Both the position numbers and the translations under genes were made by a program. The notes under the pieces are model-generated. The model worked only from the letters and a program-made list of their open reading frames with translations, did no database searches and was not told the origin of the DNA. DNA of 64,000 nucleotides from Bacteroidota bacterium (GTDB lineage Bacteria; Bacteroidota; Bacteroidia; 2-12-FULL-35-15): positions 1,005,221 through 1,069,220 of the forward strand of contig JAOQAE010000002.1 of assembly GCA_025963725.1 (NCBI GenBank), read 5' to 3'. Every line of letters begins with the position of its first letter. Within the stretch, counting starts at the first letter, position 1. Below are positions 1 through 64,000 of the stretch, in pieces.

Positions 1-127
1 ATCATTATCATTTGGTGGGGCAGGGAATATAGTCATTGTTATATTTTTTAATCAAATATAAAATATATTGAGATATAAATGATGGTGTTGGGAAATTACT
101 ATTTAACTCAATTAAAAAAATAATTAA

Positions 128-694
128 ATGAAATTCAAGCACATTACAGGCTGGACCACCTATAGTTTGGGACAGATTTATAATAGCCCTCCCATAGAAT
201 CCGATTATTGGAAAGGTAAACTTATTAATGATAAACAAGCCAGTGCAGAAATTGAAGGAATGTTTAACATAATTCAACAGCTTATTGCCCATTCCAAAAT
301 AGACATATCTTTTATACCTGTAGAACTCCAAAAAGCGAAATACTATTCGGAATTACTTAAAGAATTCATTTTTGAAGACATTAGAGCGAGCGAATTCCCG
401 AACCTGCCTTCTCGTAAGAAATGCATGTTTTTGATTCCTTTTGAAGTTAATGCTATGGCCTATGCGGAGAATATGAAATATCCCCTGGATAATAAAACTC
501 TTTTAGAACTGGAACTCCAAGACCCTTATTCACTACATTATGCTGATTTGACACTCCTAAATTGTAATAGTATGCCGCATCCTCAAAAAGTGGAGGCGGC
601 GAGACGATATTGGCAAGGGACTGAAGAAAGAGGTTTAAATACGGAAGTTCTCTTTGAAGGGAGATTTAAAATAGCTAAAGTTATCGAGAAATGA
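128..694 (+). CDS. DUF2441-like hypothetical protein
   Basis: A 188-residue soluble protein with no signal peptide or membrane segment. Residues 90-99 read FPNLPSRKKC, followed by a hydrophobic strand, and the N-terminus has a YSLGQIYNSP stretch. Together these resemble my memory of the DUF2441 family, whose function is unknown. I cannot confirm the family without a profile search. The gene is AT-rich like the rest of the first 9 kb, stands alone on the plus strand and is followed by about 200 bp without a gene. No function is proposed. Confidence 0.7.
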   Translation: MKFKHITGWTTYSLGQIYNSPPIESDYWKGKLINDKQASAEIEGMFNIIQQLIAHSKIDISFIPVELQKAKYYSELLKEFIFEDIRASEFPNLPSRKKCMFLIPFEVNAMAYAENMKYPLDNKTLLELELQDPYSLHYADLTLLNCNSMPHPQKVEAARRYWQGTEERGLNTEVLFEGRFKIAKVIEK

Positions 695-890
695 CTTGTA
701 GCGTAAGGTTGGATGACTCAATTTTCTGGTTTTGAGTTGATAAAATTGATATTTTTGTAATATTGAGGAATGAAAAGATATAGCTGAATTAAAAGAGGAA
801 TTAAAAGCTCGGACGCGCATTAAGCAAAAAAAATAAGGCTTCTCGGTTTTTACAACCCCTTTATTGTAAAAGAATTTTAACCTTACTTCC

Positions 891-1631
891 ATGAAAAAAA
901 GCTTTCAAAATGTTAAAGTTGACTTTTCTGAAGCTGAACTCTCTGAAATAAATACTCAGATTGCGAAGTTTGATATATTCTTTACGAAAGAGGATTTTGC
1001 GTTACTTAAAAAGTATGCGCTTGACGAAGTAGTAGGGATATTAAAGCACATCACTGAAATTAGATTTACGAAGGATGGGACGCTTGAGATAGATTTAATA
1101 TATCAAGTTATAAAGTTAATGGGAAACCGTTTGAAGACAAAACGGGTCAAAAACCCTTTCCTTTTACTTTCACTTATGGATAGGCTTGTTGTAGTACTAC
1201 TACTTAAGCTAAATGATGCAGATAACTTAACCGATACGGAGAAATATCAATTGTTTAATACTATCCTTGGTTCAATAACTAAAACTTTATTGGTTGAAGG
1301 GATTAAAATGGACGAGTTTCTTCCTAAAACAGCAAAGACCAAAAAGTTCCTTCGAGCTAAATTAAATCAAAATCCTCCTGAACAGGTTAAAAAGAAAAGG
1401 ATTACAGTTCCTCAGAAACTTGTATATGAATTACAAAAGCAAATAGGCTCAAAATGTCCTTTTTGCGATAATGATGACGTTGCCCATTTTGATACTCATC
1501 ATATAGACGAGAATCCCTCTAATAACAACTTGGAGAATCTGCTGCGCCTTTGTAAGATATGCCATTCGAAAATTACTAAAGGAGATATTTCCCGGCAGGA
1601 AGTTATACGTATTAAAAACAGTTTGAATTAA
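891..1631 (+). CDS. HNH endonuclease
   Basis: A 246-residue protein. The C-terminal 60 residues form a zinc-stabilised HNH nuclease motif: C189-P-F-C192, the H203-H204 pair, N216, then C221-K-I-C224-H225. This is the beta-beta-alpha-metal arrangement that cuts DNA. The N-terminal 185 residues are helical and charged, match nothing I recognise, and may bind DNA or a partner. The start ATG at 891 is the first in frame. The gene is AT-rich and lies at the edge of the accessory region. HNH proteins of this kind occur in phages, restriction systems and defence islands; which applies here cannot be told. Confidence 0.85.
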   Translation: MKKSFQNVKVDFSEAELSEINTQIAKFDIFFTKEDFALLKKYALDEVVGILKHITEIRFTKDGTLEIDLIYQVIKLMGNRLKTKRVKNPFLLLSLMDRLVVVLLLKLNDADNLTDTEKYQLFNTILGSITKTLLVEGIKMDEFLPKTAKTKKFLRAKLNQNPPEQVKKKRITVPQKLVYELQKQIGSKCPFCDNDDVAHFDTHHIDENPSNNNLENLLRLCKICHSKITKGDISRQEVIRIKNSLN

Positions 1632-1708
1632 TGAAACTAATCGACAGCAAGAATAATAAATGAAATCTTGTCGGTCAATTTTTGTTTTGGAGGGATGCAA
1701 TCAGTTAA

Positions 1709-1969
1709 TCAATTTGCCAGGCAGTAACATACAAAATCCCAAAGAAAGGTCGCTCTCCCGTTTAGATATTCTTCCTTGCTTGGATGCTCTTTCGTCTTTT
1801 TAAATTGCTTAAATCGTTCTTCATAAGCATCTACCAGATACCTCGCATCTTCAATATCCGTTATATCAAAAAGATATATTCCAGTAAGCTTATTCATCTC
1901 CGATACCTCTTGTAAAGTTACAAGTATCCCCGCAGATGAAAAATTGCCAATGTCGTTTGTGTCCGTCAA
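1709..1969 (-). CDS. small hypothetical protein
   Basis: An 86-residue acidic soluble protein with no motif I recognise. It begins 18 bp after the lipoprotein gene ends, on the same strand, and so is probably the last gene of the minus-strand run that starts near 7376. The middle (LFDITDIEDARYLVDAYEE) is predicted helical and the C-terminus holds aromatic residues. It may be a true small protein of the island; no function is offered. Confidence 0.55.
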   Translation of the reverse strand: MTDTNDIGNFSSAGILVTLQEVSEMNKLTGIYLFDITDIEDARYLVDAYEERFKQFKKTKEHPSKEEYLNGRATFLWDFVCYCLAN

Positions 1970-1987
1970 ACCTGCCTCCTTTTGGAT

Positions 1988-2671
1988 TTAGTTAACTTTA
2001 TTTATTCCCTTGATTGATCTTGGGATGTCATCGAAGTTGTCGTTGAAGCAATTAATTTCATAGTATGTGTCATACTTTTTGTTTTGCTCCTCATTTTTGG
2101 TCTCCTCAATCAAGCTCTTAAGTTTCTTAAATTCCGCCATATCGCCAATCTGGTAACGTTTACCTTCAATCGTCCCCAGTTTATAGGCAGCAATCCAGCT
2201 ATCACCTGGAGGAATGAATTTAGGGCTATAAATTTCATCAACCTCACCATCAAGATTGACATTTCCAACAGGATTACTAATCTTTTTGGATTTGAATCTA
2301 ATGCACTTGAAATTTAATACTGCCTGAAACGGGTATGCAACGTCACCTTCGTAATCCATAGGGCACTCACAAACCTCTTTTGGCATTACTGTTCCTTCAT
2401 ATGCTCCCCAATGGAACTTCGTTAACTCAACAATAATGTCGTCTCCCGTACCAACTCTTCCTAATCCATAATGAATTACACAATCATCCATATATTTCAT
2501 GTGTTTCAGCACACTTTTTCTTAACTCTTTTATTTGAGCCATTTTCATATCTACCGAATCAATATGAGCTTTTTTAGCGGCTATTTTTTGTTGTTTTATC
2601 TCTTCTGCGTTAGGACCGCAGGAGGTTATGAGTATAATACCCATACCAAATAGCAATAGTGCTTTTTTCAT
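1988..2671 (-). CDS. putative lipoprotein
   Basis: A 227-residue protein. The ATG at 2671 is preferred over upstream in-frame starts because it gives a clean lipoprotein signal: a lysine pair, a hydrophobic core and a lipobox L-I-T-S-C with C18 as the acylated cysteine. The mature part begins with a charged helix (residues 22-55). It continues as a beta-rich region with a CECP segment and a further cysteine. It is probably anchored in the outer or inner membrane facing the periplasm. It lies 28 bp after the small zinc-ribbon protein on the same strand. Role unknown. Confidence 0.7.
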   Translation of the reverse strand: MKKALLLFGMGIILITSCGPNAEEIKQQKIAAKKAHIDSVDMKMAQIKELRKSVLKHMKYMDDCVIHYGLGRVGTGDDIIVELTKFHWGAYEGTVMPKEVCECPMDYEGDVAYPFQAVLNFKCIRFKSKKISNPVGNVNLDGEVDEIYSPKFIPPGDSWIAAYKLGTIEGKRYQIGDMAEFKKLKSLIEETKNEEQNKKYDTYYEINCFNDNFDDIPRSIKGINKVN

Positions 2672-2699
2672 GTTTTTGTTTAGGTTTTTAATAAAGAAT

Positions 2700-3020
2700 T
2701 TAGTGTGAATTGATTCCATTCTTTGCCCAGTCTTCATCGCAACATTTGGCGCTGCAGTGAGTCCCCGGCCATCCATTACCATTTTCCTGCTCGCATCGCT
2801 CTCCTATATGATAATACCCCAAGCCAGAGAATTGGTTGCCGCAGTAACTGCAGATTTTTGTTTCATGATTTGAGGTACTTTTGTGCTTGAAAGTTTTGCC
2901 GTTATCAATTACTGCAAAACAAAGGAAGAACACACCGACCCAAAGGATAACCTTTGTTTGCTTCCTACGCGTTTGGTACCATTGTTTTAACTTTTGTATC
3001 AGATTAGCCTTTTTTTCCAT
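2700..3020 (-). CDS. small membrane protein with cysteine-rich zinc-binding-like tail
   Basis: A 106-residue protein with a basic N-terminus, one hydrophobic segment (about residues 24-38) and a cysteine-rich tail: C57-x2-C60, C76, then C89-x3-C93-C94. The spacing suggests a small treble-clef or zinc-ribbon fold, but no family was recognised. Its start overlaps the end of the XRE regulator by 17 bp, so the two are translated from one message and may form a regulator/membrane-partner pair. That functional link is inference. Confidence 0.65.
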   Translation of the reverse strand: MEKKANLIQKLKQWYQTRRKQTKVILWVGVFFLCFAVIDNGKTFKHKSTSNHETKICSYCGNQFSGLGYYHIGERCEQENGNGWPGTHCSAKCCDEDWAKNGINSH

Positions 3021-3378
3021 ATTTCCTTAATAGTTTATCAATTGTAAGTTTTAGAAAGTTATTTTCAGCCTTAAGCGTTTTAATGAGTTCTTCATAGATC
3101 AACTTTTCATTTTTGGAAACTTGATTTTTAATTGTAACCCCTGAAGCATTTGTATTATTTGAAAGATTAAAGACCATTTGCTTTTCATTGAAACAGATTA
3201 TATCCTCTGGAGACACTTCTAAAACTTTTGAGATTTGCTCTAATCGTGACAGTGTGAGGTCTGCGCCGCCCTCTATTTTTGAATAGGTCGATTGATTGAT
3301 CCCGATTTCGTCAGCGATATACTCCTGCGACAAACCCTTCCATTCCCTCAATTTTTTTATCTTATAACCAATATTCAT
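3004..3378 (-). CDS. XRE-family helix-turn-helix regulator
   Basis: A 124-residue protein. Residues 1-60 are a Cro/C1-type helix-turn-helix: KIKKLREWKGLSQEYIADEI, then G-I-N-Q-S-T-Y-S-K-I-E-G. The rest (75-120) is a helical coiled-coil-like extension that probably mediates dimerisation. Such proteins repress their own operon or mobile-element genes. It sits inside the minus-strand run and overlaps the next gene by 17 bp. There is a 56 bp gap upstream before the preceding gene, where it may have its own promoter, although no clear -7 box was seen. Confidence 0.88.
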   Translation of the reverse strand: MNIGYKIKKLREWKGLSQEYIADEIGINQSTYSKIEGGADLTLSRLEQISKVLEVSPEDIICFNEKQMVFNLSNNTNASGVTIKNQVSKNEKLIYEELIKTLKAENNFLKLTIDKLLRKYGKKG

Positions 3379-3434
3379 TCATTTGCTAAAGTATTACCGT
3401 ATAGAGCGATTGTTTTATTCGTTATACGCATAAT

Positions 3435-3848
3435 TTATCCCTCCGCAAGCTTTTCAAGAAACTCAAGAATCTGCCTCCCAATTTGTTTGTGAGTTGCATC
3501 TCTATATAAGATGGTTCCTCCATAGATAAGGGGCGACTGGCATTCGGCCAAAAGAAGATGCTCCAGCTGGTAGTAGTTTATCTTAAAAAATAAGATCAGT
3601 GAAGAAACGGTAACCTGAAATGGATCTTCGATGTAATAGGCATTCCCATCGTCATCAAAACTCCACTCTTCGAATACTTTTGGAAGCTGAAGCACGGCAG
3701 GATGAATTGAAAAAGTTTCTTCTATATAATCACCCGCATCCCTGATTGTGCTTCTATCGAGGGGCGGTGTCTTATCAAATCCTTTTTCAATAAGCCATTG
3801 AGCCCATTTATGTAATCGTTCTTTTTCTACTTGTAGTGGTTCTGTCAT
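3435..3848 (-). CDS. hypothetical protein
   Basis: A 137-residue acidic soluble protein. The ATG at 3848 is chosen over an upstream in-frame ATG at 3905 because the longer version would overlap the previous gene by 47 bp. No motif was recognised; the sequence is helical with a conserved-looking FEEWSFDDDGNAYYIEDPF patch. It is spaced 10 bp from the preceding gene, so it is in the same transcription unit as the DUF2779 nuclease and the two small proteins before it. Confidence 0.6.
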   Translation of the reverse strand: MTEPLQVEKERLHKWAQWLIEKGFDKTPPLDRSTIRDAGDYIEETFSIHPAVLQLPKVFEEWSFDDDGNAYYIEDPFQVTVSSLILFFKINYYQLEHLLLAECQSPLIYGGTILYRDATHKQIGRQILEFLEKLAEG

Positions 3849-3858
3849 GGATTTAGTT

Positions 3859-4041
3859 TTAGTTATATGAATTTGCAACCAGATGACGGACGATAACCGC
3901 TTCATGCAGCAGTTTATCTACCATTTTTGGATTGCGATTGGCAAAAAGAATTACTTTTATGATCTCCTCGAAAGTGGCAGTTTCAGGATTTAACATATCA
4001 CTTAATAGAATCCTCTTAAGTTCTTCTGGCTTCTTTTTCAC
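3859..4041 (-). CDS. small hypothetical protein, GTG start
   Basis: A 60-residue helical protein. The start codon is GTG at 4041, and the GTGA overlap with the stop of the upstream gene (4 bp) indicates translational coupling. This coupling is the main reason to believe the reading frame. No family recognised. Confidence 0.5.
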   Translation of the reverse strand: MKKKPEELKRILLSDMLNPETATFEEIIKVILFANRNPKMVDKLLHEAVIVRHLVANSYN

Positions 4042-4250
4042 GCTACGTTCCAGATTTTATTGTAAATCTCATTAACTTCCTTTTCCTCCTCAATTTCAAG
4101 TTGGATGATCCTTTTACGTAAATCTTTGTATGCCTCTTGCGCCTCGCTAACAACTTCCCAGGTACTCTCATCATCATTAAAGGAATCTCGTAAGATCTGA
4201 AACAACTCTAAATCTGATAACGGTTCATCGGTAAACATTTCTGTTTTCAT
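4038..4250 (-). CDS. small acidic hypothetical protein
   Basis: A 70-residue, strongly acidic, helical protein (rich in Glu and Asp). It starts one base after the stop of the DUF2779-type nuclease and its own stop overlaps the next start by 4 bp. The very tight spacing suggests that it belongs functionally with the nuclease, perhaps as a small partner or inhibitor. That role is inference; there is no recognisable motif. Confidence 0.55.
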   Translation of the reverse strand: MKTEMFTDEPLSDLELFQILRDSFNDDESTWEVVSEAQEAYKDLRKRIIQLEIEEEKEVNEIYNKIWNVA

Positions 4251-4251
4251 G

Positions 4252-5763
4252 TTATTTTGGTTTATGGTTTACAAGGTTCTGTAAAGCTTCGGCAACCTTT
4301 ATCATCCCCAAACAATCCAAATGACAGTATTCAAGCAACGCTCTCCTTGTTTCAATCTGCTTCTCCAACTCTAATTGCTGAAACTTTTCGTAAAGGCTCA
4401 TAGCCATAGCTCCGTTTTTAATTGATAAATTATTATATGACAATTCTTCTGAATTCACCAAGACAGGCAACACCGCTTTAATGCTGGCGCTTCCCTTCAT
4501 TAGGGGATGGTAATAATACTTTTTTGCGAATGGAATCAGTAGGTCTCTTATCCTTTCAATTCTGTTTTGAATATCTCCTTCCAATTCTGGAAATTCGCGA
4601 GCAAGCTCCCGAAGTCTCGCTATCTCGAATGCTTGATTATAAACGATGATTTTCCCTTCTCCTTCCGTATCCTCCAGCAAGCTTTCAATAAAGGCTCTAC
4701 GGGGGTCTTTTCCCCTCTCAGCCAAAAACTCCCTTCTGTCTATCTGACCGTTTATGCTCAGCAGCACACAGTATTGAAAGCAAATTTGTTGGTATGGATG
4801 AGTTCCTTGGTATTCAGGTATTGGACTCATATAGGTTTCAAAGTCCATCCAAAAAGTTGGTTGGTCTAAATTCAGCGTCCCAAGGAACTTTGTTATTTCT
4901 CCATGATTGATTGAAGGGCTGCCTTTTTTTGTAGCCTCAACCTGAACCCACTGTTCCACGCTCAACTTCATATCACTGGGTATTTGTGTAAGTTCAACAA
5001 TACCTTCTTCAATCAGTTGAGTAGCTTTCGACTTCCTCAGCCTGGATAGATTGAATACAGTAATCGGTGGTAGGTCTTTCCAACAATGATTATAAAACGC
5101 GCAGGGGTATGGCTTAAAGCAGGCTTCAGATACCCTGTTATTTGGGCACTGCTGACTTTTCAGTACAGACTCGAATTGAACGAGATAATTCTTAATCAAG
5201 ACTTGGGCATCAATGATTCTTCGCGTCACATCCTCCATCACAAATAATTCATCAACATCCAATTCAACTCCCCGGACGTACTCTTTATTCAAATAGACCA
5301 GGTAGACTTGCAGCGGGGGACCAGTGTAAGAACTGTTTTTTAATACATAGTACTGAAATGCAAGATCGAGAATGTGGTCGGGAGTTTTAATTGAAGTCGA
5401 AGACTTTACCTCAATTAGTCTGGTGTTTCTCTCTGAGCGGACAAAGATGTCTACTTTGCAATTCATCCTCCTGTCAAGGGTTTCGAAAGAAGCCTCGTAG
5501 AATATTTGCTCGTCAGTTTTAAGGGCTGCTTGGGTTTTCTCCATAAGCTCACGTCCGTAAACAGTATCATTTTCGCTTAAATCCCTTCCCCCAGAGTAAA
5601 GTTGACGAGCTATGATTCCGACCTCGGTCCCCTTATCCATTATCATCCTTTGCTCTTCATTGGGAGGAGTTTTTAGTTCAGGATTATTATAGTTCAGCCA
5701 TAATGCTTTATGGCATTGTGTTCCCTTCTGGAAGGGATACTTCGTAAGTGTGATTTTCTTCAT
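4252..5763 (-). CDS. RecB/Cas4-like nuclease fused to DEDDy exonuclease-like DUF2779 domain
   Basis: A 503-residue protein with two apparent nuclease modules. The first (about 1-230) has PD-(D/E)xK features: D105 in CKVD, then E118-V-K120 and Q137-Y-Y139. It also has cysteines C17, C206, C215, C221 and C227, spaced like the iron-sulphur cluster of Cas4/AddB nucleases. The second (about 300-500) matches the DUF2779 type and carries DEDDy-like motifs: D307-F-E309, an ExoII-like YNQAFE (E380 where Asp is usual) and Y479-x3-D483. It probably degrades or trims DNA. It follows the transposase gene by only 11 bp and precedes three small genes with no gaps. The biochemical activity is inferred from motifs alone. 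Confidence 0.75.
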   Translation of the reverse strand: MKKITLTKYPFQKGTQCHKALWLNYNNPELKTPPNEEQRMIMDKGTEVGIIARQLYSGGRDLSENDTVYGRELMEKTQAALKTDEQIFYEASFETLDRRMNCKVDIFVRSERNTRLIEVKSSTSIKTPDHILDLAFQYYVLKNSSYTGPPLQVYLVYLNKEYVRGVELDVDELFVMEDVTRRIIDAQVLIKNYLVQFESVLKSQQCPNNRVSEACFKPYPCAFYNHCWKDLPPITVFNLSRLRKSKATQLIEEGIVELTQIPSDMKLSVEQWVQVEATKKGSPSINHGEITKFLGTLNLDQPTFWMDFETYMSPIPEYQGTHPYQQICFQYCVLLSINGQIDRREFLAERGKDPRRAFIESLLEDTEGEGKIIVYNQAFEIARLRELAREFPELEGDIQNRIERIRDLLIPFAKKYYYHPLMKGSASIKAVLPVLVNSEELSYNNLSIKNGAMAMSLYEKFQQLELEKQIETRRALLEYCHLDCLGMIKVAEALQNLVNHKPK

Positions 5764-5774
5764 GTTAGTTAGTT

Positions 5775-6710
5775 TTAAGCCGCTTTTCTTTTTTCACCGT
5801 ATACATCAGACAGGGGCGGGAAGCAGCGCATTAAAATTTCGAATCCATAGTCGTATTCAAATCGGTATGAATGCCTGAAAGCCTGTTCGTGGACGTAATT
5901 TTGCAATTTTCCTGGGGACACATTCCTCCAGCTACCAACGATACACCGCTTAAGGTTTGAGAAAGCCCCTTCTGCAGAATTGGTAGAAGCGCCAGTGTTG
6001 GAATCTACCCACTCGTATTTTGAGTGATTTACCATAGCGTGTTTGTACCCCAAGCTCTTAAGCTGGTTATAGGCTCCCCATGAATCTGTGTAAATCAATG
6101 TAGATGTTGGGACGTTTTTAATAATTTCAGGGATTATTGTCGTAGCTGATGTATCTGGAATAACTATGAACTTAGCAATGCCTCTACGCTCAATTATGCC
6201 AAGGATTGATGTGCTCCGAAGCGAACCCCTTCCTCGCGTAAAAGGAAAATGCCTACCATAGCCCTTGTTTCCAGTGAGAACGTAGGACTCATCTATCTCT
6301 ACAACAGAATTGGCAAGTTCAAAGTCAAGACAGTCCATCATTAGTCCTCTTACTTGATGTAACATTTTAAAGACGGTTCTATATGCAAATCCAAACTCTC
6401 TATGAATTTCGTTTGCACTGATTCCATTTCTCGAATACAACATTTTAAAAATGATATAGAACCAGTCCGAAACCTTGATATGACTATGGTCGAAAATACT
6501 TCCAGCCATAGGATAAACATGTTTTAGGCAGCGGCTGCAGATAAAGGCTTTCCTTCCCTTCAGGGGATGATAGTATTTATCAATTGAAGCTTTACATAGA
6601 GGATTGAAGCAAAGACCATCTCCATTCATTCGGAATTCAAGCAGCGCCTTAAGGCAGGCTGCTTCGGAACCATATTTTTTTTTGAAAATGGGCACGGTCA
6701 TGTAATGCAT
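5775..6710 (-). CDS. IS1595 (ISXO2-like) family transposase
   Basis: A 311-residue, apparently intact transposase. An N-terminal zinc ribbon is formed by C34, C39, C58 and C61. The DDE-type catalytic core shows D140-E in VEIDES, D209 in YTDSWGAY, and E247 with K254 (SAEGAFSNLKR), as expected for the ISXO2-like DDE fold. The length is typical for IS1595 members. Only 11 bp separate its stop from the DUF2779 gene, which leaves no room for a terminal inverted repeat. It is therefore either the transposase of a larger element carrying passenger genes or a captured copy. The upstream gene begins 84 bp away. Confidence 0.88.
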   Translation of the reverse strand: MHYMTVPIFKKKYGSEAACLKALLEFRMNGDGLCFNPLCKASIDKYYHPLKGRKAFICSRCLKHVYPMAGSIFDHSHIKVSDWFYIIFKMLYSRNGISANEIHREFGFAYRTVFKMLHQVRGLMMDCLDFELANSVVEIDESYVLTGNKGYGRHFPFTRGRGSLRSTSILGIIERRGIAKFIVIPDTSATTIIPEIIKNVPTSTLIYTDSWGAYNQLKSLGYKHAMVNHSKYEWVDSNTGASTNSAEGAFSNLKRCIVGSWRNVSPGKLQNYVHEQAFRHSYRFEYDYGFEILMRCFPPLSDVYGEKRKAA

Positions 6711-6732
6711 ATCATAGGTTTTTTAGATTAAA

Positions 6733-6801
6733 CAAATAATCTTGTACCCATGCGGCAGATCGCATGGTAATCAATAAGTATTCTACAGAAATGATTATTT
6801 G
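6733..6801. repeat. nested inverted repeats before the transposase gene
   Basis: CAAATAATC at 6733-6741 is exactly complementary to GATTATTTG at 6793-6801. Inside it a perfect 7-bp stem CCATGCG/CGCATGG (6748-6754 and 6761-6767) closes a 6-base loop. The element spans the gap between the 193-residue gene and the transposase. It could be a terminator or attenuator on the minus strand (no T-run follows), or a protein-binding site used by the transposase. Confidence 0.5.
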
Positions 6802-7376
6802 ATTCCGCTCCAGCAGATATTTTCAGACTTCTTCTGGTCATCTGAAAGGCCAGCTAATGAAACTGGCTCCGGCTCGTGTTGAGCCAAAAGACGGAATTTT
6901 ACTTTGCCTTCTTCTTCAATACGTTCAACCCATTCAGGACGTGTGGTGAAGAAGCTGTATTTAGTTTTATTGCCATATTTGAGCCTGATGAGCTCATGTA
7001 CCTTAATGTGGTATGATACCTTTTGCCTCGCACTTTTTAGCGTCTTTGCGGCATGGCGTTTTCCTTCAATTTTCTGAATCAAGGCCTCCATATCCCGCCT
7101 GTTCCAAACTTTTAGGGCCCTATCTTCTAAGTATTGGTATTTTTCAATTATACTTCCATTCAGAGGATATCCTGGATAATCTGTTAAATTGAAATCTTGT
7201 TTAATGTCGCTTACTGCGGCTTCTGGAGCCTTCTCGATTCCCCGTAGTGTTTCTACTGCTGTTTGCAAAACTGCCACTTCCTTCTGTAGTACAGAAATTT
7301 CTTTCAGTCTGGGAAGTATCTCTTCTTCAAGACCCTTAATTATTTCATCTTTTTGTTTCATTCGAGGGCGCTTCAT
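6795..7376 (-). CDS. coiled-coil hypothetical protein
   Basis: A 193-residue protein and the first gene of the long minus-strand run. The N-terminal 45 residues are a charged heptad-like coiled coil; the middle and C-terminus are basic and may bind nucleic acid (FFTTRPEWVERIEEEG resembles small DNA-associated proteins, but no family is recognised). Its position directly upstream of the transposase, with an inverted repeat between them, makes it a candidate accessory protein of the mobile unit. Function unknown. Confidence 0.6.
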   Translation of the reverse strand: MKRPRMKQKDEIIKGLEEEILPRLKEISVLQKEVAVLQTAVETLRGIEKAPEAAVSDIKQDFNLTDYPGYPLNGSIIEKYQYLEDRALKVWNRRDMEALIQKIEGKRHAAKTLKSARQKVSYHIKVHELIRLKYGNKTKYSFFTTRPEWVERIEEEGKVKFRLLAQHEPEPVSLAGLSDDQKKSENICWSGIK

Positions 7377-7584
7377 ACGTAAAAATTTAGAAAAGGTTAC
7401 AGTTTCCTATTAAAAAATGCTTACGTAAAGGATTTAGAATGTTATAACGTCTTTGGGGGAGGAAAAAATTTAATGGTTGTAAAAAAGCTAAAACAGTTGA
7501 TTTTACTTTGGATATTCTATATCTTTTAGGGTGAATAGAAGGGATCAAAGGAAAAAGATAACCAACAGATTATTCAGATAAGCA

Positions 7585-7830
7585 ATGAAGCAGATTTACG
7601 AAATACATGACGACAATGGAGTAATTAAAAGTGGGGAGTACTACGAACTCATACACATTTGGAACGCCAACTATTTAGCAGATTGGGCGTTTGAAAAATA
7701 TTATGGTCACTTGAATCGGAATCCTGACTTTTTAATTAGAGAATGGTATGGTAAGCTAAGACTTTTTTGTCTTATTGATGAGAACATGTCAGGGCCGGGT
7801 AAGCACATTAATAATCATGTGAAAGACTAA
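7585..7830 (+). CDS. small hypothetical protein
   Basis: An 81-residue soluble protein rich in aromatic residues, with no motif recognised. It overlaps the convergent gene by 4 bp at their 3' ends. It stands alone on the plus strand after a 208-bp AT-rich gap that contains two copies of TACGTAAA (near 7377 and 7424). Moderately credible as a gene because its composition matches the surrounding island genes. Confidence 0.5.
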   Translation: MKQIYEIHDDNGVIKSGEYYELIHIWNANYLADWAFEKYYGHLNRNPDFLIREWYGKLRLFCLIDENMSGPGKHINNHVKD

Positions 7831-8138
7831 TTTGTACCTACGTTTCTTCCATATTCGAGAAATAAACAGTAGATAGAAATATTATCATCTGTTCTATCAT
7901 CCAGATTTGGGTCTTTAGTCATTCCTTGAATCGCTAAGTAATCTAAAATTCTTCTGGAAAAATTCACATTGGTGGTCCGATAAAGAAAACCATATCTGCC
8001 GCTTTTGAATGGGTTACGCTCGCCAGACATTCCTATGGTCCACCCTCTTGCATCAGAGGTAGGCGTACAGGCTTTTTGTATGCTGATGAAAATATCTACA
8101 ATTTCTTTCTCTTCGAGCGTTAAATTATTGTATTCCAT
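7827..8138 (-). CDS. hypothetical protein
   Basis: A 103-residue soluble protein with no recognised domain. An acidic helical N-terminus is followed by a basic beta-like middle (RNPFKSGRYGFLYRTTN). It is convergent with the preceding small gene and divergent from the metallopeptidase-like gene, with a 75-bp AT-rich region between the divergent starts that probably holds both promoters. Confidence 0.55.
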   Translation of the reverse strand: MEYNNLTLEEKEIVDIFISIQKACTPTSDARGWTIGMSGERNPFKSGRYGFLYRTTNVNFSRRILDYLAIQGMTKDPNLDDRTDDNISIYCLFLEYGRNVGTN

Positions 8139-8213
8139 AATCTGTTAAAGTTTAATGTAAAAATATGAAAAATCGAGTCATTTTTCTAAATTTATAACTA
8201 AATGTGATTCTCT

Positions 8214-8624
8214 ATGTCTAATAAAGTCGCGCGAACAATCGAAGAAATAATAAAGATAGGTAGGCTTCAAAAATACTCCCAAGAGGTATCTTTAATAATT
8301 AATAAAATTCATGACCAAGGTTGTTTCTTATCTCCTCATTATATATCTCAACAATCCTGGTTCAGTTATGAAGATTCAGTTCCTCGAATAAGGTTGAGCT
8401 TAGTAAACAAGGAGCCTCTTCATGTAATTTGGGATATATTACATGAGTTTGGTCATTTCCTATCAGGTAAAACGGAAATACAAGGACCCGATTATAAAAG
8501 AGAAATCCTCGCTTGGGAATGGGCGCAAAAAGAGCTTATTTTGTATCCCAGCTTGCAAAGTCTTATGAAAGATTTTGAAGAGTATAGAGAAGGTTGCTTA
8601 GAAAGCTATAAAAAATATATGTAA
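8214..8624 (+). CDS. ImmA/IrrE-like metallopeptidase
   Basis: A 136-residue protein with a zinc-metallopeptidase motif H77-E-F-G-H81 preceded by hydrophobic residues (VIWDIL), and a downstream E97 in REILAWEWA, the pattern seen in ImmA/IrrE (DUF955-like) proteins. ImmA-type proteases cleave XRE-family repressors to switch on mobile elements or stress genes. An XRE regulator lies about 5 kb away in the same island, but no direct pairing is visible. Short for the family, which often has a fused helix-turn-helix; here the peptidase domain stands alone. Confidence 0.75.
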   Translation: MSNKVARTIEEIIKIGRLQKYSQEVSLIINKIHDQGCFLSPHYISQQSWFSYEDSVPRIRLSLVNKEPLHVIWDILHEFGHFLSGKTEIQGPDYKREILAWEWAQKELILYPSLQSLMKDFEEYREGCLESYKKYM

Positions 8625-8649
8625 GATAAACACGTGCCTAAAGTGAATG

Positions 8650-8673
8650 ACTTTTAGCACCTGGTGCTAAAGT
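8650..8673. repeat. near-perfect palindrome
   Basis: ACTTTTAGCACC (8650-8661) and GGTGCTAAAGT (8663-8673) form an inverted repeat with one bulged base and a one-base centre. It lies 26 bp after the metallopeptidase gene. It may be a terminator stem (no T-run) or one edge of the gene unit that follows. Confidence 0.55.
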
Positions 8674-8777
8674 GGAGAGGTACCTTAAAAAATATAGTAA
8701 GAAACCCAAACGAGCGCCAAGCCTGGGAACGTGATAGGCAATAAGCGCAGACGCAGTGCCCTGAAAAAATTGACGAT

Positions 8778-9194
8778 ATGACAGGCAAACCAAAATTAAT
8801 AATATACGAGGAACAGACATTCAACGTTGGGGAAGACACTTTTATTGACTGCACCGCAGAAAACAATAATGCAGTAGTATTTGAAGACAATTGTGAAACT
8901 GGATATTTCTATGCCGTAGACAGAAATGACAAGTTGAATTTACTAGACGGACTTCACATTTATAATGTTGCAAATGTGACTGACAGACATAAACCATCGA
9001 CTTTAAAAATACTCTGGACAGAAGATCTTACAAAGGCATTTTTATCAATCAATAATTATTATCACGCTGTGTTCGATTTTAAAAACAAAGCCGGTTATTG
9101 TAGAAATGCGTTTCCAGGAGCGAACGACAAGTGGACTAAGGTAAAAGGACGAAAACTTACAGACGAGTTAGTTGAAGAACTAGCGAGCAACTAA
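8778..9194 (+). CDS. DUF2251-like protein
   Basis: A 138-residue acidic soluble protein. The segments FEDNCETGYFYAVD, HIYNVANV and NYYHAVFDFKNKAGYCRNAFP match what I recall of the DUF2251 family of small proteins of unknown function, members of which occur near toxin/immunity and mobile regions. It is bounded by a TAAGCGC at 8742-8748 and its inverse GCGCTTA at 9217-9223, and is followed by a structured palindromic stretch. This makes it look like a transferable single-gene unit. Confidence 0.72.
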   Translation: MTGKPKLIIYEEQTFNVGEDTFIDCTAENNNAVVFEDNCETGYFYAVDRNDKLNLLDGLHIYNVANVTDRHKPSTLKILWTEDLTKAFLSINNYYHAVFDFKNKAGYCRNAFPGANDKWTKVKGRKLTDELVEELASN

Positions 9195-9304
9195 ACAACC
9201 GTTGCTGAGCTGTGTGGCGCTTAAATAACACCGGCTAAGCACAATTGCGGCCTTCTGCATTTCGCAAATGCAAATCTGGTGGCTTCGCGATCCTCCGCGG
9301 CGGA
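9195..9304. other. structured palindromic sequence after the DUF2251 gene
   Basis: This non-coding stretch contains GCATTTCGCAAATGC (9257-9271, 6-bp stem), TCCGCGGCGGA (9294-9304, 5-bp stem) and GCGCTTA (9217-9223), which is inverted relative to TAAGCGC upstream of the gene. Its base composition (richer in G and C) differs from the gene it follows. It marks the right edge of the AT-rich island and resembles a recombination or transposition end rather than a simple terminator. No transposase is attached. Confidence 0.4.
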
Positions 9305-9367
9305 CCTCAAACCTTTTTTGTCTTTTCAATTTTTTTGTACATTTACAAAACAAAATTCTACTCCCCT

Positions 9368-9772
9368 ATGTCCGATTCATTTGAAATAAACAAGAAGCAG
9401 GAATTCGATGCTTCTGTTCTTTCGCTTCGCAGCGATGGCCTCCTGAACATTTATTTAAAGCCAAACAAGGTACTGAAGCAGTCGGATGGAGAAGAGATCG
9501 TTAAAGGGCTTTCCGACATGGGCAACGGCAAAAAATTCCTGCTGCTGTTCACCGCCGGCGAAGATACTTCCGTATCAACAGAAGCGAGGTATTATGCATC
9601 CACGCCGGAAGCCAATAAATTCACTATTGCCAGCGCCTTTGTGGTGAAGAGCATCGCGCAGAAGCTGCTTGGGAATGCTTACGTTACCTTCAACAAGCCG
9701 GTAACGCCTACGCGGATCTTTACGGATGAAGGGGAAGCGTTAAAATGGCTGGAGACGTTCAGGAATAAATAA
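9368..9772 (+). CDS. SpoIIAA/STAS-like hypothetical protein
   Basis: A 134-residue soluble protein. The ATG at 9368 is chosen because the in-frame extension upstream runs through the palindromic non-coding stretch. Alternating strands and helices, with a C-terminal RIFTDEGEALKWLETF, resemble small STAS-like (SpoIIAA-type) proteins common in Bacteroidota, where Ala-x-x-Trp-Leu near the end is typical. No partner kinase is visible. From here on the base composition is that of the chromosomal backbone. Confidence 0.65.
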   Translation: MSDSFEINKKQEFDASVLSLRSDGLLNIYLKPNKVLKQSDGEEIVKGLSDMGNGKKFLLLFTAGEDTSVSTEARYYASTPEANKFTIASAFVVKSIAQKLLGNAYVTFNKPVTPTRIFTDEGEALKWLETFRNK

Positions 9773-10180
9773 CTTCACGGCCTCCCACTTTCTCGACTTC
9801 GCTCGAAATGACAGCCCACGGATGCAGTAGCATGCAACACGATGCCATACCACACAGAATCATCGCGAAGCGATAAATCTGCGGAAGAGTTAGAAAAAAT
9901 CTGCGAATCTGCGGCAAAAGGCTCCGCACAGAATAAGATCCCTCGGGCAAGCTCGGGATGACAAAGCGGATCGGGATGACACTCTATCATACTAAAAATC
10001 CACTGCAATGTCAACCCGCTTTCATAAGTTCTAAAAACTTTAAACTTTTGAACAAAAAGCCCCGCAAAAACAACAAAATCAAGGGTTTATTATTAACAGG
10101 CAAGTCTTCGGCAATTCTCCACGCCAATAGCAGAAAGCAATCCGGTATATTTGGAATTCAAAATTTGAAAATCCAAAAAC
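9773..10180. repeat. intergenic stretch with dispersed repeat fragments
   Basis: No gene is seen in these 408 bp. They contain short pieces of repeat families found elsewhere in the window: TCTCGACTTCGCTCGAAATG near 9791, two copies of the AAATCTGCG(G/A) motif (about 9870-9915, also near 23130 and 56420), and CTCGGGCAAGCTCGGGATGA near 9942. The last 100 bp are plain AT-rich sequence before the SMC-like gene. Confidence 0.6.
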
Positions 10181-12874
10181 ATGCTTACACGAATCGCTTT
10201 AATCAACTCGAAAGGATACGGCAAGGCCGAAATGAAACTCGACAATTGTGACTCGATCCAATTGGTGGGGCCGAACAATATCGGTAAATCAACCCTCATC
10301 TACGCACTGAACTTCCTGTTCGTGGTAGACGGGCAAAAGATGTCGTTTTCCGGGCAGCGTAAAGGTGATAAGGAAACCATCCACCACTACTTCCCTACGC
10401 ATAACAAGAGCTTCCTCGTGTTCGAGATCAATAAAATGGGCTATTACTGCATCCTGGTAAAGCGCAATACCGACGGCGAGTTGGAATATTACCGCATCGA
10501 TAGCGAATACACCGAAGAATACTTTTTCGAGAACGAAGGCGCTCACCAGCGCTTGTTGAGCTTCGACGAAGTGCTGGAAAGGCTTATCAGCAAAGGCATT
10601 ATCCACAGCAAGTTCGCTACTAAAACAGATGTGTTCAACGCTGTGTATCACCGCGGGAACAAGAACAATGCGGTGGTTTGGCTGGAAGATACCGTAAAGG
10701 CTGACGGCTTGAGCAACAACTTCTCGAAAGTTTACCGCTACCTGATCAACTCCAAGCTCATCACCAATAAAACACTGAAGGAATCCCTGATCATTGCGGA
10801 TAACCGCGAAAATGAAGGGCTGAACTTCTCACAGAAGAATAAAAAAGACATTACCGACCTGCTTCGCATCAACGAAGAGATCAAGAGCATCAAATCGGTG
10901 CGCACCGATTTCCTCGAGTTCCGCGAGCTGGTGAAGATGCACAATTCGAAAACCACCATTGTAAGCGAATTGCTGTATGCCTTCAACACCGCATACACCA
11001 GCGCTATCCCGGAGCTGGAGATCTCCTCCGTGGAGCGCGGACGCCACATTGCGGCCGTACACAACGAGATCAACGAGATCCTGAAGCCGAAAGAGCTGAA
11101 CTACGCTTCCTACATCGGTGAGAAGAATGCCGAGATCAAGAACAAAACCAATTTCCTTGCTGAAAAGCAGCAGGAGCTGGACGAGATCAACAAGTTCGAA
11201 AGCATCGACTTCCTGAAAGAATCGCTGAAGAACCTCGACAAGGAACGTAAAGAGATCGAGAACCGCATCACCACCATCGAATCGCAGAAGCTTTCCAGCA
11301 AGCACCTGGAGTTCCGCCTCGAAAAGGTGAGCGACAAGATCGCGGCTGTTGAGAACCAGATCGAGAACTACAACAACTTACTGATCCATAAAATTTCGGA
11401 TGATGAGAAAACGAAGCAATTGCTAAACGCCATCCTTTCCGAGCAGGTATTAAGCTTACCAAGCAAGCAGATCAAAAAGCAGATCAAAAAAGCATCGGAG
11501 AAGCTGATGAATATTTTTGACGGCGAGATCGACATCACCAAAGGCCTGGAGCTGACCGAATTCAAATCCGTGAAGGAGCTGAAAGAAGAGCTGAAAGTAT
11601 ACCAGCTGGAGAAAAAGCAAACGGAAGAGCTCCTGAAAACTGTGGTTGACAAGGAAAAGACCGATTTCAAATTGAAGAGCATCCTCGGCGAGATCGAGGT
11701 GATCAAAGAGAAGATCAAAGGCATCGAGACCAAGCCGCAGCTGGAAAGGCAGATCAAAGGCATCATGGAAGAGATCAGGAATTTCAACGATGATAAGAAA
11801 GACCTCGAGATGCACCTGAACGAGCTGGTGAAAGAGATCGCCTCCAAGCAGATCATGCTCGACAAGCTGAACGAGGAAAAACGCAACCTCGAGCTGCGCG
11901 TGAAGGAGCTAAAGGACCGCAAGATGGAAATGGAAGGAATTGATGTGGAGCCGCGCGAATACGAAACAAACGACAACCTCGATTATATCTATTCCAAGAT
12001 CCAGATCCACCAGAAGGACCGTCACGACCTGAAAACAAACAAGGACCTTACCTTCGAGAACCTGAAATACCGCCTCCGCAGCAGTATTGCCGACGAAGTG
12101 GAGTTCATCAGGTTCGTGGAGGAAGAGATCGCCTGCCTGTCCGACAAGGAAAGAAGCATCGACGGCTTGTTGCAGAGCATCTCCACGCAGTTCGCGAACC
12201 CGGCCTTTACATTATTGAAGCGCTACGAAGAGTTCAAGCAGTTCGTGTACAATAAGTTCAACACCAAGCTGGCTACGACCCGCATTTCCAATATCGAATC
12301 GCTGAAGATCGACCTCATGGACAATGAGCGCATCATCGGCGAATTAAAGCAGATCAGCTCGATCCAGGAATTCAACGGGCAGATGAGCTTTGACTTCGAC
12401 CAGTCCGAGAACTTAAAAATCCTTAACACTTACCTCGACAGCGGCAAGAAGGTTCATTTCGACGAGCTGTTCAACATTGAACTCCTCCTCGAGATCAAAG
12501 GCACTGAAAAGCGCGTGGATCTTGCCAACCAGGTAGAGTCCGACGGAACCGACAGGATGATCCGCCTCGTGATCATCATGGCGATCATCAACCGTTTGGC
12601 GATCACCGACGAGCAGAACAAGATCACGCTCTTCATCGATGAGGTTGCTACGATCGATAAGCAGAACCGCCCTGAGCTGGTGAAATTCTGCAACGCGCAC
12701 AACTTCATCCCGATCTTCGCCGCACCGGATGCAGTGGAAGGATTCAACAAATACTATTTCATCTATCCTTCAAAAGGCAAGATCAACATCAACGAAAAGC
12801 AGAATGCTGTGATCGTTGAAAGGAACGGCGTTGTTGAAAAAACCGGGAAGAAGAATTTAAAGGATTTGAACTAA
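10181..12874 (+). CDS. SMC-like ATPase, MukB/JetC-like
   Basis: An 897-residue protein with the SMC layout. Walker A is at residues 30-38 (GPNNIGKST). A long coiled coil runs from about 290 to 680, with a non-helical hinge-like break. A signature-like ESDGTDRMIRL lies at about 786, and Walker B LFIDE has D820-E821 followed by an ATID D-loop. It probably forms the ATP-driven, DNA-loop-extruding motor of a condensin-like complex with the next two products. It is shorter than MukB or JetC (usually above 1000 residues). Unlike mksFEB and jetABC, the ATPase gene comes first. The ATG at 10181 is followed directly by the conserved N-terminal strand. Confidence 0.8.
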   Translation: MLTRIALINSKGYGKAEMKLDNCDSIQLVGPNNIGKSTLIYALNFLFVVDGQKMSFSGQRKGDKETIHHYFPTHNKSFLVFEINKMGYYCILVKRNTDGELEYYRIDSEYTEEYFFENEGAHQRLLSFDEVLERLISKGIIHSKFATKTDVFNAVYHRGNKNNAVVWLEDTVKADGLSNNFSKVYRYLINSKLITNKTLKESLIIADNRENEGLNFSQKNKKDITDLLRINEEIKSIKSVRTDFLEFRELVKMHNSKTTIVSELLYAFNTAYTSAIPELEISSVERGRHIAAVHNEINEILKPKELNYASYIGEKNAEIKNKTNFLAEKQQELDEINKFESIDFLKESLKNLDKERKEIENRITTIESQKLSSKHLEFRLEKVSDKIAAVENQIENYNNLLIHKISDDEKTKQLLNAILSEQVLSLPSKQIKKQIKKASEKLMNIFDGEIDITKGLELTEFKSVKELKEELKVYQLEKKQTEELLKTVVDKEKTDFKLKSILGEIEVIKEKIKGIETKPQLERQIKGIMEEIRNFNDDKKDLEMHLNELVKEIASKQIMLDKLNEEKRNLELRVKELKDRKMEMEGIDVEPREYETNDNLDYIYSKIQIHQKDRHDLKTNKDLTFENLKYRLRSSIADEVEFIRFVEEEIACLSDKERSIDGLLQSISTQFANPAFTLLKRYEEFKQFVYNKFNTKLATTRISNIESLKIDLMDNERIIGELKQISSIQEFNGQMSFDFDQSENLKILNTYLDSGKKVHFDELFNIELLLEIKGTEKRVDLANQVESDGTDRMIRLVIIMAIINRLAITDEQNKITLFIDEVATIDKQNRPELVKFCNAHNFIPIFAAPDAVEGFNKYYFIYPSKGKININEKQNAVIVERNGVVEKTGKKNLKDLN

Positions 12875-12978
12875 GTTCGCAAAAGCTATCGCACATATTT
12901 TCGACAAGCTCAATATGACGCCGCGAGCGGTCTTCTGAGCAGAGTCGAAAGCAAAGGGCAGCAAACAAATTATAACAA
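12875..12978. repeat. repeat fragment inside the condensin-like operon
   Basis: The 104-bp gap between the first two genes of the operon carries TTTCGACAAGCTCAATATGA (12899-12918) and CTTCTGAGCAGAGTCGAAAG (12932-12951), remnants of the inverted TCGA/TGACA-type dispersed repeat. An insertion here would separate genes that are probably still co-transcribed. Confidence 0.5.
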
Positions 12979-14196
12979 ATGAAGGCAGAACCAAAAACAA
13001 TACTCCGCTTTTTAGTTGAGCATTATGATGTGATCGCAGAGCTGTTTGAGACACAGCTGAACGAAGGCATTATCGCCTACGAGGTGCTGAACCAGATCAT
13101 TTCAAAGCATGAGCACGATGTTAAATCGCAGCTGATCGATTACAAGATCCTCAGCCCGGTGAACGATAATTACGAGATCCGCACGGTGTATTACAATCTG
13201 ATTGAATTCATCTTAAGTGAATTCAAGCCGATGCTCCCGGAAACGATCGAAAAATATCACACTTCGGTTGCCGAGCTGTTCCGTAAGATCAAGGAGAACA
13301 TCAATGGCGACAAGGTAACGCTGAGCCAGCGCCTGAACGACCTTGCCATCGAGATCCGCTCCTTCTATGAAATGGTGGAGCGCAATACCATGAGCCTTCT
13401 GCAGGAAACACGCGAGCTGAAGGCAAACGTGAAGAAGATCGATTACCGCGAGAAGATCATCCGCGCTTCCCGTTGGATCGACGAATACATCATTCCTTTG
13501 AACAAGATCCTCGACATCAACCACTCCGCTTCGGTAGCGAACAAATTGTACGAGATCTCCGAATTTTCCAATAAGTACCGCCTGAACTTCGACGATGAAG
13601 GCGCGCGCGTTCAGTTCGAAAAGCTGTATTTCCAGCTGATCCAGGTGAACGACAACCTGCTTCGCCAGTCGAAGATCCTGACCAACGAACTATTGCCGCT
13701 GATCGAGCGCATCCGCACGGAATCCATCATCCTTACCGGCTGGATCACGTTCATGAAGAACCCGTACAAGCGCAAAGTGCCGAAATTACTGAAGCGCAAA
13801 GAGGTTTCCGTTTATTCGAACGATACGTTTTACAACGCTTCCGAAATTTTCGAGCAGTTCAAGAACGAGGTGGATGTATATTTCGAAGAGGAAGAGCACG
13901 AATCGGAAAAATGGATCTTTGATAAAGAGCATTATACGAAAAAGCTGAAGGACAACCTGCCGGTTGAAAATTTCTTCAGCTGGTGCAACAAAACCTTAAA
14001 AGAGGATTATAAAAAAGTGGAGATCGAAAAATTCTTCGCGCTCACCACGCTTGCCTTCGATGAGGACATCGAGCGCGAATACGGCGCAAAGCCATCTTTC
14101 GACAAGATCCGCATCAACGACCTCACACTTACAGTGCCTAAAGTAACTATCAATCAGCAACCACAATTAATAGATCCAAATCATGGAATTTCCTAA
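12979..14196 (+). CDS. probable kleisin subunit, MukF/JetA-like
   Basis: A 405-residue, mostly helical protein. The first 80 residues look like a winged helix (VIAELF, a recognition-helix-like segment, and the wing IDYKILSPVNDNYEI). The middle is long helices (about 85-290) and the C-terminus again has compact charged helices. That is the arrangement of MukF/JetA-type kleisins, which bridge the two heads of the SMC-like ATPase. The assignment rests on shape and on the neighbours, not on a signature motif. The gene overlaps the next by 14 bp. Confidence 0.65.
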   Translation: MKAEPKTILRFLVEHYDVIAELFETQLNEGIIAYEVLNQIISKHEHDVKSQLIDYKILSPVNDNYEIRTVYYNLIEFILSEFKPMLPETIEKYHTSVAELFRKIKENINGDKVTLSQRLNDLAIEIRSFYEMVERNTMSLLQETRELKANVKKIDYREKIIRASRWIDEYIIPLNKILDINHSASVANKLYEISEFSNKYRLNFDDEGARVQFEKLYFQLIQVNDNLLRQSKILTNELLPLIERIRTESIILTGWITFMKNPYKRKVPKLLKRKEVSVYSNDTFYNASEIFEQFKNEVDVYFEEEEHESEKWIFDKEHYTKKLKDNLPVENFFSWCNKTLKEDYKKVEIEKFFALTTLAFDEDIEREYGAKPSFDKIRINDLTLTVPKVTINQQPQLIDPNHGIS

Positions 14197-14710
14197 TCAC
14201 CACCGACAAATCGTAGAAGACCTGATGGCAGGTAAATTTGTTTTGCCGCAGGAGCGCACCTACCAGGTACTAAGAGATAACGAGCAATCGTATACGTATT
14301 TTTTCAAAGCCTCGTTCAATTATGAGCTGCGCTTAACGCAGGATTATGCCTATATCGTTTCCGAGGAATCGGCAGAGATGCTTTCCCGCGACATCTGCAT
14401 CTTCATTGCCTTGTTAAGCTACGAGCTCGACCGCGACGGAAAGAATTTCCTCGAGCGCATCCAGTTCAGCGAATTTGAGATGGAAGAGATCGAGAATTAT
14501 TTCACGAATTCCTCCTACATCGACCTGATCCTTTCCAACAAGCAGCTGAAAGACGCGGATGCCCGCAAAAATTTCATCAATACGCTCAACAGGAGGAACA
14601 TCATCGAAAAAACCGGCGACAACCGCTTTGTATTCACCTCCGCACATAAGTTCTTCATGGATTTCGCAAACGACATCGTGAAGTACGAGAATGCGGAGAA
14701 GGATGAGTAG
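14183..14710 (+). CDS. probable MukE/JetB-like KITE subunit
   Basis: A 175-residue protein. The segment from about residue 12 to 60 (LMAGKFVLPQERTYQVLRD, then YFFKASFNYELRL, then YAYIVSEES) matches the MksE/JetB (DUF4194-like) pattern: a short helix, a strand-rich winged helix, and a polar turn. The rest is two winged-helix-like halves, as in MukE. Its start lies 14 bp inside the kleisin-like gene, which indicates coupled translation. It ends one base short of the convergent secreted-protein gene, so no fourth (JetD-like) gene follows. Confidence 0.72.
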   Translation: MEFPNHHRQIVEDLMAGKFVLPQERTYQVLRDNEQSYTYFFKASFNYELRLTQDYAYIVSEESAEMLSRDICIFIALLSYELDRDGKNFLERIQFSEFEMEEIENYFTNSSYIDLILSNKQLKDADARKNFINTLNRRNIIEKTGDNRFVFTSAHKFFMDFANDIVKYENAEKDE

Positions 14711-14711
14711 C

Positions 14712-17700
14712 TTATCTTAAAACCTGTACAAAGCCATGTGTTGCGGCCGGTCCGGCACCTTCGCAGCGCGACTGATACGTAGCGATCCAGAAGTAAACTC
14801 CGGCAGGCACTTCTTTCCCGTTTACCGTCCTGCCATCCCATTCATTGTTATAGCTATCGGTTGAATATACTTTTTGTCCCCAGCGGTTAAAGATCTCCAT
14901 CTGATAATCCGTTGTATAACGGCCGAATTCTACAGCGCTGATGTGTGAAGAGCCGAATGGTGAAAAGTAATCATTCACTCCATCATTATTCGGGGTAAAA
15001 ATATTTACCGTGCTGTCGGAAGAAAAAGAAAGCGGAGCTGCAATTACTTTTACAGATGCCTGATAGAGACAACCGTTAGTATACCACTGAACCGTATAAT
15101 GACCGATCTCCGCGGGAACAACCGACAATGTATCGGAAGCTGCACCCGGAATAACGGAATGATCATACAGCCATTGAAAAGGCCCCGCCACAGCGGGCGC
15201 ATGCAGAAGAGCAGAAGAGCTCCCCTCGCAAAAATAAGCTGTTATTGAAAGCGTATCCCTGATCGCCGGCGAGCCAATGGTTTCAGGAAACAGCTGGGTG
15301 CATCCGATCGAATCGGTAATGCTTACAACATACATTCCTGAAGGCACATTTACAAGGGTCGGGCCTGTTTGCACCGGAACACTATTCCATGAATAACTGT
15401 AAGGAGGATTTCCATTTACAGGAGAAACAGTAACTGATCCGCCGGTGCCACCGTAGCAGCCTGCACTCACATTGGTGCTTGTAACTGTCATACCCTGAGG
15501 CTGCGTAATTGTAACAGATTGCAATCCAATGCAGCCGGTACTGTCGGTCACCGTTATTGCGTAATCGCCCGCAGAAAGCCCCATAGCGGTGGACGATGTT
15601 TGAACGGGTGCCGTATTCCATGAATATGAAAAAGGCGGGCTTCCGCCAGGTACGCCCGTAACCGTTGCGCTTCCGTTGCTTCCGCCATAGCACAGGGGTG
15701 GGCTTTGCACTGTCGACACAGATAAGCCGCCATATACCGCTACGCTTATCGTATCGGATTGATGGCATCCTGACGTGGCAGTAACTACCACTGTATAAAT
15801 TCCCGGCGAGAGGCCTGTTGCCGTTTGTGTAGTTTGCACCGGCGTGGTATTCCAGGAATACGTATAAGGGCCTCCCTCAAACATTGCGGTTACCGTTGCC
15901 GTTCCGCTGAAATTATTGCTGCAGGAGGCCGGAGTAGTGGAAACGCTTAATGGAGCGCAGCTGGAATTGAAGCCGGCAACGAAGCTTGTGGAAACGGAAA
16001 GATTGCCTCCGCAGGCATAAAACATTCCTCCTTTGCCAATAACAATATCGGTTACATTGTAGGGCGTAGCATTAAAGGAAAGCAGGTTTAAATTCACATC
16101 GTACACATAGATCCCGTTCGGGGAGCCTGCATACACATTACCGCATCTGTCAACGGCAAGGCCCGAGCTTGCACGGAAGATCCCTCCCGGAACGGCAACG
16201 GAAGAAAGCGGCAGTCCTGTGGAAAGGCTTAGCCTGTAAAGTGAATCGCCGGAAAAAGTATACAGGAAGCCGCAGCCCGTTGCGATCCCGTTAAAAGCGT
16301 ATGCTCCGTAATTTTCAGGCGGAGGAACATTATCATAGGTGGAAAAACTGCAAGGCACCCTGAAAACATTCGAAAACACGGGGGAAGGATCGACGCAGGA
16401 TACATGAGTGATGCCACTGTACATATCGGCAGAGCCTATGATATACAACAACCCGTTCCTTCCAAAAACTGCGGAAACAATATCCCCCGTGGTATCGGGA
16501 AAGAACGGGTTTGACTCCACACCGCTGACCGGATCGAGGACAGACATCCGTCCTGCATTGCAGCAGGAGGGCCCGCATCCGCTGAGTATGCACTTCGAAA
16601 AATCATCGTTAAAGCTGATCCTCCAGTTCTCATGAAGGAAAGGGCTTGTGCCGGTGGTCCAGACAAGTGACCCCGAGCTTGTGAGCTTAACTACGAGCGT
16701 GTAATCAAGGTAAGTACTATCCGTGCTAAAGCCGTTTGAGATGTAAGAATTGCCGGAAGCATCCACAGCAATATCGCCGGAATACTCCAGGTTCCAGTGA
16801 GGTTGCGATGTGAGGTGATACGTCCATTGCAGCACGCCTGCCGGATCACGCTTCTGTACATACTGATTGCTGCCCGTCAACCCTTTCTTAAGGCCATATA
16901 CATACACATTGTCATTCTGGTCCCTCGCAATTTCCATAGGAGTATACGCAGGGCTGATGCCCGTGCTTATCCATGGATCCACAATCACAGTGCGGGTGGT
17001 ATCGTAAGCCCCGGTACGGAAACCGACTATATTATGTTCGACACTGAAGGAGGAAGCGATCCCATCTGCACCTGCTTCGTAAAATGTTTGCGGCGCATGA
17101 TCAATTATATCGCCGGCAGCTGTGGGGATGTAAATGTTGCCGGAATAACCGGCATGCACCTTTCCCCCACAGCTCCATTTCATCCTTACCCTTGAAAGAT
17201 CGGCGCCGGGATGCAGCACCAGTGAATATTTTATGCCTTCTTCCGGATGAACCACATACACCACATCGATTCCCGGATAAAGATCTTTATAGATCAGCTT
17301 TTTATATCCCGGCACATTTTCAATACTTTTTGCAGGATCTTTCGGATCGCCATAGCAGTTGTAGCTGTGCTGCTTATCCTCTACTATCACTTCACAGGCG
17401 GGGTTGGCATCAAGCCATTCCATATTCGCAAAGCTGCTGCTTACCGTGGCTTCGATACGCTCTTCCTCGTCCTCTGTTACTTTTTTGCCGAACAGCTTCC
17501 ATTTGTATTTTTTTTCCTTCGCGGAATTTCTCAGGCTTTTGTCGAAGCGATATGTGAGGCCTTTGCGTGTAAAATAGATCTGTGCGCCATCATCCACACC
17601 ATATAGAATTTGTGAGCCGGGCAACTGATCCTTTCCGTCAAATTGTCCCCTGTTCTCAATAAAGGCTCTGTTGTCGGACCGGCTGACACACCAGCCCGAA

Positions 17701-17801
17701 GCAGCGGAGCTCTGCACCACCTGTGCAGATCCATGAAGAGATAACAACAGCAGGCTGAAGCATACAAAATAGCGGAAGCCTGAGTGATCCTTATTTGCCA
17801 T
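14712..17801 (-). CDS. secreted protein with SprB-like repeats and gliding-motility (type B) T9SS tail
   Basis: A 1029-residue surface or secreted protein. After a signal peptide (about 1-27) comes an FIENRGQFDG-type domain (DUF7948-like, about 45-270). Then follow beta-propeller-like repeats, then three SprB-like units of about 70 residues, each with SYSWN and a G-x-Y-x-V strand followed by C. The C-terminal 95 residues, from NIFTPNNDGVNDYF to G-F-V-Q-V, are a CHU_C/gliding-motility C-terminal domain, which routes the protein through type IX secretion. Likely adhesive or cell-surface role. It is convergent with the condensin-like operon with a 1-bp gap. Confidence 0.88.
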   Translation of the reverse strand: MANKDHSGFRYFVCFSLLLLSLHGSAQVVQSSAASGWCVSRSDNRAFIENRGQFDGKDQLPGSQILYGVDDGAQIYFTRKGLTYRFDKSLRNSAKEKKYKWKLFGKKVTEDEEERIEATVSSSFANMEWLDANPACEVIVEDKQHSYNCYGDPKDPAKSIENVPGYKKLIYKDLYPGIDVVYVVHPEEGIKYSLVLHPGADLSRVRMKWSCGGKVHAGYSGNIYIPTAAGDIIDHAPQTFYEAGADGIASSFSVEHNIVGFRTGAYDTTRTVIVDPWISTGISPAYTPMEIARDQNDNVYVYGLKKGLTGSNQYVQKRDPAGVLQWTYHLTSQPHWNLEYSGDIAVDASGNSYISNGFSTDSTYLDYTLVVKLTSSGSLVWTTGTSPFLHENWRISFNDDFSKCILSGCGPSCCNAGRMSVLDPVSGVESNPFFPDTTGDIVSAVFGRNGLLYIIGSADMYSGITHVSCVDPSPVFSNVFRVPCSFSTYDNVPPPENYGAYAFNGIATGCGFLYTFSGDSLYRLSLSTGLPLSSVAVPGGIFRASSGLAVDRCGNVYAGSPNGIYVYDVNLNLLSFNATPYNVTDIVIGKGGMFYACGGNLSVSTSFVAGFNSSCAPLSVSTTPASCSNNFSGTATVTAMFEGGPYTYSWNTTPVQTTQTATGLSPGIYTVVVTATSGCHQSDTISVAVYGGLSVSTVQSPPLCYGGSNGSATVTGVPGGSPPFSYSWNTAPVQTSSTAMGLSAGDYAITVTDSTGCIGLQSVTITQPQGMTVTSTNVSAGCYGGTGGSVTVSPVNGNPPYSYSWNSVPVQTGPTLVNVPSGMYVVSITDSIGCTQLFPETIGSPAIRDTLSITAYFCEGSSSALLHAPAVAGPFQWLYDHSVIPGAASDTLSVVPAEIGHYTVQWYTNGCLYQASVKVIAAPLSFSSDSTVNIFTPNNDGVNDYFSPFGSSHISAVEFGRYTTDYQMEIFNRWGQKVYSTDSYNNEWDGRTVNGKEVPAGVYFWIATYQSRCEGAGPAATHGFVQVLR

Positions 17802-17930
17802 TTACCGGTGTGATTTCATGTTGTTCTATGGCTAATCTACGAAAAATGTGCTTATCAAAAATAAAATCAGCACTCGCCCTTTATTCCCACCCAGATTCGT
17901 AAATTCGCAACAAATTCGTTATCCGTACCT

Positions 17931-19118
17931 ATGTATCCATCCTTATATTTCGCTGTAAAAGATCTTCTTCACCTTGATCTTCCTTTCCTGAAAATGATCC
18001 AGATGTTCGGGTTCTTTGTAGCTGTAGCTTTTATTTGCGCTGCCTACGTATGGACCAAAGAGCTGAAGCGCAAGGAAGATGAGAAGCTCATCGGGCCAAC
18101 CGTGATCAAGGTATTGAAAGGACAAAAAGCTACCACCAATGAGCTGGTGACCTCCGGGATCATTGGTTTTATTCTTGGCTTTAAGCTGCTTTACATCGCT
18201 TTAAATTTTTCCGGTTTCCTCGACGATACACAGGGATATATTTTATCGCTGAAAGGAAACCTTATCGGCGGCATCCTGCTTGCAGCCGGATTCGCTTATT
18301 ACAAATACCGCGAAAAGGAAAAGGCAAAATTAACGATCCCGGTTTGGGAAGAGGAGCTTGTGCACCCGTACCAGCAGGTGGGAAACCTCACGCTGATCGC
18401 TGCTTTCGCGGGGATCATCGGTGCGAAGATCTTTCACAACCTCGAGAACTGGGATGAATTTATGGCCGACCCTATCGATGCGCTGGTATCGTTCAGCGGG
18501 CTTACCATGTACGGCGGACTGATCCTCGCTTCCATCGCCTGCATCTGGTATGGAAAAAAACAGGGGATCAAAGTGACGCACCTGATCGATTCTGCAGCGC
18601 CCTCGCTCATGCTGGGCTATGGCATAGGCCGCATCGGCTGCCATGTTTCCGGCGATGGCGACTGGGGAGTGCCGAGCCTCAATCCCAAGCCTTTCAGCTG
18701 GATGCCCGACTGGATGTGGAGCTACGATTATCCGCACAATGTGGTAAGCGAAGGTGTTCCTCTCCCGGGATGCGCGGGAGAACGATTCTGCAACCATCTT
18801 GTTCCTTCTGTTTATCCGACCGCCTTTTACGAGGTGATCATGTGCATCAGCCTGTTCTTTGTGCTCTGGGCCATCCGCAAGCGCATTACTACTCCGGGAG
18901 TTCTCTTTTCCGTTTACCTGATCCTGAATGGCGTCGAGCGCTTCTTCATCGAAAAGATCCGCGTGAACACACTGTATCATGTGAACGGCTTCGGCTTTAC
19001 ACAAGCGGAGCTGATCTCTACGATCCTTTTCTTTACAGGGGTTTTCGGGGTTTGGTATTTTAAGAGGTTGGAGGCCGGAGGCGGGAGAACAGAGACTGGA
19101 GCGAAAGTTAGTTTGTAG
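17931..19118 (+). CDS. lgt: prolipoprotein diacylglyceryl transferase
   Basis: A 395-residue integral membrane enzyme with about seven membrane segments. It transfers diacylglycerol from phosphatidylglycerol to the lipobox cysteine of prolipoproteins. The signature region reads GYGIGRIGCHVSGDGDWG, a variant of the GRxGNFxNxE core, in a form I associate with Bacteroidota. It is longer than the E. coli enzyme (291 residues), with extra residues around the central loops and a hydrophilic tail. The window contains many lipoproteins that would be its substrates. The gene stands alone and is followed by a dispersed repeat pair. Confidence 0.9.
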   Translation: MYPSLYFAVKDLLHLDLPFLKMIQMFGFFVAVAFICAAYVWTKELKRKEDEKLIGPTVIKVLKGQKATTNELVTSGIIGFILGFKLLYIALNFSGFLDDTQGYILSLKGNLIGGILLAAGFAYYKYREKEKAKLTIPVWEEELVHPYQQVGNLTLIAAFAGIIGAKIFHNLENWDEFMADPIDALVSFSGLTMYGGLILASIACIWYGKKQGIKVTHLIDSAAPSLMLGYGIGRIGCHVSGDGDWGVPSLNPKPFSWMPDWMWSYDYPHNVVSEGVPLPGCAGERFCNHLVPSVYPTAFYEVIMCISLFFVLWAIRKRITTPGVLFSVYLILNGVERFFIEKIRVNTLYHVNGFGFTQAELISTILFFTGVFGVWYFKRLEAGGGRTETGAKVSL

Positions 19119-19166
19119 TTTGTAGTTTGTTGTGGGATTTCGTAGACTGTTACAATATTAGCAGCG

Positions 19167-19280
19167 TGTCATCCTGAGCGGAATGAAATGCAGCCGAAGG
19201 ATCTTTAAATTTAAGGACTAATAATATTCTGCTAACCGGAAGAAGATTCTTCACTCCGCTGCGCTGCGTTCAGAATGACA
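19167..19280. repeat. inverted pair of TGTCATCCTGAGCG-type repeats
   Basis: TGTCATCCTGAGCGGAATGA begins the left copy (19167-19206). The right copy (19243-19280), read on the other strand, begins TGTCATTCTGAACGCAGCG, so the two arms could fold into a long stem. The same family recurs at 23064-23243 and, more divergent, at 38086-38173. No gene lies in this gap. Confidence 0.7.
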
Positions 19281-19339
19281 AATGTGACAGGTGCTCCCTC
19301 CAATCTCCCGACTACAACCTCCTAACCATTCCAGACTCA

Positions 19340-20206
19340 TCACTCCGTTTCCTTTTCAAACGTACGCTCCGTAATGTTCTTACCGTTCTTATAGAAATAC
19401 AGTCCGCCCCAGGTATACTCTTCCTTTTTATACACGTAATCGGTACCGTCGATATTTACGGTAACAATCGTGATCTTCCGGCGATCCTCCTGGATGATCT
19501 TTTCCTCCTTATTTTTAACGATCGCTTTCGCAGGCACATCCGGAACAGTAACCACAGGTTTCGGCTTTGGCGGCTCCGGCTTATATTCAGGCTGCTTTAC
19601 AGGAACCGCCACAGGGTTGCTTGGCGGAGTTGTTTGTACAGGGGCAGGCTTGGTTTCCGGCTTCGGGTTGGGTGCAGGCGGCTTGGGCTTTGGCTTGGGA
19701 TGCGCTTCCGCTGTTTCCACCATGGCCTGTGCTTTTTGACTGTAATCCTTGTCGGCATCGAACTGCCCTTCCATCCCTGAGTATTTTATTCTGCCTACAG
19801 GCTGCGTGTACGTGATCTCCTGGTCTTCCGGCTGCTTAGCAAGCTCCACTGTGGCGATGTATTGATTGAATTCATCCTTCTCATGCCCGTTGGGCACATG
19901 CGTATCAACAGCGAGGCTCTTGGTGATGTAGCCGGGCTTTGTAAATGTGAGCAGGAAATCGGCGCCAAGCTCAAGGTCGAGAACGTATTTTGATTTTGAA
20001 TCGATCACCTTATATGTTGAGCCGTTCTTGGTGATGGTGATGAGCGCATTTTCCATTCCGCCGCCTTCAATGGAGAACTTTACTTTAAGGCTGAATGTAC
20101 TGGCTGGTTCCTGTGCGGAAGATGTGATGCCCGTAAGCACACAGAGCAATAAAGCAGTCCAGAGGATGCCTTTTCGCCTGTTATAATTATGGGAGTCCTG
20201 TTTCAT
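19340..20206 (-). CDS. secreted hypothetical protein with proline-rich linker
   Basis: A 288-residue protein with an N-terminal signal peptide (about 1-31). A beta-sandwich-like domain (about 35-130) resembles CarboxypepD regulatory-like modules (VKFSIEGGGMENALITITKNG and a later LLTFTKPGYITKS). A Pro-Lys-rich linker covers about 165-220, and a C-terminal strand domain (IVTVNIDGTDYVYKKEEYTWGG) follows. Similar modules occur in envelope proteins of Bacteroidota; the specific role is unknown. It stands alone on the minus strand, divergent from the inositol monophosphatase. Confidence 0.75.
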   Translation of the reverse strand: MKQDSHNYNRRKGILWTALLLCVLTGITSSAQEPASTFSLKVKFSIEGGGMENALITITKNGSTYKVIDSKSKYVLDLELGADFLLTFTKPGYITKSLAVDTHVPNGHEKDEFNQYIATVELAKQPEDQEITYTQPVGRIKYSGMEGQFDADKDYSQKAQAMVETAEAHPKPKPKPPAPNPKPETKPAPVQTTPPSNPVAVPVKQPEYKPEPPKPKPVVTVPDVPAKAIVKNKEEKIIQEDRRKITIVTVNIDGTDYVYKKEEYTWGGLYFYKNGKNITERTFEKETE

Positions 20207-20271
20207 AAATCTATATCAAAAATACATAAATATTATCTGACCCTGCCTGTACCCGACTATGGTTTTAAACG

Positions 20272-20279
20272 TAACTTTG
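20272..20279 (+). promoter_or_regulatory. -7 promoter box TAACTTTG
   Basis: TAACTTTG fits the Bacteroidota -7 consensus TAnnTTTG and lies 19 bp before the ATG of the inositol monophosphatase gene. No clear TTG -33 box is present at the expected distance, so the site is only probable. Confidence 0.5.
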
Positions 20280-20298
20280 TGAATAAACTATATATTGA

Positions 20299-21096
20299 AT
20301 GGGTACTGATTTACAAATACTTTGCCGGGATGTGTGCGAATTGAGCAAACAGGCGGGGGAATTCATCCGGAACGAACGCAGGCGCTTCACCACCGAGCGC
20401 GTAGAAACAAAAGGCAAGAATGATTTTGTATCCTATGTTGATAAAGGCTCTGAAAAGCTTATCGTGGAAGGACTTTCAAAGCTCCTTCCCGGCTCCGGCT
20501 TCATTGCGGAGGAAGGCACCTCCACAGTAAAAGGCGATGTGTACAACTGGATCATCGATCCGCTCGACGGCACCACCAACTTTATTCACGGCATTCCCTG
20601 CTATGCGGTAAGCATTGCGCTGATGCGCGACAAAGAGCTGGTGATGGGCGTGATCTACGAAGTGAACATGGACGAATGCTTTTATGCCTGGGAAGGCAGC
20701 AAAGCGTATATGAACGGAAAGGAAATAAATGTATCAGCGGCGCCTGCGCTCGCCAATTCGCTTATTGCAACAGGCTTCCCCTATTACGATTACAGCCGCG
20801 TGGATGAATACCTTGCAGTGTTCAAGCATTTCATGAAGCATACGCATGGCTTGAGAAGGCTGGGCTCGGCGGCTACTGACCTCGCCTATGTTGCCTGCGG
20901 ACGCTTTGAAGGATTTTATGAGTACAGCCTTCAGCCCTGGGATGTTGCGGCAGGGGTGTTCCTCGTGCAGCAGGCCGGCGGAAGGGTAAGCGATTTTTCG
21001 GGCGGAAATAACTTTATCTTTGGCAAAGAGCTCGTGGCCGGCAACAGCGCCTGCTTTGATGAGTTTTACAATGCGATTAAAATTTACTTTAAATGA
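20299..21096 (+). CDS. inositol monophosphatase family protein
   Basis: A 265-residue magnesium-dependent phosphatase of the IMPase/SuhB/CysQ superfamily. The metal-binding motifs are visible: E-E near residue 74 in FIAEEGTS, then IIDPLDGTTNF (about 87-97), and the C-terminal QPWDVAAGVFLVQQAGG. Probable substrates are inositol phosphate, or another small sugar or nucleotide phosphate; the subfamily cannot be fixed from motifs alone. The stop overlaps the start of a 39-residue membrane peptide by 4 bp (ATGA), so the two are translationally coupled. Confidence 0.9.
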   Translation: MGTDLQILCRDVCELSKQAGEFIRNERRRFTTERVETKGKNDFVSYVDKGSEKLIVEGLSKLLPGSGFIAEEGTSTVKGDVYNWIIDPLDGTTNFIHGIPCYAVSIALMRDKELVMGVIYEVNMDECFYAWEGSKAYMNGKEINVSAAPALANSLIATGFPYYDYSRVDEYLAVFKHFMKHTHGLRRLGSAATDLAYVACGRFEGFYEYSLQPWDVAAGVFLVQQAGGRVSDFSGGNNFIFGKELVAGNSACFDEFYNAIKIYFK

Positions 21097-21212
21097 ACAC
21101 GGACAATAAGCCTAAAACCACCTGGGATTACATCAGGATCTACTTTCCCGACATCTGGCAATACATTGTCATCATCATCACGATCATCATCGCGGCTATT
21201 TTTATACTGTAG
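21093..21212 (+). CDS. 39-residue membrane peptide coupled to the phosphatase gene
   Basis: A 39-residue reading frame that begins in an ATGA overlap with the inositol monophosphatase stop. The first 24 residues are polar with three Trp/Tyr-rich patches (TTWDYIRIYFPDIWQY). The last 15 are strongly hydrophobic (I-V-I-I-I-T-I-I-I-A-A-I-F-I-L) and would span the membrane once with the tail outward or buried. The codon usage matches the neighbours. It ends within the convergent patatin gene (11-bp overlap). It may be a small regulator or membrane anchor; function unknown. Confidence 0.6.
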   Translation: MNTDNKPKTTWDYIRIYFPDIWQYIVIIITIIIAAIFIL

Positions 21213-22239
21213 CGCCGCTGCCAACAAGGTAATCGGCGACCCTCTCCAGCTCATCATCATACTTCTCCGCAGTTGCTATCCCCGCTTCCTTTAAGCGCTG
21301 CAGGTTTTCGGGAGATGCATTGTCCATTTCGGTATCGGCTTCTCCCATTTCCGGGCTGATGCGGATATAATTCTGGCTCTTGTTGATCGCATCAAAGATC
21401 TGCACCAGCTGAAAATCGATCGTATCGCTTGCACCCGACATCATAATATCGAGCACCGGCTCTATCCAGCCCAATGCGCCCCATCCTTTCGCCTTATCAT
21501 AATCGTAGCTTTTTTTAACGGATCCCGTTCCGATGGAAAGCATGAACATGTCCCTTGCGGTGATCGTTTCATCGCCGCTCACGAGCTTCGACTGCTCACG
21601 CGCTTCCGCGTAAGCGCACATAGCGGGATTGTTGGCGAATACGCCGCCGTCCACCAGCGGATAGGAAACACCCGTAAGCGAGGTGGCCCGTGCCGGCTCA
21701 AAATAGGTTGGCGCCGCAGAGGTTGCCCGTGCCACTTCCCGCACAGGATAATCGTATCCTTCCTTCTGCTTCGCATCGTGCTGCGTGAAAAAATGTGCGG
21801 AGCGCCTGTGAATATCGTACGATGTGATGAGGCAGGGCTTCAGCAGCTGGCTTAATTTCACATCACCGAAATAGTCTTTCAAAAGGTTTTCGATCGCTGC
21901 CGAAGGATATTTTTCTTCCATTAAGCCGTTGCCCGAGTAGATCTCGTGACTGAGGCTTCTTTTAAAGATCTCGCCGCCGTTCTTCAGGTAAAGGTCCACC
22001 GCTTGCTTTGCAGAGAACAAGGGGCGTGAAGGATTTTTCTGGTCGGGACAAAGATACAGGCAGGTTAAGATGCCGCCTGTGCTGGTGCCTGCAAAGAGGT
22101 CGAAATAGTCGGCAATGCGCGCATCGGGATTGTTTGATTTTATCTGCAGCTTCTGCTCCAGCGCTACTAATACCTGTCCGGGCAGCACGCCGCGGATCCC
22201 GCCACCATCGATGGATAATATCCTTAAAAGTTCAGCCAT
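21202..22239 (-). CDS. patatin-like phospholipase
   Basis: A 345-residue cytoplasmic lipid acyl hydrolase. The patatin features are all present: oxyanion loop D-G-G-G-I-R-G (about 12-18), nucleophile elbow G-T-S-T-G-G (about 52-57, Ser is the nucleophile) and the dyad aspartate in DGGVFANNPA (about 197). It probably releases fatty acids from phospholipids. There is no signal peptide. Some patatin proteins are effectors of defence systems, but no cyclase or sensor gene lies beside this one, so a housekeeping lipase role is more likely. Confidence 0.92.
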   Translation of the reverse strand: MAELLRILSIDGGGIRGVLPGQVLVALEQKLQIKSNNPDARIADYFDLFAGTSTGGILTCLYLCPDQKNPSRPLFSAKQAVDLYLKNGGEIFKRSLSHEIYSGNGLMEEKYPSAAIENLLKDYFGDVKLSQLLKPCLITSYDIHRRSAHFFTQHDAKQKEGYDYPVREVARATSAAPTYFEPARATSLTGVSYPLVDGGVFANNPAMCAYAEAREQSKLVSGDETITARDMFMLSIGTGSVKKSYDYDKAKGWGALGWIEPVLDIMMSGASDTIDFQLVQIFDAINKSQNYIRISPEMGEADTEMDNASPENLQRLKEAGIATAEKYDDELERVADYLVGSGATV

Positions 22240-22292
22240 AAAATATTACGATTTGGTTTCCGTTAATGTGTTAAATTTAAACTAAAAAAAGG

Positions 22293-23051
22293 ATGCGCCG
22301 GATTTTTATTTACTTCTTATTTACATTTTTTTCAGCGCAGCTTTCCGCGCAGCCAAAGATCATCCATGTTTTTGTGGCGCTTTGCGACAATGAGAGCCAG
22401 GGCATTGTACCTGTTCCGAAAAAGATCGGCAATGGCAATGATCCCGACAATAACCTTTACTGGGGCTGCGGATACGGCGTGCGCACTTTTTTCAAGGCCG
22501 CTGCCGAATGGCGGATGGTCTCGAAGCGGAAGTCAGTTTCGTCCGATATTTTAGAGCGCTGCATCTTTAAGCACATCACGAAGGATGTTTACATGGTGGC
22601 GGATGCCTACAAGGGCGATCACATCAAAAAATGCAACGAGGATTTTTTCCGCTCCTCATCGGGCAATTCAACAGATACGGTGATGCTGAAAGAGCAGGTG
22701 CTCAACCTCCAGACAGCGCAATTGGTATGCTATGTAGGCCACGACGGCTTAATGGATTTTTCTATCGACAATTATCCCGTACAAAAGGACAATGCAAAAA
22801 AAGATGTAATGATCCTTGCCTGCGCGAGCAAGCTTTATTATAAAAATGGAATAAAAGCTGCCGGGGCAACTCCCGTATTATGGACCACTAATTTAATGTG
22901 CCCGGAAGCTTATACGCTGAAAGCCGCGATCGATGGATGGCTGCTGAATGAAAGCGGTGCGCAGATCCACCTGCGTGCAGCGGAAGCGTATGACCAGTAT
23001 TTAAAATGCGGAATTAAAGGCGCGAAGAATTTGTTTGCGACGGGCTGGTGA
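22293..23051 (+). CDS. secreted protein with caspase-like motif pair
   Basis: A 252-residue protein with a cleavable signal peptide (about 1-19, ending L-S-A-Q). The mature part shows an alternating strand/helix layout with two candidate catalytic positions: H150 in LVCYVGHDGLMDF and C177 in DVMILACASKLYY. The spacing and hydrophobic lead-in strands resemble the His and Cys motifs of clan CD peptidases such as caspases and gingipains, although the His motif is H-D-G rather than H-G. No family is recognised with certainty. Stand-alone gene followed by dispersed repeats. Confidence 0.65.
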   Translation: MRRIFIYFLFTFFSAQLSAQPKIIHVFVALCDNESQGIVPVPKKIGNGNDPDNNLYWGCGYGVRTFFKAAAEWRMVSKRKSVSSDILERCIFKHITKDVYMVADAYKGDHIKKCNEDFFRSSSGNSTDTVMLKEQVLNLQTAQLVCYVGHDGLMDFSIDNYPVQKDNAKKDVMILACASKLYYKNGIKAAGATPVLWTTNLMCPEAYTLKAAIDGWLLNESGAQIHLRAAEAYDQYLKCGIKGAKNLFATGW

Positions 23052-23063
23052 TTTGTTATGGAA

Positions 23064-23243
23064 TGTCATCCTGAGCGAAATGAAATGGAGTCGAAGGATC
23101 TTCTCTATGCGAAGGCCACCGTTCTTTCGCCGCAGATTCACAGATTTTATCATTATCAGAGATTCTTCGCTTCACTGCGTTTCGCTCAGAATGACAAGCA
23201 TTAGTCATACGGAGTGTCATCCTGAACGAAGTGAATGGATCTC
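23064..23243. repeat. three copies of the TGTCATCCTGAGCG repeat family
   Basis: Copies are at 23064-23102 (plus orientation), 23159-23196 (inverted) and 23215-23243 (plus). The first two could pair in a long stem. Between them lies a fragment of the GCCGCAGATTCACAGATTTT family (near 23130) that also occurs near 9870 and 56420. The gap holds no gene. Confidence 0.7.
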
Positions 23244-23259
23244 TGAATGTTTATTTTAC

Positions 23260-24723
23260 TTACTTCCTCCTGATCAGCCACAACCCGATAAACGTAAACA
23301 GTCCATTCAAAATGATCATCTCAAACCCGAATTTATAGCCGTTAAAAAGCTCTTTTGAATATTCGTTGATGAAGATGCAAAGCAAGGGCGACAGGATACA
23401 GATCAGCGGCACCCAGCGGTCGTGAATTTGTTTTTTGGTGAACAGTCCGAATGCGTACAATCCCAGCAAAGGCCCGTAAGTATAGCCTGCCCAGGTGAAG
23501 AGGTTGTTCACCACGGCATCGTTGTTCACCAGCTTAAATACCATGATCACTATAAAGAGCAAAGCTGCAAAGCCGACATGTACGCGCTGCCGGATCTTTA
23601 TTTTTTCCGCTTCCGTCTTCGTTGTATTATTTTTCAATCCAAGAAAATCGAGGCAGAATACGCTGGTGAGCGCCGTCAGTGCACCGTCGGCGCTCGGGTA
23701 AGCGGCGGAGATCAGCCCGATGATAAAGAAGATAGCCGACACAGGCCCGAAATAATGCAATGCAATGTTCGGGAATACGCTGTCGGAAACCACCTTTCCG
23801 TTTTCATCCGCCATAAGCGGGATACTGTTGGCATTCGCGTAAATGTACAGCAGGGCGCCCAATACAAGGAACATGATGTTCACCACAAGAAGTATCGCAC
23901 TGAAGGTGATCACATTCTTCTGCGCATCGCCAAGCGTTTTGCAGCTGATGTTCTTCTGCATCATTTCCTGGTCGAGGCCCGTCATGGCAATGGCGATGAA
24001 CATGCCGCCGAAGAACTGCTTCGGAAAAAACGATTTCAGATGCCAGTCGCCGAAGAACGTTTGTGAATACTGGCTCTCCGCCACCTTATGATACACATCT
24101 GCAAATCCAAGGTGCATCTCCTGCATGATGAACACGATCGAGAGGATCACCGACAGGAGCATGAAGGTGGTTTGCAGCGTATCGGTGTAGACGATGGTCT
24201 TTACCCCGCCCTGGTAAGTATAGAGCAGGATGAGGATAATGAAGACGGTGACCGTCACAAAGAAAGGAACGCCCATCGCATCGAATACGAACAGCTGCAG
24301 CACGTTCACCACGATGTACATGCGGAACGCCGCTCCCACCACACGCGAAATGATAAAAAAGAAAGCGCCCGTTTTGTAGGATGATTCCCCGAAGCGCTGC
24401 TGCAGATAGCTGTAAATGGATGTAAGGTTCAGCCTGTAATACACCGGCAGCAGCACATACGCGATCACGCCGTAACCGATCAGATAGCCCAGCACCACCT
24501 GCAGGTAGCCGAACTGCGAAGTGCCCACAGCGCCCGGAACGGAAATGAATGTAACGCCGGAAAGCGAAGCCCCGATCATCCCGTAGGCCACAAGGTACCA
24601 TTTGGAAGAGCGGTTGCCCACATAATAGCTTTCATTGTTCGCCCCTCTCGAGGTCCACCAGGTGATCGCAAAAAGCAGCAGGGAATAAGCTAAAACACAG
24701 ATTAAAATAACAGTTGAGGACAT
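23260..24723 (-). CDS. sodium:solute symporter family protein
   Basis: A 487-residue inner-membrane transporter with about 13 membrane segments of the SSS (sodium:solute symporter) family. The N-terminal helix is followed by WWTSRGANNESYYVGNR and the glycine-rich GMIGASLSGVTFISVPG typical of the first core helices, and TGLDQEMMQKN in the middle loop. Substrate cannot be predicted; relatives carry sugars, proline, sialic acid or pantothenate. Sialic-type sugars are made at the other end of this window but there is no direct link. The gene stands alone. Confidence 0.9.
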   Translation of the reverse strand: MSSTVILICVLAYSLLLFAITWWTSRGANNESYYVGNRSSKWYLVAYGMIGASLSGVTFISVPGAVGTSQFGYLQVVLGYLIGYGVIAYVLLPVYYRLNLTSIYSYLQQRFGESSYKTGAFFFIISRVVGAAFRMYIVVNVLQLFVFDAMGVPFFVTVTVFIILILLYTYQGGVKTIVYTDTLQTTFMLLSVILSIVFIMQEMHLGFADVYHKVAESQYSQTFFGDWHLKSFFPKQFFGGMFIAIAMTGLDQEMMQKNISCKTLGDAQKNVITFSAILLVVNIMFLVLGALLYIYANANSIPLMADENGKVVSDSVFPNIALHYFGPVSAIFFIIGLISAAYPSADGALTALTSVFCLDFLGLKNNTTKTEAEKIKIRQRVHVGFAALLFIVIMVFKLVNNDAVVNNLFTWAGYTYGPLLGLYAFGLFTKKQIHDRWVPLICILSPLLCIFINEYSKELFNGYKFGFEMIILNGLFTFIGLWLIRRK

Positions 24724-24828
24724 TGCGCTACAGGTGTTGATTTAAATATCACATAAAGAAAAAGAAATAAACAGCTCTTTCCACCTCCCGCATTCTTCGT
24801 ATATTAACAAAGTTTTTCACAGCCCCTT

Positions 24829-25584
24829 ATGAACCAGAAACGCGCATCCCTCATTGCAGTAATTTTACTTGTGGCACTCGCCGTTCCATTTGCTGCCCTT
24901 TCCTTCAAAAACAAACCGGCTGCAGCGGCTTCCTTCCGCGTGGAAACAAAAAAAGCTCCTTCGGGAAATACCTACACCATTTTTCACCAGGACAAGCTTA
25001 AGCTCGACGTTTCATTAACGCGCCCCGACAAAGGCGATAAGAACATCCTGCTCTGCATTCCGGGCGCTTACACCGATCTTGTTTCACTGAAGGTGGACGG
25101 GCTCTTCATCGATAACGGAACTGTTTACAATAAAAACAAGGTCAATCATACATTGGGCGGAGCGATAAAGATCATCAACGGCGAATGCGAGATCTTCCCG
25201 ACACGGAAAGGGAAATTACTGAACGACTCACTCATCAACCTTTTGGTATCAACCAGAGGCTCCTTGTTCCAGCAGATCCAGCTTATTGAAAAAGGCGCCG
25301 GCGCTAAATACAAGGACGTAAAAGAATTCCAGCGCAGGGCGATCGTAAAATTAAAGAGTAAGAGCGGCGGCATCAGCACTGCGGTGATCGAGTCCTTCGA
25401 GCACATTACGCTTACCGATTTTACCAAAGACCTGCTGGAGCTTGGCGTGGTGGATGCTCTGTATACCGACATGGGATCATGGGATGAAGGCTGGTACCGC
25501 AAGGACAATGAGGTGGAAACGATCGGGCGGATCAGGAGCCAGACGGACAAGCAATGTAACTGGGTAGTATTTAAGATCAGGTGA
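24829..25584 (+). CDS. exported hypothetical protein
   Basis: A 251-residue protein with a signal peptide or N-terminal anchor (about 8-24). The mature part is beta-rich: ILLCIPGAYTDLVSLKVDGLFIDNG, an LGGAIKIINGECEIFP segment, and near the end DALYTDMGSWDEGWYR. The order of motifs is faintly like phosphodiester glycosidase (NAGPA-type) domains, but key residues are not conserved clearly enough to name it. It ends 4 bp before the asparagine synthase gene and may be co-transcribed with the polysaccharide operon. Confidence 0.65.
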   Translation: MNQKRASLIAVILLVALAVPFAALSFKNKPAAAASFRVETKKAPSGNTYTIFHQDKLKLDVSLTRPDKGDKNILLCIPGAYTDLVSLKVDGLFIDNGTVYNKNKVNHTLGGAIKIINGECEIFPTRKGKLLNDSLINLLVSTRGSLFQQIQLIEKGAGAKYKDVKEFQRRAIVKLKSKSGGISTAVIESFEHITLTDFTKDLLELGVVDALYTDMGSWDEGWYRKDNEVETIGRIRSQTDKQCNWVVFKIR

Positions 25585-25588
25585 TGAG

Positions 25589-27487
25589 ATGTGCGGAATT
25601 ACAGGGATAATAGCCTTCAATGAAAATGGGAAAAAGTATTTAAGCAAAATAAATACCGCTACCGCATGCCTTGAAAAGCGCGGGCCCGACGGCGATGGCA
25701 TTTACACACACAACAATGCTGCACTTGGCCACAGGCGCCTGTCGGTGATCGATACCAGCAGCCTTGCGGCACAGCCCTTTACCGATGCTTCCGGGAGATA
25801 CACCATTGTGTTCAACGGGGAGATCTTTAATTTTAATGAGCTCCGGGAACAGTTGCTTTCAAAAGGCATCCAACTTCGCTCGCAAAGCGATACCGAAGTG
25901 CTGCTGTACCTGTACATCCGCGATAAGGAAAAATGCCTCGAGCAGCTCGATGGCGAATTTGCATTTGCTGTTTATGACAGGGAAGAGGAAAAATTATTCC
26001 TCGCCCGCGACCGCTTCGGCATCAAGCCGCTTTACTTTTACCGCGATGAGGAGAAATTCATTTTCGCCTCCGAGCTCAAAGCCCTTATTGCTTTCGGCAT
26101 TCCCAAAACGATCGACCGCAGCTCGCTGCAAACATATCTTCACCTCAACTATATTCCTGCGCCCTACTCTATTTTTGAGAATGTGCAGAAGCTCGATGCA
26201 GGAAATTTCCTCAGCATTAATGCTGCTGCGGAGCTAAAAAAAGAAACCTACTATTCCATTCCTGAAACATCCGCAGCCAACAGCTCCCCGGATTACGAAG
26301 CTTCAAAAAAACAGCTGCGCAGCCTGCTCGAGCATTCGGTTCAGCAACGGCTTGTAGCGGATGTGCCCATCGGCGCTTTCTTAAGCGGGGGAATCGATTC
26401 GTCGATCATCACCGCCATCGCTGCGCGGCATACAAAGCACCTCAGTACGTTTTCCATCGGGTACAAGGACGAGCCGATGTTTGATGAAACGCATTACGCA
26501 AGGCTTGTCGCGAAGAAGCACAATACCGATCACACCGTTTTTGAGCTCAACAATGAGGATCTTTTTGGCGGGCTGCACCAGGTGCTCGATTACATCGATG
26601 AGCCTTTTGCCGATTCCTCGGCGCTTGCCGTGAGCCTGCTCTGCATGCATACAAAAAAACGAGTGACCGTTGCGCTTTCCGGTGATGGCGCCGACGAAAT
26701 CTTTGCAGGTTATAACAAGCACGCAGCGGAATTAAAGGTACGGAGCGGCGGCTTGAAAGCGTCGCTTGTAAAGGCAGCTCATCCCATCTTAAAGCAATTG
26801 CCTAAATCACGCAACAGCAAAGCGGGGAATACCATCCGCCAGCTCGAAAAGTTTGCGGAAGGCATGAAGCTCAGCGCGCCTGAACGTTACTGGAAATGGG
26901 CAAGGTGGGCTGGCTTCGAAGCGGGGCACATTTTCACAAATGCGTATTCCCAAAGCCTGCAGCCCGGTGAATATGAAAAAAGAAAAGCGGCGATCATCCG
27001 GAACATCAGCGCCGATTATAATTCCGTTCTGCATGCCGATATGAAGCTTGTGCTGGAGAACGACATGCTCGTAAAAGTCGACCGCATGAGCATGAGCAAC
27101 AGCCTCGAAGTACGCGTGCCATTCCTCGATCACAAAATTGTTGACTTCGCTTTTTCGCTGCCCGCCGCATTTAAGATCGACGGACATCAGCGCAAAAAGA
27201 TCCTGAAGGATGCCTTCCGCGACGACCTGCCTTCGGAGCTGATGAACCGCGGAAAGCAGGGCTTTGAAGTGCCCCTGCTCACATGGTTCCGTACGGAGCT
27301 CAAAAGTATGATCATGGACGGCCTGCTCAGCGAAAGCTTTATAAAAGAGCAGTCGATCTTTAACCCGGAGGCGATCCGGCAGCTGAAAACAAAACTATTC
27401 AGCAACAGTCCGGACGATGCCGTTGAAAAAGTATGGGCGCTGATCGTGTTTCAATACTGGTGGAAAAAGAATTACACAAATGACTAA
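25589..27487 (+). CDS. asnB: asparagine synthase (glutamine-hydrolysing)
   Basis: A 632-residue class II glutamine amidotransferase. The N-terminal nucleophile Cys2 (MCGITG), the glutamine-pocket RGPDGDG and the NGEIFN segment form the glutaminase half. The ATP-pyrophosphatase loop SGGIDSS is at 266-272. It makes an amide from a carboxylate using glutamine and ATP. In a polysaccharide operon such AsnB paralogues are often thought to amidate uronic acids of the glycan rather than make free asparagine; that is inference from context. Its stop overlaps the next gene by 8 bp. Confidence 0.92.
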   Translation: MCGITGIIAFNENGKKYLSKINTATACLEKRGPDGDGIYTHNNAALGHRRLSVIDTSSLAAQPFTDASGRYTIVFNGEIFNFNELREQLLSKGIQLRSQSDTEVLLYLYIRDKEKCLEQLDGEFAFAVYDREEEKLFLARDRFGIKPLYFYRDEEKFIFASELKALIAFGIPKTIDRSSLQTYLHLNYIPAPYSIFENVQKLDAGNFLSINAAAELKKETYYSIPETSAANSSPDYEASKKQLRSLLEHSVQQRLVADVPIGAFLSGGIDSSIITAIAARHTKHLSTFSIGYKDEPMFDETHYARLVAKKHNTDHTVFELNNEDLFGGLHQVLDYIDEPFADSSALAVSLLCMHTKKRVTVALSGDGADEIFAGYNKHAAELKVRSGGLKASLVKAAHPILKQLPKSRNSKAGNTIRQLEKFAEGMKLSAPERYWKWARWAGFEAGHIFTNAYSQSLQPGEYEKRKAAIIRNISADYNSVLHADMKLVLENDMLVKVDRMSMSNSLEVRVPFLDHKIVDFAFSLPAAFKIDGHQRKKILKDAFRDDLPSELMNRGKQGFEVPLLTWFRTELKSMIMDGLLSESFIKEQSIFNPEAIRQLKTKLFSNSPDDAVEKVWALIVFQYWWKKNYTND

Positions 27488-28640
27488 AATACTCCGCATC
27501 ATCAACCGCTTCAACTTAGGCGGGCCTACTTACAACGTGGCCTACCTGAGCAAATACATTTCGCCTGAATACGAGACCCTGCTTGTTGGCGGGGCGAAGG
27601 ATGAAACGGAGGAAAGCTCGGACTTCATCGTTAATAATCTCGGCCTGAAGCCGGTGATCGTGGAAGAGATGATGCGGGAGATCGACCTGAAGAACGATTA
27701 TGCCGCGTACAAAAAGATCAAAAAGATCATAGAGGAATTCCGCCCCGATATTGTGCATACGCATGCCTCGAAAGCGGGCACCCTCGGCAGGCTCGCCGCG
27801 GCATCCTGCAAGGTGCCGGTGATCGTGCACACCTTTCACGGCCACGTTTTCCACTCCTATTTCGGAAAGCTGAAAACGGCCTTTTACAAAAACATTGAAC
27901 GCTATCTTGCCCGGAGATCCACCGCCATCATTGCCATCAGCGAGATCCAGAAGCAGGAGCTGGTAGACATCCACAGGATCTGCCCCGCAGAAAAAGTGCA
28001 TGTAGTTCCGCTTGGCTTCGACCTCAGCCGGTTCCAGGAAAACCTCCCGGAGAAAAGAAAGAGCTTTCGCGAAAAATACGCGCTGGCCGATGACGAGATC
28101 GCCATCTCCATTATCGGAAGGCTGGTCCCTGTAAAGAACCACGCTTTATTCCTCGAAGCGCTGAAAGATGTTTCGGGAAAAACCACGAAAAAGATCAGGG
28201 CATTTATCATCGGCGACGGGGAAGCACGTGCCGCAGTGGAGGCAAAAGCGAATGAGCTGGGTATTGGCACGGGGCTACTCACATTTACCTCCTGGATCAG
28301 GGAGATCGATGTGGCGCTCGCCGGCAGCGACATTGTTGCACTTACCTCCTTTAACGAAGGCACGCCGGTAAGCCTCATCGAGGCGCAGGCAGCCAATAAG
28401 CCCATCGTCACCACCAACGTGGGCGGCATCGAAAACGTAGTGATCCCGGGGCAAACCGCCCTGCTGTGCAAAAACAACGACCTCCAGGAGTTCAGCGCAT
28501 CCCTGCTGAAGCTCGTGGAAGATGACTCGCTGCGGGCTTCCATGGCAGAAAAAGGCTGGCCGCATGTGCGGGAAAAGTTTCATTATACCCGCCTCGTTTC
28601 GGATATGGAAAAGCTCTATTCCGCCCTGCTCCGCAAGTAG
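27480..28640 (+). CDS. family 4 glycosyltransferase
   Basis: A 386-residue GT-B fold glycosyltransferase. The N-terminal Rossmann half has the G-G-P-T-Y-N-V acceptor loop, HTHASKAG and HTFHGHVFH. The C-terminal half has IIGRLVPVKNH and the E-x7-E motif EGTPVSLIE that holds the nucleotide sugar. It should add a sugar to a lipid-linked glycan on the cytoplasmic face of the inner membrane. It overlaps asnB by 8 bp and precedes the export genes, so it belongs to the surface polysaccharide operon. Donor and acceptor are unknown. Confidence 0.92.
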   Translation: MTKILRIINRFNLGGPTYNVAYLSKYISPEYETLLVGGAKDETEESSDFIVNNLGLKPVIVEEMMREIDLKNDYAAYKKIKKIIEEFRPDIVHTHASKAGTLGRLAAASCKVPVIVHTFHGHVFHSYFGKLKTAFYKNIERYLARRSTAIIAISEIQKQELVDIHRICPAEKVHVVPLGFDLSRFQENLPEKRKSFREKYALADDEIAISIIGRLVPVKNHALFLEALKDVSGKTTKKIRAFIIGDGEARAAVEAKANELGIGTGLLTFTSWIREIDVALAGSDIVALTSFNEGTPVSLIEAQAANKPIVTTNVGGIENVVIPGQTALLCKNNDLQEFSASLLKLVEDDSLRASMAEKGWPHVREKFHYTRLVSDMEKLYSALLRK

Positions 28641-28675
28641 TTCCATCAATTTTAAGGGCATTCGGGAATATTTAC

Positions 28676-28683
28676 TAAATTTG
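28676..28683 (+). promoter_or_regulatory. -7 promoter box TAAATTTG
   Basis: TAAATTTG fits the Bacteroidota -7 consensus and lies 22 bp before the export-protein ATG, in the 65-bp gap after the glycosyltransferase gene. It suggests an internal promoter for the export part of the operon. The -33 region lacks a clear TTG. Confidence 0.45.
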
Positions 28684-28705
28684 CCTGTTACAACAACAGA
28701 CCCTT

Positions 28706-29470
28706 ATGCGTAAACTGCTCTTATTTCTTGGAATTGCCCTGTTATTTTCGGGTTGCGGCTGGCTCAATCCCAATATCATGCTTCAAACCGACAAGGATTT
28801 TAAGTATACGAAGTTTTCGGACTCTGCAAATAACAAGGAATACAGGATCTCCCCGAACGATATCATCGAGTTCGGGCTCTACTCCAACGAGGGCTTTAAG
28901 CTTGTCGACCTTACCTCCCTAAACAATGCCAACATGGGATACCGCTTTGAGAACTCGCTGGAATACCTCGTGGAGACCGACGGAACCTGTAAGCTGCCGA
29001 TCCTCGGACGGATCAAGCTCAGCGGCCTTACCATCAAGGAAGTGGAAATGCTCCTCGAGGAAAAATATGCTTCTTACTACATCAAGCCTTATGTGCTCAT
29101 CAAAGTGCTCAACAAGCGCGTAATCGTGTTCCCGGGAAGCGCCGGCGATGCGAAAGTGATCCCGCTGCAGAACAACAATACCACGCTGATAGAGGCTATT
29201 GCCCTTGCCGGCGGTATTGCCGACGACGGAAAGGCCCGCAAGGTAAAGCTCATCCGTGAGAACGGCGACAAGCACGACGTGTTCCTGATCGACCTTTCAA
29301 CCATTGCAGGCATTAAGGAAGCAAGCATGGTGGTGCAGGCCAACGACATTATTTACATTGAGCCGAGAAAGAGGATCAGCTCAAAAGTTATCCAGGAGAT
29401 CGCTCCTGTAGTCAGCATTCTTACAAGTATTTTCGTCGTTATAACATACTCCAGGGCTATTTCCAAATAA
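28706..29470 (+). CDS. polysaccharide export outer-membrane lipoprotein, Wza-like
   Basis: A 254-residue lipoprotein. The signal ends with the lipobox F-S-G-C, C17 being lipidated. The mature part has a polysaccharide-export (Poly_export) domain (about 45-150; YRISPNDIIEFGLYSNEG and the GRIKLSGLTIKEVEMLLEE element) and an SLBB domain (about 155-230; IALAGGIADDGKARKVKLIRE). The C-terminus has a hydrophobic segment that could form the outer-membrane helix of the Wza barrel. It would form the outer-membrane channel for the glycan. It precedes the Wzc-like kinase by 15 bp. Confidence 0.92.
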   Translation: MRKLLLFLGIALLFSGCGWLNPNIMLQTDKDFKYTKFSDSANNKEYRISPNDIIEFGLYSNEGFKLVDLTSLNNANMGYRFENSLEYLVETDGTCKLPILGRIKLSGLTIKEVEMLLEEKYASYYIKPYVLIKVLNKRVIVFPGSAGDAKVIPLQNNNTTLIEAIALAGGIADDGKARKVKLIRENGDKHDVFLIDLSTIAGIKEASMVVQANDIIYIEPRKRISSKVIQEIAPVVSILTSIFVVITYSRAISK

Positions 29471-29485
29471 ATAGCCTAACCCGCG

Positions 29486-31918
29486 ATGCTCCAGGAAAAC
29501 ATTTCAAAGACCAACGACAACTTTGAACAATACAAAGAACGGATCTCAAACTTCAGCGGGGAGTTTGAGCTCGGCCTCTTTATTCATATTGCCCGCCGCA
29601 GCATTCTCTGGGTGATCGCCTTTTTCCTCCTCGCCTGGGCCGGCGCATTCATCTACCTGCGCTACACACAGCCGGTGTTCGAATCCTCCAGCGTGATCCA
29701 GCTGCAATCCAGCGACGAGGCTAACAAGATCCTGAACGTCAATAATTTTTATGAGAAAAGCGATGAGCTGGCAGAGGCCATCGAGCTGCTGCGCTCCAAA
29801 GTGTTCTTCGAGCGCGTGCTTACCAAATTGCCGCTCGAGATCCGCTATTACTCCGAAGGCACCTTCAAATCGAACGAGCTGTATACCGAATGCCCGTTCA
29901 CCGTTGAAACAAAGATCCTCGACCCGCAGATCGCCGGAACGAAGATCTATGTTGATTTCAACGACATCAGGAGCGGGGTCATCAATTACAAGCTGAAAGG
30001 CAAATCATACTCACAGAAATTCAAGGCCAATCAGCTGCTGAAGTTTGAACAGTTCGAAGTGAAGATCGCCGTAAGGAATTTCAGCGAGATCCAGTCGCAG
30101 CAAGACCTTGTGAAGCAGAACGCCTATTACTTCGTGTTCAACGACATCAACAGCCTCGTAGCCGAGCTCTATCCAAACCTCGAAGTGAAGCTGCTGAACG
30201 ATGCCGCCAAGACCATCCAGGTAGCCTTCAAGGATTTCAATGCAAAAAAGGCAACCGACATTGTAAGCATGGCAACGCGCGAATACGATAACTTCGATAC
30301 CGAGCGGAAAAGCGAAAGCTCTAAAAGCATCCTCGAGTTTATTGACCAGCAGCTGAACGTAGCTTATGAAAGGCTGAAGACCTCCGAAAATTCCATCCAG
30401 GATTTCAGGAAGGACAACCACATCATCAACAACCAGGATGAGCTGAAGGCCATCAACACCACACGGCTGAACGGCCTGCAGGATAAGATCATCCAGCTCG
30501 ACCTGGAAGAGAACATCCTGAAAAAGATCGCGGATAACATTTCCAAATCGAAAACGATCGATACCTACAAGATGATCGCGATGCTGGCCGGGACGGAATA
30601 TGAAGGCAAGATCTCCAATTCGGTAGACGAGATCAACAAGCTGCTGCTTGCCAAGGAAACTGCGCTTTATGCCGCAACACCCAACAACGAGGCCATCAAG
30701 AACATCGATTACCAGATCGGCATCCAGAAAAGGCAGCTGGTGGAAAGCCTCGACGCCATCCTGCAGAGCGTGGCTGAAAAGAAAAGATCCCTGATCTCTA
30801 AATCGGAGGAGTTTGCCGGCTCTTTTTCCAATTCTCCCGAGGATGAAGTGGAGTTTTCAAGGCTGCAGCGCCTTTTCACGATCAATGAAAAATACTACAC
30901 GCTTCTCCTCGAGAAAAAAACCGAATATTCCATTTCCATGGCAGGGCTGAAATCGCAGAACGTGGTGCTGGAAACCGCACGCGTGCCCAGCGCTCCGGTA
31001 TCGCCGAATAAAAGGATCACCATCATCGTGTATTCGCTCATTGCCGTATTGCTGAGCCTGGGGCTCATCCTGTTCCGCTACCTGTCGCACAACCAGATCA
31101 ATTCCCTCAACGAGATCACCAAGCATACGCAGGCCACCATCAGCATCCTCGGGATCGTTCCGAAATACAGGCAGCACATTCCGGTATCGCAGCTGCTCAT
31201 CGACAAAAGCCCGAAATCGCTTGTGGCGGAGGCATTCCGCTCTATCCGAACGAACCTCCAGTTCATTTCAAATACGCCCGGGCCGAAGATCATCGCCCTC
31301 ACCTCCACCATTTCAGGTGAAGGAAAAACATTTGTGGCGATCAACCTTGCAGGGATCATTGCATTTTCCGGCAAGAAGGTCATCATCCTGGATCTCGACA
31401 TGCGCAAGCCGAAGATCCACATCGGGTTCAATTCACAGAACTCCAAAGGGATGAGCACACTGCTGATCAATAAGGACAACCTTGCAGACACGATCCAGCA
31501 CAGCAGCCTCGAAGGCCTTGATTTCATTACGGCCGGGCCGATCCCGCCCAACCCTTCCGAGCTCATCATCAGCCCGAAAATGGAGGAGATCCTCGAAACG
31601 CTGAAAACAATGTACGATGTGATCATCGTGGACAATCCGCCGGTAGGCCTTGTAAGCGACGGGATCGCCATGATCCAGAAAGCGGATTACCCGATCTATA
31701 TTTTCCGCGCCGATTACTCGAAGCGGAATTTTATCCAGATAGTTGACAGGCTGTATAACGAAAGCAATATCAAGAACCTTTCCGTGATCCTGAATGGCGT
31801 TGACGTGGAGCGCAGAAGCTACGGGTACAACTACGGGTATGGATACGGTTACGGATATGGATACGGTTACGGATATTATGACGACAACACGAAGAAGAGC
31901 TCAAAAAAATCAACTTAG
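29486..31918 (+). CDS. Wzc-like tyrosine kinase with chain-length domain
   Basis: An 810-residue inner-membrane protein. An N-terminal Wzz domain (membrane segment about 40-62) is followed by a long periplasmic coiled coil (about 265-500) and a second membrane segment (about 512-534). The cytoplasmic BY-kinase has Walker A SGEGKT (609-614), Walker A' LDLDMRKP (about 635) and Walker B IIVDNPP (about 713). The C-terminal autophosphorylation cluster is an extreme Tyr-Gly tail (about 778-800, eleven tyrosines in twenty residues) coded by a tandem six-base repeat. It controls polymer length and export together with Wza. Confidence 0.93.
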   Translation: MLQENISKTNDNFEQYKERISNFSGEFELGLFIHIARRSILWVIAFFLLAWAGAFIYLRYTQPVFESSSVIQLQSSDEANKILNVNNFYEKSDELAEAIELLRSKVFFERVLTKLPLEIRYYSEGTFKSNELYTECPFTVETKILDPQIAGTKIYVDFNDIRSGVINYKLKGKSYSQKFKANQLLKFEQFEVKIAVRNFSEIQSQQDLVKQNAYYFVFNDINSLVAELYPNLEVKLLNDAAKTIQVAFKDFNAKKATDIVSMATREYDNFDTERKSESSKSILEFIDQQLNVAYERLKTSENSIQDFRKDNHIINNQDELKAINTTRLNGLQDKIIQLDLEENILKKIADNISKSKTIDTYKMIAMLAGTEYEGKISNSVDEINKLLLAKETALYAATPNNEAIKNIDYQIGIQKRQLVESLDAILQSVAEKKRSLISKSEEFAGSFSNSPEDEVEFSRLQRLFTINEKYYTLLLEKKTEYSISMAGLKSQNVVLETARVPSAPVSPNKRITIIVYSLIAVLLSLGLILFRYLSHNQINSLNEITKHTQATISILGIVPKYRQHIPVSQLLIDKSPKSLVAEAFRSIRTNLQFISNTPGPKIIALTSTISGEGKTFVAINLAGIIAFSGKKVIILDLDMRKPKIHIGFNSQNSKGMSTLLINKDNLADTIQHSSLEGLDFITAGPIPPNPSELIISPKMEEILETLKTMYDVIIVDNPPVGLVSDGIAMIQKADYPIYIFRADYSKRNFIQIVDRLYNESNIKNLSVILNGVDVERRSYGYNYGYGYGYGYGYGYGYYDDNTKKSSKKST

Positions 31919-31932
31919 TACTTTTTTAATTT

Positions 31933-32475
31933 ATGCAGGTTAAGCCAACAGAAATAGCCGGATTGCTTATTGTCCAGCCCAACGTTTTTGAAGATCACAG
32001 GGGATACTTTTTTGAATCTTACAATAAGGAATCGCTTGCAGCGCAGGGGATCCAGGCCTCTTTTGTGCAGGACAACCAATCGCTTTCCCAAAAAGGGGTG
32101 CTGCGCGGGCTGCATTTCCAGATGCCTCCCTACACGCAGGGAAAGCTGGTAAGCGTGATCAAAGGCGCCGTGCTGGATGTAGCGGTTGACCTGCGGAGAA
32201 GCTCGCCGACCTACGGCAGGCACGTGGCCATTGAACTGAACGAAAGGAACAAAACCATGTTCTGGGTGCCGGAAGGATTTGCTCACGGCTTTGTAACGCT
32301 GGAGGACAATACTATTTTCAGCTACAAATGCACGAACTTTTATCATAAGGAATCGGAACGCTCTGTTTTGTGGAACGACCCCGCGATCGGCATTCAATGG
32401 GGGATCGCGGACCCGGTGCTTTCCGAGAAGGACATTGCGGGAGTACGCCTGGAAGCATTCAATTCCCCGTTTTAA
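31933..32475 (+). CDS. rfbC: dTDP-4-dehydrorhamnose 3,5-epimerase
   Basis: A 180-residue cupin enzyme that converts dTDP-4-keto-6-deoxyglucose to dTDP-4-keto-rhamnose. The substrate and catalytic segments are present: D-H-R-G-Y-F near the N-terminus, V-L-R-G-L-H-F-Q with the catalytic His, VAVDLRRSSPTYG, and the P-E-G-F-A-H-G-F loop with the following C-terminal W-N-D-P. The other dTDP-rhamnose genes (rfbA, B, D) are not in this window. It lies 14 bp after the Wzc-like gene, in the same operon. Confidence 0.93.
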   Translation: MQVKPTEIAGLLIVQPNVFEDHRGYFFESYNKESLAAQGIQASFVQDNQSLSQKGVLRGLHFQMPPYTQGKLVSVIKGAVLDVAVDLRRSSPTYGRHVAIELNERNKTMFWVPEGFAHGFVTLEDNTIFSYKCTNFYHKESERSVLWNDPAIGIQWGIADPVLSEKDIAGVRLEAFNSPF

Positions 32476-32538
32476 AGGAGAAATTTTAAAGGAAAAATGT
32501 ATCCTTTTTTACTTAAACAAGTATACTGAAGCACAAAT

Positions 32539-33636
32539 ATGGACGGAAAGCTCTACCTGGTTCTTGTATATAGTTCCTATTTTATCAGTACTGTTATTCT
32601 CTCGTTCCTGATAAACGGACTTTTCTTAAAGTTTGCCTCTACGCTGGGCATCCGCAATGCCAATGAAACGGTGATCCGCTGGAGCCCGCAGGCCAAGCCC
32701 TCGCTGGGCGGCATTTCGTTCTACATCATTTTCCTGATCTCCATCGCGAGCTACCCTATCTTCTTCGAGCAGTCGAAAGTATTGTTCAGCAAGCCTTTGC
32801 TCGGCATCCTTGCCGCCTGCACCCTGGCCTTTTTAATGGGATTATCGGACGATGCCTACAACACAAGGCCGCTCCTCAAATTCATGATCCAGGTGGGCTG
32901 CGGGCTGATCCTCGTTTCCACCGGCACCTACATAAAATTCCTGTCCGGCAGCAACCCCGCACCCGAGCCGGCCAAGCTTTATTTTGATTACGCGCTTACG
33001 CTGTTCTGGGTGGTAGGACTGATGAACTCCATCAATATGCTCGACAACATGGATGGGATCACCACGCTCGTTTCGATCACGATCATCCTCAGCGCGCTGT
33101 TCATCCTTTACCTCAACAACGACAATTACAGCATTCACATCCTGCTGCTGATCGGCGTGCTTGCGGCGCTCATTGGCTTTCTTTTCTTCAACTGGCATCC
33201 TTCCAAAATGTTCATGGGCGATACGGGCAGCCAGTTCCTGGGCTTGTTCCTTGCCGCCATGGGCATTATTTATTTCTGGAACACACCCGATGTGCATGGC
33301 AAGCTCATCCAGTCGAAACAATTCTTTGTAACCATCCTCACCTTTGCCATCCCGATCATCGATACCACCACGGTGACCATTAACAGGCTCAGGAAAGGCA
33401 AATCGCCGTTTGTGGGCGGAAAGGACCATACCACGCACAGCCTGTTCTTTATGGGCCTTACGGAAAAGCGGATCGCTATTTTATATGTGGGCATCTGCTT
33501 CGTATCCATGTTCTTCAACCTGCTGATCATAAAATACATCGAGCATTGGGGATACCTTCACATCTTCCTGTTCACGGTATATTATGCCGCATTGTTCTGG
33601 TTCCTCTACGCACCTGCACGTAAACACAGCCGATAG
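32539..33636 (+). CDS. WecA/TagO-like undecaprenyl-phosphate sugar-1-phosphate transferase
   Basis: A 365-residue polytopic membrane protein of the MraY/WecA family, with about ten to eleven membrane segments. The catalytic cytoplasmic motifs are present: FLMGLSDDAYNTRP (the Asp-Asp pair), NMLDNMDGI, and MGDTGSQFLGL, followed by the carbohydrate-recognition loop GGKDHTTHSLF. It starts glycan synthesis by placing a hexosamine-1-phosphate on undecaprenyl phosphate. It is the likely initiating enzyme of this operon's polysaccharide. It is followed by the lytic transglycosylase after 2 bp. Confidence 0.92.
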   Translation: MDGKLYLVLVYSSYFISTVILSFLINGLFLKFASTLGIRNANETVIRWSPQAKPSLGGISFYIIFLISIASYPIFFEQSKVLFSKPLLGILAACTLAFLMGLSDDAYNTRPLLKFMIQVGCGLILVSTGTYIKFLSGSNPAPEPAKLYFDYALTLFWVVGLMNSINMLDNMDGITTLVSITIILSALFILYLNNDNYSIHILLLIGVLAALIGFLFFNWHPSKMFMGDTGSQFLGLFLAAMGIIYFWNTPDVHGKLIQSKQFFVTILTFAIPIIDTTTVTINRLRKGKSPFVGGKDHTTHSLFFMGLTEKRIAILYVGICFVSMFFNLLIIKYIEHWGYLHIFLFTVYYAALFWFLYAPARKHSR

Positions 33637-33638
33637 CC

Positions 33639-34724
33639 ATGTCAAAGGAAAACCGGGGCAAATTTATTCAGTATCTCCTGTCGCTTAAAAAGTACTGGGT
33701 GGCATCCGCCTGTTTCATTGTGCTCATCAGCGTGATCAAGCTGTTCAGCTACTCCATAAGCGATTCCATTTCCGACTCCGATTACGAGGATTACTTCAAT
33801 GCCAGCTATAAGGTATTCAGCATCCGCATCCCGAAGAACCTGAATTTTGCAGGCGAAAAGGTGCCCATCAATGATTTCATCGTGCGTGAGTCGATGGAAA
33901 AAGAGCTCATCATCAACACGTACTGGCAGTCGCAATCGCTGCTGCTGCATAAGCGCGCCAACCGCTGGTTCCCTGTAATAGAGCCTATCCTGAAGCAGAA
34001 CGGCATCCCGGAAGACTTCAAATACATCGCCCTCATAGAAAGCCAGCTTACCAATGCCGTTTCGCCGCAGGGCGCCACAGGATTCTGGCAGCTGGTGGAG
34101 CCTACCGCAAAAGGCTACGGACTGTCCATCAATGAAGAAGTGGACGAGCGGTATGATGTGGTAAGGTCCACACAGGCTGCCTGTAAATACTTTAATGAGG
34201 CATACAAAATCTTCAATAACTGGACGCTCGTTGCAGCTTCCTATAACCGCGGCATGGGCGGCGTGCAGGCTGCGCTCGATAAGCAAAAGGTGAATAACTA
34301 TTACGACCTGCTCCTTACCGAGGAAACCGCGCGTTACGTATTCCGCATCCTCGCCATCAAGGAGATCATTTCACGCCCTAAAGTGTATGGCTTCATCCTT
34401 CGCAAGAAAGACCTCTATCCGGTTGTCGCCACCAAAAAGATCACCATCGACAGCTCCATTTCCGACCTTGCCGTGTTTGCGATCTCGCAGAAAATAAACT
34501 ACAGGATCCTGAAAACCTTCAATCCATGGCTCAGGGCGAACACGCTTACCAATCCGGAGAAGAAGAAGTATACTATTGAAATTCCGAAAGGCAGCATCAA
34601 CATTTACGACCTCGACGGCAATTACGAAGGCAGCAATATCCTCAACCACAGGGATTCCGTGAACCTTGTGATCCCGAAGGAAGTGGTAAAGGATTCGCTG
34701 AAAAAGGAAGAACCTGCTAAATAA
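33639..34724 (+). CDS. lytic transglycosylase, MltD-like
   Basis: A 361-residue inner-membrane-anchored enzyme (membrane segment about 18-35). It has a family 1 SLT domain with the catalytic glutamate E134 in ALIESQL, then SPQGATGFWQL and AASYNRGMGG. It cuts peptidoglycan between N-acetylmuramic acid and N-acetylglucosamine, leaving an anhydro-muropeptide. The C-terminus (about 275-325) has degenerate LysM-like strands. Its place at the end of the polysaccharide operon, 2 bp after the WecA-like gene, suggests it opens the cell wall for export machinery or wall-anchored glycan. Confidence 0.9.
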   Translation: MSKENRGKFIQYLLSLKKYWVASACFIVLISVIKLFSYSISDSISDSDYEDYFNASYKVFSIRIPKNLNFAGEKVPINDFIVRESMEKELIINTYWQSQSLLLHKRANRWFPVIEPILKQNGIPEDFKYIALIESQLTNAVSPQGATGFWQLVEPTAKGYGLSINEEVDERYDVVRSTQAACKYFNEAYKIFNNWTLVAASYNRGMGGVQAALDKQKVNNYYDLLLTEETARYVFRILAIKEIISRPKVYGFILRKKDLYPVVATKKITIDSSISDLAVFAISQKINYRILKTFNPWLRANTLTNPEKKKYTIEIPKGSINIYDLDGNYEGSNILNHRDSVNLVIPKEVVKDSLKKEEPAK

Positions 34725-35067
34725 AATCTATAGCCGGGATGTTTTGCCCCTCTGGGGCAATGTTTCACGTCTGCTTTTCTTTCTACAGATGTTTGGCCTC
34801 TCTGAGGCCGAAACAATGCCTCAATTCAACTTTCATTCATTAACCTCCGGGCCTCGGAGAGGCCAAACATCCTTAAAAATTTATGCAGGCATGCCTGTCA
34901 TTGCCCCGGAGGGGCAAAACATTTTTCAACGATCATCCCATTTTATTTAACCTGCTTTTCTTCTGCCTAAATGCGGGTAATATTAAACAACCCTGTCAGG
35001 GTTTGAAACCCTGACAGGGTTCCGCTCCATATTCCGCTGCAATCTTGCATAAACCCTGATATTTTCG
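34725..35067. repeat. intergenic stretch of nested and single palindromes
   Basis: There is no gene here. Four hairpin units form a nested inverted arrangement at 34738-34923: TTTTGCCCCTCTGGGGCAAT (34742-34761), a TGTTTGGCCTCTCTGAGGC unit (about 34788-34807), then the inverse of each at 34851-34871 and 34900-34922. A separate perfect inverted repeat with 16-bp arms and a one-base centre (34989-35021; arm AACCCTGTCAGGGTTT) follows. The stretch could form strong RNA hairpins after the transglycosylase gene. Confidence 0.8.
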
Positions 35068-35075
35068 TATCTTTG
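35045..35075 (+). promoter_or_regulatory. uvrA promoter, -33 TTG and -7 TATCTTTG
   Basis: TTG at 35045-35047 and TATCTTTG at 35068-35075 are 20 bp apart, the spacing expected for the Bacteroidota primary sigma factor. The ATG of uvrA follows 67 bp later. This is the best-formed promoter in the window. Confidence 0.75.
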
Positions 35076-35142
35076 CAGTCCAAAATTACGCCCTTCCGGC
35101 CTTGGAAATTTTCAGTTTTTTAATTTGAATCGAAATCAATAA

Positions 35143-38016
35143 ATGCCCAACGATAATATAAGTGAAAGCGAATACCTCGAGGTGATCGGGGCACGCGTTC
35201 ACAACCTTAAAAATATAGATGTTACCATTCCCCGCAACAAGCTGGTTGTAATTACCGGGCTGAGCGGCAGCGGTAAATCCTCGCTTGCCTTCGACACCAT
35301 TTACGCGGAAGGACAGCGCCGCTACATCGAAAGCTTTTCCGCATACGCACGCCAGTTCCTCGGAAGCATGGAGCGCCCCGATGTGGATAAGATCACCGGC
35401 CTCAGCCCCGTGATCTCCATCGAGCAGAAAACGGTCAATAAAAATCCGCGCTCCACTGTTGGAACAATCACTGAGATCTACGATTTTCTCCGCCTGTTGT
35501 ATGCCCGTGCATCCGATGCATACAGCTATGTAACGGGAGAAAAAATGGTCCGCTATTCCGATGACCAGATCCTTAACCTGATCCAGGAAAATTTTGATAA
35601 CAAGAAAGTGCTGATCCTCGCCCCTATCGTAAAAGGCCGTAAAGGACATTACCGCGAGCTGTTCGAGCAGATCAAAAAATGGGGCTACCTTCGCGCACGC
35701 GTGGATGGGGAAGTGATCGAGCTTACCAAGCGCATCCAGCTGGACCGTTACAAGGTGCACGACATCGAGATCGTGATCGACCGCCTCGAGGTGAATGCAG
35801 AATCGCGGCAGCGCATTAATGAATCATTGCAGCTGGCTATGAAGCAGGGAAAAGGCATCATCATGGTGCAGCCTTTTGAATCGGGCTCGCTGGAAGATAA
35901 ATACGGCAAGGTGCAGTATTTCAGCCGACACCTCATGTGCCCTACATCGGGCATCTCTTACGATGAGCCGCAGCCGAACCTGTTCTCCTTCAACTCGCCT
36001 TACGGCGCCTGCCCGAAATGCAACGGGCTTGGCGTAGTTTCCGAGATCGACATCAACAAGATCATCCCGAATAAAAAAACCAGCATCCGCAAAGGTGCCA
36101 TCGCTCCCATCGGACCGCACAAAGGAACGTGGATCTTCAAGCAGCTCGAAGCCATCGGCGACAAGTACGGCTTTACGCTCGATACTCCCGTGGAGGATAT
36201 TTCGGACGAAGCGATCAACACCATCCTGTTCGGCTCCGACGAGATCTTCAAGATCAAGCAATATGCCGACAGCTCTGCAACAAGCTACAGCGTGGCATTT
36301 GAGGGTATCGCAAATTTCATCGTAAAGCAGAACGACGAGCAAAGCTCCCCTACCATCGAGAAATGGATCCAGGGGTTCATGAATAAAGTGGACTGCCCTA
36401 CCTGCCACGGCACACGCCTCAAAAAGGAAGCGCTGCATTTCAAGATCGACAAGAAAAATATTTCCGAGCTTTCTGAAATGGGGATCCTTGAGCTGAAGAA
36501 TTGGTTTAAAGATGTTGAAAAGCGGATCGACAACAAGCAAAATACCATTGCAAAAGAAGTATTGAAGGAGATCAGGTCGCGCATCGATTTCCTGCTTGAT
36601 GTGGGCCTCGATTACTTAACACTGAACCGCAGCTCCCGCACGCTTTCGGGCGGCGAGGCACAACGCATCCGCCTTGCCACGCAGATCGGCTCACAGCTGG
36701 TGGGTGTGCTGTACATCCTGGATGAGCCGAGCATCGGACTGCACCAGCGCGATAATGTACGCCTGATCAATGCGCTGAAGAACCTGAAGGAGATCGGCAA
36801 TTCGGTGCTGGTAGTGGAGCACGATAAGGAGATGATCCTCGCGGCCGACCATGTGCTGGATATTGGCCCGGCAGCGGGAGTTCACGGCGGACAAGTGATC
36901 GCGCAGGGAACGCCGAAAGAGATCTTAAAATTCCATACGCTTACTTCCGATTATATCAACGGGATCAAAGGGATCAAAGTGCCGGCGCAGCGCAGGAAAG
37001 GAACCGGCAAATCATTATACCTGAGAGGCGCGAACGGAAATAACCTGAAGAATGTTTCGGTGGAGCTCCCTCTTGGCAAGCTGATCTGCGTTACCGGCGT
37101 ATCCGGCAGCGGCAAATCCACGCTCATCAATGAAACCCTCTACCCGATCCTCAACAAGCATTTTTACCGCGCCGAAAAAAAGCCGATGCCGTACAAATCG
37201 ATCATGGGCCTCGAGCACATCGATAAGGTAATTGATATTGACCAGTCGCCGATCGGCCGCACCCCGCGGAGCAACCCGGCCACCTATACCAACGTATTCT
37301 CCGACATCCGAAACCTTTTTGCAGAGATCCCGGAAGCAAAGATCAGGGGCTACAAAGCAGGCCGCTTCTCCTTCAACGTGAAAGGCGGACGCTGCGAAAC
37401 CTGCCAGGGCGCCGGGTTGCGCACCATTGAAATGAATTTCCTGCCGGATGTGTATGTGAACTGCGAAGCCTGCAACGGCAAGCGCTACAACAAGGAAACG
37501 CTGGAGATCCGTTACAAGGGAAAATCAATCAGCGATGTGCTGAACATGACGATCGATAATGCGGTGGAATTTTTCACGAGCATTCCCTCCATCATCCAGA
37601 AAATAAGAACGCTTCACGATGTAGGCCTTGGATATATCACACTCGGGCAGCAAAGCACAACCCTTTCCGGCGGCGAAGCTCAGCGCGTAAAGCTGGCGAC
37701 GGAATTATCGAAGCGCGATACAGGCAACACATTCTATATCCTTGATGAGCCTACTACCGGGCTGCATTTCGAAGACATCCGCATCCTGCTGGAGGTGCTC
37801 GACAAATTAGTTGAGAGTGGCAACACGGTACTCGTGATCGAACACAACATGGATATCATCAAAGTGGCCGATCATATCATCGACCTCGGGCCCGAAGGCG
37901 GAAACGGCGGCGGGCAGATCCTTTGCGAAGGAACGCCGGAGGAAGTGATCAAGAACAAGCAGAGCTTTACCGCGAAGTATTTAAAGGAAGAGCTGAAGGG
38001 AGCGAAGAGCTTTTAG
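35143..38016 (+). CDS. uvrA: excinuclease ABC subunit A
   Basis: A 957-residue damage-recognition ATPase of nucleotide-excision repair. It has two ABC modules: Walker [10 protein letters not shown] near residue 39 and GVSGSGKST near residue 648. Signature [15 protein letters not shown] is near 505 and [15 protein letters not shown] near 842, and the Walker B sequences are LDEPSIGL and LDEPTTGLH. Zinc modules are visible as CPKC within the insertion and CETC...CEAC after the second Walker A. Length is typical. It works with UvrB to load UvrC on bulky lesions. Monocistronic with its own promoter; followed by a repeat-bearing gap. Confidence 0.97.
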
Positions 38017-38085
38017 TATATTCGTAATTGTAATAAGTAAATTAGTAACGTATTATGGCGTATTTCTGTACTGAATTTTATTCGC

Positions 38086-38173
38086 GTCAGTTCGAGTAGC
38101 GAGGTACGAGCATATCGAGAACAAGCCCACCCGCTTTCTCGATACTCTCCCTTCGGTCGAACTCGAAATGACC
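38086..38173. repeat. inverted TTCGAGTAGCGAG-type repeat pair
   Basis: The left arm (38086-38122) begins GTCAGTTCGAGTAGCGAG. The right arm (38135-38173), read on the other strand, begins GGTCATTTCGAGTTCGACC. The arms would pair over most of their length around a short centre. The family is related to the repeats at 9791 and 12899. Confidence 0.6.
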
Positions 38174-38241
38174 ATACACAGATTCGTAAATTAGCATAGA
38201 CTCGTAATAAGTAAATAGATATAAAATTAGTATTTCGCAGT

Positions 38242-38955
38242 ATGACAAACCATGATGAAGATAAGATCCGCAAGGCATTTGCAAACAAGGATTGGAATGA
38301 TATAAAGGCCACCGACTCCTGGCAGATCTTCAAGATCATGAGCGAGTTTGTGGAAGGCTTTGAGAAGATGAGCCGGATCGGGCCATGCGTTTCTATTTTC
38401 GGATCCGCGCGGACAAAGCCGGAAAATCCTTATTACAAGCTGGCGGAACAGATCGCCTATAAATTAACGAAAGAAGGATACGGCGTTATTTCCGGCGGAG
38501 GCCCGGGTATTATGGAAGCTGCAAACAAAGGCGCCAGGGCCGGCGGAGGAAAATCCGTGGGACTGAACATCGTGCTTCCCTTCGAGCAGTTCTCCAACCC
38601 TTTTGTGGATAACGACAAGAACATCAACTTCGATTATTTCTTCGTGCGCAAGACCATCTTCCTGAAATATTCACAGGGATTCATTGCCATGCCCGGCGGG
38701 TTCGGCACGCTGGATGAGCTTTTTGAGGCCATCACGCTGATCCAGACAAACAAGGTAGCGCACTTCCCGATCGTGCTGATCGGAAAAAAATACTGGGAAG
38801 GATTGATCGCATGGGTTAAGGACACCATGCTGCTGCAGGAGCATAACATCAGCGAAAAGGACCTCGAGCTGTTCCACATCGTGGATGAAGCCGATGAGGC
38901 CGTAGCGATCATCACAGAGTTCTACTCGAAGTACCTGCTCAAACCCAACTTCTAA
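38242..38955 (+). CDS. LOG family protein (cytokinin riboside 5'-monophosphate phosphoribohydrolase type)
   Basis: A 237-residue Rossmann-fold protein of the LOG/TIGR00730 group. The signature residues are present: VISGGGPGIMEAANKGAR (nucleotide loop) and MPGGFGTLDELFEAITLIQ with the PGGxGTxxE motif around residue 152. These enzymes release the base from AMP-type nucleotides and were formerly annotated as lysine decarboxylases. The physiological substrate in Bacteroidota is not settled. The stop and the next start share one base (TAATG), so translation is coupled to the secreted protein downstream. Confidence 0.92.
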   Translation: MTNHDEDKIRKAFANKDWNDIKATDSWQIFKIMSEFVEGFEKMSRIGPCVSIFGSARTKPENPYYKLAEQIAYKLTKEGYGVISGGGPGIMEAANKGARAGGGKSVGLNIVLPFEQFSNPFVDNDKNINFDYFFVRKTIFLKYSQGFIAMPGGFGTLDELFEAITLIQTNKVAHFPIVLIGKKYWEGLIAWVKDTMLLQEHNISEKDLELFHIVDEADEAVAIITEFYSKYLLKPNF

Positions 38956-40073
38956 TGAAAAACCGTTCCCTCTTGCCTGCCGCCCTGCTGATGATCTTTT
39001 TTTCAGCCGCACAGGCACAGGATGGTACCGGCTATTATTTCGACAATACCAATCACCTCAATGTATTCGATCATGGCGTGCCGCATGAGATCGCAAGCCT
39101 GGCGGTTTCCGATCCTTTGTTCGGCTGCGATTACATGGCCTACACGGATGAGAAGAACAGCTTTATGCTGTACTACGCCAGCGACAAGCGCACACTCGAA
39201 GAGCGGCCACCCTCCTTTGCGGTAGCAACCGATTATGCCCTTGTTTACAAAACCCAGAAGCGGTTAATGATCTGCGAGAAAGGCGAAAAAAAGCTTTTAT
39301 CGAAATTTGCAGGCGATGTGTTTGCCGATGATTCCATTGTTGTATGGCAGTCGGAATTCGATGGAAGCATCATGGCCTACAGCGATGGAGAAGTTGTAAC
39401 GGTAGAGCCTGCCGTTTCTTCGCAGGTGATCAGGGACGGAAAAACAGGTGTGAACCTTTTTGCATACAACGACCTTAATTACGATTTCAAAATATATTAT
39501 AAAGGGGAAGTGCATGCCACTGGCGGCACAAGGGTAACCAACTACGCCTGCGGAAAAGACATTGTTGCCTTCCAGGATAATTTCAGGAACAACTTCAGCG
39601 TATTTTATAAAGGTGAAACAAAGGTGATCAGCGAAAAGATCGTAAAGGACTTTGTGGTTTGTAATGAGCTGGTGGCATTCGTTGATGAGAACGATAACTT
39701 TTTCATTTATTACAAAGGCCGCCTGCTGAAGATCGATACGTATGCCCCGGAATATTTTTTCGGCAAGGATAATATCCTTTGCTATTCCTACCAGTCGCAA
39801 CTAAAGATCGTGTATGAAGGAAAGATCACCGTTGAGCAGAATGTGGAACAGCAGAACGTTAGCCCCGGTTCCAATTGTGTGCTTTATACCACCAACAGCG
39901 GCAAGGCAAAATACTTTTACAAAGGAAGGATCATCAGCAATTTTTATGTGCCGCAGCCTTTTACAAGGGAGCTTCACAACGACCTGCCGGTATTCACTTA
40001 CGGTGACAACACCATTGCATTCCTTTTCAATGAGATGATCTTTGAATATGGCGCCCGCCCGGGTTCGCAATAA
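38955..40073 (+). CDS. secreted repeat protein with YYKG units
   Basis: A 372-residue protein with a signal peptide (about 1-21, ending A-Q-A-Q). The mature part is about seven repeats of roughly 45 residues. Each ends in an aromatic, Y-Y-K-G-E or F-Y-K-G-E type motif and carries hydrophobic strands with V-A-F-x-D-x-N, as expected for a beta-propeller or solenoid. No known family recognised. It is translationally coupled (TAATG) to the LOG gene. It is followed by the large repeat-bearing gap. Confidence 0.75.
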   Translation: MKNRSLLPAALLMIFFSAAQAQDGTGYYFDNTNHLNVFDHGVPHEIASLAVSDPLFGCDYMAYTDEKNSFMLYYASDKRTLEERPPSFAVATDYALVYKTQKRLMICEKGEKKLLSKFAGDVFADDSIVVWQSEFDGSIMAYSDGEVVTVEPAVSSQVIRDGKTGVNLFAYNDLNYDFKIYYKGEVHATGGTRVTNYACGKDIVAFQDNFRNNFSVFYKGETKVISEKIVKDFVVCNELVAFVDENDNFFIYYKGRLLKIDTYAPEYFFGKDNILCYSYQSQLKIVYEGKITVEQNVEQQNVSPGSNCVLYTTNSGKAKYFYKGRIISNFYVPQPFTRELHNDLPVFTYGDNTIAFLFNEMIFEYGARPGSQ

Positions 40074-40158
40074 TCCGCTTCTGCGGGCTATTAACAAGGT
40101 AAACTTCCGGAGTATCTTTTGTTCACTACTTATTAGCCGGCTTCTGTGTAAACAGGCC

Positions 40159-40572
40159 GCTCCTACGGAGCTTGTATTAGACTTTAATGAAGAAATGGCA
40201 ACATACAGGCCGCCCCGCTGGGGCTATAAGAGTTCCGTAAAAGCGATGTGTTTATAACACAACATCCGGTATTACTTTTCAACTCCGGAGGAGCATCCCG
40301 CTAGTACACAGAGAAATATACGCAGCTCCGGAGGAGCGACCTGTTTATAACCACAACATCCGCTATTTTATTTTTCAGCTCCATAGGAGCGACCTGTTAA
40401 AATACACACAGAAAGTAGCTCCGGAGAAGCATATTATTAATAACAGAAAGAACCTGCCAAATCCCAGAGCTCCGGAGGAGCGAATTATAAATCTCTTCTA
40501 TCGTTTTTATAAACTGTTAATAATTTTTTCTGATTCCGCGCAAATAAATCACCGGCTCCGGAACGCTACATC
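40159..40572. repeat. array of GCTCCGGAGGAGC-type palindromes
   Basis: At least seven short palindromic units of the GCTCC-n-GGAGC kind occupy a 726-bp gap with no gene (40074-40799): 40159-40171, 40212-40224 (GCCCC/GGGGC), 40283-40294, 40324-40336, 40378-40390, 40418-40430 and 40469-40481. A decayed copy lies near 40555. Several are followed by GACCTGTTTATAAC or a variant. Related copies are at 53556-53568 and 53604-53618. The remainder of the gap (40573-40711) shows nothing. Confidence 0.8.
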
Positions 40573-40711
40573 CTTTCATTTATAATAGTTTCAAGCCATC
40601 ACCGACATACTCCTCACTACTACAAAATTCAATCTCAGCCAGCAGGGTTATTAACAAAACACTGTTTGTAATTACAATTAAGGGTACATCCGAACCTCTT
40701 CCAAATTAGAA

Positions 40712-40719
40712 TAGTTTTG
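40712..40719 (+). promoter_or_regulatory. -7 promoter box TAGTTTTG
   Basis: TAGTTTTG fits TAnnTTTG and lies 80 bp before the ATG chosen for the envelope barrel gene. It supports the start at 40800 and a transcript with a leader. No convincing -33 box was seen. Confidence 0.4.
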
Positions 40720-40799
40720 TTCAACATGGTAATTAGGGATTTTGGGAGTTTGTGCAGCTTAATGAATGCTACAGTTATTTTACATTTAACATAAGTAAT

Positions 40800-42116
40800 A
40801 TGATAAAGAAAATCTTACTCTCCTTTTTTGCACTCTTTGCTCTCCTGCTCGGCGCAAATGCTCAAACGCCTCATAAACAAAAACAATTACCTTCACTGGC
40901 GCTCGGCGTAGGGATCCTTTCTTTCAACGGCGACGTAGGGAACGGCGTTAACCTCAGCTCCTTCAGCCGCATCAGGGGCGGCTACAACCTCGCAATAGAA
41001 CAGCGCATCGGGAAGTACATCGGCGTTTCACTGAACGGGCTTTATGGAAAGCTGGCCGACAGCGACAACCTGAAGAACAGCAATAAGAATTTCCAGACAC
41101 CGGTCATGCAGGGCGACCTGAACCTTGTGATCCATTTTGACAATGACTTTGTATTTAAACGCACAAGCGCTTTTGCACCTTACCTCTCCGCGGGCTTTGG
41201 CTACCTGATGTTTGATCCGCACGGCGACCTTGAAGACAAGAACGGCATAAAATACAATTACTGGTCCGACGGCACCATCCGCGACCTTTCTGAAACTGAC
41301 ACCAATTCCGCAAGCGCAGTGCTGATCCAGCGCGATTACAAATACGAAACAAAATTAAAGGATTCGGCAGTTAACTATTCACGCAGCACATTTGCGATCC
41401 CGCTTACGCTTGGCTTTAACCTGAAGCTGAGCGACAACGTGGGGATCAACCTTGCAGCAACGTATTGTATGACAATGACCGATTACATTGATAATTACAA
41501 AGTGGGAAAGAATGACAATTACATATTTGCACATGTAGCCCTCAAATACAGCTTCGGCAAGCCTTATGACGACAGCCCGGAAATTTACCAGTCGGTGGAT
41601 TTCTCTTCCCTCGAAAAGCTGGATACTGACGGCGATGGCGTGAACGACGGTGACGACCGCTGCCCGGGTACTCCCAAGGGTGTGAAGACCAGCAACCATG
41701 GCTGTCCGATCGACGACGATGACGATGGAGTGCCGGATTACCGCGATAAGGAATTGAAGACAGCAAAAGGAACGCTTGTAGATGAGAATGGTGTTACGGT
41801 TACCGACAAGGAGATCGCCGACAGGCAAGTGCAGTGGGATTCCCTTGCAACCGAAAGAAGCGAGCTGTTCAATGAAAACCCAAGCCTTGCATACTTAAAA
41901 AGTGTGGATGCAAAAGCGGCAGAGCTCAGAAAAGCAAATCCGAATGCAGCGGCATACAGCAAGATCCCCGCACCATTGAAGCCTGCGGATAAGGACAACG
42001 ACGGCTATATTTCCTCTGCCGAGATCGCAGCAGCCATCGACTCTTTCTTTGAAGGCGATTCAGCGTTCACCGTGGAGAGGCTGAACGACCTGATCGATTA
42101 TTTCTTTGAACAGTAA
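40800..42116 (+). CDS. outer-membrane beta-barrel protein with TSP3 repeats and an EF-hand
   Basis: A 438-residue protein. The ATG at 40800 is chosen because it starts a clean signal peptide (ends A-N-A-Q, about residue 22); an in-frame ATG 48 bp upstream would spoil it. Residues 25-270 look like an eight- to ten-stranded beta-barrel. Then comes a thrombospondin type 3 calcium-binding repeat (DTDGDGVNDGDDRCPGTPKG and following, about 280-320), and near the end an EF-hand loop DKDNDGYISSAE. There is no OmpA peptidoglycan domain. It is a paralogue of the gene at 43652 (shared YNYWSDGTIR block). Confidence 0.8.
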   Translation: MIKKILLSFFALFALLLGANAQTPHKQKQLPSLALGVGILSFNGDVGNGVNLSSFSRIRGGYNLAIEQRIGKYIGVSLNGLYGKLADSDNLKNSNKNFQTPVMQGDLNLVIHFDNDFVFKRTSAFAPYLSAGFGYLMFDPHGDLEDKNGIKYNYWSDGTIRDLSETDTNSASAVLIQRDYKYETKLKDSAVNYSRSTFAIPLTLGFNLKLSDNVGINLAATYCMTMTDYIDNYKVGKNDNYIFAHVALKYSFGKPYDDSPEIYQSVDFSSLEKLDTDGDGVNDGDDRCPGTPKGVKTSNHGCPIDDDDDGVPDYRDKELKTAKGTLVDENGVTVTDKEIADRQVQWDSLATERSELFNENPSLAYLKSVDAKAAELRKANPNAAAYSKIPAPLKPADKDNDGYISSAEIAAAIDSFFEGDSAFTVERLNDLIDYFFEQ

Positions 42117-42143
42117 CATATCAGAAACTAATACAATACATCT

Positions 42144-43574
42144 ATGTTAAAATACGGCGCACTCTTATTCAACACCATTGCATTGCTGGTGTATCAGTTT
42201 TTCTTTGCGGATGGCGTTACCATCACACAGAAGATCCCTTCGAGTGCAAAGCCTGAAACAGAGTTCACGGTAGAGCTCACGATCAGCAAAGGCTCTACCA
42301 GCGGGTTCGCAAAGCTGCAGCAGGACCTGCCGGAAGGCTTCACTGCCGTGCAGGACGATAACAACGGCGCTTCCTTTACCTTCAGCAATCAGTCCGTAAA
42401 GCTCATCTGGATGTCGCTCCCCGCTGATAAAGAATTCAAGGTGAAATACAAAGTGAAAGTTGCTGCGGGCGTTTCCGGCGATAAAACAATTGCAGGCAAA
42501 TTCTCTTATGTGGTCGATAATGTAAAGCAATCTATTGAGATCAGCCCTTCCGTGATCAATATCGAAGGGCCGGCAGCCGTTGCTACAAACACCACCACAC
42601 CAACACCGGATAATACGGCCGGCAATACAGGCACAACAACTCCAACACCGGATAACACTTCTACCACTGCTGCATCCACTACCACTGCTGCAAACGAGCC
42701 TTCCTCCATTACCTGCATCCGCAAGGCACCGGAAAATGCTACCGGCGACTTCACCGTGGAGATCACCATCAACAAAGGAAATGTGAGCGGCTTTGCAAAG
42801 CTGCTTGAAACGCTCCCGGCCGGCTTTACTGCCACACAGGGCGAATCGCAGGGAGCTTCCTTCAGCTTCAATGAAGGCAAAGTGAAGTATGTTTGGGTAT
42901 CCATGCCTGCCGTGCCCGAATTTAAGATCAGCTACAAGGTAAGTGTTGCCGCCGGATCAAGCGGGAACCATGCTATTGAGGGGATCTTCTCTTACATAGA
43001 GAACGATGAGACAAAAAAATATACGATCCCTGCAACCATTGTTTCCACAGGCGGAACAATGGCAAGCAATACATCAACAGATGCGACAACACCCGATAAT
43101 ACAACAAACACTGCAACGACTAATACGGCAACAACCAACACCGTAACTCCAACCGATAATTCTACTTCCACAGCGACAAACACCACCACGCCAACAGATA
43201 ATACAAGCACTGCAACCAATACCGACAATACAACTCCTGCAGATAATTCCACCAAAAACCTGTCGGCGACCAACATCCCGGCCCCGCAGGGAAATGTGAA
43301 CTACAAAGTGCAGATCGCAGCGCTGAGAAATGCGGTGGAAGCTGATAAGCTCGCTGCGCGATTCAACATCAATGAGCGCATCGACCAGGAAATGGCGAAC
43401 GGCTTAACCAAATACACAGTGGGCTCACACCCCGAGTACAAGGCTGCACGCGATGCACGTGAAACGATCAAATCCAAAGGCGTGAACGACGCTTTTGTTA
43501 CGGCATATAACAGCGGAAAGCGGATCACTGTGCAGGAAGCGCTGATGATCACCAGCCAGAAATGGTACCGATAA
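42144..43574 (+). CDS. exported protein with two repeat domains, Thr/Asn-rich linkers and a SPOR domain
   Basis: A 476-residue protein with an N-terminal hydrophobic signal or anchor (about 4-22). Two homologous domains of about 110 residues follow, each with F-T-V-E-(L/I)-T-I, S-G-F-A-K-L and F-K-(V/I) strands. They are separated by linkers rich in Thr, Asn, Pro and Asp. The last 85 residues (VNYKVQIAALRNAVEADKLAARF and following) form a SPOR domain, which binds denuded peptidoglycan at division sites. It lies 27 bp after the barrel gene and before the SPOR-rich paralogue. Confidence 0.78.
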   Translation: MLKYGALLFNTIALLVYQFFFADGVTITQKIPSSAKPETEFTVELTISKGSTSGFAKLQQDLPEGFTAVQDDNNGASFTFSNQSVKLIWMSLPADKEFKVKYKVKVAAGVSGDKTIAGKFSYVVDNVKQSIEISPSVINIEGPAAVATNTTTPTPDNTAGNTGTTTPTPDNTSTTAASTTTAANEPSSITCIRKAPENATGDFTVEITINKGNVSGFAKLLETLPAGFTATQGESQGASFSFNEGKVKYVWVSMPAVPEFKISYKVSVAAGSSGNHAIEGIFSYIENDETKKYTIPATIVSTGGTMASNTSTDATTPDNTTNTATTNTATTNTVTPTDNSTSTATNTTTPTDNTSTATNTDNTTPADNSTKNLSATNIPAPQGNVNYKVQIAALRNAVEADKLAARFNINERIDQEMANGLTKYTVGSHPEYKAARDARETIKSKGVNDAFVTAYNSGKRITVQEALMITSQKWYR

Positions 43575-43597
43575 AGTGCTGTAAAGCAACCACCCGG

Positions 43598-43636
43598 CTC
43601 AATTTAGCATCTTTACTGTGTTAAATTGAGTTTTTT
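43598..43636 (+). terminator. Rho-independent terminator
   Basis: Stem CTCAATTTA (43598-43606) pairs with TAAATTGAG (43622-43630) and is followed by six T. It ends the transcript of the SPOR protein; the next promoter box begins 2 bp later. Confidence 0.65.
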
Positions 43637-43638
43637 GT

Positions 43639-43646
43639 TATATTTG
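43639..43646 (+). promoter_or_regulatory. -7 promoter box TATATTTG
   Basis: TATATTTG fits TAnnTTTG and lies 5 bp before the ATG at 43652. Such a short leader is unusual, so the real start of translation could be slightly downstream or the message nearly leaderless. Confidence 0.45.
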
Positions 43647-43651
43647 CGTAT

Positions 43652-45979
43652 ATGGTAAATAGATTGAGAATCATTACATTTCTATTATTCCTGGGCTCCT
43701 CCTTATTTGCTCAAAACAATGACACAGCAGCTACTGACAGCGCTGCTAAAGTTACACCTGCGCCTGCCCCTGTACAGCCTGCCACCGGGTTCATCTTTAA
43801 ACCTACTATCGGGATCGGTACCGGACTTTTTTCATTTTACGGTGATATTTACAGCAAGCACTTTCAGAATCCTTCCGTAAGCCGGATCGCATACGAACTT
43901 AACGTTGCACAGCGCTTTACCGATTACCTCCAGTTCAATTTTTATGTATTGTTCGGCCAATTAGGCGCCAACGAGCGTTTAACGACGCTGGGAAGGAACC
44001 TTAATTTCAACTCGCATATCCGCGCAGGCGGTGTGAACCTGCAGTATAACTTCGGAAACTTCCTGCCAGCCGACAGGTGGGCAAGCCCGTACATTACGCT
44101 GGGGATCGAATCATTTGAATACCTGTCGAAAACCGACCTCTATGACACAGAAGGCAACCGTTACAACTACTGGTCGGACGGCACCATCCGCAACCTTGCC
44201 GAAAACGACCCTAATGCAGCCAATGCCATAGAGCTGCACCGCGATTACACGTACGAATCCGACATCCGCAACATGAACCTCGATGGTTTTGGTAAATATC
44301 CCGAGCGCTCTTTTGCTGTGCCCGTAGGTGCAGGCGCCCTGCTGAAGATCAATGATTTCTGGACATTTAAGATCGGCGCCACCATGCATTTCACCTTTAC
44401 CGATTACATTGACGGCGTAACGGCTAAAAGCACCGGCAACAGGACGGGTAACAACAAGAATGATAACTTCATGATGAGCTCCTTCTCCCTTCATTACAAC
44501 CTGGGCACGAAGAAGAAAACCGGGCTGGATACGCTGGATGAAGAGGATTTCAAGGATGTGGATTTCTTCGCGCTCGACCTCGAGGATTATGATAAGGATG
44601 GCGTTCCCGATACGAAAGATTCCTGCCAGGGCACTCCTGAAGGCGTTCCTGTAGATGCAAAAGGATGCCCGCTGGATGACGATGAGGATGGCGTTCCGAA
44701 CAACCAGGACGATGAGCCTGCCACGCCTAAAGGAATGCTGGTAGATACGCGCGGCGTAACGCTGAACGACTCTACAATTGCTTACCAGTACAGCTATTAT
44801 TCCGATTCAACGGGGATGTACGCCAAAGTGGAATACCACGATCACAGGGCGGGCAGCACAGCGCGGAACAACTTCCAGAAAGAATACACAGTGGAGCTTG
44901 GCACTTTCAAAAAAGGGCTGCCTCCCGAGCTTATGACCCAGTTCCTGAGCGTAAACGATATTTCAAGCGCCGCGATAGATGATTCCACCACCATTTACAC
45001 AGCAGGGAAATTCCCTGACCTGCTCTCTGCCGAAAAGCGGAAACAGGAGCTTGTAAAGCAGGGCCTCAGCGATGCGAAGGTTGTATATAAGCAAAACGGC
45101 AAGTTCTATGATGCGCCTAAATACGGCAGCACGGGCAACCCGGATCTCGCAGCGGGTAATAATAACGGAGGCAACAAGGGCAACGGCAATACTTCAGGGT
45201 CCGGCAATGGCAACGGCTCCAATACAGGCGGCAATAGCGGAAACAACGGAAACACCTCAACGAATAACGGCAACGGTTCAACGAACAATAACGGGAATTC
45301 AAACGGCAGCACGAATTCAGGCAATAACAATTCGGGGACCAATTCAAGCTCCGGCGGAAATGGCTCCGTACCTTCCGGCAACATCGACAACCAGCAGGGA
45401 GTTGTACTGCGCGTGCAGCTCGGCGCTTACCGCAACAGGCTTTCCAAAAAAGTTTTCAAGGACATTAACGACCTGATCGAAATTAAAACGGAGGATGGGC
45501 TTTACAAGTACCTTACCGGCTCTTATACCAACTTTGATGACGCAGCCAAGCATAAGGTGGACATGCTCCTGAAAGGATACAACGGGGCATTTATTGCCGC
45601 TTACAAGGATGGTAAACGCGTGTCGCTTGCCGAAGCGGGAGCCACTATGCCGAAGAAAGGCGAAGAGCCGGAGATCTCCGACAGCAGCGCGGTGAACGGC
45701 GCCAACAAAACGCTTGTGATCTTTAAGGTGCAGGTAGGCGTATTCAAGAATGAGCCTCCGGCCGACAAACAGGCGCAATACAGCCAGCTCCAGGGGCTCA
45801 GCAAGGAGCAAACCTCCGCAGGGCTTAACAGGTACGTGGTAGGATCCTTCGCCGATTATAAATCGGCGGAAGCGCTAAAGGCCGAGCTTGTTAAAAAAGG
45901 CCTCGCCGATGCCTTCGTGATCGCTTTCTTTAACGGCGAATACATTTCCATACAGGAGGCGATCGAGCTTGCAAAATAA
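43652..45979 (+). CDS. outer-membrane barrel protein with TSP3 repeat and three SPOR-like domains
   Basis: A 775-residue protein. After a signal peptide (about 1-20) come a beta-barrel domain (about 45-285) homologous to that of the gene at 40800, and a TSP3 calcium-binding stretch (about 310-360; DYDKDGVPDTKDSCQGTPEG and following). A first SPOR-like unit (about 410-485) is followed by a Gly/Asn/Ser-rich linker (about 495-580) and two further SPOR domains (about 585-655 and 685-775). It probably connects the outer membrane with the cell wall. The linker DNA is repetitive and may vary in length between strains. Confidence 0.82.
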   Translation: MVNRLRIITFLLFLGSSLFAQNNDTAATDSAAKVTPAPAPVQPATGFIFKPTIGIGTGLFSFYGDIYSKHFQNPSVSRIAYELNVAQRFTDYLQFNFYVLFGQLGANERLTTLGRNLNFNSHIRAGGVNLQYNFGNFLPADRWASPYITLGIESFEYLSKTDLYDTEGNRYNYWSDGTIRNLAENDPNAANAIELHRDYTYESDIRNMNLDGFGKYPERSFAVPVGAGALLKINDFWTFKIGATMHFTFTDYIDGVTAKSTGNRTGNNKNDNFMMSSFSLHYNLGTKKKTGLDTLDEEDFKDVDFFALDLEDYDKDGVPDTKDSCQGTPEGVPVDAKGCPLDDDEDGVPNNQDDEPATPKGMLVDTRGVTLNDSTIAYQYSYYSDSTGMYAKVEYHDHRAGSTARNNFQKEYTVELGTFKKGLPPELMTQFLSVNDISSAAIDDSTTIYTAGKFPDLLSAEKRKQELVKQGLSDAKVVYKQNGKFYDAPKYGSTGNPDLAAGNNNGGNKGNGNTSGSGNGNGSNTGGNSGNNGNTSTNNGNGSTNNNGNSNGSTNSGNNNSGTNSSSGGNGSVPSGNIDNQQGVVLRVQLGAYRNRLSKKVFKDINDLIEIKTEDGLYKYLTGSYTNFDDAAKHKVDMLLKGYNGAFIAAYKDGKRVSLAEAGATMPKKGEEPEISDSSAVNGANKTLVIFKVQVGVFKNEPPADKQAQYSQLQGLSKEQTSAGLNRYVVGSFADYKSAEALKAELVKKGLADAFVIAFFNGEYISIQEAIELAK

Positions 45980-46008
45980 AGCAGCCGGGAAGCTGTTTTT
46001 AATGGCAT

Positions 46009-46016
46009 TATCTTTG
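46009..46016 (+). promoter_or_regulatory. -7 promoter box TATCTTTG
   Basis: TATCTTTG fits TAnnTTTG and lies 34 bp before the ATG of the small exported protein. No clear TTG at -33. Confidence 0.45.
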
Positions 46017-46050
46017 TAAAATCATTGCACCCTAAAACACCACATATAAA

Positions 46051-46374
46051 ATGAAAGCACTACTGAAACTCACACTCATAAGCCTTGGCTTCTTCGCAGC
46101 AGGAAGCCTGTCGGCACAGGAAACAACGAAGAAGGACACTGCCAAAACCAGTGCAGCGCCACAAACTGGCACAAGCAGGCAGGAGCCTGCAAAACCTGCC
46201 GCAGCTCCGGCACCCGCAGCAAGCAGCTCCAAATCCGACGCGCCTGCAGCAGGCACACAAAAAATGGCGATCACCGAGCAGGGTGTAGACAAGACAAAAA
46301 AGAAGAAAAAAACGCAGGCCGCCACTCCAACAACCACAACAACGCCGGCAGCACCTGCCGAGCCAAACAAATAA
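46051..46374 (+). CDS. small exported low-complexity protein
   Basis: A 107-residue protein with a signal peptide (about 1-23, ending L-S-A-Q). The mature part is rich in Ala, Thr, Pro and Lys, with a lysine block (KKKKKT) near residue 90 and no predicted fold. It is bounded by its own -7 box and a strong terminator, so it is expressed alone. It may be a periplasmic or wall-associated cationic peptide. The overlapping frames on the other strand are shadows of its biased composition. Confidence 0.65.
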   Translation: MKALLKLTLISLGFFAAGSLSAQETTKKDTAKTSAAPQTGTSRQEPAKPAAAPAPAASSSKSDAPAAGTQKMAITEQGVDKTKKKKKTQAATPTTTTTPAAPAEPNK

Positions 46375-46378
46375 GAAA

Positions 46379-46399
46379 GGCCCCTTCGGGGCTTTTTTT
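46379..46399 (+). terminator. Rho-independent terminator
   Basis: GGCCCC, a TTC loop and GGGGC, followed directly by seven T, just after the stop of the small exported protein. A classic intrinsic terminator. Confidence 0.85.
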
Positions 46400-46496
46400 C
46401 TGCCCTGGCATAATTTCTTCTCTCTCATCATGCCGCTCTTAACTGCTGCCGGCAAACTGAAAATGCATTCTTTACGTATATGAAGAAAAGCAAAAA

Positions 46497-47159
46497 ATGA
46501 AAAAACTATTTTTATTTCTAACTGTTGTTTCATTGGGCAGCGGCGTTACGTCATGCGCCCAGAAGAAAACTGACTATGCCGAAAATAAGGCTAAGCCGGA
46601 AGAGGGGACAATAAAAAATACAGCAACTATGGATACAGCAACGTTTGGTGCAGGATGCTTCTGGTGTGTGGAAGCACAGTTTCAATTATTGGATGGCGTG
46701 GTTTCGGTGAGCTCCGGGTTTTCCGGCGGCACGGTGAAAAACCCGGCTTACCGCGAGGTATGCAACGGCACTACAGGCCATGCGGAGGTATGCCAGATCG
46801 TTTATAATACCACAAAGATCTCTTACGATGAGCTGCTTGCGGCCTTCTGGCAAACGCACGACCCTACCCAGCTGAACAGGCAGGGAAATGATGTGGGCAC
46901 GCAATACCGCTCGGTTATTTACTATCACAACGATACGCAAAAAGAGCTTGCCGAGAAATACAAGAAGGAGCTGAATGCTTCGGGTGCATGGGACAAGCCA
47001 ATAGTAACCGAGATCAGCCCGTTCACGGTATTTTACAAAGCGGAGGATTATCACCAGGATTATTACAACGGCAACGGCGATCAGCCATACTGCCAGTATG
47101 TGATCCAGCCAAAAGTGGAGAAATTCAGGAAAGTATTCAAGGATAAGCTTAAGCATTAG
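46497..47159 (+). CDS. msrA: peptide-methionine (S)-S-oxide reductase, lipoprotein form
   Basis: A 220-residue enzyme that repairs S-methionine sulfoxide in proteins. The catalytic GCFWC motif has nucleophile C54 and C57, followed by VEAQF; GGTVKNPAYREVCNGTTGHAE and YHQDY are also present. The N-terminus is a lipoprotein signal with lipobox V-T-S-C (C20), so the enzyme acts in the periplasm or on the membrane surface rather than in the cytoplasm. Stand-alone gene followed by a terminator. Confidence 0.95.
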   Translation: MKKLFLFLTVVSLGSGVTSCAQKKTDYAENKAKPEEGTIKNTATMDTATFGAGCFWCVEAQFQLLDGVVSVSSGFSGGTVKNPAYREVCNGTTGHAEVCQIVYNTTKISYDELLAAFWQTHDPTQLNRQGNDVGTQYRSVIYYHNDTQKELAEKYKKELNASGAWDKPIVTEISPFTVFYKAEDYHQDYYNGNGDQPYCQYVIQPKVEKFRKVFKDKLKH

Positions 47160-47168
47160 AAAAACAAA

Positions 47169-47195
47169 AACACCGCTTAATAGCGGTGTTTTTTT
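47169..47195 (+). terminator. Rho-independent terminator, usable in both directions
   Basis: AACACCGCT and AGCGGTGTT (47169-47177 and 47182-47190) form a 9-bp stem. T-runs on the plus strand and A-runs before it allow it to end msrA and the convergent lipoprotein gene. Confidence 0.85.
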
Positions 47196-47209
47196 GTTAA
47201 CGGGCATAT

Positions 47210-47656
47210 TTATTCAAATGTTATAATTTCAGATAGCGGCCTTTTTTCATCTATATAAATGGGCTTAATAAAAACAACTTTGTTGTGCCTTGTTTTAACT
47301 ACGGTAACATTGGCAATATCTAAATCCAGATCATCCAATTTGCCGCGGGTGTCATATTCAATGAATCTGGCTCTTTTAAATTCTTTTGGGCTGATGTGTT
47401 CATTCGTTGAAATGAATGTAAAGCAGCGTTCGTTTTCCGCATTCATCAGGGTATCAAGTTCGATCAATGTATTAAGGGAACAACCTTTACAAACTAATTT
47501 AGGGATAAGGATGTAGTAATGTAAAGAATCGGGAATTTGCGTGTTGAACTCCTTTATTAAATAATTGGAAAACAGTGCCGTGTTTTTGTCCTGCTTTTCC
47601 TGGCAGCTTTGAAAAGCGATCAGTATAATAAATAGCAGGATGGCCTTATTTTTCAT
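47210..47656 (-). CDS. small lipoprotein
   Basis: A 148-residue protein. The ATG at 47656 is preferred to an in-frame ATG at 47677 because it begins a clean lipoprotein signal with lipobox F-Q-S-C (about residue 17). The mature part has a thioredoxin-like order of strands and helices (LIPKLVCKGCSLNTLIELDT, CFTFISTNEHISPKEF, TVVKTRHNKVVFI), including one C-K-G-C pair. This could be a redox or metal site in a degenerate thioredoxin fold. It overlaps the previous gene by 11 bp. Confidence 0.72.
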   Translation of the reverse strand: MKNKAILLFIILIAFQSCQEKQDKNTALFSNYLIKEFNTQIPDSLHYYILIPKLVCKGCSLNTLIELDTLMNAENERCFTFISTNEHISPKEFKRARFIEYDTRGKLDDLDLDIANVTVVKTRHNKVVFIKPIYIDEKRPLSEIITFE

Positions 47657-48779
47657 CCGTCGCGCTAAATAAGCCATATCTTAAAACATTCCTTTCATCT
47701 GACTGCTCTTTGGATCTACAAATGAGGATACCCTCGGGAACTGGCAGAATACTGAAAAAATTGTATTCATTCGAGTTAAAGGTAGTTTCATTTATTACTT
47801 TAAAATCTGAGTCGAGCACCATTAATGACCAGGGATATATTTTGGTGCCATCTTCATTTACAATTTCTTCACCTTTTGAAAAAACCCTGTAATACTGATC
47901 CTTATAAGGATTGAATAGAATGAACTTGTACCTGGTTTCGGTGGTATAATACTTTTTCAGAAAAACAAGATGTGCATTGCTATCCGAGGGGTATGGATTT
48001 ATGTTCTGCTTATATTGGGTCTTCGCTTCAACTACAGACGTTAGCTTGTTGTTGCTGTACACAAACAAACTATCATTTATTCCGAACGAATAAATTAATT
48101 CATTCTTATTATTCACACATCGGGCCGGCCAAAAGTCCTGATAGCCTTCGCCTGTTTTGTATATACCTGGCCAATAGCCCGTTTTATTCGTTATTTTACA
48201 TGGGGCCTGAGTGATGTTTATCGTGACTTCTGCAGGTGTGTTAAAGTATATTTTTTTATTTTCCGGGGTAACTAAGACAACATCGTTCCGAATGCTTTGA
48301 ATGTAGATATTGCCATTCTTATAGCTCAGCTTCATCGGCTGTATATCCTGCAGTACATAGTCTTTATTATTATTTTCAAGTTCCTGCGTTACGTCCCAAT
48401 GCGACCTTATTTTACCAGATCTGTCGATCAGGTAGATTGTGTTCCTTTCGTTAAGCATAATAAATATACTATCCGGATTCTGAACAAAACAGGCACTTCC
48501 ATCTTCCGTATTCTGGATGCTGTCAAGGTTACTTAAGCTAATTGCATAATCGATAGAATCGGTATTAATATTTCTGAAGTTAATTGAATGAGCAGGAATA
48601 TTAATGTACGTGATATAATTGCTTCCATTCCCACTGTAGTAAGATATATTCGAAACATTGCTAAGGGCAGTTTCTATATTCAATTTTAAGTCTTTCAGCT
48701 TTTTTAAGGTATATGATTTGTCTTTATCATTACAGCCAATAATGAAAAGTACGGCAAGTCCTAAAAAGTATCTAAGCAT
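47646..48779 (-). CDS. lipoprotein, possible beta-propeller
   Basis: A 377-residue lipoprotein (lipobox I-I-G-C, C16). The mature part is beta-rich with repeated strands (NTIYLIDRSGKIRSHWDV, NGNIYIQSIRNDVVLVTPENK, FKFILFNPYKDQYY type segments). This is typical of the Bacteroidota six-bladed propeller lipoproteins (BF2228/DUF4221-like), whose function is unknown. Its end overlaps the next lipoprotein, which carries a CxxC pair, so the two are probably made together. Confidence 0.7.
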   Translation of the reverse strand: MLRYFLGLAVLFIIGCNDKDKSYTLKKLKDLKLNIETALSNVSNISYYSGNGSNYITYINIPAHSINFRNINTDSIDYAISLSNLDSIQNTEDGSACFVQNPDSIFIMLNERNTIYLIDRSGKIRSHWDVTQELENNNKDYVLQDIQPMKLSYKNGNIYIQSIRNDVVLVTPENKKIYFNTPAEVTINITQAPCKITNKTGYWPGIYKTGEGYQDFWPARCVNNKNELIYSFGINDSLFVYSNNKLTSVVEAKTQYKQNINPYPSDSNAHLVFLKKYYTTETRYKFILFNPYKDQYYRVFSKGEEIVNEDGTKIYPWSLMVLDSDFKVINETTFNSNEYNFFSILPVPEGILICRSKEQSDERNVLRYGLFSATDEK

Positions 48780-48796
48780 AAAGTCTGTTTACATGG

Positions 48797-48833
48797 AAAA
48801 GGATCGCCAAAAATGAATTTGGCAATCCTTTTT
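48797..48833 (-). terminator. Rho-independent terminator for the small exported protein gene
   Basis: On the minus strand the sequence reads GGATTGCCAAA, a short loop, TTTGGCGATCC, then TTTT. The one odd pair is a G-U wobble on this strand but a C-A mismatch on the other, so the terminator works for the minus-strand gene. Confidence 0.7.
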
Positions 48834-48841
48834 CATAATTA

Positions 48842-49372
48842 TTAATCTTCGTCTGTTATACCAATTGCAAATTTCACATCATTTTCTGTAAAGGTATTGG
48901 GACTTACGGATGCGGGGATAGCTATGTATAATATACCGCCATCGTTTAAGTCCGTTTTCTTTACCAATTGGAAATTTCCACTTGTTAAAAAATCCAACCA
49001 ATCTTTCTGGTCGGTCAGGTTCGGCATTAAATCGTCCCAACCCGAAGTTGTAGCAAAGAATGAAGCGATTGAGCTGTTGGCAATTGCCTCATCCAATAAT
49101 TCTTCTTCTTTGTCCCTTTCTGCTGTTTTGGCTGATCTGATCTTAGTGCAGTCTGTTTTTGGCCTTAAACATTTGAAATCCTTGCTCCCATCATTATTGG
49201 TTACTGTGTAAAGAGTATAACCAAAATCATTTACTAAATCTTTCTGCTGAAAGGTAGCTCCTGCTGTTTCGGGGTTGGCCGGAGTTACGGAATTTTCCTT
49301 TTTGCAGGCGGCAAATCCAACAGAAAGAAGCAAGGCGGCCCCGGCTATGAATAAAACATTTTTCTTTTTCAT
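48842..49372 (-). CDS. exported hypothetical lipoprotein
   Basis: A 176-residue protein with a signal ending in G-F-A-A-C (lipobox-like, C22). The mature part is acidic and helical with aromatic strands, and a DWLDFLTSGNFQLVKKTD segment. No recognised domain. It is expressed alone: followed by a terminator and preceded by a 248-bp gap in which nothing else was found. Confidence 0.65.
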   Translation of the reverse strand: MKKKNVLFIAGAALLLSVGFAACKKENSVTPANPETAGATFQQKDLVNDFGYTLYTVTNNDGSKDFKCLRPKTDCTKIRSAKTAERDKEEELLDEAIANSSIASFFATTSGWDDLMPNLTDQKDWLDFLTSGNFQLVKKTDLNDGGILYIAIPASVSPNTFTENDVKFAIGITDED

Positions 49373-49620
49373 TTTTTTACGTTTGAATTATTATCAGTTG
49401 ATTGTTACGGGTTTTGATTATTGCGCAATTCTCAAACCTGCTGCAAACATAGGCGCTTTCGCGGACACTTTATATGTGTAAAAATACCCAAAATACAACC
49501 TGCGTAAAAACACGACATCTCGTTCATGACATGTCGGGAACCATCAAATGGAATGGGAAAGAAGGGACAGAAGATTAAAAAAGGCGGAGGGAAATAAGCG
49601 CCTGAGGCGCGTTCTTATTA

Positions 49621-50718
49621 CTACTCCTCCATCTTGTTGGAGTTCGCATACCCGCGCCATTTGGCGATCGCAGCCTGCATATCTGCCGGGAGCTCCGAAT
49701 CAAAGTGAACGTATTCACGCGTGATGGGATGATTAAAGCCGAGTGATTTCGCATGCAGCGCATGCCTTGGAAGCAGCTCGAAGCAATTCTCCACGAACTG
49801 CTTGTATTTCGCAAAGGTGGTTCCTTTCAGGATCCTGTTCCCACCATAGGTATCGTCGTTGAACAGTGAATGGCCGATGTGCTGCATGTGCGCCCTGATC
49901 TGATGCGTACGGCCGGTCTCCAGCTTGCATTCGATCAGCGTAACATACCCGAAGCGCTCCAATACCTTGTAATGCGTTACGGCATGCTTTCCGAATTCGC
50001 TGTCGGGAGGATACACATCCATCAGCTTGCGGTCGCGCTGGTGCCGGCCGATATTGCCGACTACGGTGCCGCTTTCTTCTTCAAAATCGCCCCATACAAG
50101 CGCGATGTAAATACGGTCGAGGTTCCGGTCGAAAAAATCCTTGGCAAGCCTGGTCATCGCCAGCTCGCTCTTCGCCACCACCATAATGCCGCTTGTATTT
50201 TTATCGAGGCGGTGAACAAGTCCCGGGCGCAACAATGCGTCCGTCGATTGCTTATGTCCTGTAACCTGCGTAGCCGAAGCTTTGCTGGTCGGAAGGTTCT
50301 GAAAGTGATAGATCAGCGCATTCACCAGTGTTCCTTTGTAATTACCATATCCCGGATGCACTACCATTCCTGGCTGCTTGTTCACGATGATGAGCGCATC
50401 ATCTTCATACACGATATCGATAGGAATGTTCTGCGGGATCAGCTCGATCTCGCGGGGAGGATGCGCAAACACAACAGTGATCACATCGTGCGGCTTCACC
50501 TTGTAATTGGATTTTACAGGCTTGTCGTTCACGAGGATGTTCCCGTTCTCCGCCGCCTGCTGGATCTTAGAGCGCGTTGCATGCTCGATCCTGTTCATCA
50601 GGAACTTATCAACACGCAACAGCGATTGTCCTTTGTCTGCCGTTACTTTAAAATGCTCAAAAAGGCCCTGTTCTTCATCCTCTTCATGTTCATCATGCAA
50701 TTCTGCCTCTTCATTCAT
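49621..50718 (-). CDS. rluD: 23S rRNA pseudouridine synthase, RluD family
   Basis: A 365-residue enzyme that converts specific uridines of 23S rRNA (RluD sites) to pseudouridine. An N-terminal S4 RNA-binding domain (about 25-85; LLRVDKFLMNRI and following) precedes the catalytic domain with VHRLDKNTSGIMVV, whose Asp (about residue 170) is the nucleophile, and RTHQIRAHM. Its ATG shares one base with the stop of the secreted protein upstream (TAATG), so translation is coupled. It lies in the typical Bacteroidota order ddl, PASTA protein, secreted protein, rluD. Confidence 0.93.
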   Translation of the reverse strand: MNEEAELHDEHEEDEEQGLFEHFKVTADKGQSLLRVDKFLMNRIEHATRSKIQQAAENGNILVNDKPVKSNYKVKPHDVITVVFAHPPREIELIPQNIPIDIVYEDDALIIVNKQPGMVVHPGYGNYKGTLVNALIYHFQNLPTSKASATQVTGHKQSTDALLRPGLVHRLDKNTSGIMVVAKSELAMTRLAKDFFDRNLDRIYIALVWGDFEEESGTVVGNIGRHQRDRKLMDVYPPDSEFGKHAVTHYKVLERFGYVTLIECKLETGRTHQIRAHMQHIGHSLFNDDTYGGNRILKGTTFAKYKQFVENCFELLPRHALHAKSLGFNHPITREYVHFDSELPADMQAAIAKWRGYANSNKMEE

Positions 50719-52610
50719 TACTTCGATACTATAAATTTATGTGTGGAAACTGTTGTGCCTGAAACAAGGCGGATAAAATAAACCCCGTTGGCAACCCCGG
50801 ACAGATCAATAGGTTCGGAGAGGCTGATGCTTTTTTCCGTCATCACCGTTCTTCCAAAGAGATCCATAATGGTGCAGGAGATCTCTTTACCGGCAGCCGC
50901 GCTTGTCTGAATGTACAGCTTATCGCTTGCCGGGTTCGGATATACAAGGAATTCATCTTTTCGCGCTACGGCAGCCTGTTCATCGATCCCCACCGTTTCG
51001 GCAGCGGAGCCTAAAACAGGATGGATCATAAGCGAGCCGCTGAATGGCGGATGCAGCCATGATCCGGCCGAATTGTAATAAATATTGTTCTGTGTATTTG
51101 TATTCTTGTCGACGCCGATGTTGATCGGCTGGGTGGTGTTCTGGTCGAAGCCCACGAAGAATGTTGTACCGCCGGCAATGTACAATGGCGCATCCAGCTG
51201 GTAGCGCACGAACATGTTTCTTCCCGACTGGTTATACGCAGGTGTATCAACCGTAGGATTGATATACAGCTGAGTGCCGGGAGCACCGCTGCCCGAAGCC
51301 GCCCATACTTTCAGTGTAAATGTAAATGCGGTGGCATTCACCCATTGCGGGTTAAAATAAATATCGATGCAGCGCAGCGTGTCATCCACATTCAGCTTGA
51401 ACTTCTCGGCGATCTGCGCATGCAATGCTCCCTGCAGCCCGAAAGCAGCTTCCGCAGTGCCGTCGTCATAGGCATAGTAATTTGTGAATACCTGTTTGTG
51501 AGTTACAGTATCGTTGCTGGAAATATTATTGTTCGGTGAAGAAGAAAGGTACGAGGTAATGGAAAAAGTGGTGTCGCCGGTAAGCAACGGGATCACATAA
51601 TTCAACGCCGGGGTGCTGGAGGCCGGCGTAGGGTCATAGCCCACAGAGCTGTACGGATCGTAATTGATCGCCGGTGCGAAATAGGGAGTGCCCACAGGAG
51701 TGCTTCCTGCATACATCTGGTAGCCGAATGTTCCAAAGCTCGTGGTATTGTTGTTATTGCGGATGGTGGTTGAATACACCGTTTTCATATCGGTTGTATC
51801 GTATTGCCGCCAGGGCATCGCTGTGTACTCCTTCAATAAGGAAGGCGTATTGTAAACAAATGCAACATCGGGATAAAGCGTATCGGTAGCAGTACGGTTC
51901 TGGCGCAGGTACACATAATCAACATGCCAGTGATCGCCGCTGCCGCTGAGCGTGGCCCAGTTGGAAAAGCGGAACTGGAATCCCTTCTGCAGGAATTTGC
52001 TGTCGGTAACATGAAGCATCACCAGCTGCCAGGACGAATCGGAAAGCGAGGAGGTCATTCCTCTTGTTGCCCATACATGGTGCCATGCGCCTGTTACCGG
52101 GGCTTTGAATTCCAGGATGAGGGAATCCACTGCATCAGGGAAATTTCCCCTGCCTTCGGGCTGATAAAAGAAGCTGAAATAAATAGTGGTATCGCCGGGA
52201 AAATTAAGGTCGATCGGCTTGGAGGTAAGCGTATCGGCTTTTCCTGTTGAGTATTGCGATGCTGAAAAATTGTAGGGATAGCCTCCGGCATTCACGCCGT
52301 CGAAGGTTGCAACGCCCAGTGTTGGCGGGGAAACGGGAAGGTCGCGGTTAACATACACATAATTGTTCAGCCACAATGCGGTATCGGGATAAGGGCCTTC
52401 ATAGGAGAAATCATCCAGGAATCCCTGTGTCCCGAGAGTAATGGTATCGGTAATGGAACCACCGCTGCGCAGCACCGATCTTAATTCGAGCTCATGCCGC
52501 TTCTGGATCAGCGCGCCGTTGGCGCTTAAGGGGCTTTCCACCCATACCTGCGCCGTTAGGCCGGAAGCAAGGGCGAGCAGCAGTGCAAAAAGTATGTTTT
52601 TTTTATTCAT
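50718..52610 (-). CDS. secreted protein with T9SS type A sorting domain
   Basis: A 630-residue protein. The ATG at 52610 (MNKKNILFALLLALASG) gives a clean signal peptide ending at Leu-Thr-Ala-Gln. The mature part has beta-sandwich domains (GFLDDFSYEGPYPDTALWLNN, then a MAM-like or concanavalin-like region). A C-terminal T9SS type A sorting domain (about 555-630) carries FLVYPNPASDKLYIQ, GKEISCTIMDLFGR, ANGVYFIRLVSG and FIVSK. It leaves the cell by type IX secretion. It overlaps the PASTA gene by 8 bp and rluD by 1 bp. Role unknown. Confidence 0.85.
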   Translation of the reverse strand: MNKKNILFALLLALASGLTAQVWVESPLSANGALIQKRHELELRSVLRSGGSITDTITLGTQGFLDDFSYEGPYPDTALWLNNYVYVNRDLPVSPPTLGVATFDGVNAGGYPYNFSASQYSTGKADTLTSKPIDLNFPGDTTIYFSFFYQPEGRGNFPDAVDSLILEFKAPVTGAWHHVWATRGMTSSLSDSSWQLVMLHVTDSKFLQKGFQFRFSNWATLSGSGDHWHVDYVYLRQNRTATDTLYPDVAFVYNTPSLLKEYTAMPWRQYDTTDMKTVYSTTIRNNNNTTSFGTFGYQMYAGSTPVGTPYFAPAINYDPYSSVGYDPTPASSTPALNYVIPLLTGDTTFSITSYLSSSPNNNISSNDTVTHKQVFTNYYAYDDGTAEAAFGLQGALHAQIAEKFKLNVDDTLRCIDIYFNPQWVNATAFTFTLKVWAASGSGAPGTQLYINPTVDTPAYNQSGRNMFVRYQLDAPLYIAGGTTFFVGFDQNTTQPINIGVDKNTNTQNNIYYNSAGSWLHPPFSGSLMIHPVLGSAAETVGIDEQAAVARKDEFLVYPNPASDKLYIQTSAAAGKEISCTIMDLFGRTVMTEKSISLSEPIDLSGVANGVYFIRLVSGTTVSTHKFIVSK

Positions 52611-53418
52611 CATCCGGATCATCTGGGCCTGTTGTATCGTTAGGAACTTTGTTTTTATCAGTTGAAAGGAAGAGGTCGATTGCCGCTCCCATATTGATCG
52701 AGGTTTCTTTTCCGCAAGACGGCGTTTGCCTGTACACCCTTGCGCCTATCGTATCTTTAGGGTTATCAAACATTACGGAGCCAAGGCTGAGCGAGCTTTC
52801 AGCAAGCCTTTCCATCGCTTCTTTTCTTGTGAGCCCGCGCAGGCAGGGAATTCCCACTTCCTCATCGCTTAAGCCCTTCCCTACCACCAGCTCGATCACC
52901 GTGCCTTTTTCAATAATTTCTCCCGGCGCTATTTTCTTCCCTTTCACCAATTGTTCAAGCACGCAATTGGCGCACTGGTCGGCAACATACCGAGGCTTCG
53001 CCATTTTTAACCCGTAGCTCGCGATCATAGAGGCTGCCTGGCGCAGGGAACGGTCGACCAGCTTCGGCATCTGGATGCTTGGCGGCAGCAGCGAGGTCAC
53101 ATATAAAAAGATGATCCTGTTCTCTTTCACCTTTGCCCCCGGCTCCGGCTCCTGCTTCACAACAGTGCCTTTTTCCGCTTTAACATCGTAAACGGAATCG
53201 ATCACGAGGTACCGCACATTCTTATCGCTTACGAATTTATCGAGGTCGGCCAGCTTCACATTCATGAAATTGGGCACATCGATGGATTCACCATGATGCG
53301 TGGATGATCTCAGCCAGGACAATAAGATCCAGAACAACAAAAAGAATGAAACCAGGTAAATAGCAAGATGAATTAAAAATCGCCTGCTTTTTACAAATTG
53401 AAAAATACCTTTGAACAT
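52603..53418 (-). CDS. PASTA-domain membrane protein
   Basis: A 271-residue protein with one membrane segment (about 15-36) and three extracytoplasmic PASTA domains (about 42-107, 112-182 and 186-255). Each carries a P-D/P-N-F type entry and a G-T-V-x-K-Q-E-P-x-P-G element (first copy at about 79-90). PASTA domains bind peptidoglycan fragments or muropeptides. There is no kinase domain, unlike the Firmicute PASTA kinases. It follows the D-Ala-D-Ala ligase and overlaps the secreted protein by 8 bp. Likely cell-wall sensing or anchoring. Confidence 0.88.
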   Translation of the reverse strand: MFKGIFQFVKSRRFLIHLAIYLVSFFLLFWILLSWLRSSTHHGESIDVPNFMNVKLADLDKFVSDKNVRYLVIDSVYDVKAEKGTVVKQEPEPGAKVKENRIIFLYVTSLLPPSIQMPKLVDRSLRQAASMIASYGLKMAKPRYVADQCANCVLEQLVKGKKIAPGEIIEKGTVIELVVGKGLSDEEVGIPCLRGLTRKEAMERLAESSLSLGSVMFDNPKDTIGARVYRQTPSCGKETSINMGAAIDLFLSTDKNKVPNDTTGPDDPDDE

Positions 53419-53555
53419 AAATATCCTGCTTCGAAATAGTCTACGAATGTACGAATTTTATGGGAACGGGGAAAGGGGCAGGCAGGGGCATCAGGCAACC
53501 ATTGATGAGCGTGGCCGTCTTGGGCAATTTTTGCATAGCTGTGTAACAACAGGCC

Positions 53556-53618
53556 GCTCCTATGGAGCTTGTTTGATGATTACGGAATTTGTTATAAACA
53601 GGTGGCTCCGACGGAGCC
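53556..53618. repeat. pair of GCTCC-n-GGAGC palindromes
   Basis: GCTCCTATGGAGC (53556-53568) and GGCTCCGACGGAGCC (53604-53618), both preceded by AACAGG and a dinucleotide, as in the array near 40159. They lie in the 210-bp gap between the PASTA and ligase genes. Confidence 0.7.
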
Positions 53619-53628
53619 GGATCAGAAT

Positions 53629-56361
53629 TTACACATTGCCCCCTCTCACCTGGAGAGGGGATAAAGGGGTGAGGTCCCTTTTTTTAAATCCGAACTCAAG
53701 GATCCTGTCAATAAAATCATAGGGCTTGTACCCGTTGATCGCCGTTTGGTGAAAAATGCAGGTTGCAGGCGTCATTCCCGGGAGCGAGTTCACTTCAATG
53801 AAGACCACTTCCACTCTATCCGGGTTGTAGATCCTTACAAACGCATCGATCCGGCAGTAGCCGTTCACGTTGAGCACTTTTGCAGCGGCACCAAGCGTTT
53901 CCTTTACTTTCGCGGAGATCTTCTGGCGCTCCTGATCATTTGTGGAATACCTTGCAGGCGTGATATTCTGGCCCTGCCCGGCAAGGAATTTCTCTTCCAG
54001 CGAAAGCACTTCCCCTTCGCTTAATGCTTCTGAAGCTTCAAACACTTCATACTGCACATCGCCATTCTTATCGTATGTGGTGAGCATTCCGCCCGTGATC
54101 TCAAGGAAATGCGCTGCATCCCTTTTACTGATCAGCTCTTCCACGAGAATAACTTTTTTCTGCGGGAATTCTTCTTTGTCTTTAATGTGCAATAGCTGCG
54201 CAGCGCTTTTGTCGAGCGCTTCCTGCTTCCGGAAGATCAGCGTTGCAAAAGCCTCGAACTCTTCCGCCGTTTTCACCTTTCGCACCGCGGAGCTGCAGCC
54301 GTCGTCAACGGGCTTTGCGATAAACGGATAATGGATCTTTTCCTTCAGCGTGCCCAGCACTTTTGCCTTATCTGCATTCCAGTCCTCCTCGGTCACCAGC
54401 AAATGCTCTGCGACTAAAAAACCGTTCTGCTGCAGCAATTCGTTTGTGCGGTATTTATCGATCGTGATCTGCGAGCTTTCCACTCCCGAGCCATTGTAAG
54501 GCAGTCCCACTTTTTCAAGCTGCGCCTGTACCGCGCCATCTTCGCCCGGGCGGCCGTGCAGCGCTATGAACACGCATTCCACAGTTTTTGCAAGCTCTTC
54601 GTATGTAAGGCGCTTCGGCTTTGCAAGGCTGTCGGCACTCGAATATTTTGTAGTGATCTCCGCGCATTCGGAAATGATCTGCTGCACCATTTCATGGATC
54701 TTATAATGCTCTATTTTTTCGCGGATGTCGTCGGCATTATCCTTCAGCAAAATGTTTACCGGGATCTGGTACATGATGTGCTCATCGGCGCTGCCCGTAA
54801 GGAACACAGGGATTGGTTCGTACTTCGCCGAGGAGGCCAGCTTCTCATAAATATTGCGCCCGCTTTCCACGGAAATGTGGCGCTCGGAAGAATAGCCCCC
54901 GAGGATCACAGCAACCTTTATCTTCTTCGTGTTGGCCGCTTTATCCTGCTTGATCGCATCATCCAGCCTGCTGAGCAATGCATCGAACATTCCGCTGTTC
55001 CTGCTACCCAGGATGCGCTGCGCAAGCGAGGTGCGGATAATGTAAGTTAAGAACTGCGAAGGGTTCAGCCCGATCTCCGCCGCCTGGTGAAAGAAGAACG
55101 AGGAAGGCATCATTCCCGAAGTGGTGTTCGGGTCGTTCAGAAATATTTTTCCATCCGTTGAAAGAAAGCCGTCGATGCGTGCATACACATCGAAGCTCAA
55201 TGCATGGAACAATTTTTCACATTCCTTGCGGATCGCCTGGATCTGCTCGTTCGGCAGGTCTATCGGCGTGATCTTGCGTGATAATCCCGGCAGGTATTTG
55301 GAGCGGTAATCAAATAATTCTTTTCCTTTTCTTATTTCTGTCGGCGGCAGGGCTATCGGCTTTCCGTGCTCATCCTGTGCTACAATGCAGGAAAACTCCT
55401 TGCCTTCAATGAAGCCTTCTATCAGCACTTTGCTTTCACCATCGAGCGCGGCAAGCACAGCGCCTTCTTTTTCGGATGCAAATAATTTATCGAGGTTAGC
55501 GATGAGATCGGCAGGATGATACACTTTCTGAACGCCTTCCGCGGAGCTCCACACGGTGAGCGGCATTCCGATCCCCTCGCGGATGTCGGCAAGCGTGCGT
55601 ACAAAGCTGTTCTTCTGCTCTGCGCTTAAGCCATTCCACTCCGCAGCATCCACCCATTTTGTAAAAAGGGCTTTCTCGATGGCTTCCATGAATTTGAAAT
55701 TATCCGCTTCATGCAGGATGCTCACGCCTATGGAAGAGCCTTGGTTGGCGGGCTTTATCACCAGCGGAAAACCGATCTCCGTTTTTGCGCGCTCAAATGC
55801 ATTTTTGCAGTTTCCATTAATATAGCTGTCTCGCTCAACAGTAAAAAACTTCGGGCTGTTAAAGCCTGCATTCACCATGAGTTGCTTCTGCACGCTCTTG
55901 TCGATCCCGATGGCTGAAGGCAGTACCCCGGAGCCGGAATAAGGGATCCCGAGGTATTCGAACAAGCCCTGGATCTTTCCGTCTTCGCCGAAAGGCCCGT
56001 GCAGGCAGAGAAAAGCGAAATCGAAATGCTGCTTCAGATCACCCGCCTCTATCTTTTTCCCGATCTTATTGATCATTGCCAGCTGCTGCTCAGCGCTCAC
56101 TTCGCCAGTTTGCTCGGCGTATACCTGGAAGTCGCCTTCCTTTGCAGGGATGAATTCAGCCGGCGGATAAAAATCGCGGATGCTGCCTTTGTAAACGAAT
56201 TCCCAGTTGAGCAGCACAAAATTCCCGAAGCTGTCAACAAACACCGGCACTGCTTCAAACAGCGATTTATTGAGGTTATCATAAACGGTTCTTCCGCCTG
56301 CGAATGAGATCTCGCGTTCCTTTGAAAAACCTCCGAAAATGATGCCTGTCCTGATCTTCAT
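53629..56361 (-). CDS. ddl: tandem D-alanine--D-alanine ligase fusion
   Basis: A 910-residue protein made of two complete Ddl/ATP-grasp units. Unit one (about 1-465) has GGFSKEREISF, GPFGEDGKIQGLFEYLGIPY, GSGVLPSAIGIDK and NDPNTTSGMMPSS. Unit two (about 480-910) has GGYSSERHISVESG, GRPGEDGAVQAQLE and EVNSLPGMTPATCIFHQ. Both keep the N-terminal serine/glutamate loop and the final Asn of the metal site; unit one has Asp where unit two has the canonical Glu. Ddl joins two D-alanines for peptidoglycan. This is roughly three times the usual length of about 310 residues. It begins the ddl, PASTA, secreted protein, rluD run. Confidence 0.85.
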   Translation of the reverse strand: MKIRTGIIFGGFSKEREISFAGGRTVYDNLNKSLFEAVPVFVDSFGNFVLLNWEFVYKGSIRDFYPPAEFIPAKEGDFQVYAEQTGEVSAEQQLAMINKIGKKIEAGDLKQHFDFAFLCLHGPFGEDGKIQGLFEYLGIPYSGSGVLPSAIGIDKSVQKQLMVNAGFNSPKFFTVERDSYINGNCKNAFERAKTEIGFPLVIKPANQGSSIGVSILHEADNFKFMEAIEKALFTKWVDAAEWNGLSAEQKNSFVRTLADIREGIGMPLTVWSSAEGVQKVYHPADLIANLDKLFASEKEGAVLAALDGESKVLIEGFIEGKEFSCIVAQDEHGKPIALPPTEIRKGKELFDYRSKYLPGLSRKITPIDLPNEQIQAIRKECEKLFHALSFDVYARIDGFLSTDGKIFLNDPNTTSGMMPSSFFFHQAAEIGLNPSQFLTYIIRTSLAQRILGSRNSGMFDALLSRLDDAIKQDKAANTKKIKVAVILGGYSSERHISVESGRNIYEKLASSAKYEPIPVFLTGSADEHIMYQIPVNILLKDNADDIREKIEHYKIHEMVQQIISECAEITTKYSSADSLAKPKRLTYEELAKTVECVFIALHGRPGEDGAVQAQLEKVGLPYNGSGVESSQITIDKYRTNELLQQNGFLVAEHLLVTEEDWNADKAKVLGTLKEKIHYPFIAKPVDDGCSSAVRKVKTAEEFEAFATLIFRKQEALDKSAAQLLHIKDKEEFPQKKVILVEELISKRDAAHFLEITGGMLTTYDKNGDVQYEVFEASEALSEGEVLSLEEKFLAGQGQNITPARYSTNDQERQKISAKVKETLGAAAKVLNVNGYCRIDAFVRIYNPDRVEVVFIEVNSLPGMTPATCIFHQTAINGYKPYDFIDRILEFGFKKRDLTPLSPLQVRGGNV

Positions 56362-56520
56362 AATGATTTCTATAAAATTGTTCTATGCCTTGTAACGCTG
56401 AAGATCCCTGCGAGGGTTATTTAGCCGCAGATTCACAGATGCTTCATGTAATTTCCGCAGATTGGCCGCTTCGCGACCGGATTCAACGTAGTACAAATTT
56501 AACTGTAAGGAAGGGTTATT

Positions 56521-57099
56521 TCAGTGCAGCTGCTTTAAGTATTCAACAAGTTTATTAACTGCGAGAGCGCGGTGGGAGATCTTGTTCTTTTCTTCCAGCC
56601 CCATCTCGGCAAACGACCGTGTATGGCCATCGGGCTGAAAGATGGGATCATAGCCAAAGCCTTTGCCGCCACGCTTTTCGTGCAGGATCACGCCATTCAC
56701 AAGGCCTTCGAACTGCCGCTCTTTACCATCGATCACCAGTGAGACCACCGTTTTAAAACGCGCCTTCCTGTTGCTGATCCCGTTCAGCTCTGCAAGGATC
56801 TTATCCATGTTAAGGCCTGCATTCTTCTCTTCGCCCGCATATCGCGCCGAATACACTCCCGGCCGGCCATCCAGCGCCTCTACCTCCAGCCCGGTATCGT
56901 CGGCAAAGCAATTGTGCCCGTACTTTTCATACACATAAAATGCTTTTTGGGAAGCATTCCCTTCAATGGTTGGCTGTGTTTCGGGGATCTCTTCGATACA
57001 GTTAATATCTTTCAATCCCAGGAGCCTAACAATCGGCGGCACCAATTGTTGGATCTCCGCTACTTTATTCGAATTGCCGGTGGCAAAAACTAATTCCAT
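56521..57099 (-). CDS. rdgB: RdgB/HAM1 non-canonical purine NTP pyrophosphatase
   Basis: A 192-residue enzyme that hydrolyses dITP, dXTP and ITP to monophosphates, keeping them out of DNA and RNA. Visible signatures are V-F-A-T-G-N-S-N-K at the N-terminus, FADDTGLEVEALDGRPGVYSARYAG in the middle, and GKGFGYDPIFQPDG, with NKISHRALA near the end. Length is typical. It is divergent from the nonulosonic acid operon. A 159-bp gap after it, with repeat fragments, separates it from ddl. Confidence 0.95.
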   Translation of the reverse strand: MELVFATGNSNKVAEIQQLVPPIVRLLGLKDINCIEEIPETQPTIEGNASQKAFYVYEKYGHNCFADDTGLEVEALDGRPGVYSARYAGEEKNAGLNMDKILAELNGISNRKARFKTVVSLVIDGKERQFEGLVNGVILHEKRGGKGFGYDPIFQPDGHTRSFAEMGLEEKNKISHRALAVNKLVEYLKQLH

Positions 57100-57135
57100 G
57101 CTGTGTTTTTTTTAATATGGTAAGCCTTCATTTCC

Positions 57136-57168
57136 TTGTCCAATATTAGCTAAAAATTGCTATTTTTG
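57136..57168 (+). promoter_or_regulatory. promoter of the nonulosonic acid operon, TTG and TATTTTTG
   Basis: TTG at 57136-57138 and TATTTTTG at 57161-57168 are 22 bp apart, in the range for Bacteroidota promoters. The neuB ATG follows 45 bp later. All genes to the end of the window follow on the same strand without comparable promoters, so one transcript is likely. Confidence 0.7.
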
Positions 57169-57213
57169 AGCCTGTCCCGGAGTTAAATTTACGGGCTTCC
57201 TAAGTTTTACACT

Positions 57214-58221
57214 ATGATCCGGATTATAGCAGAAGCAGGCGTGAACCATAACGGGGACATGCAGATTGCCAAACAGCTGATCGATGTCGCCTCTGAAGCA
57301 GGTGCGGATTATGTAAAATTCCAGACCTTTATCGCATCGCAGCTCGTGAGCGCCGATGCCCCTAAAGCGGCATACCAGCGGGAAGACAATACCGGCGGCA
57401 ACCAGCTGGAAATGCTACAAAAGCTTGAGCTGAGCAGGGAGCAGCACATTGAGCTTGCTGAACACTGCCGGAAGAAAAACATTCATTTTTTATCTACCGC
57501 ATTCGACCTTGAAAGCATTGGCCTGCTTACGGAACTCGGCATTACGCTGTTCAAGGTCCCATCCGGCGAGATCACCAATCTTCCCTACTTAAAAAAGATC
57601 GGCAGCCTTGGAAAGGACGTGATCCTTTCCACCGGCATGTGCGTGATGGAAGAGATCACGGAAGCCATATCCGTATTGGTAAAAGCAGGTACCAACCGGG
57701 AGAACATCACCGTATTGCACTGCACCACCGACTACCCTACAAAAATGCAGGATGTGAACCTCAAAGCGATGCTCAGCATCCGTGAGCAGCTGGATGTGAA
57801 CATCGGCTATTCCGACCACACGCTGGGCATTGAGGTGCCTGTAGCTGCCGCTGCGCTGGGCGCACAGGTCATTGAAAAACATTTTACGCTCGACAGGGCT
57901 TTGCCCGGCCCCGACCACAAAGCCTCTCTCGAACCCGCTGAATTAAAGAACATGGTGACAGCCATCCGCAATATTGAAGAAGCGCTTGGAAGCGGTGCAA
58001 AACAGCCCACAGCCACCGAATTAGAAAACCGTATGGTAGCACGGAAAAGCATTCATGTTGCAAAGGCCCTTCCCCGGGGGCACGTGATCACTGAAGCTGA
58101 CCTGGCGATGAAACGCCCGGGAACAGGGATCTCGCCAATGCTGCTGGAAAATATTCTCGGTAAAAGAACGCGTTCAGAGCTTAGCGCAGGCCACCTGTTA
58201 AGATGGGAGGAGCTGGAATGA
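57214..58221 (+). CDS. neuB: N-acetylneuraminate/legionaminate synthase
   Basis: A 335-residue enzyme joining phosphoenolpyruvate and a six-carbon amino sugar to make a nonulosonic acid. The N-terminal TIM barrel (about 1-255) shows IIAEAGVNHNGD, D-Y-V-K-F-Q-T-F and GYSDHTLGIEVPVAAAALGAQVIEKHFTLDR. The C-terminal SAF (antifreeze-like) domain (about 275-335) contributes to the active site. Motif comparison alone cannot tell sialic from legionaminic acid; the neighbouring LegB/LegC-like genes favour legionaminate (LegI). The stop overlaps the next ATG by 4 bp (ATGA). Confidence 0.93.
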   Translation: MIRIIAEAGVNHNGDMQIAKQLIDVASEAGADYVKFQTFIASQLVSADAPKAAYQREDNTGGNQLEMLQKLELSREQHIELAEHCRKKNIHFLSTAFDLESIGLLTELGITLFKVPSGEITNLPYLKKIGSLGKDVILSTGMCVMEEITEAISVLVKAGTNRENITVLHCTTDYPTKMQDVNLKAMLSIREQLDVNIGYSDHTLGIEVPVAAAALGAQVIEKHFTLDRALPGPDHKASLEPAELKNMVTAIRNIEEALGSGAKQPTATELENRMVARKSIHVAKALPRGHVITEADLAMKRPGTGISPMLLENILGKRTRSELSAGHLLRWEELE

Positions 58222-59318
58222 GGATCACCGTATTAACCAGCTCCCGCGCCGATTACAGCATTTATCTCCCTTTGCTGAAAAAGCTGAAGGCAGACAATTA
58301 TTTTGAGCTGCGGATCATCGCATTCGGCACTCATCTTTCACACCGGCACGGCTATACCCTGAATGCCATTCTCAACGACGGCTTTGAGGTGGTGCACCGC
58401 GTGATCACCCTTCCCAAAGGCGATACCCCAAAGATGATCGCAGAAGCTATGGCATCCGCCACCGCTGAGTTTGCAGAGATCTGGGAAACCGAAAAAGCGC
58501 TTACCGACCTGGTGTTTTGCCTCGGCGACCGCTATGAGATGTTTGCCGCCGTTGCCGCTTCCGTTCCTTTCACGATCCCTGTCGCGCACCTGCATGGCGG
58601 GGAAACAACACTTGGCGCGATCGATAATTCGTTCCGGCATGCCATCACTGCCATGTCGCGCTACCATTTTGTATCCACTGCAAAGAGCGCTGAGCGGGTT
58701 GCACAGATCACCGGCAGCACAGAGCATATTTATCACGTAGGAGCCATGAGCCTCGACAACCTGCGGGAGATCACGCTGCTTTCAAAAGAAGAATTCAAAG
58801 AACGGTTTTCCATCTTTCCGGAAAATCCTATCCTCGTCACCTTTCATCCTGAAACCATTTCCTTTTCAAAAAATGAGCTGTATGTGAAAGAGCTGATCGC
58901 TGCGCTCGAAGGGATCGATCAGCAGGTCATCATCACCATGCCGAATGCGGATACCGGGAATGAGCAGATCCGGAAGGCATTAGAGGACTTTGCCGGCCGG
59001 AAGGAAAATGTGCATGCCGTTGAATCGCTCGGAACACAGGGTTATTTTTCCTGCATTGCGCAGAGTGCTTTTTTACTTGGAAATTCCTCGAGCGGGATCA
59101 TTGAGGCCGCCTCCTTCGGGAAATATGTGATCAACCTCGGAAGCCGCCAGGAAGGCCGTGAAGCCGGAGAGAACGTGCTCCACCGCGCTTTTGAAAAAGA
59201 CGCGATCCTCGAAGCTATCCGGCAGATCGGCACACTGCCGCCGCTAAAAAAAGAAAACCTTTATGGCGATGGCCGGACGAGTGAAAAAATCGTAAGCATA
59301 TTAAAAACAATTGGCTAA
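58218..59318 (+). CDS. neuC: hydrolysing NDP-sugar 2-epimerase, NeuC/LegG-like
   Basis: A 366-residue GT-B fold enzyme of the hydrolysing UDP-GlcNAc 2-epimerase family. The ATG at 58218 is set by the ATGA overlap with neuB. ITVLTSSRADYSI begins the fold, with LVFCLGDRYEMFAA, H-L-H-G-G-E-T-T-L-G-A-I-D and H-P-E-T following, and GNSSSGIIEA near the end. It frees a 2-epimerised amino sugar by hydrolysing the nucleotide. In a legionaminate pathway it would act on the GDP- or UDP-linked 2,4-diamino-2,4,6-trideoxy sugar (LegG). It overlaps the start of neuD. Confidence 0.92.
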   Translation: MRITVLTSSRADYSIYLPLLKKLKADNYFELRIIAFGTHLSHRHGYTLNAILNDGFEVVHRVITLPKGDTPKMIAEAMASATAEFAEIWETEKALTDLVFCLGDRYEMFAAVAASVPFTIPVAHLHGGETTLGAIDNSFRHAITAMSRYHFVSTAKSAERVAQITGSTEHIYHVGAMSLDNLREITLLSKEEFKERFSIFPENPILVTFHPETISFSKNELYVKELIAALEGIDQQVIITMPNADTGNEQIRKALEDFAGRKENVHAVESLGTQGYFSCIAQSAFLLGNSSSGIIEAASFGKYVINLGSRQEGREAGENVLHRAFEKDAILEAIRQIGTLPPLKKENLYGDGRTSEKIVSILKTIG

Positions 59319-59328
59319 ATTTGAGAGG

Positions 59329-59955
59329 GTGAAACAGGACAAAAATATTGTATTGATAGGTTATTCCGGGCATTCATTCGTGGTGCTGGAAACTTTCCGC
59401 GCCATGGGAAGAACCGTTTCTGCATACTGCGACCTTTCTGAAAAAGAGTATAACCCTTATAACCTCGGCTACGCCGGCAATGAAACGGAAGCCGGAGTGA
59501 TCGAACAGCTGAAGGCTGCAGACTGCTTTGTTTCCATTGGCGATAACCAATTGAGAAGGAAAGGCTACGAAAAGGCACGCGGCGCTTCCCTCTCCATCAT
59601 AAACGCCGTTCATCCATCCGCGATCATCTCCGAAACCGCAGGCCTGGGGAATGGAGTAATGGTGGCTGCAGGTGTGATCATCAATGCGCAAAGCAGGATC
59701 GGGAATGCCGTGATCTGCAATACAGGCTGCATCATTGAGCATGAATGCCGGATCGCAGACTTCGTGCACATTGCACCGGGCGCAGTGCTCTGCGGAAATG
59801 TATCTGTCGGTGAAGGAAGCTTTGTCGGCGCCAATTCAGTGATCAGGCAGGGGATCACCATCGGGAAAAATGTGATCATCGGTGCGGGCACAGTGATCAC
59901 GAAAGACATTGCAGACGGAGCTAAAATAGCGGGGAACCCGCCACGCATGCTGTAA
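59329..59955 (+). CDS. neuD: NeuD/LegH-like acetyltransferase with non-ATG start
   Basis: About 208 residues. There is no ATG: either GTG at 59329 (chosen, because the protein then begins just before the conserved KNIVLIGYSGHS) or TTG at 59311, which would overlap neuC by 8 bp. The N-terminal Rossmann-like PglD domain is followed by a left-handed beta-helix of hexapeptide repeats (about 95-205; G-N-G-V-M-V-A-A-G-V-I-I, G-N-A-V-I-C). It acetylates an amino sugar using acetyl-CoA; the LegH/PglD role in a diamino-sugar route is the likely one. Confidence 0.88.
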   Translation: MKQDKNIVLIGYSGHSFVVLETFRAMGRTVSAYCDLSEKEYNPYNLGYAGNETEAGVIEQLKAADCFVSIGDNQLRRKGYEKARGASLSIINAVHPSAIISETAGLGNGVMVAAGVIINAQSRIGNAVICNTGCIIEHECRIADFVHIAPGAVLCGNVSVGEGSFVGANSVIRQGITIGKNVIIGAGTVITKDIADGAKIAGNPPRML

Positions 59956-59965
59956 AACAAAGAGA

Positions 59966-61012
59966 ATGAACGATTTTTCAAACCATATCATCAACCCCAA
60001 CAGCTCCATTCAACAGGCCCTGCAGCAGCTTAACGACCTGTCGGAGAACCTCACGCTTTTTGTTGCGGATGAGAACCGGACACTTTCAGGCACTGTCACC
60101 GACGGCGATATCCGCCGGGGATTCCTTGCGGGCAAACAGCTTGGCGACAAGATCGACAGTGTAATGTTCAGGAACCCGCGCTTCATTCAACAAAGCGGAT
60201 TTTTGCCGGGAGCCATCAGCCAGCTCAGGCAGGATGGCATTTTCGTTGTGCCTATCGTTGATGATGAAAAGCGGATCATCCGCATCATCAACCTGAAGGA
60301 GAAGCGCTCTGTGCTGCCGCTGAATGCGATCTTGATGGCAGGCGGAAAAGGATTAAGATTAAGGCCGCTTACCGACAATCTGCCGAAGCCATTGCTGAAA
60401 GTAGGCAATAAGCCGGTCATTGAACATAACATCGACCGCCTGAATGCGTATGGCATCGAGAATATTGAAATTGCGGTGGGCTACATGGCCGGGAAGATAG
60501 AAGCTTACGTGGGCGACGGCTCCTCAAAAGGCCTGAACATAAAATACATCCGTGAGAATGAGCCTTTGGGAACGATCGGCGCCGTAAAGCTCAGCAGTAT
60601 GGATCATCACTCCTGCATCCTGCTGATGAATGCGGATGTGCTGACCGACATCGACTTTGAAGACCTTTACGAGACGTTCATAAAACAGGATGCCGACATG
60701 ATCGTAGCTTCCATTCCCTATAAGCTGGAAGTTCCTTACGGCGTGCTGGAAGTGGAAGGGGAATTGGTTACAGGGCTGAAGGAAAAACCGACCTACACCT
60801 ATTATTCGAATGCGGGCATCTACATATTCAAAAAAGAATTGCTTGACCTGATCCCGGAAAAAGAATCGTACGATGCAACCGACCTGATGGAAAAGCTGCT
60901 GGCGCTGAAAAAGCGATTGGCATATTACCCGATCCTCGGTTACTGGCTCGACATAGGCAAACCCGACGATTTCAAAAAAGCGCAGGAAGACATCAAACAC
61001 ATTAAGCTGTAA
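59966..61012 (+). CDS. CBS-domain sugar nucleotidyltransferase, PtmE-like
   Basis: A 348-residue protein. Two CBS domains (about 1-115) come first, then a nucleotidyltransferase domain with MAGGKGLRLRPLT and NLPKPLLKVGNKPVIEH (about 118-150), and ILLMNADVLTDIDFE. This architecture is that of PtmE, the glucosamine-1-phosphate guanylyltransferase that supplies the GDP-sugar route to legionaminic acid in Campylobacter. That link is from knowledge of the family and the neighbours. It starts 10 bp after neuD and its stop directly joins neuA (1-bp overlap, TAATG). Confidence 0.9.
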   Translation: MNDFSNHIINPNSSIQQALQQLNDLSENLTLFVADENRTLSGTVTDGDIRRGFLAGKQLGDKIDSVMFRNPRFIQQSGFLPGAISQLRQDGIFVVPIVDDEKRIIRIINLKEKRSVLPLNAILMAGGKGLRLRPLTDNLPKPLLKVGNKPVIEHNIDRLNAYGIENIEIAVGYMAGKIEAYVGDGSSKGLNIKYIRENEPLGTIGAVKLSSMDHHSCILLMNADVLTDIDFEDLYETFIKQDADMIVASIPYKLEVPYGVLEVEGELVTGLKEKPTYTYYSNAGIYIFKKELLDLIPEKESYDATDLMEKLLALKKRLAYYPILGYWLDIGKPDDFKKAQEDIKHIKL

Positions 61013-61704
61013 TGGATAGCTTGTTTCTGATCACCGCCCGCGGAGGCTCAAAAGGGATCCCGGGGAAAAACATAAAGCCGCTGGCCGGAAAGCCATTGAT
61101 CCACTACGCGATCGATGTGGCAAGGAAATGTGCGGCCGATGAATTTATTTGCGTGTCTACCGATGACGAAGCGATCATTGAATGCGTAAAGGAAAAAGGC
61201 CTGACAATACCTTTCAGGCGCCCTGCAAGCCTTGCCGCCGATACGTCGGGATCCTACGAGGTGATCATGCATGCGCTGGAACATTACGCCGCTGCAGGAA
61301 AAAGATTCCGGAACGTGGTGCTGCTGCAGCCGACCTCGCCATTCCGCACTGCCGGGCATGTAAAGGAAGCGATGGCTCTTTATTCGGATGATCTTGACAT
61401 GGTGGTCTCTGTAAAAAAAACGCAGGCAAATCCTTTCTATCTTTATAAGGAAGATGAAAACGGGCTTTTACAAAAGCTTTCGGAAAGCACCTATGAACGG
61501 AGGCAGGATCTTCCCGAAGTGTTTGAGCTGAACGGCGCTGTGTACGTTTTTAATGTGGCCTCGCTGGAAAAGCAGCCCATCAGCGCATTCAAAAAGATAA
61601 AGAAATATGTGATGCCTGAATTGAATTCGGTAGACATTGATGATCCGATAGACTGGGAATGGTCGGAATTTTTAATTGAGAAGAAATTAATCCGCTTGGA
61701 ATAA
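61012..61704 (+). CDS. neuA: CMP-nonulosonic acid synthetase, NeuA/LegF-like
   Basis: A 230-residue cytidylyltransferase that activates the nonulosonic acid with CTP to give the CMP-sugar donor. The nucleotide-binding N-terminus has ITARGGSKGIPGKNIKPLAGKPLI, followed by FICVSTDDEAII, RPASLAADTSGSYEVI, VLLQPTSPFRT and a late NSVDIDDPIDW loop that binds the metal. Length is typical of the short form without an extra phosphatase domain. ATG shares one base with the previous stop; the next gene begins 1 bp later. Confidence 0.94.
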   Translation: MDSLFLITARGGSKGIPGKNIKPLAGKPLIHYAIDVARKCAADEFICVSTDDEAIIECVKEKGLTIPFRRPASLAADTSGSYEVIMHALEHYAAAGKRFRNVVLLQPTSPFRTAGHVKEAMALYSDDLDMVVSVKKTQANPFYLYKEDENGLLQKLSESTYERRQDLPEVFELNGAVYVFNVASLEKQPISAFKKIKKYVMPELNSVDIDDPIDWEWSEFLIEKKLIRLE

Positions 61705-61705
61705 T

Positions 61706-62695
61706 ATGGAAAAAAAAGTTTTAGTTACAGGAGCTGATGGATTTATAGGCAGCCATCTTGTGGAGCATTTGCTGCAAAAGGGCTATGCCGTGCGGGCATT
61801 TGTGCTGTATAACTCCTTTAACTCAAACGGATGGCTGGATTCGCTCCCTAAAGGCCTGCTCGCTAAGATTGAATTATTCGCAGGCGACATACGTGATCCG
61901 AACGGCGTGCGGCTGGCCATGCAGGACATCGACACGGTGTACCATCTCGCCGCACTGATAGCGATCCCTTACAGCTATCATTCACCGGACAGCTATGTAG
62001 ACGTGAACATCAAAGGAACGCTCAATGTTTTACAGGCAGCGCGCCTGCTGAATACCAAACGCGTGATCATTACCTCAACGTCGGAAGTATATGGAACTGC
62101 GCAATATGTGCCGATCGATGAAAAACATCCCTACCAGGGACAATCGCCATACAGTGCGACAAAGATCGGTGCCGACAGGCTTGCAGAATCATTTTACCGC
62201 TCCTTTGAAATGCCGGTCACTATCGTTCGCCCGTTCAATACATACGGCCCGCGGCAATCGGCGCGTGCGATCATCCCGACCATTATCACCCAGCTGCTGA
62301 ACGGCTGCCGTGAAATTAAATTGGGAGACCTCAGCCCTACGCGTGACCTGTTGTTTGTGAAGGATACCGTGCGCGGATTTGAGATGATCGCCAACTCCGA
62401 CAAAACAATCGGTGAAGAAATAAATATCGCTTCACAATCGGAGATCTCCATCGGCGACCTTGCAAAAAACATCATTGCTAAAATTCAACCCGATGCAAAA
62501 ATAATTACCGAGGAGATCCGCCTTCGCCCGGACAAAAGCGAAGTGAAGCGCCTGTTCGGCTCCAATGAAAAAATAAAGGCGCTCACCGGCTGGACGCCGG
62601 AGGTTGACCTTGAAAATGGAATTAAAGAAACCATCAGCTGGTTCTCAGAAAAAGAAAACCTGAAGCTTTATAAACATTCTGAATACACTATTTAA
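61706..62695 (+). CDS. NAD-dependent 4,6-dehydratase, LegB-like
   Basis: A 329-residue short-chain dehydratase/epimerase. The Rossmann motif GADGFIGSH binds NAD near residue 9, STSEVYG carries the catalytic Thr/Ser-Glu region, and Y-S-A-T-K holds the YxxxK pair. RPFNTYGPRQSARAIIPTII is the substrate loop. The combination and the neighbours fit LegB, which makes the 4-keto-6-deoxy nucleotide sugar. The gene lies between neuA and the aminotransferase, with spacings of 1 and 15 bp. Confidence 0.9.
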   Translation: MEKKVLVTGADGFIGSHLVEHLLQKGYAVRAFVLYNSFNSNGWLDSLPKGLLAKIELFAGDIRDPNGVRLAMQDIDTVYHLAALIAIPYSYHSPDSYVDVNIKGTLNVLQAARLLNTKRVIITSTSEVYGTAQYVPIDEKHPYQGQSPYSATKIGADRLAESFYRSFEMPVTIVRPFNTYGPRQSARAIIPTIITQLLNGCREIKLGDLSPTRDLLFVKDTVRGFEMIANSDKTIGEEINIASQSEISIGDLAKNIIAKIQPDAKIITEEIRLRPDKSEVKRLFGSNEKIKALTGWTPEVDLENGIKETISWFSEKENLKLYKHSEYTI

Positions 62696-62710
62696 ACCGC
62701 GCCTCTCTGC

Positions 62711-63847
62711 ATGATCCCTTTATCAGTCCCGAATATCAATGGCAACGAATGGAAGTACATCAAGGACTGCCTGGATACGAACTGGGTTTCCTCGGTTGGC
62801 GCTTACGTTGATAAGTTTGAGCAGTCGATGGCGGCCTATACAGGTGCCCGCTTTGCAATTTCAACGGTTAACGGCACAGCAGCCTTACACATTTCACTTC
62901 TTCTTTCGGGAGTGCAGCAGGGCGATCTCGTGATCGTTCCCAACATCACATTCATAGCAAGTGTCAACAGCATCAGGTACATGTCGGCAAACCCGCTCCT
63001 GATCGACGTTGATCCGGCTACATGGCAAATGGACCTTGGCCTGCTGGAGAAGTTTCTTCGCAGCAGCACATCGGTTGAGAACGGCAAATGCGTGCATAAC
63101 AGTGATAAGCGCGTTATCCGTGCGATAATGCCGGTTCATGTGCTGGGCAATATGTGTGATATGGACAGGCTTACCGCCCTCGCATCCGAATTCCACCTCG
63201 CACTCATAGAAGATGCCACCGAATCGCTCGGCTCTACGTACAAAGAAAAACACTCCGGCAGGTTTGGCCGCTTCGGCTGCTTCAGCTATAACGGCAACAA
63301 GATCATCACAACCGGCGGCGGCGGAATGATCATTACCGATAATGAGGAGCTTGCAAAAAAAGCCAAGCACCTTACCACCCAGGCCAAATCCGATCCTTTT
63401 GAATATATCCACGATGAGATCGGCTACAACTACCGCCTCGTAAATGTGCTGGCGGCAATGGGACTGGCCCAGATGGAATCGCTCGAAGGATTTTTGCAGC
63501 GTAAAAAAGAAATCACGGATCACTACAATACCGAGCTTTCTGCAGTAAGCGGGATCTGTTTCCAGGAAATAACGAAGGATGTAGCCCCGAACAACTGGCT
63601 CTATACCGTTACTGCGGATAAACAGGAAGAGCTTATCGCACACCTTACAAAGAACGAGATCCAGGTCCGTCCTTTCTGGGTTCCAATGAACAGGCTGAAA
63701 ATGTTCGCACGTGATCTTTACATCACAGAAAACGATCATTCGCAGAAAGTATATAAAAATTCACTCAGTCTGCCCTGCTCAACGGGAATTACAAACAGCG
63801 AGCTGGAATTTGTTGTAAAAAAAATAAAAGAAGTTTATAATCATTGA
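62711..63847 (+). CDS. PLP-dependent nucleotide-sugar aminotransferase, LegC-like
   Basis: A 378-residue DegT/DnrJ/EryC1-type aminotransferase. It has the cofactor lysine K197 in SYNGNKIITTGGGG, the D-A-T-E-S-L-G-S segment, and the N-terminal PLSVPNINGNEW. It transfers an amino group to C4 of the 4-keto sugar made by the preceding dehydratase, as LegC does. The acetyltransferase NeuD/LegH would then cap that amine. It begins 15 bp after the dehydratase gene. Confidence 0.9.
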   Translation: MIPLSVPNINGNEWKYIKDCLDTNWVSSVGAYVDKFEQSMAAYTGARFAISTVNGTAALHISLLLSGVQQGDLVIVPNITFIASVNSIRYMSANPLLIDVDPATWQMDLGLLEKFLRSSTSVENGKCVHNSDKRVIRAIMPVHVLGNMCDMDRLTALASEFHLALIEDATESLGSTYKEKHSGRFGRFGCFSYNGNKIITTGGGGMIITDNEELAKKAKHLTTQAKSDPFEYIHDEIGYNYRLVNVLAAMGLAQMESLEGFLQRKKEITDHYNTELSAVSGICFQEITKDVAPNNWLYTVTADKQEELIAHLTKNEIQVRPFWVPMNRLKMFARDLYITENDHSQKVYKNSLSLPCSTGITNSELEFVVKKIKEVYNH

Positions 63848-63848
63848 T

Positions 63849-64000
63849 ATGAACGCGATCAGGATCATTCCGCGGCTGGATATAAAAGGGCCTAACCTGG
63901 TGAAGGGAATTCACCTCGAAGGGCTGCGCGTGCTCGGCAAGCCGGAAGAGTTCGCAAAGCATTATTATGAGCAGGGAGCGGATGAGCTGATGTACATGGA
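63849..64000 (+). CDS. HisF-like amidation subunit, cut off by the window edge
   Basis: The first 50 residues of a protein that runs past the window. They read as the start of a HisF-type TIM barrel (RIIPRLDIKGPNLVKGIHLEG, FAKHYYEQGADELMYM). The IIPRLDIKG and GADEL motifs match HisF, but the position inside a nonulosonic acid operon points to the paralogue that, with a HisH-like glutaminase, delivers ammonia to make an amidino or amide group on the sugar. The ATG at 63849 follows the previous stop by 1 bp. A matching HisH should lie beyond the window. Confidence 0.75.
   Translation, partial: MNAIRIIPRLDIKGPNLVKGIHLEGLRVLGKPEEFAKHYYEQGADELMYM

What the first reader, a model, noticed from the sequence alone, without database searches (positions are those of the whole stretch)
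10181..14710. MukBEF/Wadjet-like three-gene condensin with no nuclease gene and an unusual gene order
The sequence shows an SMC-like ATPase (Walker A at residues 30-38, Walker B near 816-821, long coiled coil). A winged-helix/helical protein follows, then a small MksE/JetB-like protein, the last two overlapping by 14 bp. Known MksBEF and Wadjet systems place the small subunits first and the ATPase last, and Wadjet adds a JetD topoisomerase-like nuclease. Here the ATPase comes first, is unusually short (897 residues), and no fourth gene follows: the next gene is a convergent secreted protein one base away. This could be a chromosome-organising condensin of Bacteroidota or a defence system with a nuclease elsewhere.
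Basis: partly seen in the sequence, partly recalled or inferred. Interest (0 to 1): 0.7.

Follow-up and report, generated by a model that had tools for sequence, protein, structure and literature searches.

The report
Nuclease-free Mks condensin, rotated operon
Three adjacent genes appear to encode a ring-shaped DNA-folding motor related to the bacterial Wadjet plasmid-defence machines, but without their DNA-cutting part; it is the only such motor we recognised in this genome, so it probably organises the chromosome.

Summary
The window carries an 897-residue SMC-type ATPase, a 405-residue protein with a MukF-like predicted fold and a 175-residue MksE (Pfam), in the order ATPase-kleisin-KITE, with no fourth gene.

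The ATPase is in 26 of 26 genomes of this genus that are at least 90% complete (32 of 36 in all). SMC and ScpA were found in none of the 36. The own genome has no JetD or DUF7281 match, though these models miss some relevant nucleases.

The order is not a one-off. Some relatives carry a JetD-like TOPRIM protein between ATPase and kleisin. That order (B-D-F-E) is a circular permutation of the usual F-E-B-D. The slot is filled in scattered branches; one operon keeps only a C-terminal scrap. Both surveyed genomes with trio and ScpA keep the nuclease.

Best reading: a Bacteroidota branch of the Mks/Wadjet family, nuclease-free here and probably the main chromosome condensin. No experiment shows this. 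Seven of 46 genomes of a trio-rich family lack it, and 195 of 396 surveyed Bacteroidia show neither ScpA nor MksE.

The parts
10181..12874 (+). MksB/MukB-like SMC ATPase, 897 aa, with short coiled-coil arms (predicted helices about 218-400 and 464-697) around a small low-confidence hinge region
   Evidence: ORF; motifs; model (pLDDT 68); Foldseek best hit MukBEF chain 9gm9_A E 6.3e-14 (TM 0.26), Wadjet-II 9qe0_B E 2.8e-8; profile match to conventional Mks ATPases over the head, probability 99.1
10268..10294 (+). Walker A, GPNNIGKST (residues 30-38)
12620..12643 (+). Walker B, KITLFIDE (residues 814-821, with D820 and E821)
12875..12978 (+). 104-bp gap at the place where relatives carry the nuclease gene; here it holds an imperfect inverted repeat (about 12899-12950) and no detectable nuclease remnant
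   Evidence: sequence; patterns; no nuclease-profile hit; the gap is 18 bp in the nearest relative L109
12979..14196 (+). MukF/MksF-like kleisin, 405 aa: predicted N-terminal winged helix, long helical bundle, linker, C-terminal winged helix
   Evidence: model (pLDDT 76); Foldseek best hit MukBEF chain 9gm7_C, E 5.8e-3, no hit at E 0.001 or better; VIA-align: MukE-MukF 3rpu_X Z 13.4, rmsd 10.4, 244 residues; Wadjet-II 9qe0_E Z 10.5, rmsd 23.0, 317 residues
14183..14710 (+). MksE (KITE subunit), 175 aa, overlapping the kleisin gene by 14 bp
   Evidence: PF21980 E 9.4e-22, above cut-off; 15 of 15 members of its alignment

Best explanation
The locus encodes a three-subunit MukBEF-superfamily SMC complex: two ATPases joined by a kleisin, with KITE subunits on the kleisin. 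It most likely loads on the chromosome and uses ATP to enlarge DNA loops, so that it serves as the main condensin of this genus, in which SMC and ScpA were not found. It belongs to a Bacteroidota branch of the Mks/Wadjet family whose operon is rotated (ATPase first) and which, in other lineages, carries a JetD-like TOPRIM nuclease between ATPase and kleisin. Shown here: gene content and order, intact ATPase motifs, the MksE match, core presence in the genus, no SMC, ScpA, JetD_C or DUF7281 match in the own genome, nuclease-bearing relatives and a nuclease remnant. Inferred: that the 405-residue protein is the kleisin (fold, size, place), complex assembly, loop extrusion, chromosomal role, and the direction of nuclease change.
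For: Core in the genus: 32 of 36 genomes, 26 of 26 at 90% completeness or more; the four misses are 64-80% complete. ScpA 0 of 36; SMC above cut-off 0 of 36; a single MksE in the own genome. JetD_C: 3 of 99 relatives, one in the genus (G020), not the own genome. DUF7281: 3 of 99, two in the genus (G015, G020), not the own genome; these hits fall in separate F-E-B-D operons. Shared place: an lgt gene (PF01790) lies downstream of MksE in 8 of 18 genus loci read with flanks. Slow protein change (dN 0.02-0.08 for the three genes, synonymous sites at or near saturation; lgt dN 0.10-0.17). Family f11: kleisin in 39 of 46 genomes, 12 of 14 genera; no f11 genome is among the ScpA-positive ones of the class draw. 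Trio kleisin and ScpA together in 2 of 396 genomes, against about 12 expected from 49 and 94 if independent, relatedness ignored. No plasmid record covers 80% of the ATPase (8 partial matches, 21-43% identity); the kleisin has no phage match.
Against: No functional data. The two nuclease models are not sensitive enough to exclude a nuclease elsewhere: they missed known slot nucleases in genomes searched whole (DUF7281 and JetD_C in G015's second operon; JetD_C in G278 and G439). A profile of the slot nucleases themselves was run only on the window (no hit), not on the whole genome. Seven of 46 f11 genomes lack the kleisin, three of them 99% complete. 195 of 396 Bacteroidia have neither ScpA nor MksE at these thresholds (my subtraction), so 'sole condensin' may only mean 'sole recognised'. 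The trio tree shares 7 of 19 splits with RpoB (shuffles: mean 0.19, at most 2) but has many well-supported conflicts; one genus member (G030) carries a trio about 50% identical. Sequence profiles do not confirm the kleisin, and profile comparison of our KITE proteins with conventional ones is weak (probability 22 and 8). In PADLOC the ATPase scores higher with AriA (E 2.2e-6) and HEC-01A (4e-5) than with JetC (3.5e-4).
Confidence: 0.63

Rival explanations
1. It is a defence system: a Wadjet-like complex that silences or removes plasmids, using a nuclease encoded elsewhere or compaction alone.
For: Relatives of the same operon carry a JetD-like TOPRIM protein with E and DxD conserved in 16 of 16; very similar four-gene copies occur in Mesonia, Nonlabens, Arenibacter and other Flavobacteriaceae, as expected of a spreading defence operon. 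The nuclease models used on the own genome miss some of these nucleases.
Against: Own genome has no JetD_C or DUF7281 match; the trio is core in the genus and often beside lgt; PADLOC gives no JetA, JetB or JetD match to the three proteins and only a weak JetC one (E 3.5e-4).
Confidence: 0.22
2. Both at once: the nuclease-free complex folds the chromosome and also lowers plasmid copy number, and the nuclease slot is filled or emptied according to plasmid pressure.
For: Nuclease-bearing and nuclease-free operons are close neighbours in the tree (L232 beside L168; L251 beside L154 and L245); the nuclease can be far more diverged than its trio (L232-L251: trio 75%, nuclease 35%).
Against: No filled slot in the 25 genus core copies whose junction was read.
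Confidence: 0.1
3. The ATPase is a repair protein of the RecN/SbcC/Rad50 kind.
For: Rad50-complex chains rank 5 and 6 in the fold search (E 5.5e-10 and 3.9e-9).
Against: MukBEF chains rank 1-4 (best 6.3e-14); the operon partners are MksE and a protein of MukF-like fold, conserved together.
Confidence: 0.03

Closest known systems
MksBEF (e.g. Pseudomonas aeruginosa)
   Same: ATPase, kleisin-like protein, MksE (PF21980 match here); no nuclease gene beside it; reported role in chromosome organisation (PMC7485682, start of abstract and passages; PMC10586767, passages)
   Different: Published order is F-E-B (mksFEBG in PMC10123090, passages); here B-F-E. ATPase is 897 aa (1111 aa in C. glutamicum MksB per the same paper; 1051-1250 aa in 14 of 17 conventional loci read). 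P. aeruginosa also has SMC; none was found in this genus
Wadjet / JetABCD / MksBEFG
   Same: Three-subunit core of the same kind; relatives of this operon carry a JetD-like TOPRIM protein, and a profile built only from those finds the fourth gene of four conventional F-E-B-D operons (E 8.7e-13 to 6.7e-9)
   Different: No nuclease beside the trio and none matched in this genome; order is rotated, and where a nuclease exists it is the second gene, not the last
MukBEF (Escherichia coli)
   Same: Best Foldseek matches for ATPase and kleisin; a case where a Muk-type complex replaced SMC-ScpAB (PMC10586767, passages)
   Different: No MukB/MukF/MukE Pfam match to the window proteins; MukB is about 1,500 residues (recalled; 1467-residue chains); other phylum and operon order
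SMC-ScpAB
   Same: Presumed job
   Different: No ScpA and no SMC above cut-off in any of 36 genus genomes

Membership tests
MksBEF | MksE subunit (PF21980) | tested here: met
   E 9.4e-22, 78.6 bits over cut-off 27; 15 of 15 members of its alignment
MksBEF | SMC-type ATPase with Walker A/B, coiled coil and MukB-like head | tested here: met
   Motifs; fold match to MukBEF chains (model pLDDT 68); profile match to conventional Mks ATPases. DUF3584 and MukB Pfam models do not hit the window ATPase
MksBEF | Kleisin with two winged-helix ends | tested here: inconclusive
   Predicted fold resembles MukF and a Wadjet subunit; sequence profiles not significant
MksBEF | Operon order F-E-B | tested here: not met
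   B-F-E in the window and in 69 of 80 named loci
MksBEF | Role in chromosome folding | not testable with these tools
   Distribution only
Wadjet/MksBEFG | JetD/MksG TOPRIM nuclease in the operon | tested here: not met
   None beside the trio, no profile hit in the 64-kb window; present in scattered relatives of the same operon
Wadjet/MksBEFG | JetD-type nuclease elsewhere in the genome | tested here: inconclusive
   No JetD_C or DUF7281 match in the own genome, but these models missed known slot nucleases (G015 second operon, G278, G439)
Wadjet/MksBEFG | JetA/JetB/JetC models of PADLOC | tested here: not met
   JetC only, weak (E 3.5e-4, behind AriA and HEC-01A); none for the other two
Wadjet/MksBEFG | Blocks circular plasmids | not testable with these tools
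   needs plasmid assays
SMC-ScpAB | SMC (TIGR02168) and ScpA (PF02616) | tested here: not met
   0 of 36 genus genomes above cut-off for either; ScpB not searched
MukBEF | MukB/MukF/MukE sequence models | tested here: not met
   No such match up to E 1 in Pfam
RecN/SbcC/Rad50 | ATPase closer to these than to MukB | tested here: inconclusive
   MukBEF chains rank above Rad50, on a model of pLDDT 68

The most novel reading that the evidence does not exclude
A Bacteroidota SMC family moves between defence and housekeeping by filling and emptying one gene slot. Nuclease-bearing B-D-F-E operons behave as Wadjet-like defence, nuclease-free B-F-E operons are the chromosome condensin of lineages without SMC-ScpAB, and both states occur among near neighbours. 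This would be a second, independent take-over of the condensin job by a Muk-type complex, as in enterobacteria, with intermediates still readable.
Probability: 0.4. Interest if true: 0.85.

Novelty: new variant of a known kind. Interest (0 to 1): 0.67.

Why it matters
It is open which complex folds the chromosomes of Bacteroidota. [quoted passage not shown] This trio is a concrete, deletable candidate for some Bacteroidota lineages (not shown for Bacteroides itself); it is present in the complete genome CP012155. The relatives with a nuclease in a fixed slot also give a natural series for the idea, so far argued for P. aeruginosa MksBEF, that a chromosome condensin can arise from Wadjet by losing JetD (PMC10586767, passages).

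Tried and rejected
Disfavoured: a RecN/SbcC-type repair protein (operon partners). Not settled: a nuclease elsewhere in the genome. JetD_C and DUF7281 find none in the own genome, but they miss some slot nucleases (below). Rejected: the simple story of one ancient nuclease loss. On the tree of 87 distinct operons the nuclease needs at least 8 changes if gain and loss count alike, or 18 losses (15 with weak branches collapsed and absences lumped) if it was there at the root; nuclease and trio divergence disagree in one close pair, so gain or exchange at the slot is also likely. The tree is a quick one and warns of long branches (L238, L233, L178, L234 and others).

Corrections made on re-checking: the first profile of the nuclease had drawn in the sequences it then scored, so its E-values were inflated; a profile built from the 12 slot nucleases alone gives the values reported here. 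The insensitivity of the two nuclease models led me to lower the main confidence (0.66 to 0.63) and the novel case (0.42 to 0.40) and to raise the defence rival (0.20 to 0.22).

Led nowhere: sequence search of the ATPase alone and of the three alignments against the PDB gave no SMC hit. Profile-profile comparison of the kleisin with conventional Mks kleisins was not significant even with 87 sequences, and that of the KITE proteins was weak. The ATPase model is of modest confidence, probably because its alignment had 15 rows. Promoter and terminator scans gave no more than shuffled sequence. The founding paper on MksBEF (PubMed 21752107) is not held, so whether it lists Bacteroidota members was not checked. 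The VIA list for the kleisin also holds unrelated helical bundles at like Z (syntaxin complex Z 13.5, CorA Z 12.4), so that match counts only because MukF chains align from the first winged helix onward.
Full report
What is there. Three + strand genes at 10181-12874, 12979-14196 and 14183-14710 encode proteins of 897, 405 and 175 residues; the last two overlap by 14 bp and a convergent gene ends one base further on; its product carries type IX secretion domains. The ATPase has Walker A GPNNIGKST at residues 30-38 and a Walker B ending in D820-E821. The smallest protein is MksE by Pfam (PF21980, E 9.4e-22, over cut-off), as are all 15 members of its alignment.

Folds. The kleisin model (15-row alignment, pLDDT 76) shows a winged helix, a long helical bundle, a linker and a second winged helix. 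Its best Foldseek hit is a MukBEF chain of MukF size (9gm7_C, E 5.8e-3, probability 0.96; no hit at E 0.001 or better). VIA-align puts chains of MukF structures at Z 12-13 over 230-270 residues (3rpu_X Z 13.4, rmsd 10.4, 244 residues), and a Wadjet-II JetABC chain at Z 10.5 (rmsd 23.0, 317 residues). The high rmsd suggests that domains are turned against each other. Unrelated helical bundles reach similar Z, but mostly over the bundle only; this is support, not proof, and sequence profiles do not confirm it. The ATPase model (pLDDT 68) hits MukBEF chains first (E 6.3e-14, TM 0.26), then a Rad50 complex (5.5e-10) and Wadjet-II (2.8e-8). Its profile matches ATPases of conventional Mks operons with probability 99.1 over the head.

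Who has it. Of 99 genomes searched (the own one included), the ATPase is in 37: 32 of 36 genomes of the window's genus and five genomes of three other families. All 26 genus members at 90% completeness or more have it; the four without are 64-80% complete. In 396 genomes of the class (asked for at 90% completeness or more) the kleisin is in 49 genomes and 19 of 198 genera; one of the 49 (G226) is a stretch of about 95 residues with stops. In family f11 it is in 39 of 46 genomes.

Other condensins. No genus member has ScpA (0 of 36) or SMC above cut-off (0 of 36). In the class draw ScpA is in 94 of 396 and MksE of any kind in 123 of 396 (one, G311, below the curated cut-off). Sixteen have both, so 195 have neither (my count). 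ScpA and this kleisin meet in only two genomes, G223 and G400. Relatedness inflates such contrasts, so they are descriptive.

Conventional Mks in the same class. Seventeen loci with a more distant MksE were read (L079-L095). In 14 of 17 a kleisin-sized gene, MksE and an ATPase-sized gene of 1051-1250 residues follow one another; L086 is cut by a contig end, L087 has 825 residues there and L095 has other genes between. Several have a next gene of about 285-317 residues. Of the three tested, L079 and L081 match DUF7281 above cut-off and L088 matches JetD_C below it. So F-E-B-(D) operons exist beside the rotated ones; G015 holds both kinds.

The nuclease slot. In some relatives a protein of about 263-280 residues lies between ATPase and kleisin. 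It matches DUF7281 or JetD_C weakly, below cut-off (5 of 6 tested), and PADLOC JetD1 in 2 of 5 (best E 5.9e-5). A profile built from the 12 slot proteins alone finds the fourth gene of four F-E-B-D operons (L079 8.7e-13, L080 1.1e-11, L081 9.4e-10, L082 6.7e-9) and nothing in the window. E144, D187 and D189 (L182 numbering), the E...DxD pattern that I recall as typical of TOPRIM nucleases, are unchanged in 16 of 16. In the six nuclease-bearing loci checked the gene starts near the ATPase stop and overlaps the kleisin start by 1-8 bases. B-D-F-E is a circular permutation of F-E-B-D.

Filled, empty and broken slots. Of 77 loci read at the junction (76 genomes; G015 counted twice) an intact nuclease is in six (G015's second copy, G294, G223, G400, G278, G439), a remnant in one (G435), and none in the other 70, the window included; the 25 genus core copies among them are all empty. 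The remnant (L154, the same contig as in G435) is the last 55 residues, found at E 3.6e-8 by the clean profile and closest to the nuclease of its sister operon L251 (54.5%, E 2e-17 in a 16-sequence set); the part with E and DxD is gone. Of the 49 kleisin-bearing class genomes 47 could be read at the junction (G024 is split between contigs; G226 is the fragment). Both genomes with ScpA carry the nuclease; among the 45 without ScpA, two do at the only trio copy seen (G294, G278), and G015 does at its second copy. On the tree of 87 distinct operons the 12 nuclease-bearing and one remnant operon are scattered: at least 8 changes, or 18 losses (15 after collapsing weak branches) if present at the root. 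The tree is quick and warns of long branches. The pair L232-L251 (trio 75%, nuclease 35%) argues for exchange or re-entry as well as loss.

Is there a nuclease elsewhere? JetD_C is in 3 of 99 relatives and in 5 of 46 f11 genomes: four strong matches in frames of 379-394 residues on contigs other than the trio's (G123, G418, G422, G427) and the slot gene of G294. DUF7281 is in 3 of 99. The own genome has neither. But these searches missed slot nucleases that are there (G015's second operon; G278 and G439), so the absence is suggestive only.

Housekeeping or defence in the window's genus. An lgt gene (PF01790) follows MksE in 8 of 18 genus loci read with flanks (one of the 18 is G015's second copy), so the place is shared; in the window the secreted-protein gene separates them. 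Amino-acid change between near relatives is low (dN 0.02-0.08; lgt 0.10-0.17; synonymous sites at or near saturation). Among 18 genus genomes (G030 left out) the trio averages 81% identity against 94% for RpoB. The trio tree agrees with RpoB more than shuffles (7 of 19 splits; shuffles at most 2) yet with many well-supported conflicts, and G030 has a foreign-looking trio of about 50% identity; replacement or binning error cannot be told apart. Plasmid records show 8 partial ATPase matches, none at 80% coverage, and no match to the one slot nuclease tried; phages show no kleisin match.

Against known work. The published mks operon order is F-E-B-G (PMC10123090, passages). P. [quoted passage not shown] The two Bacteroidetes in one Hi-C study had no known condensin (PMC10197239, passages). 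Searches for MksBEF with Bacteroidetes and related terms (listings) showed no title or abstract start on an ATPase-first Mks operon; the library lacks most subscription papers and the 2011 MksBEF paper could not be read.

Verdict. The finding is real and more interesting than described: a nuclease-free, rotated Mks/Wadjet-type complex that is core where no other condensin was recognised, inside a family whose nuclease slot is filled, empty or broken in near neighbours. Function is inferred, not shown.

Noticed in passing
class survey, 396 Bacteroidia genomes: 195 of 396 have neither ScpA nor MksE at these thresholds, so about half of the draw has no recognised condensin by these two markers.
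   Followed up: partly
L083 (G075, family f41) and other f41 MksE hits: Family f41 often shows an MksE hit; the one locus read (L083) has kleisin 412, MksE 203, ATPase 1229 aa and no fourth gene on the same strand, possibly another nuclease-free condensin.
   Followed up: no
L101 / L119 (G019): A 4.5-kb insert with two genes, one of 1149 residues that looks secreted, splits ATPase and kleisin of the trio.
   Followed up: no
G015: One genome with four MksE genes: the core trio, a second B-D-F-E operon about 32% identical, and two F-E-B operons, one of them with a DUF7281 gene.
   Followed up: partly
G030 (L070): By RpoB inside the genus, but its trio is only about 50% identical to the window's: replaced or binning error.
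   Followed up: partly
window 12899-12950: Imperfect inverted repeat of about 50 bp between ATPase and kleisin genes, where the nearest relative has only an 18-bp gap; each half matches once in the window.
   Followed up: partly
window 4252-5763: DUF2779 protein with a weak Cas4-like match and a weak RNase H-like match.
   Followed up: no
window 5775-6710: IS1595-type transposase (PF12762, E 1e-25), upstream of the trio.
   Followed up: no
window 14712-17801: Type IX secretion protein with SprB repeats and DUF7948, lying between MksE and the lgt gene that follows MksE in other genus members.
   Followed up: no
f11 genomes G123, G418, G422, G427: JetD_C matches in frames of 379-394 residues on contigs other than the trio's, so classical Wadjet operons probably coexist with the trio there.
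   Followed up: no
L182-L186: Four-gene operons very alike in Mesonia, Nonlabens, Arenibacter and other Flavobacteriaceae, suggesting recent spread between genera.
   Followed up: partly
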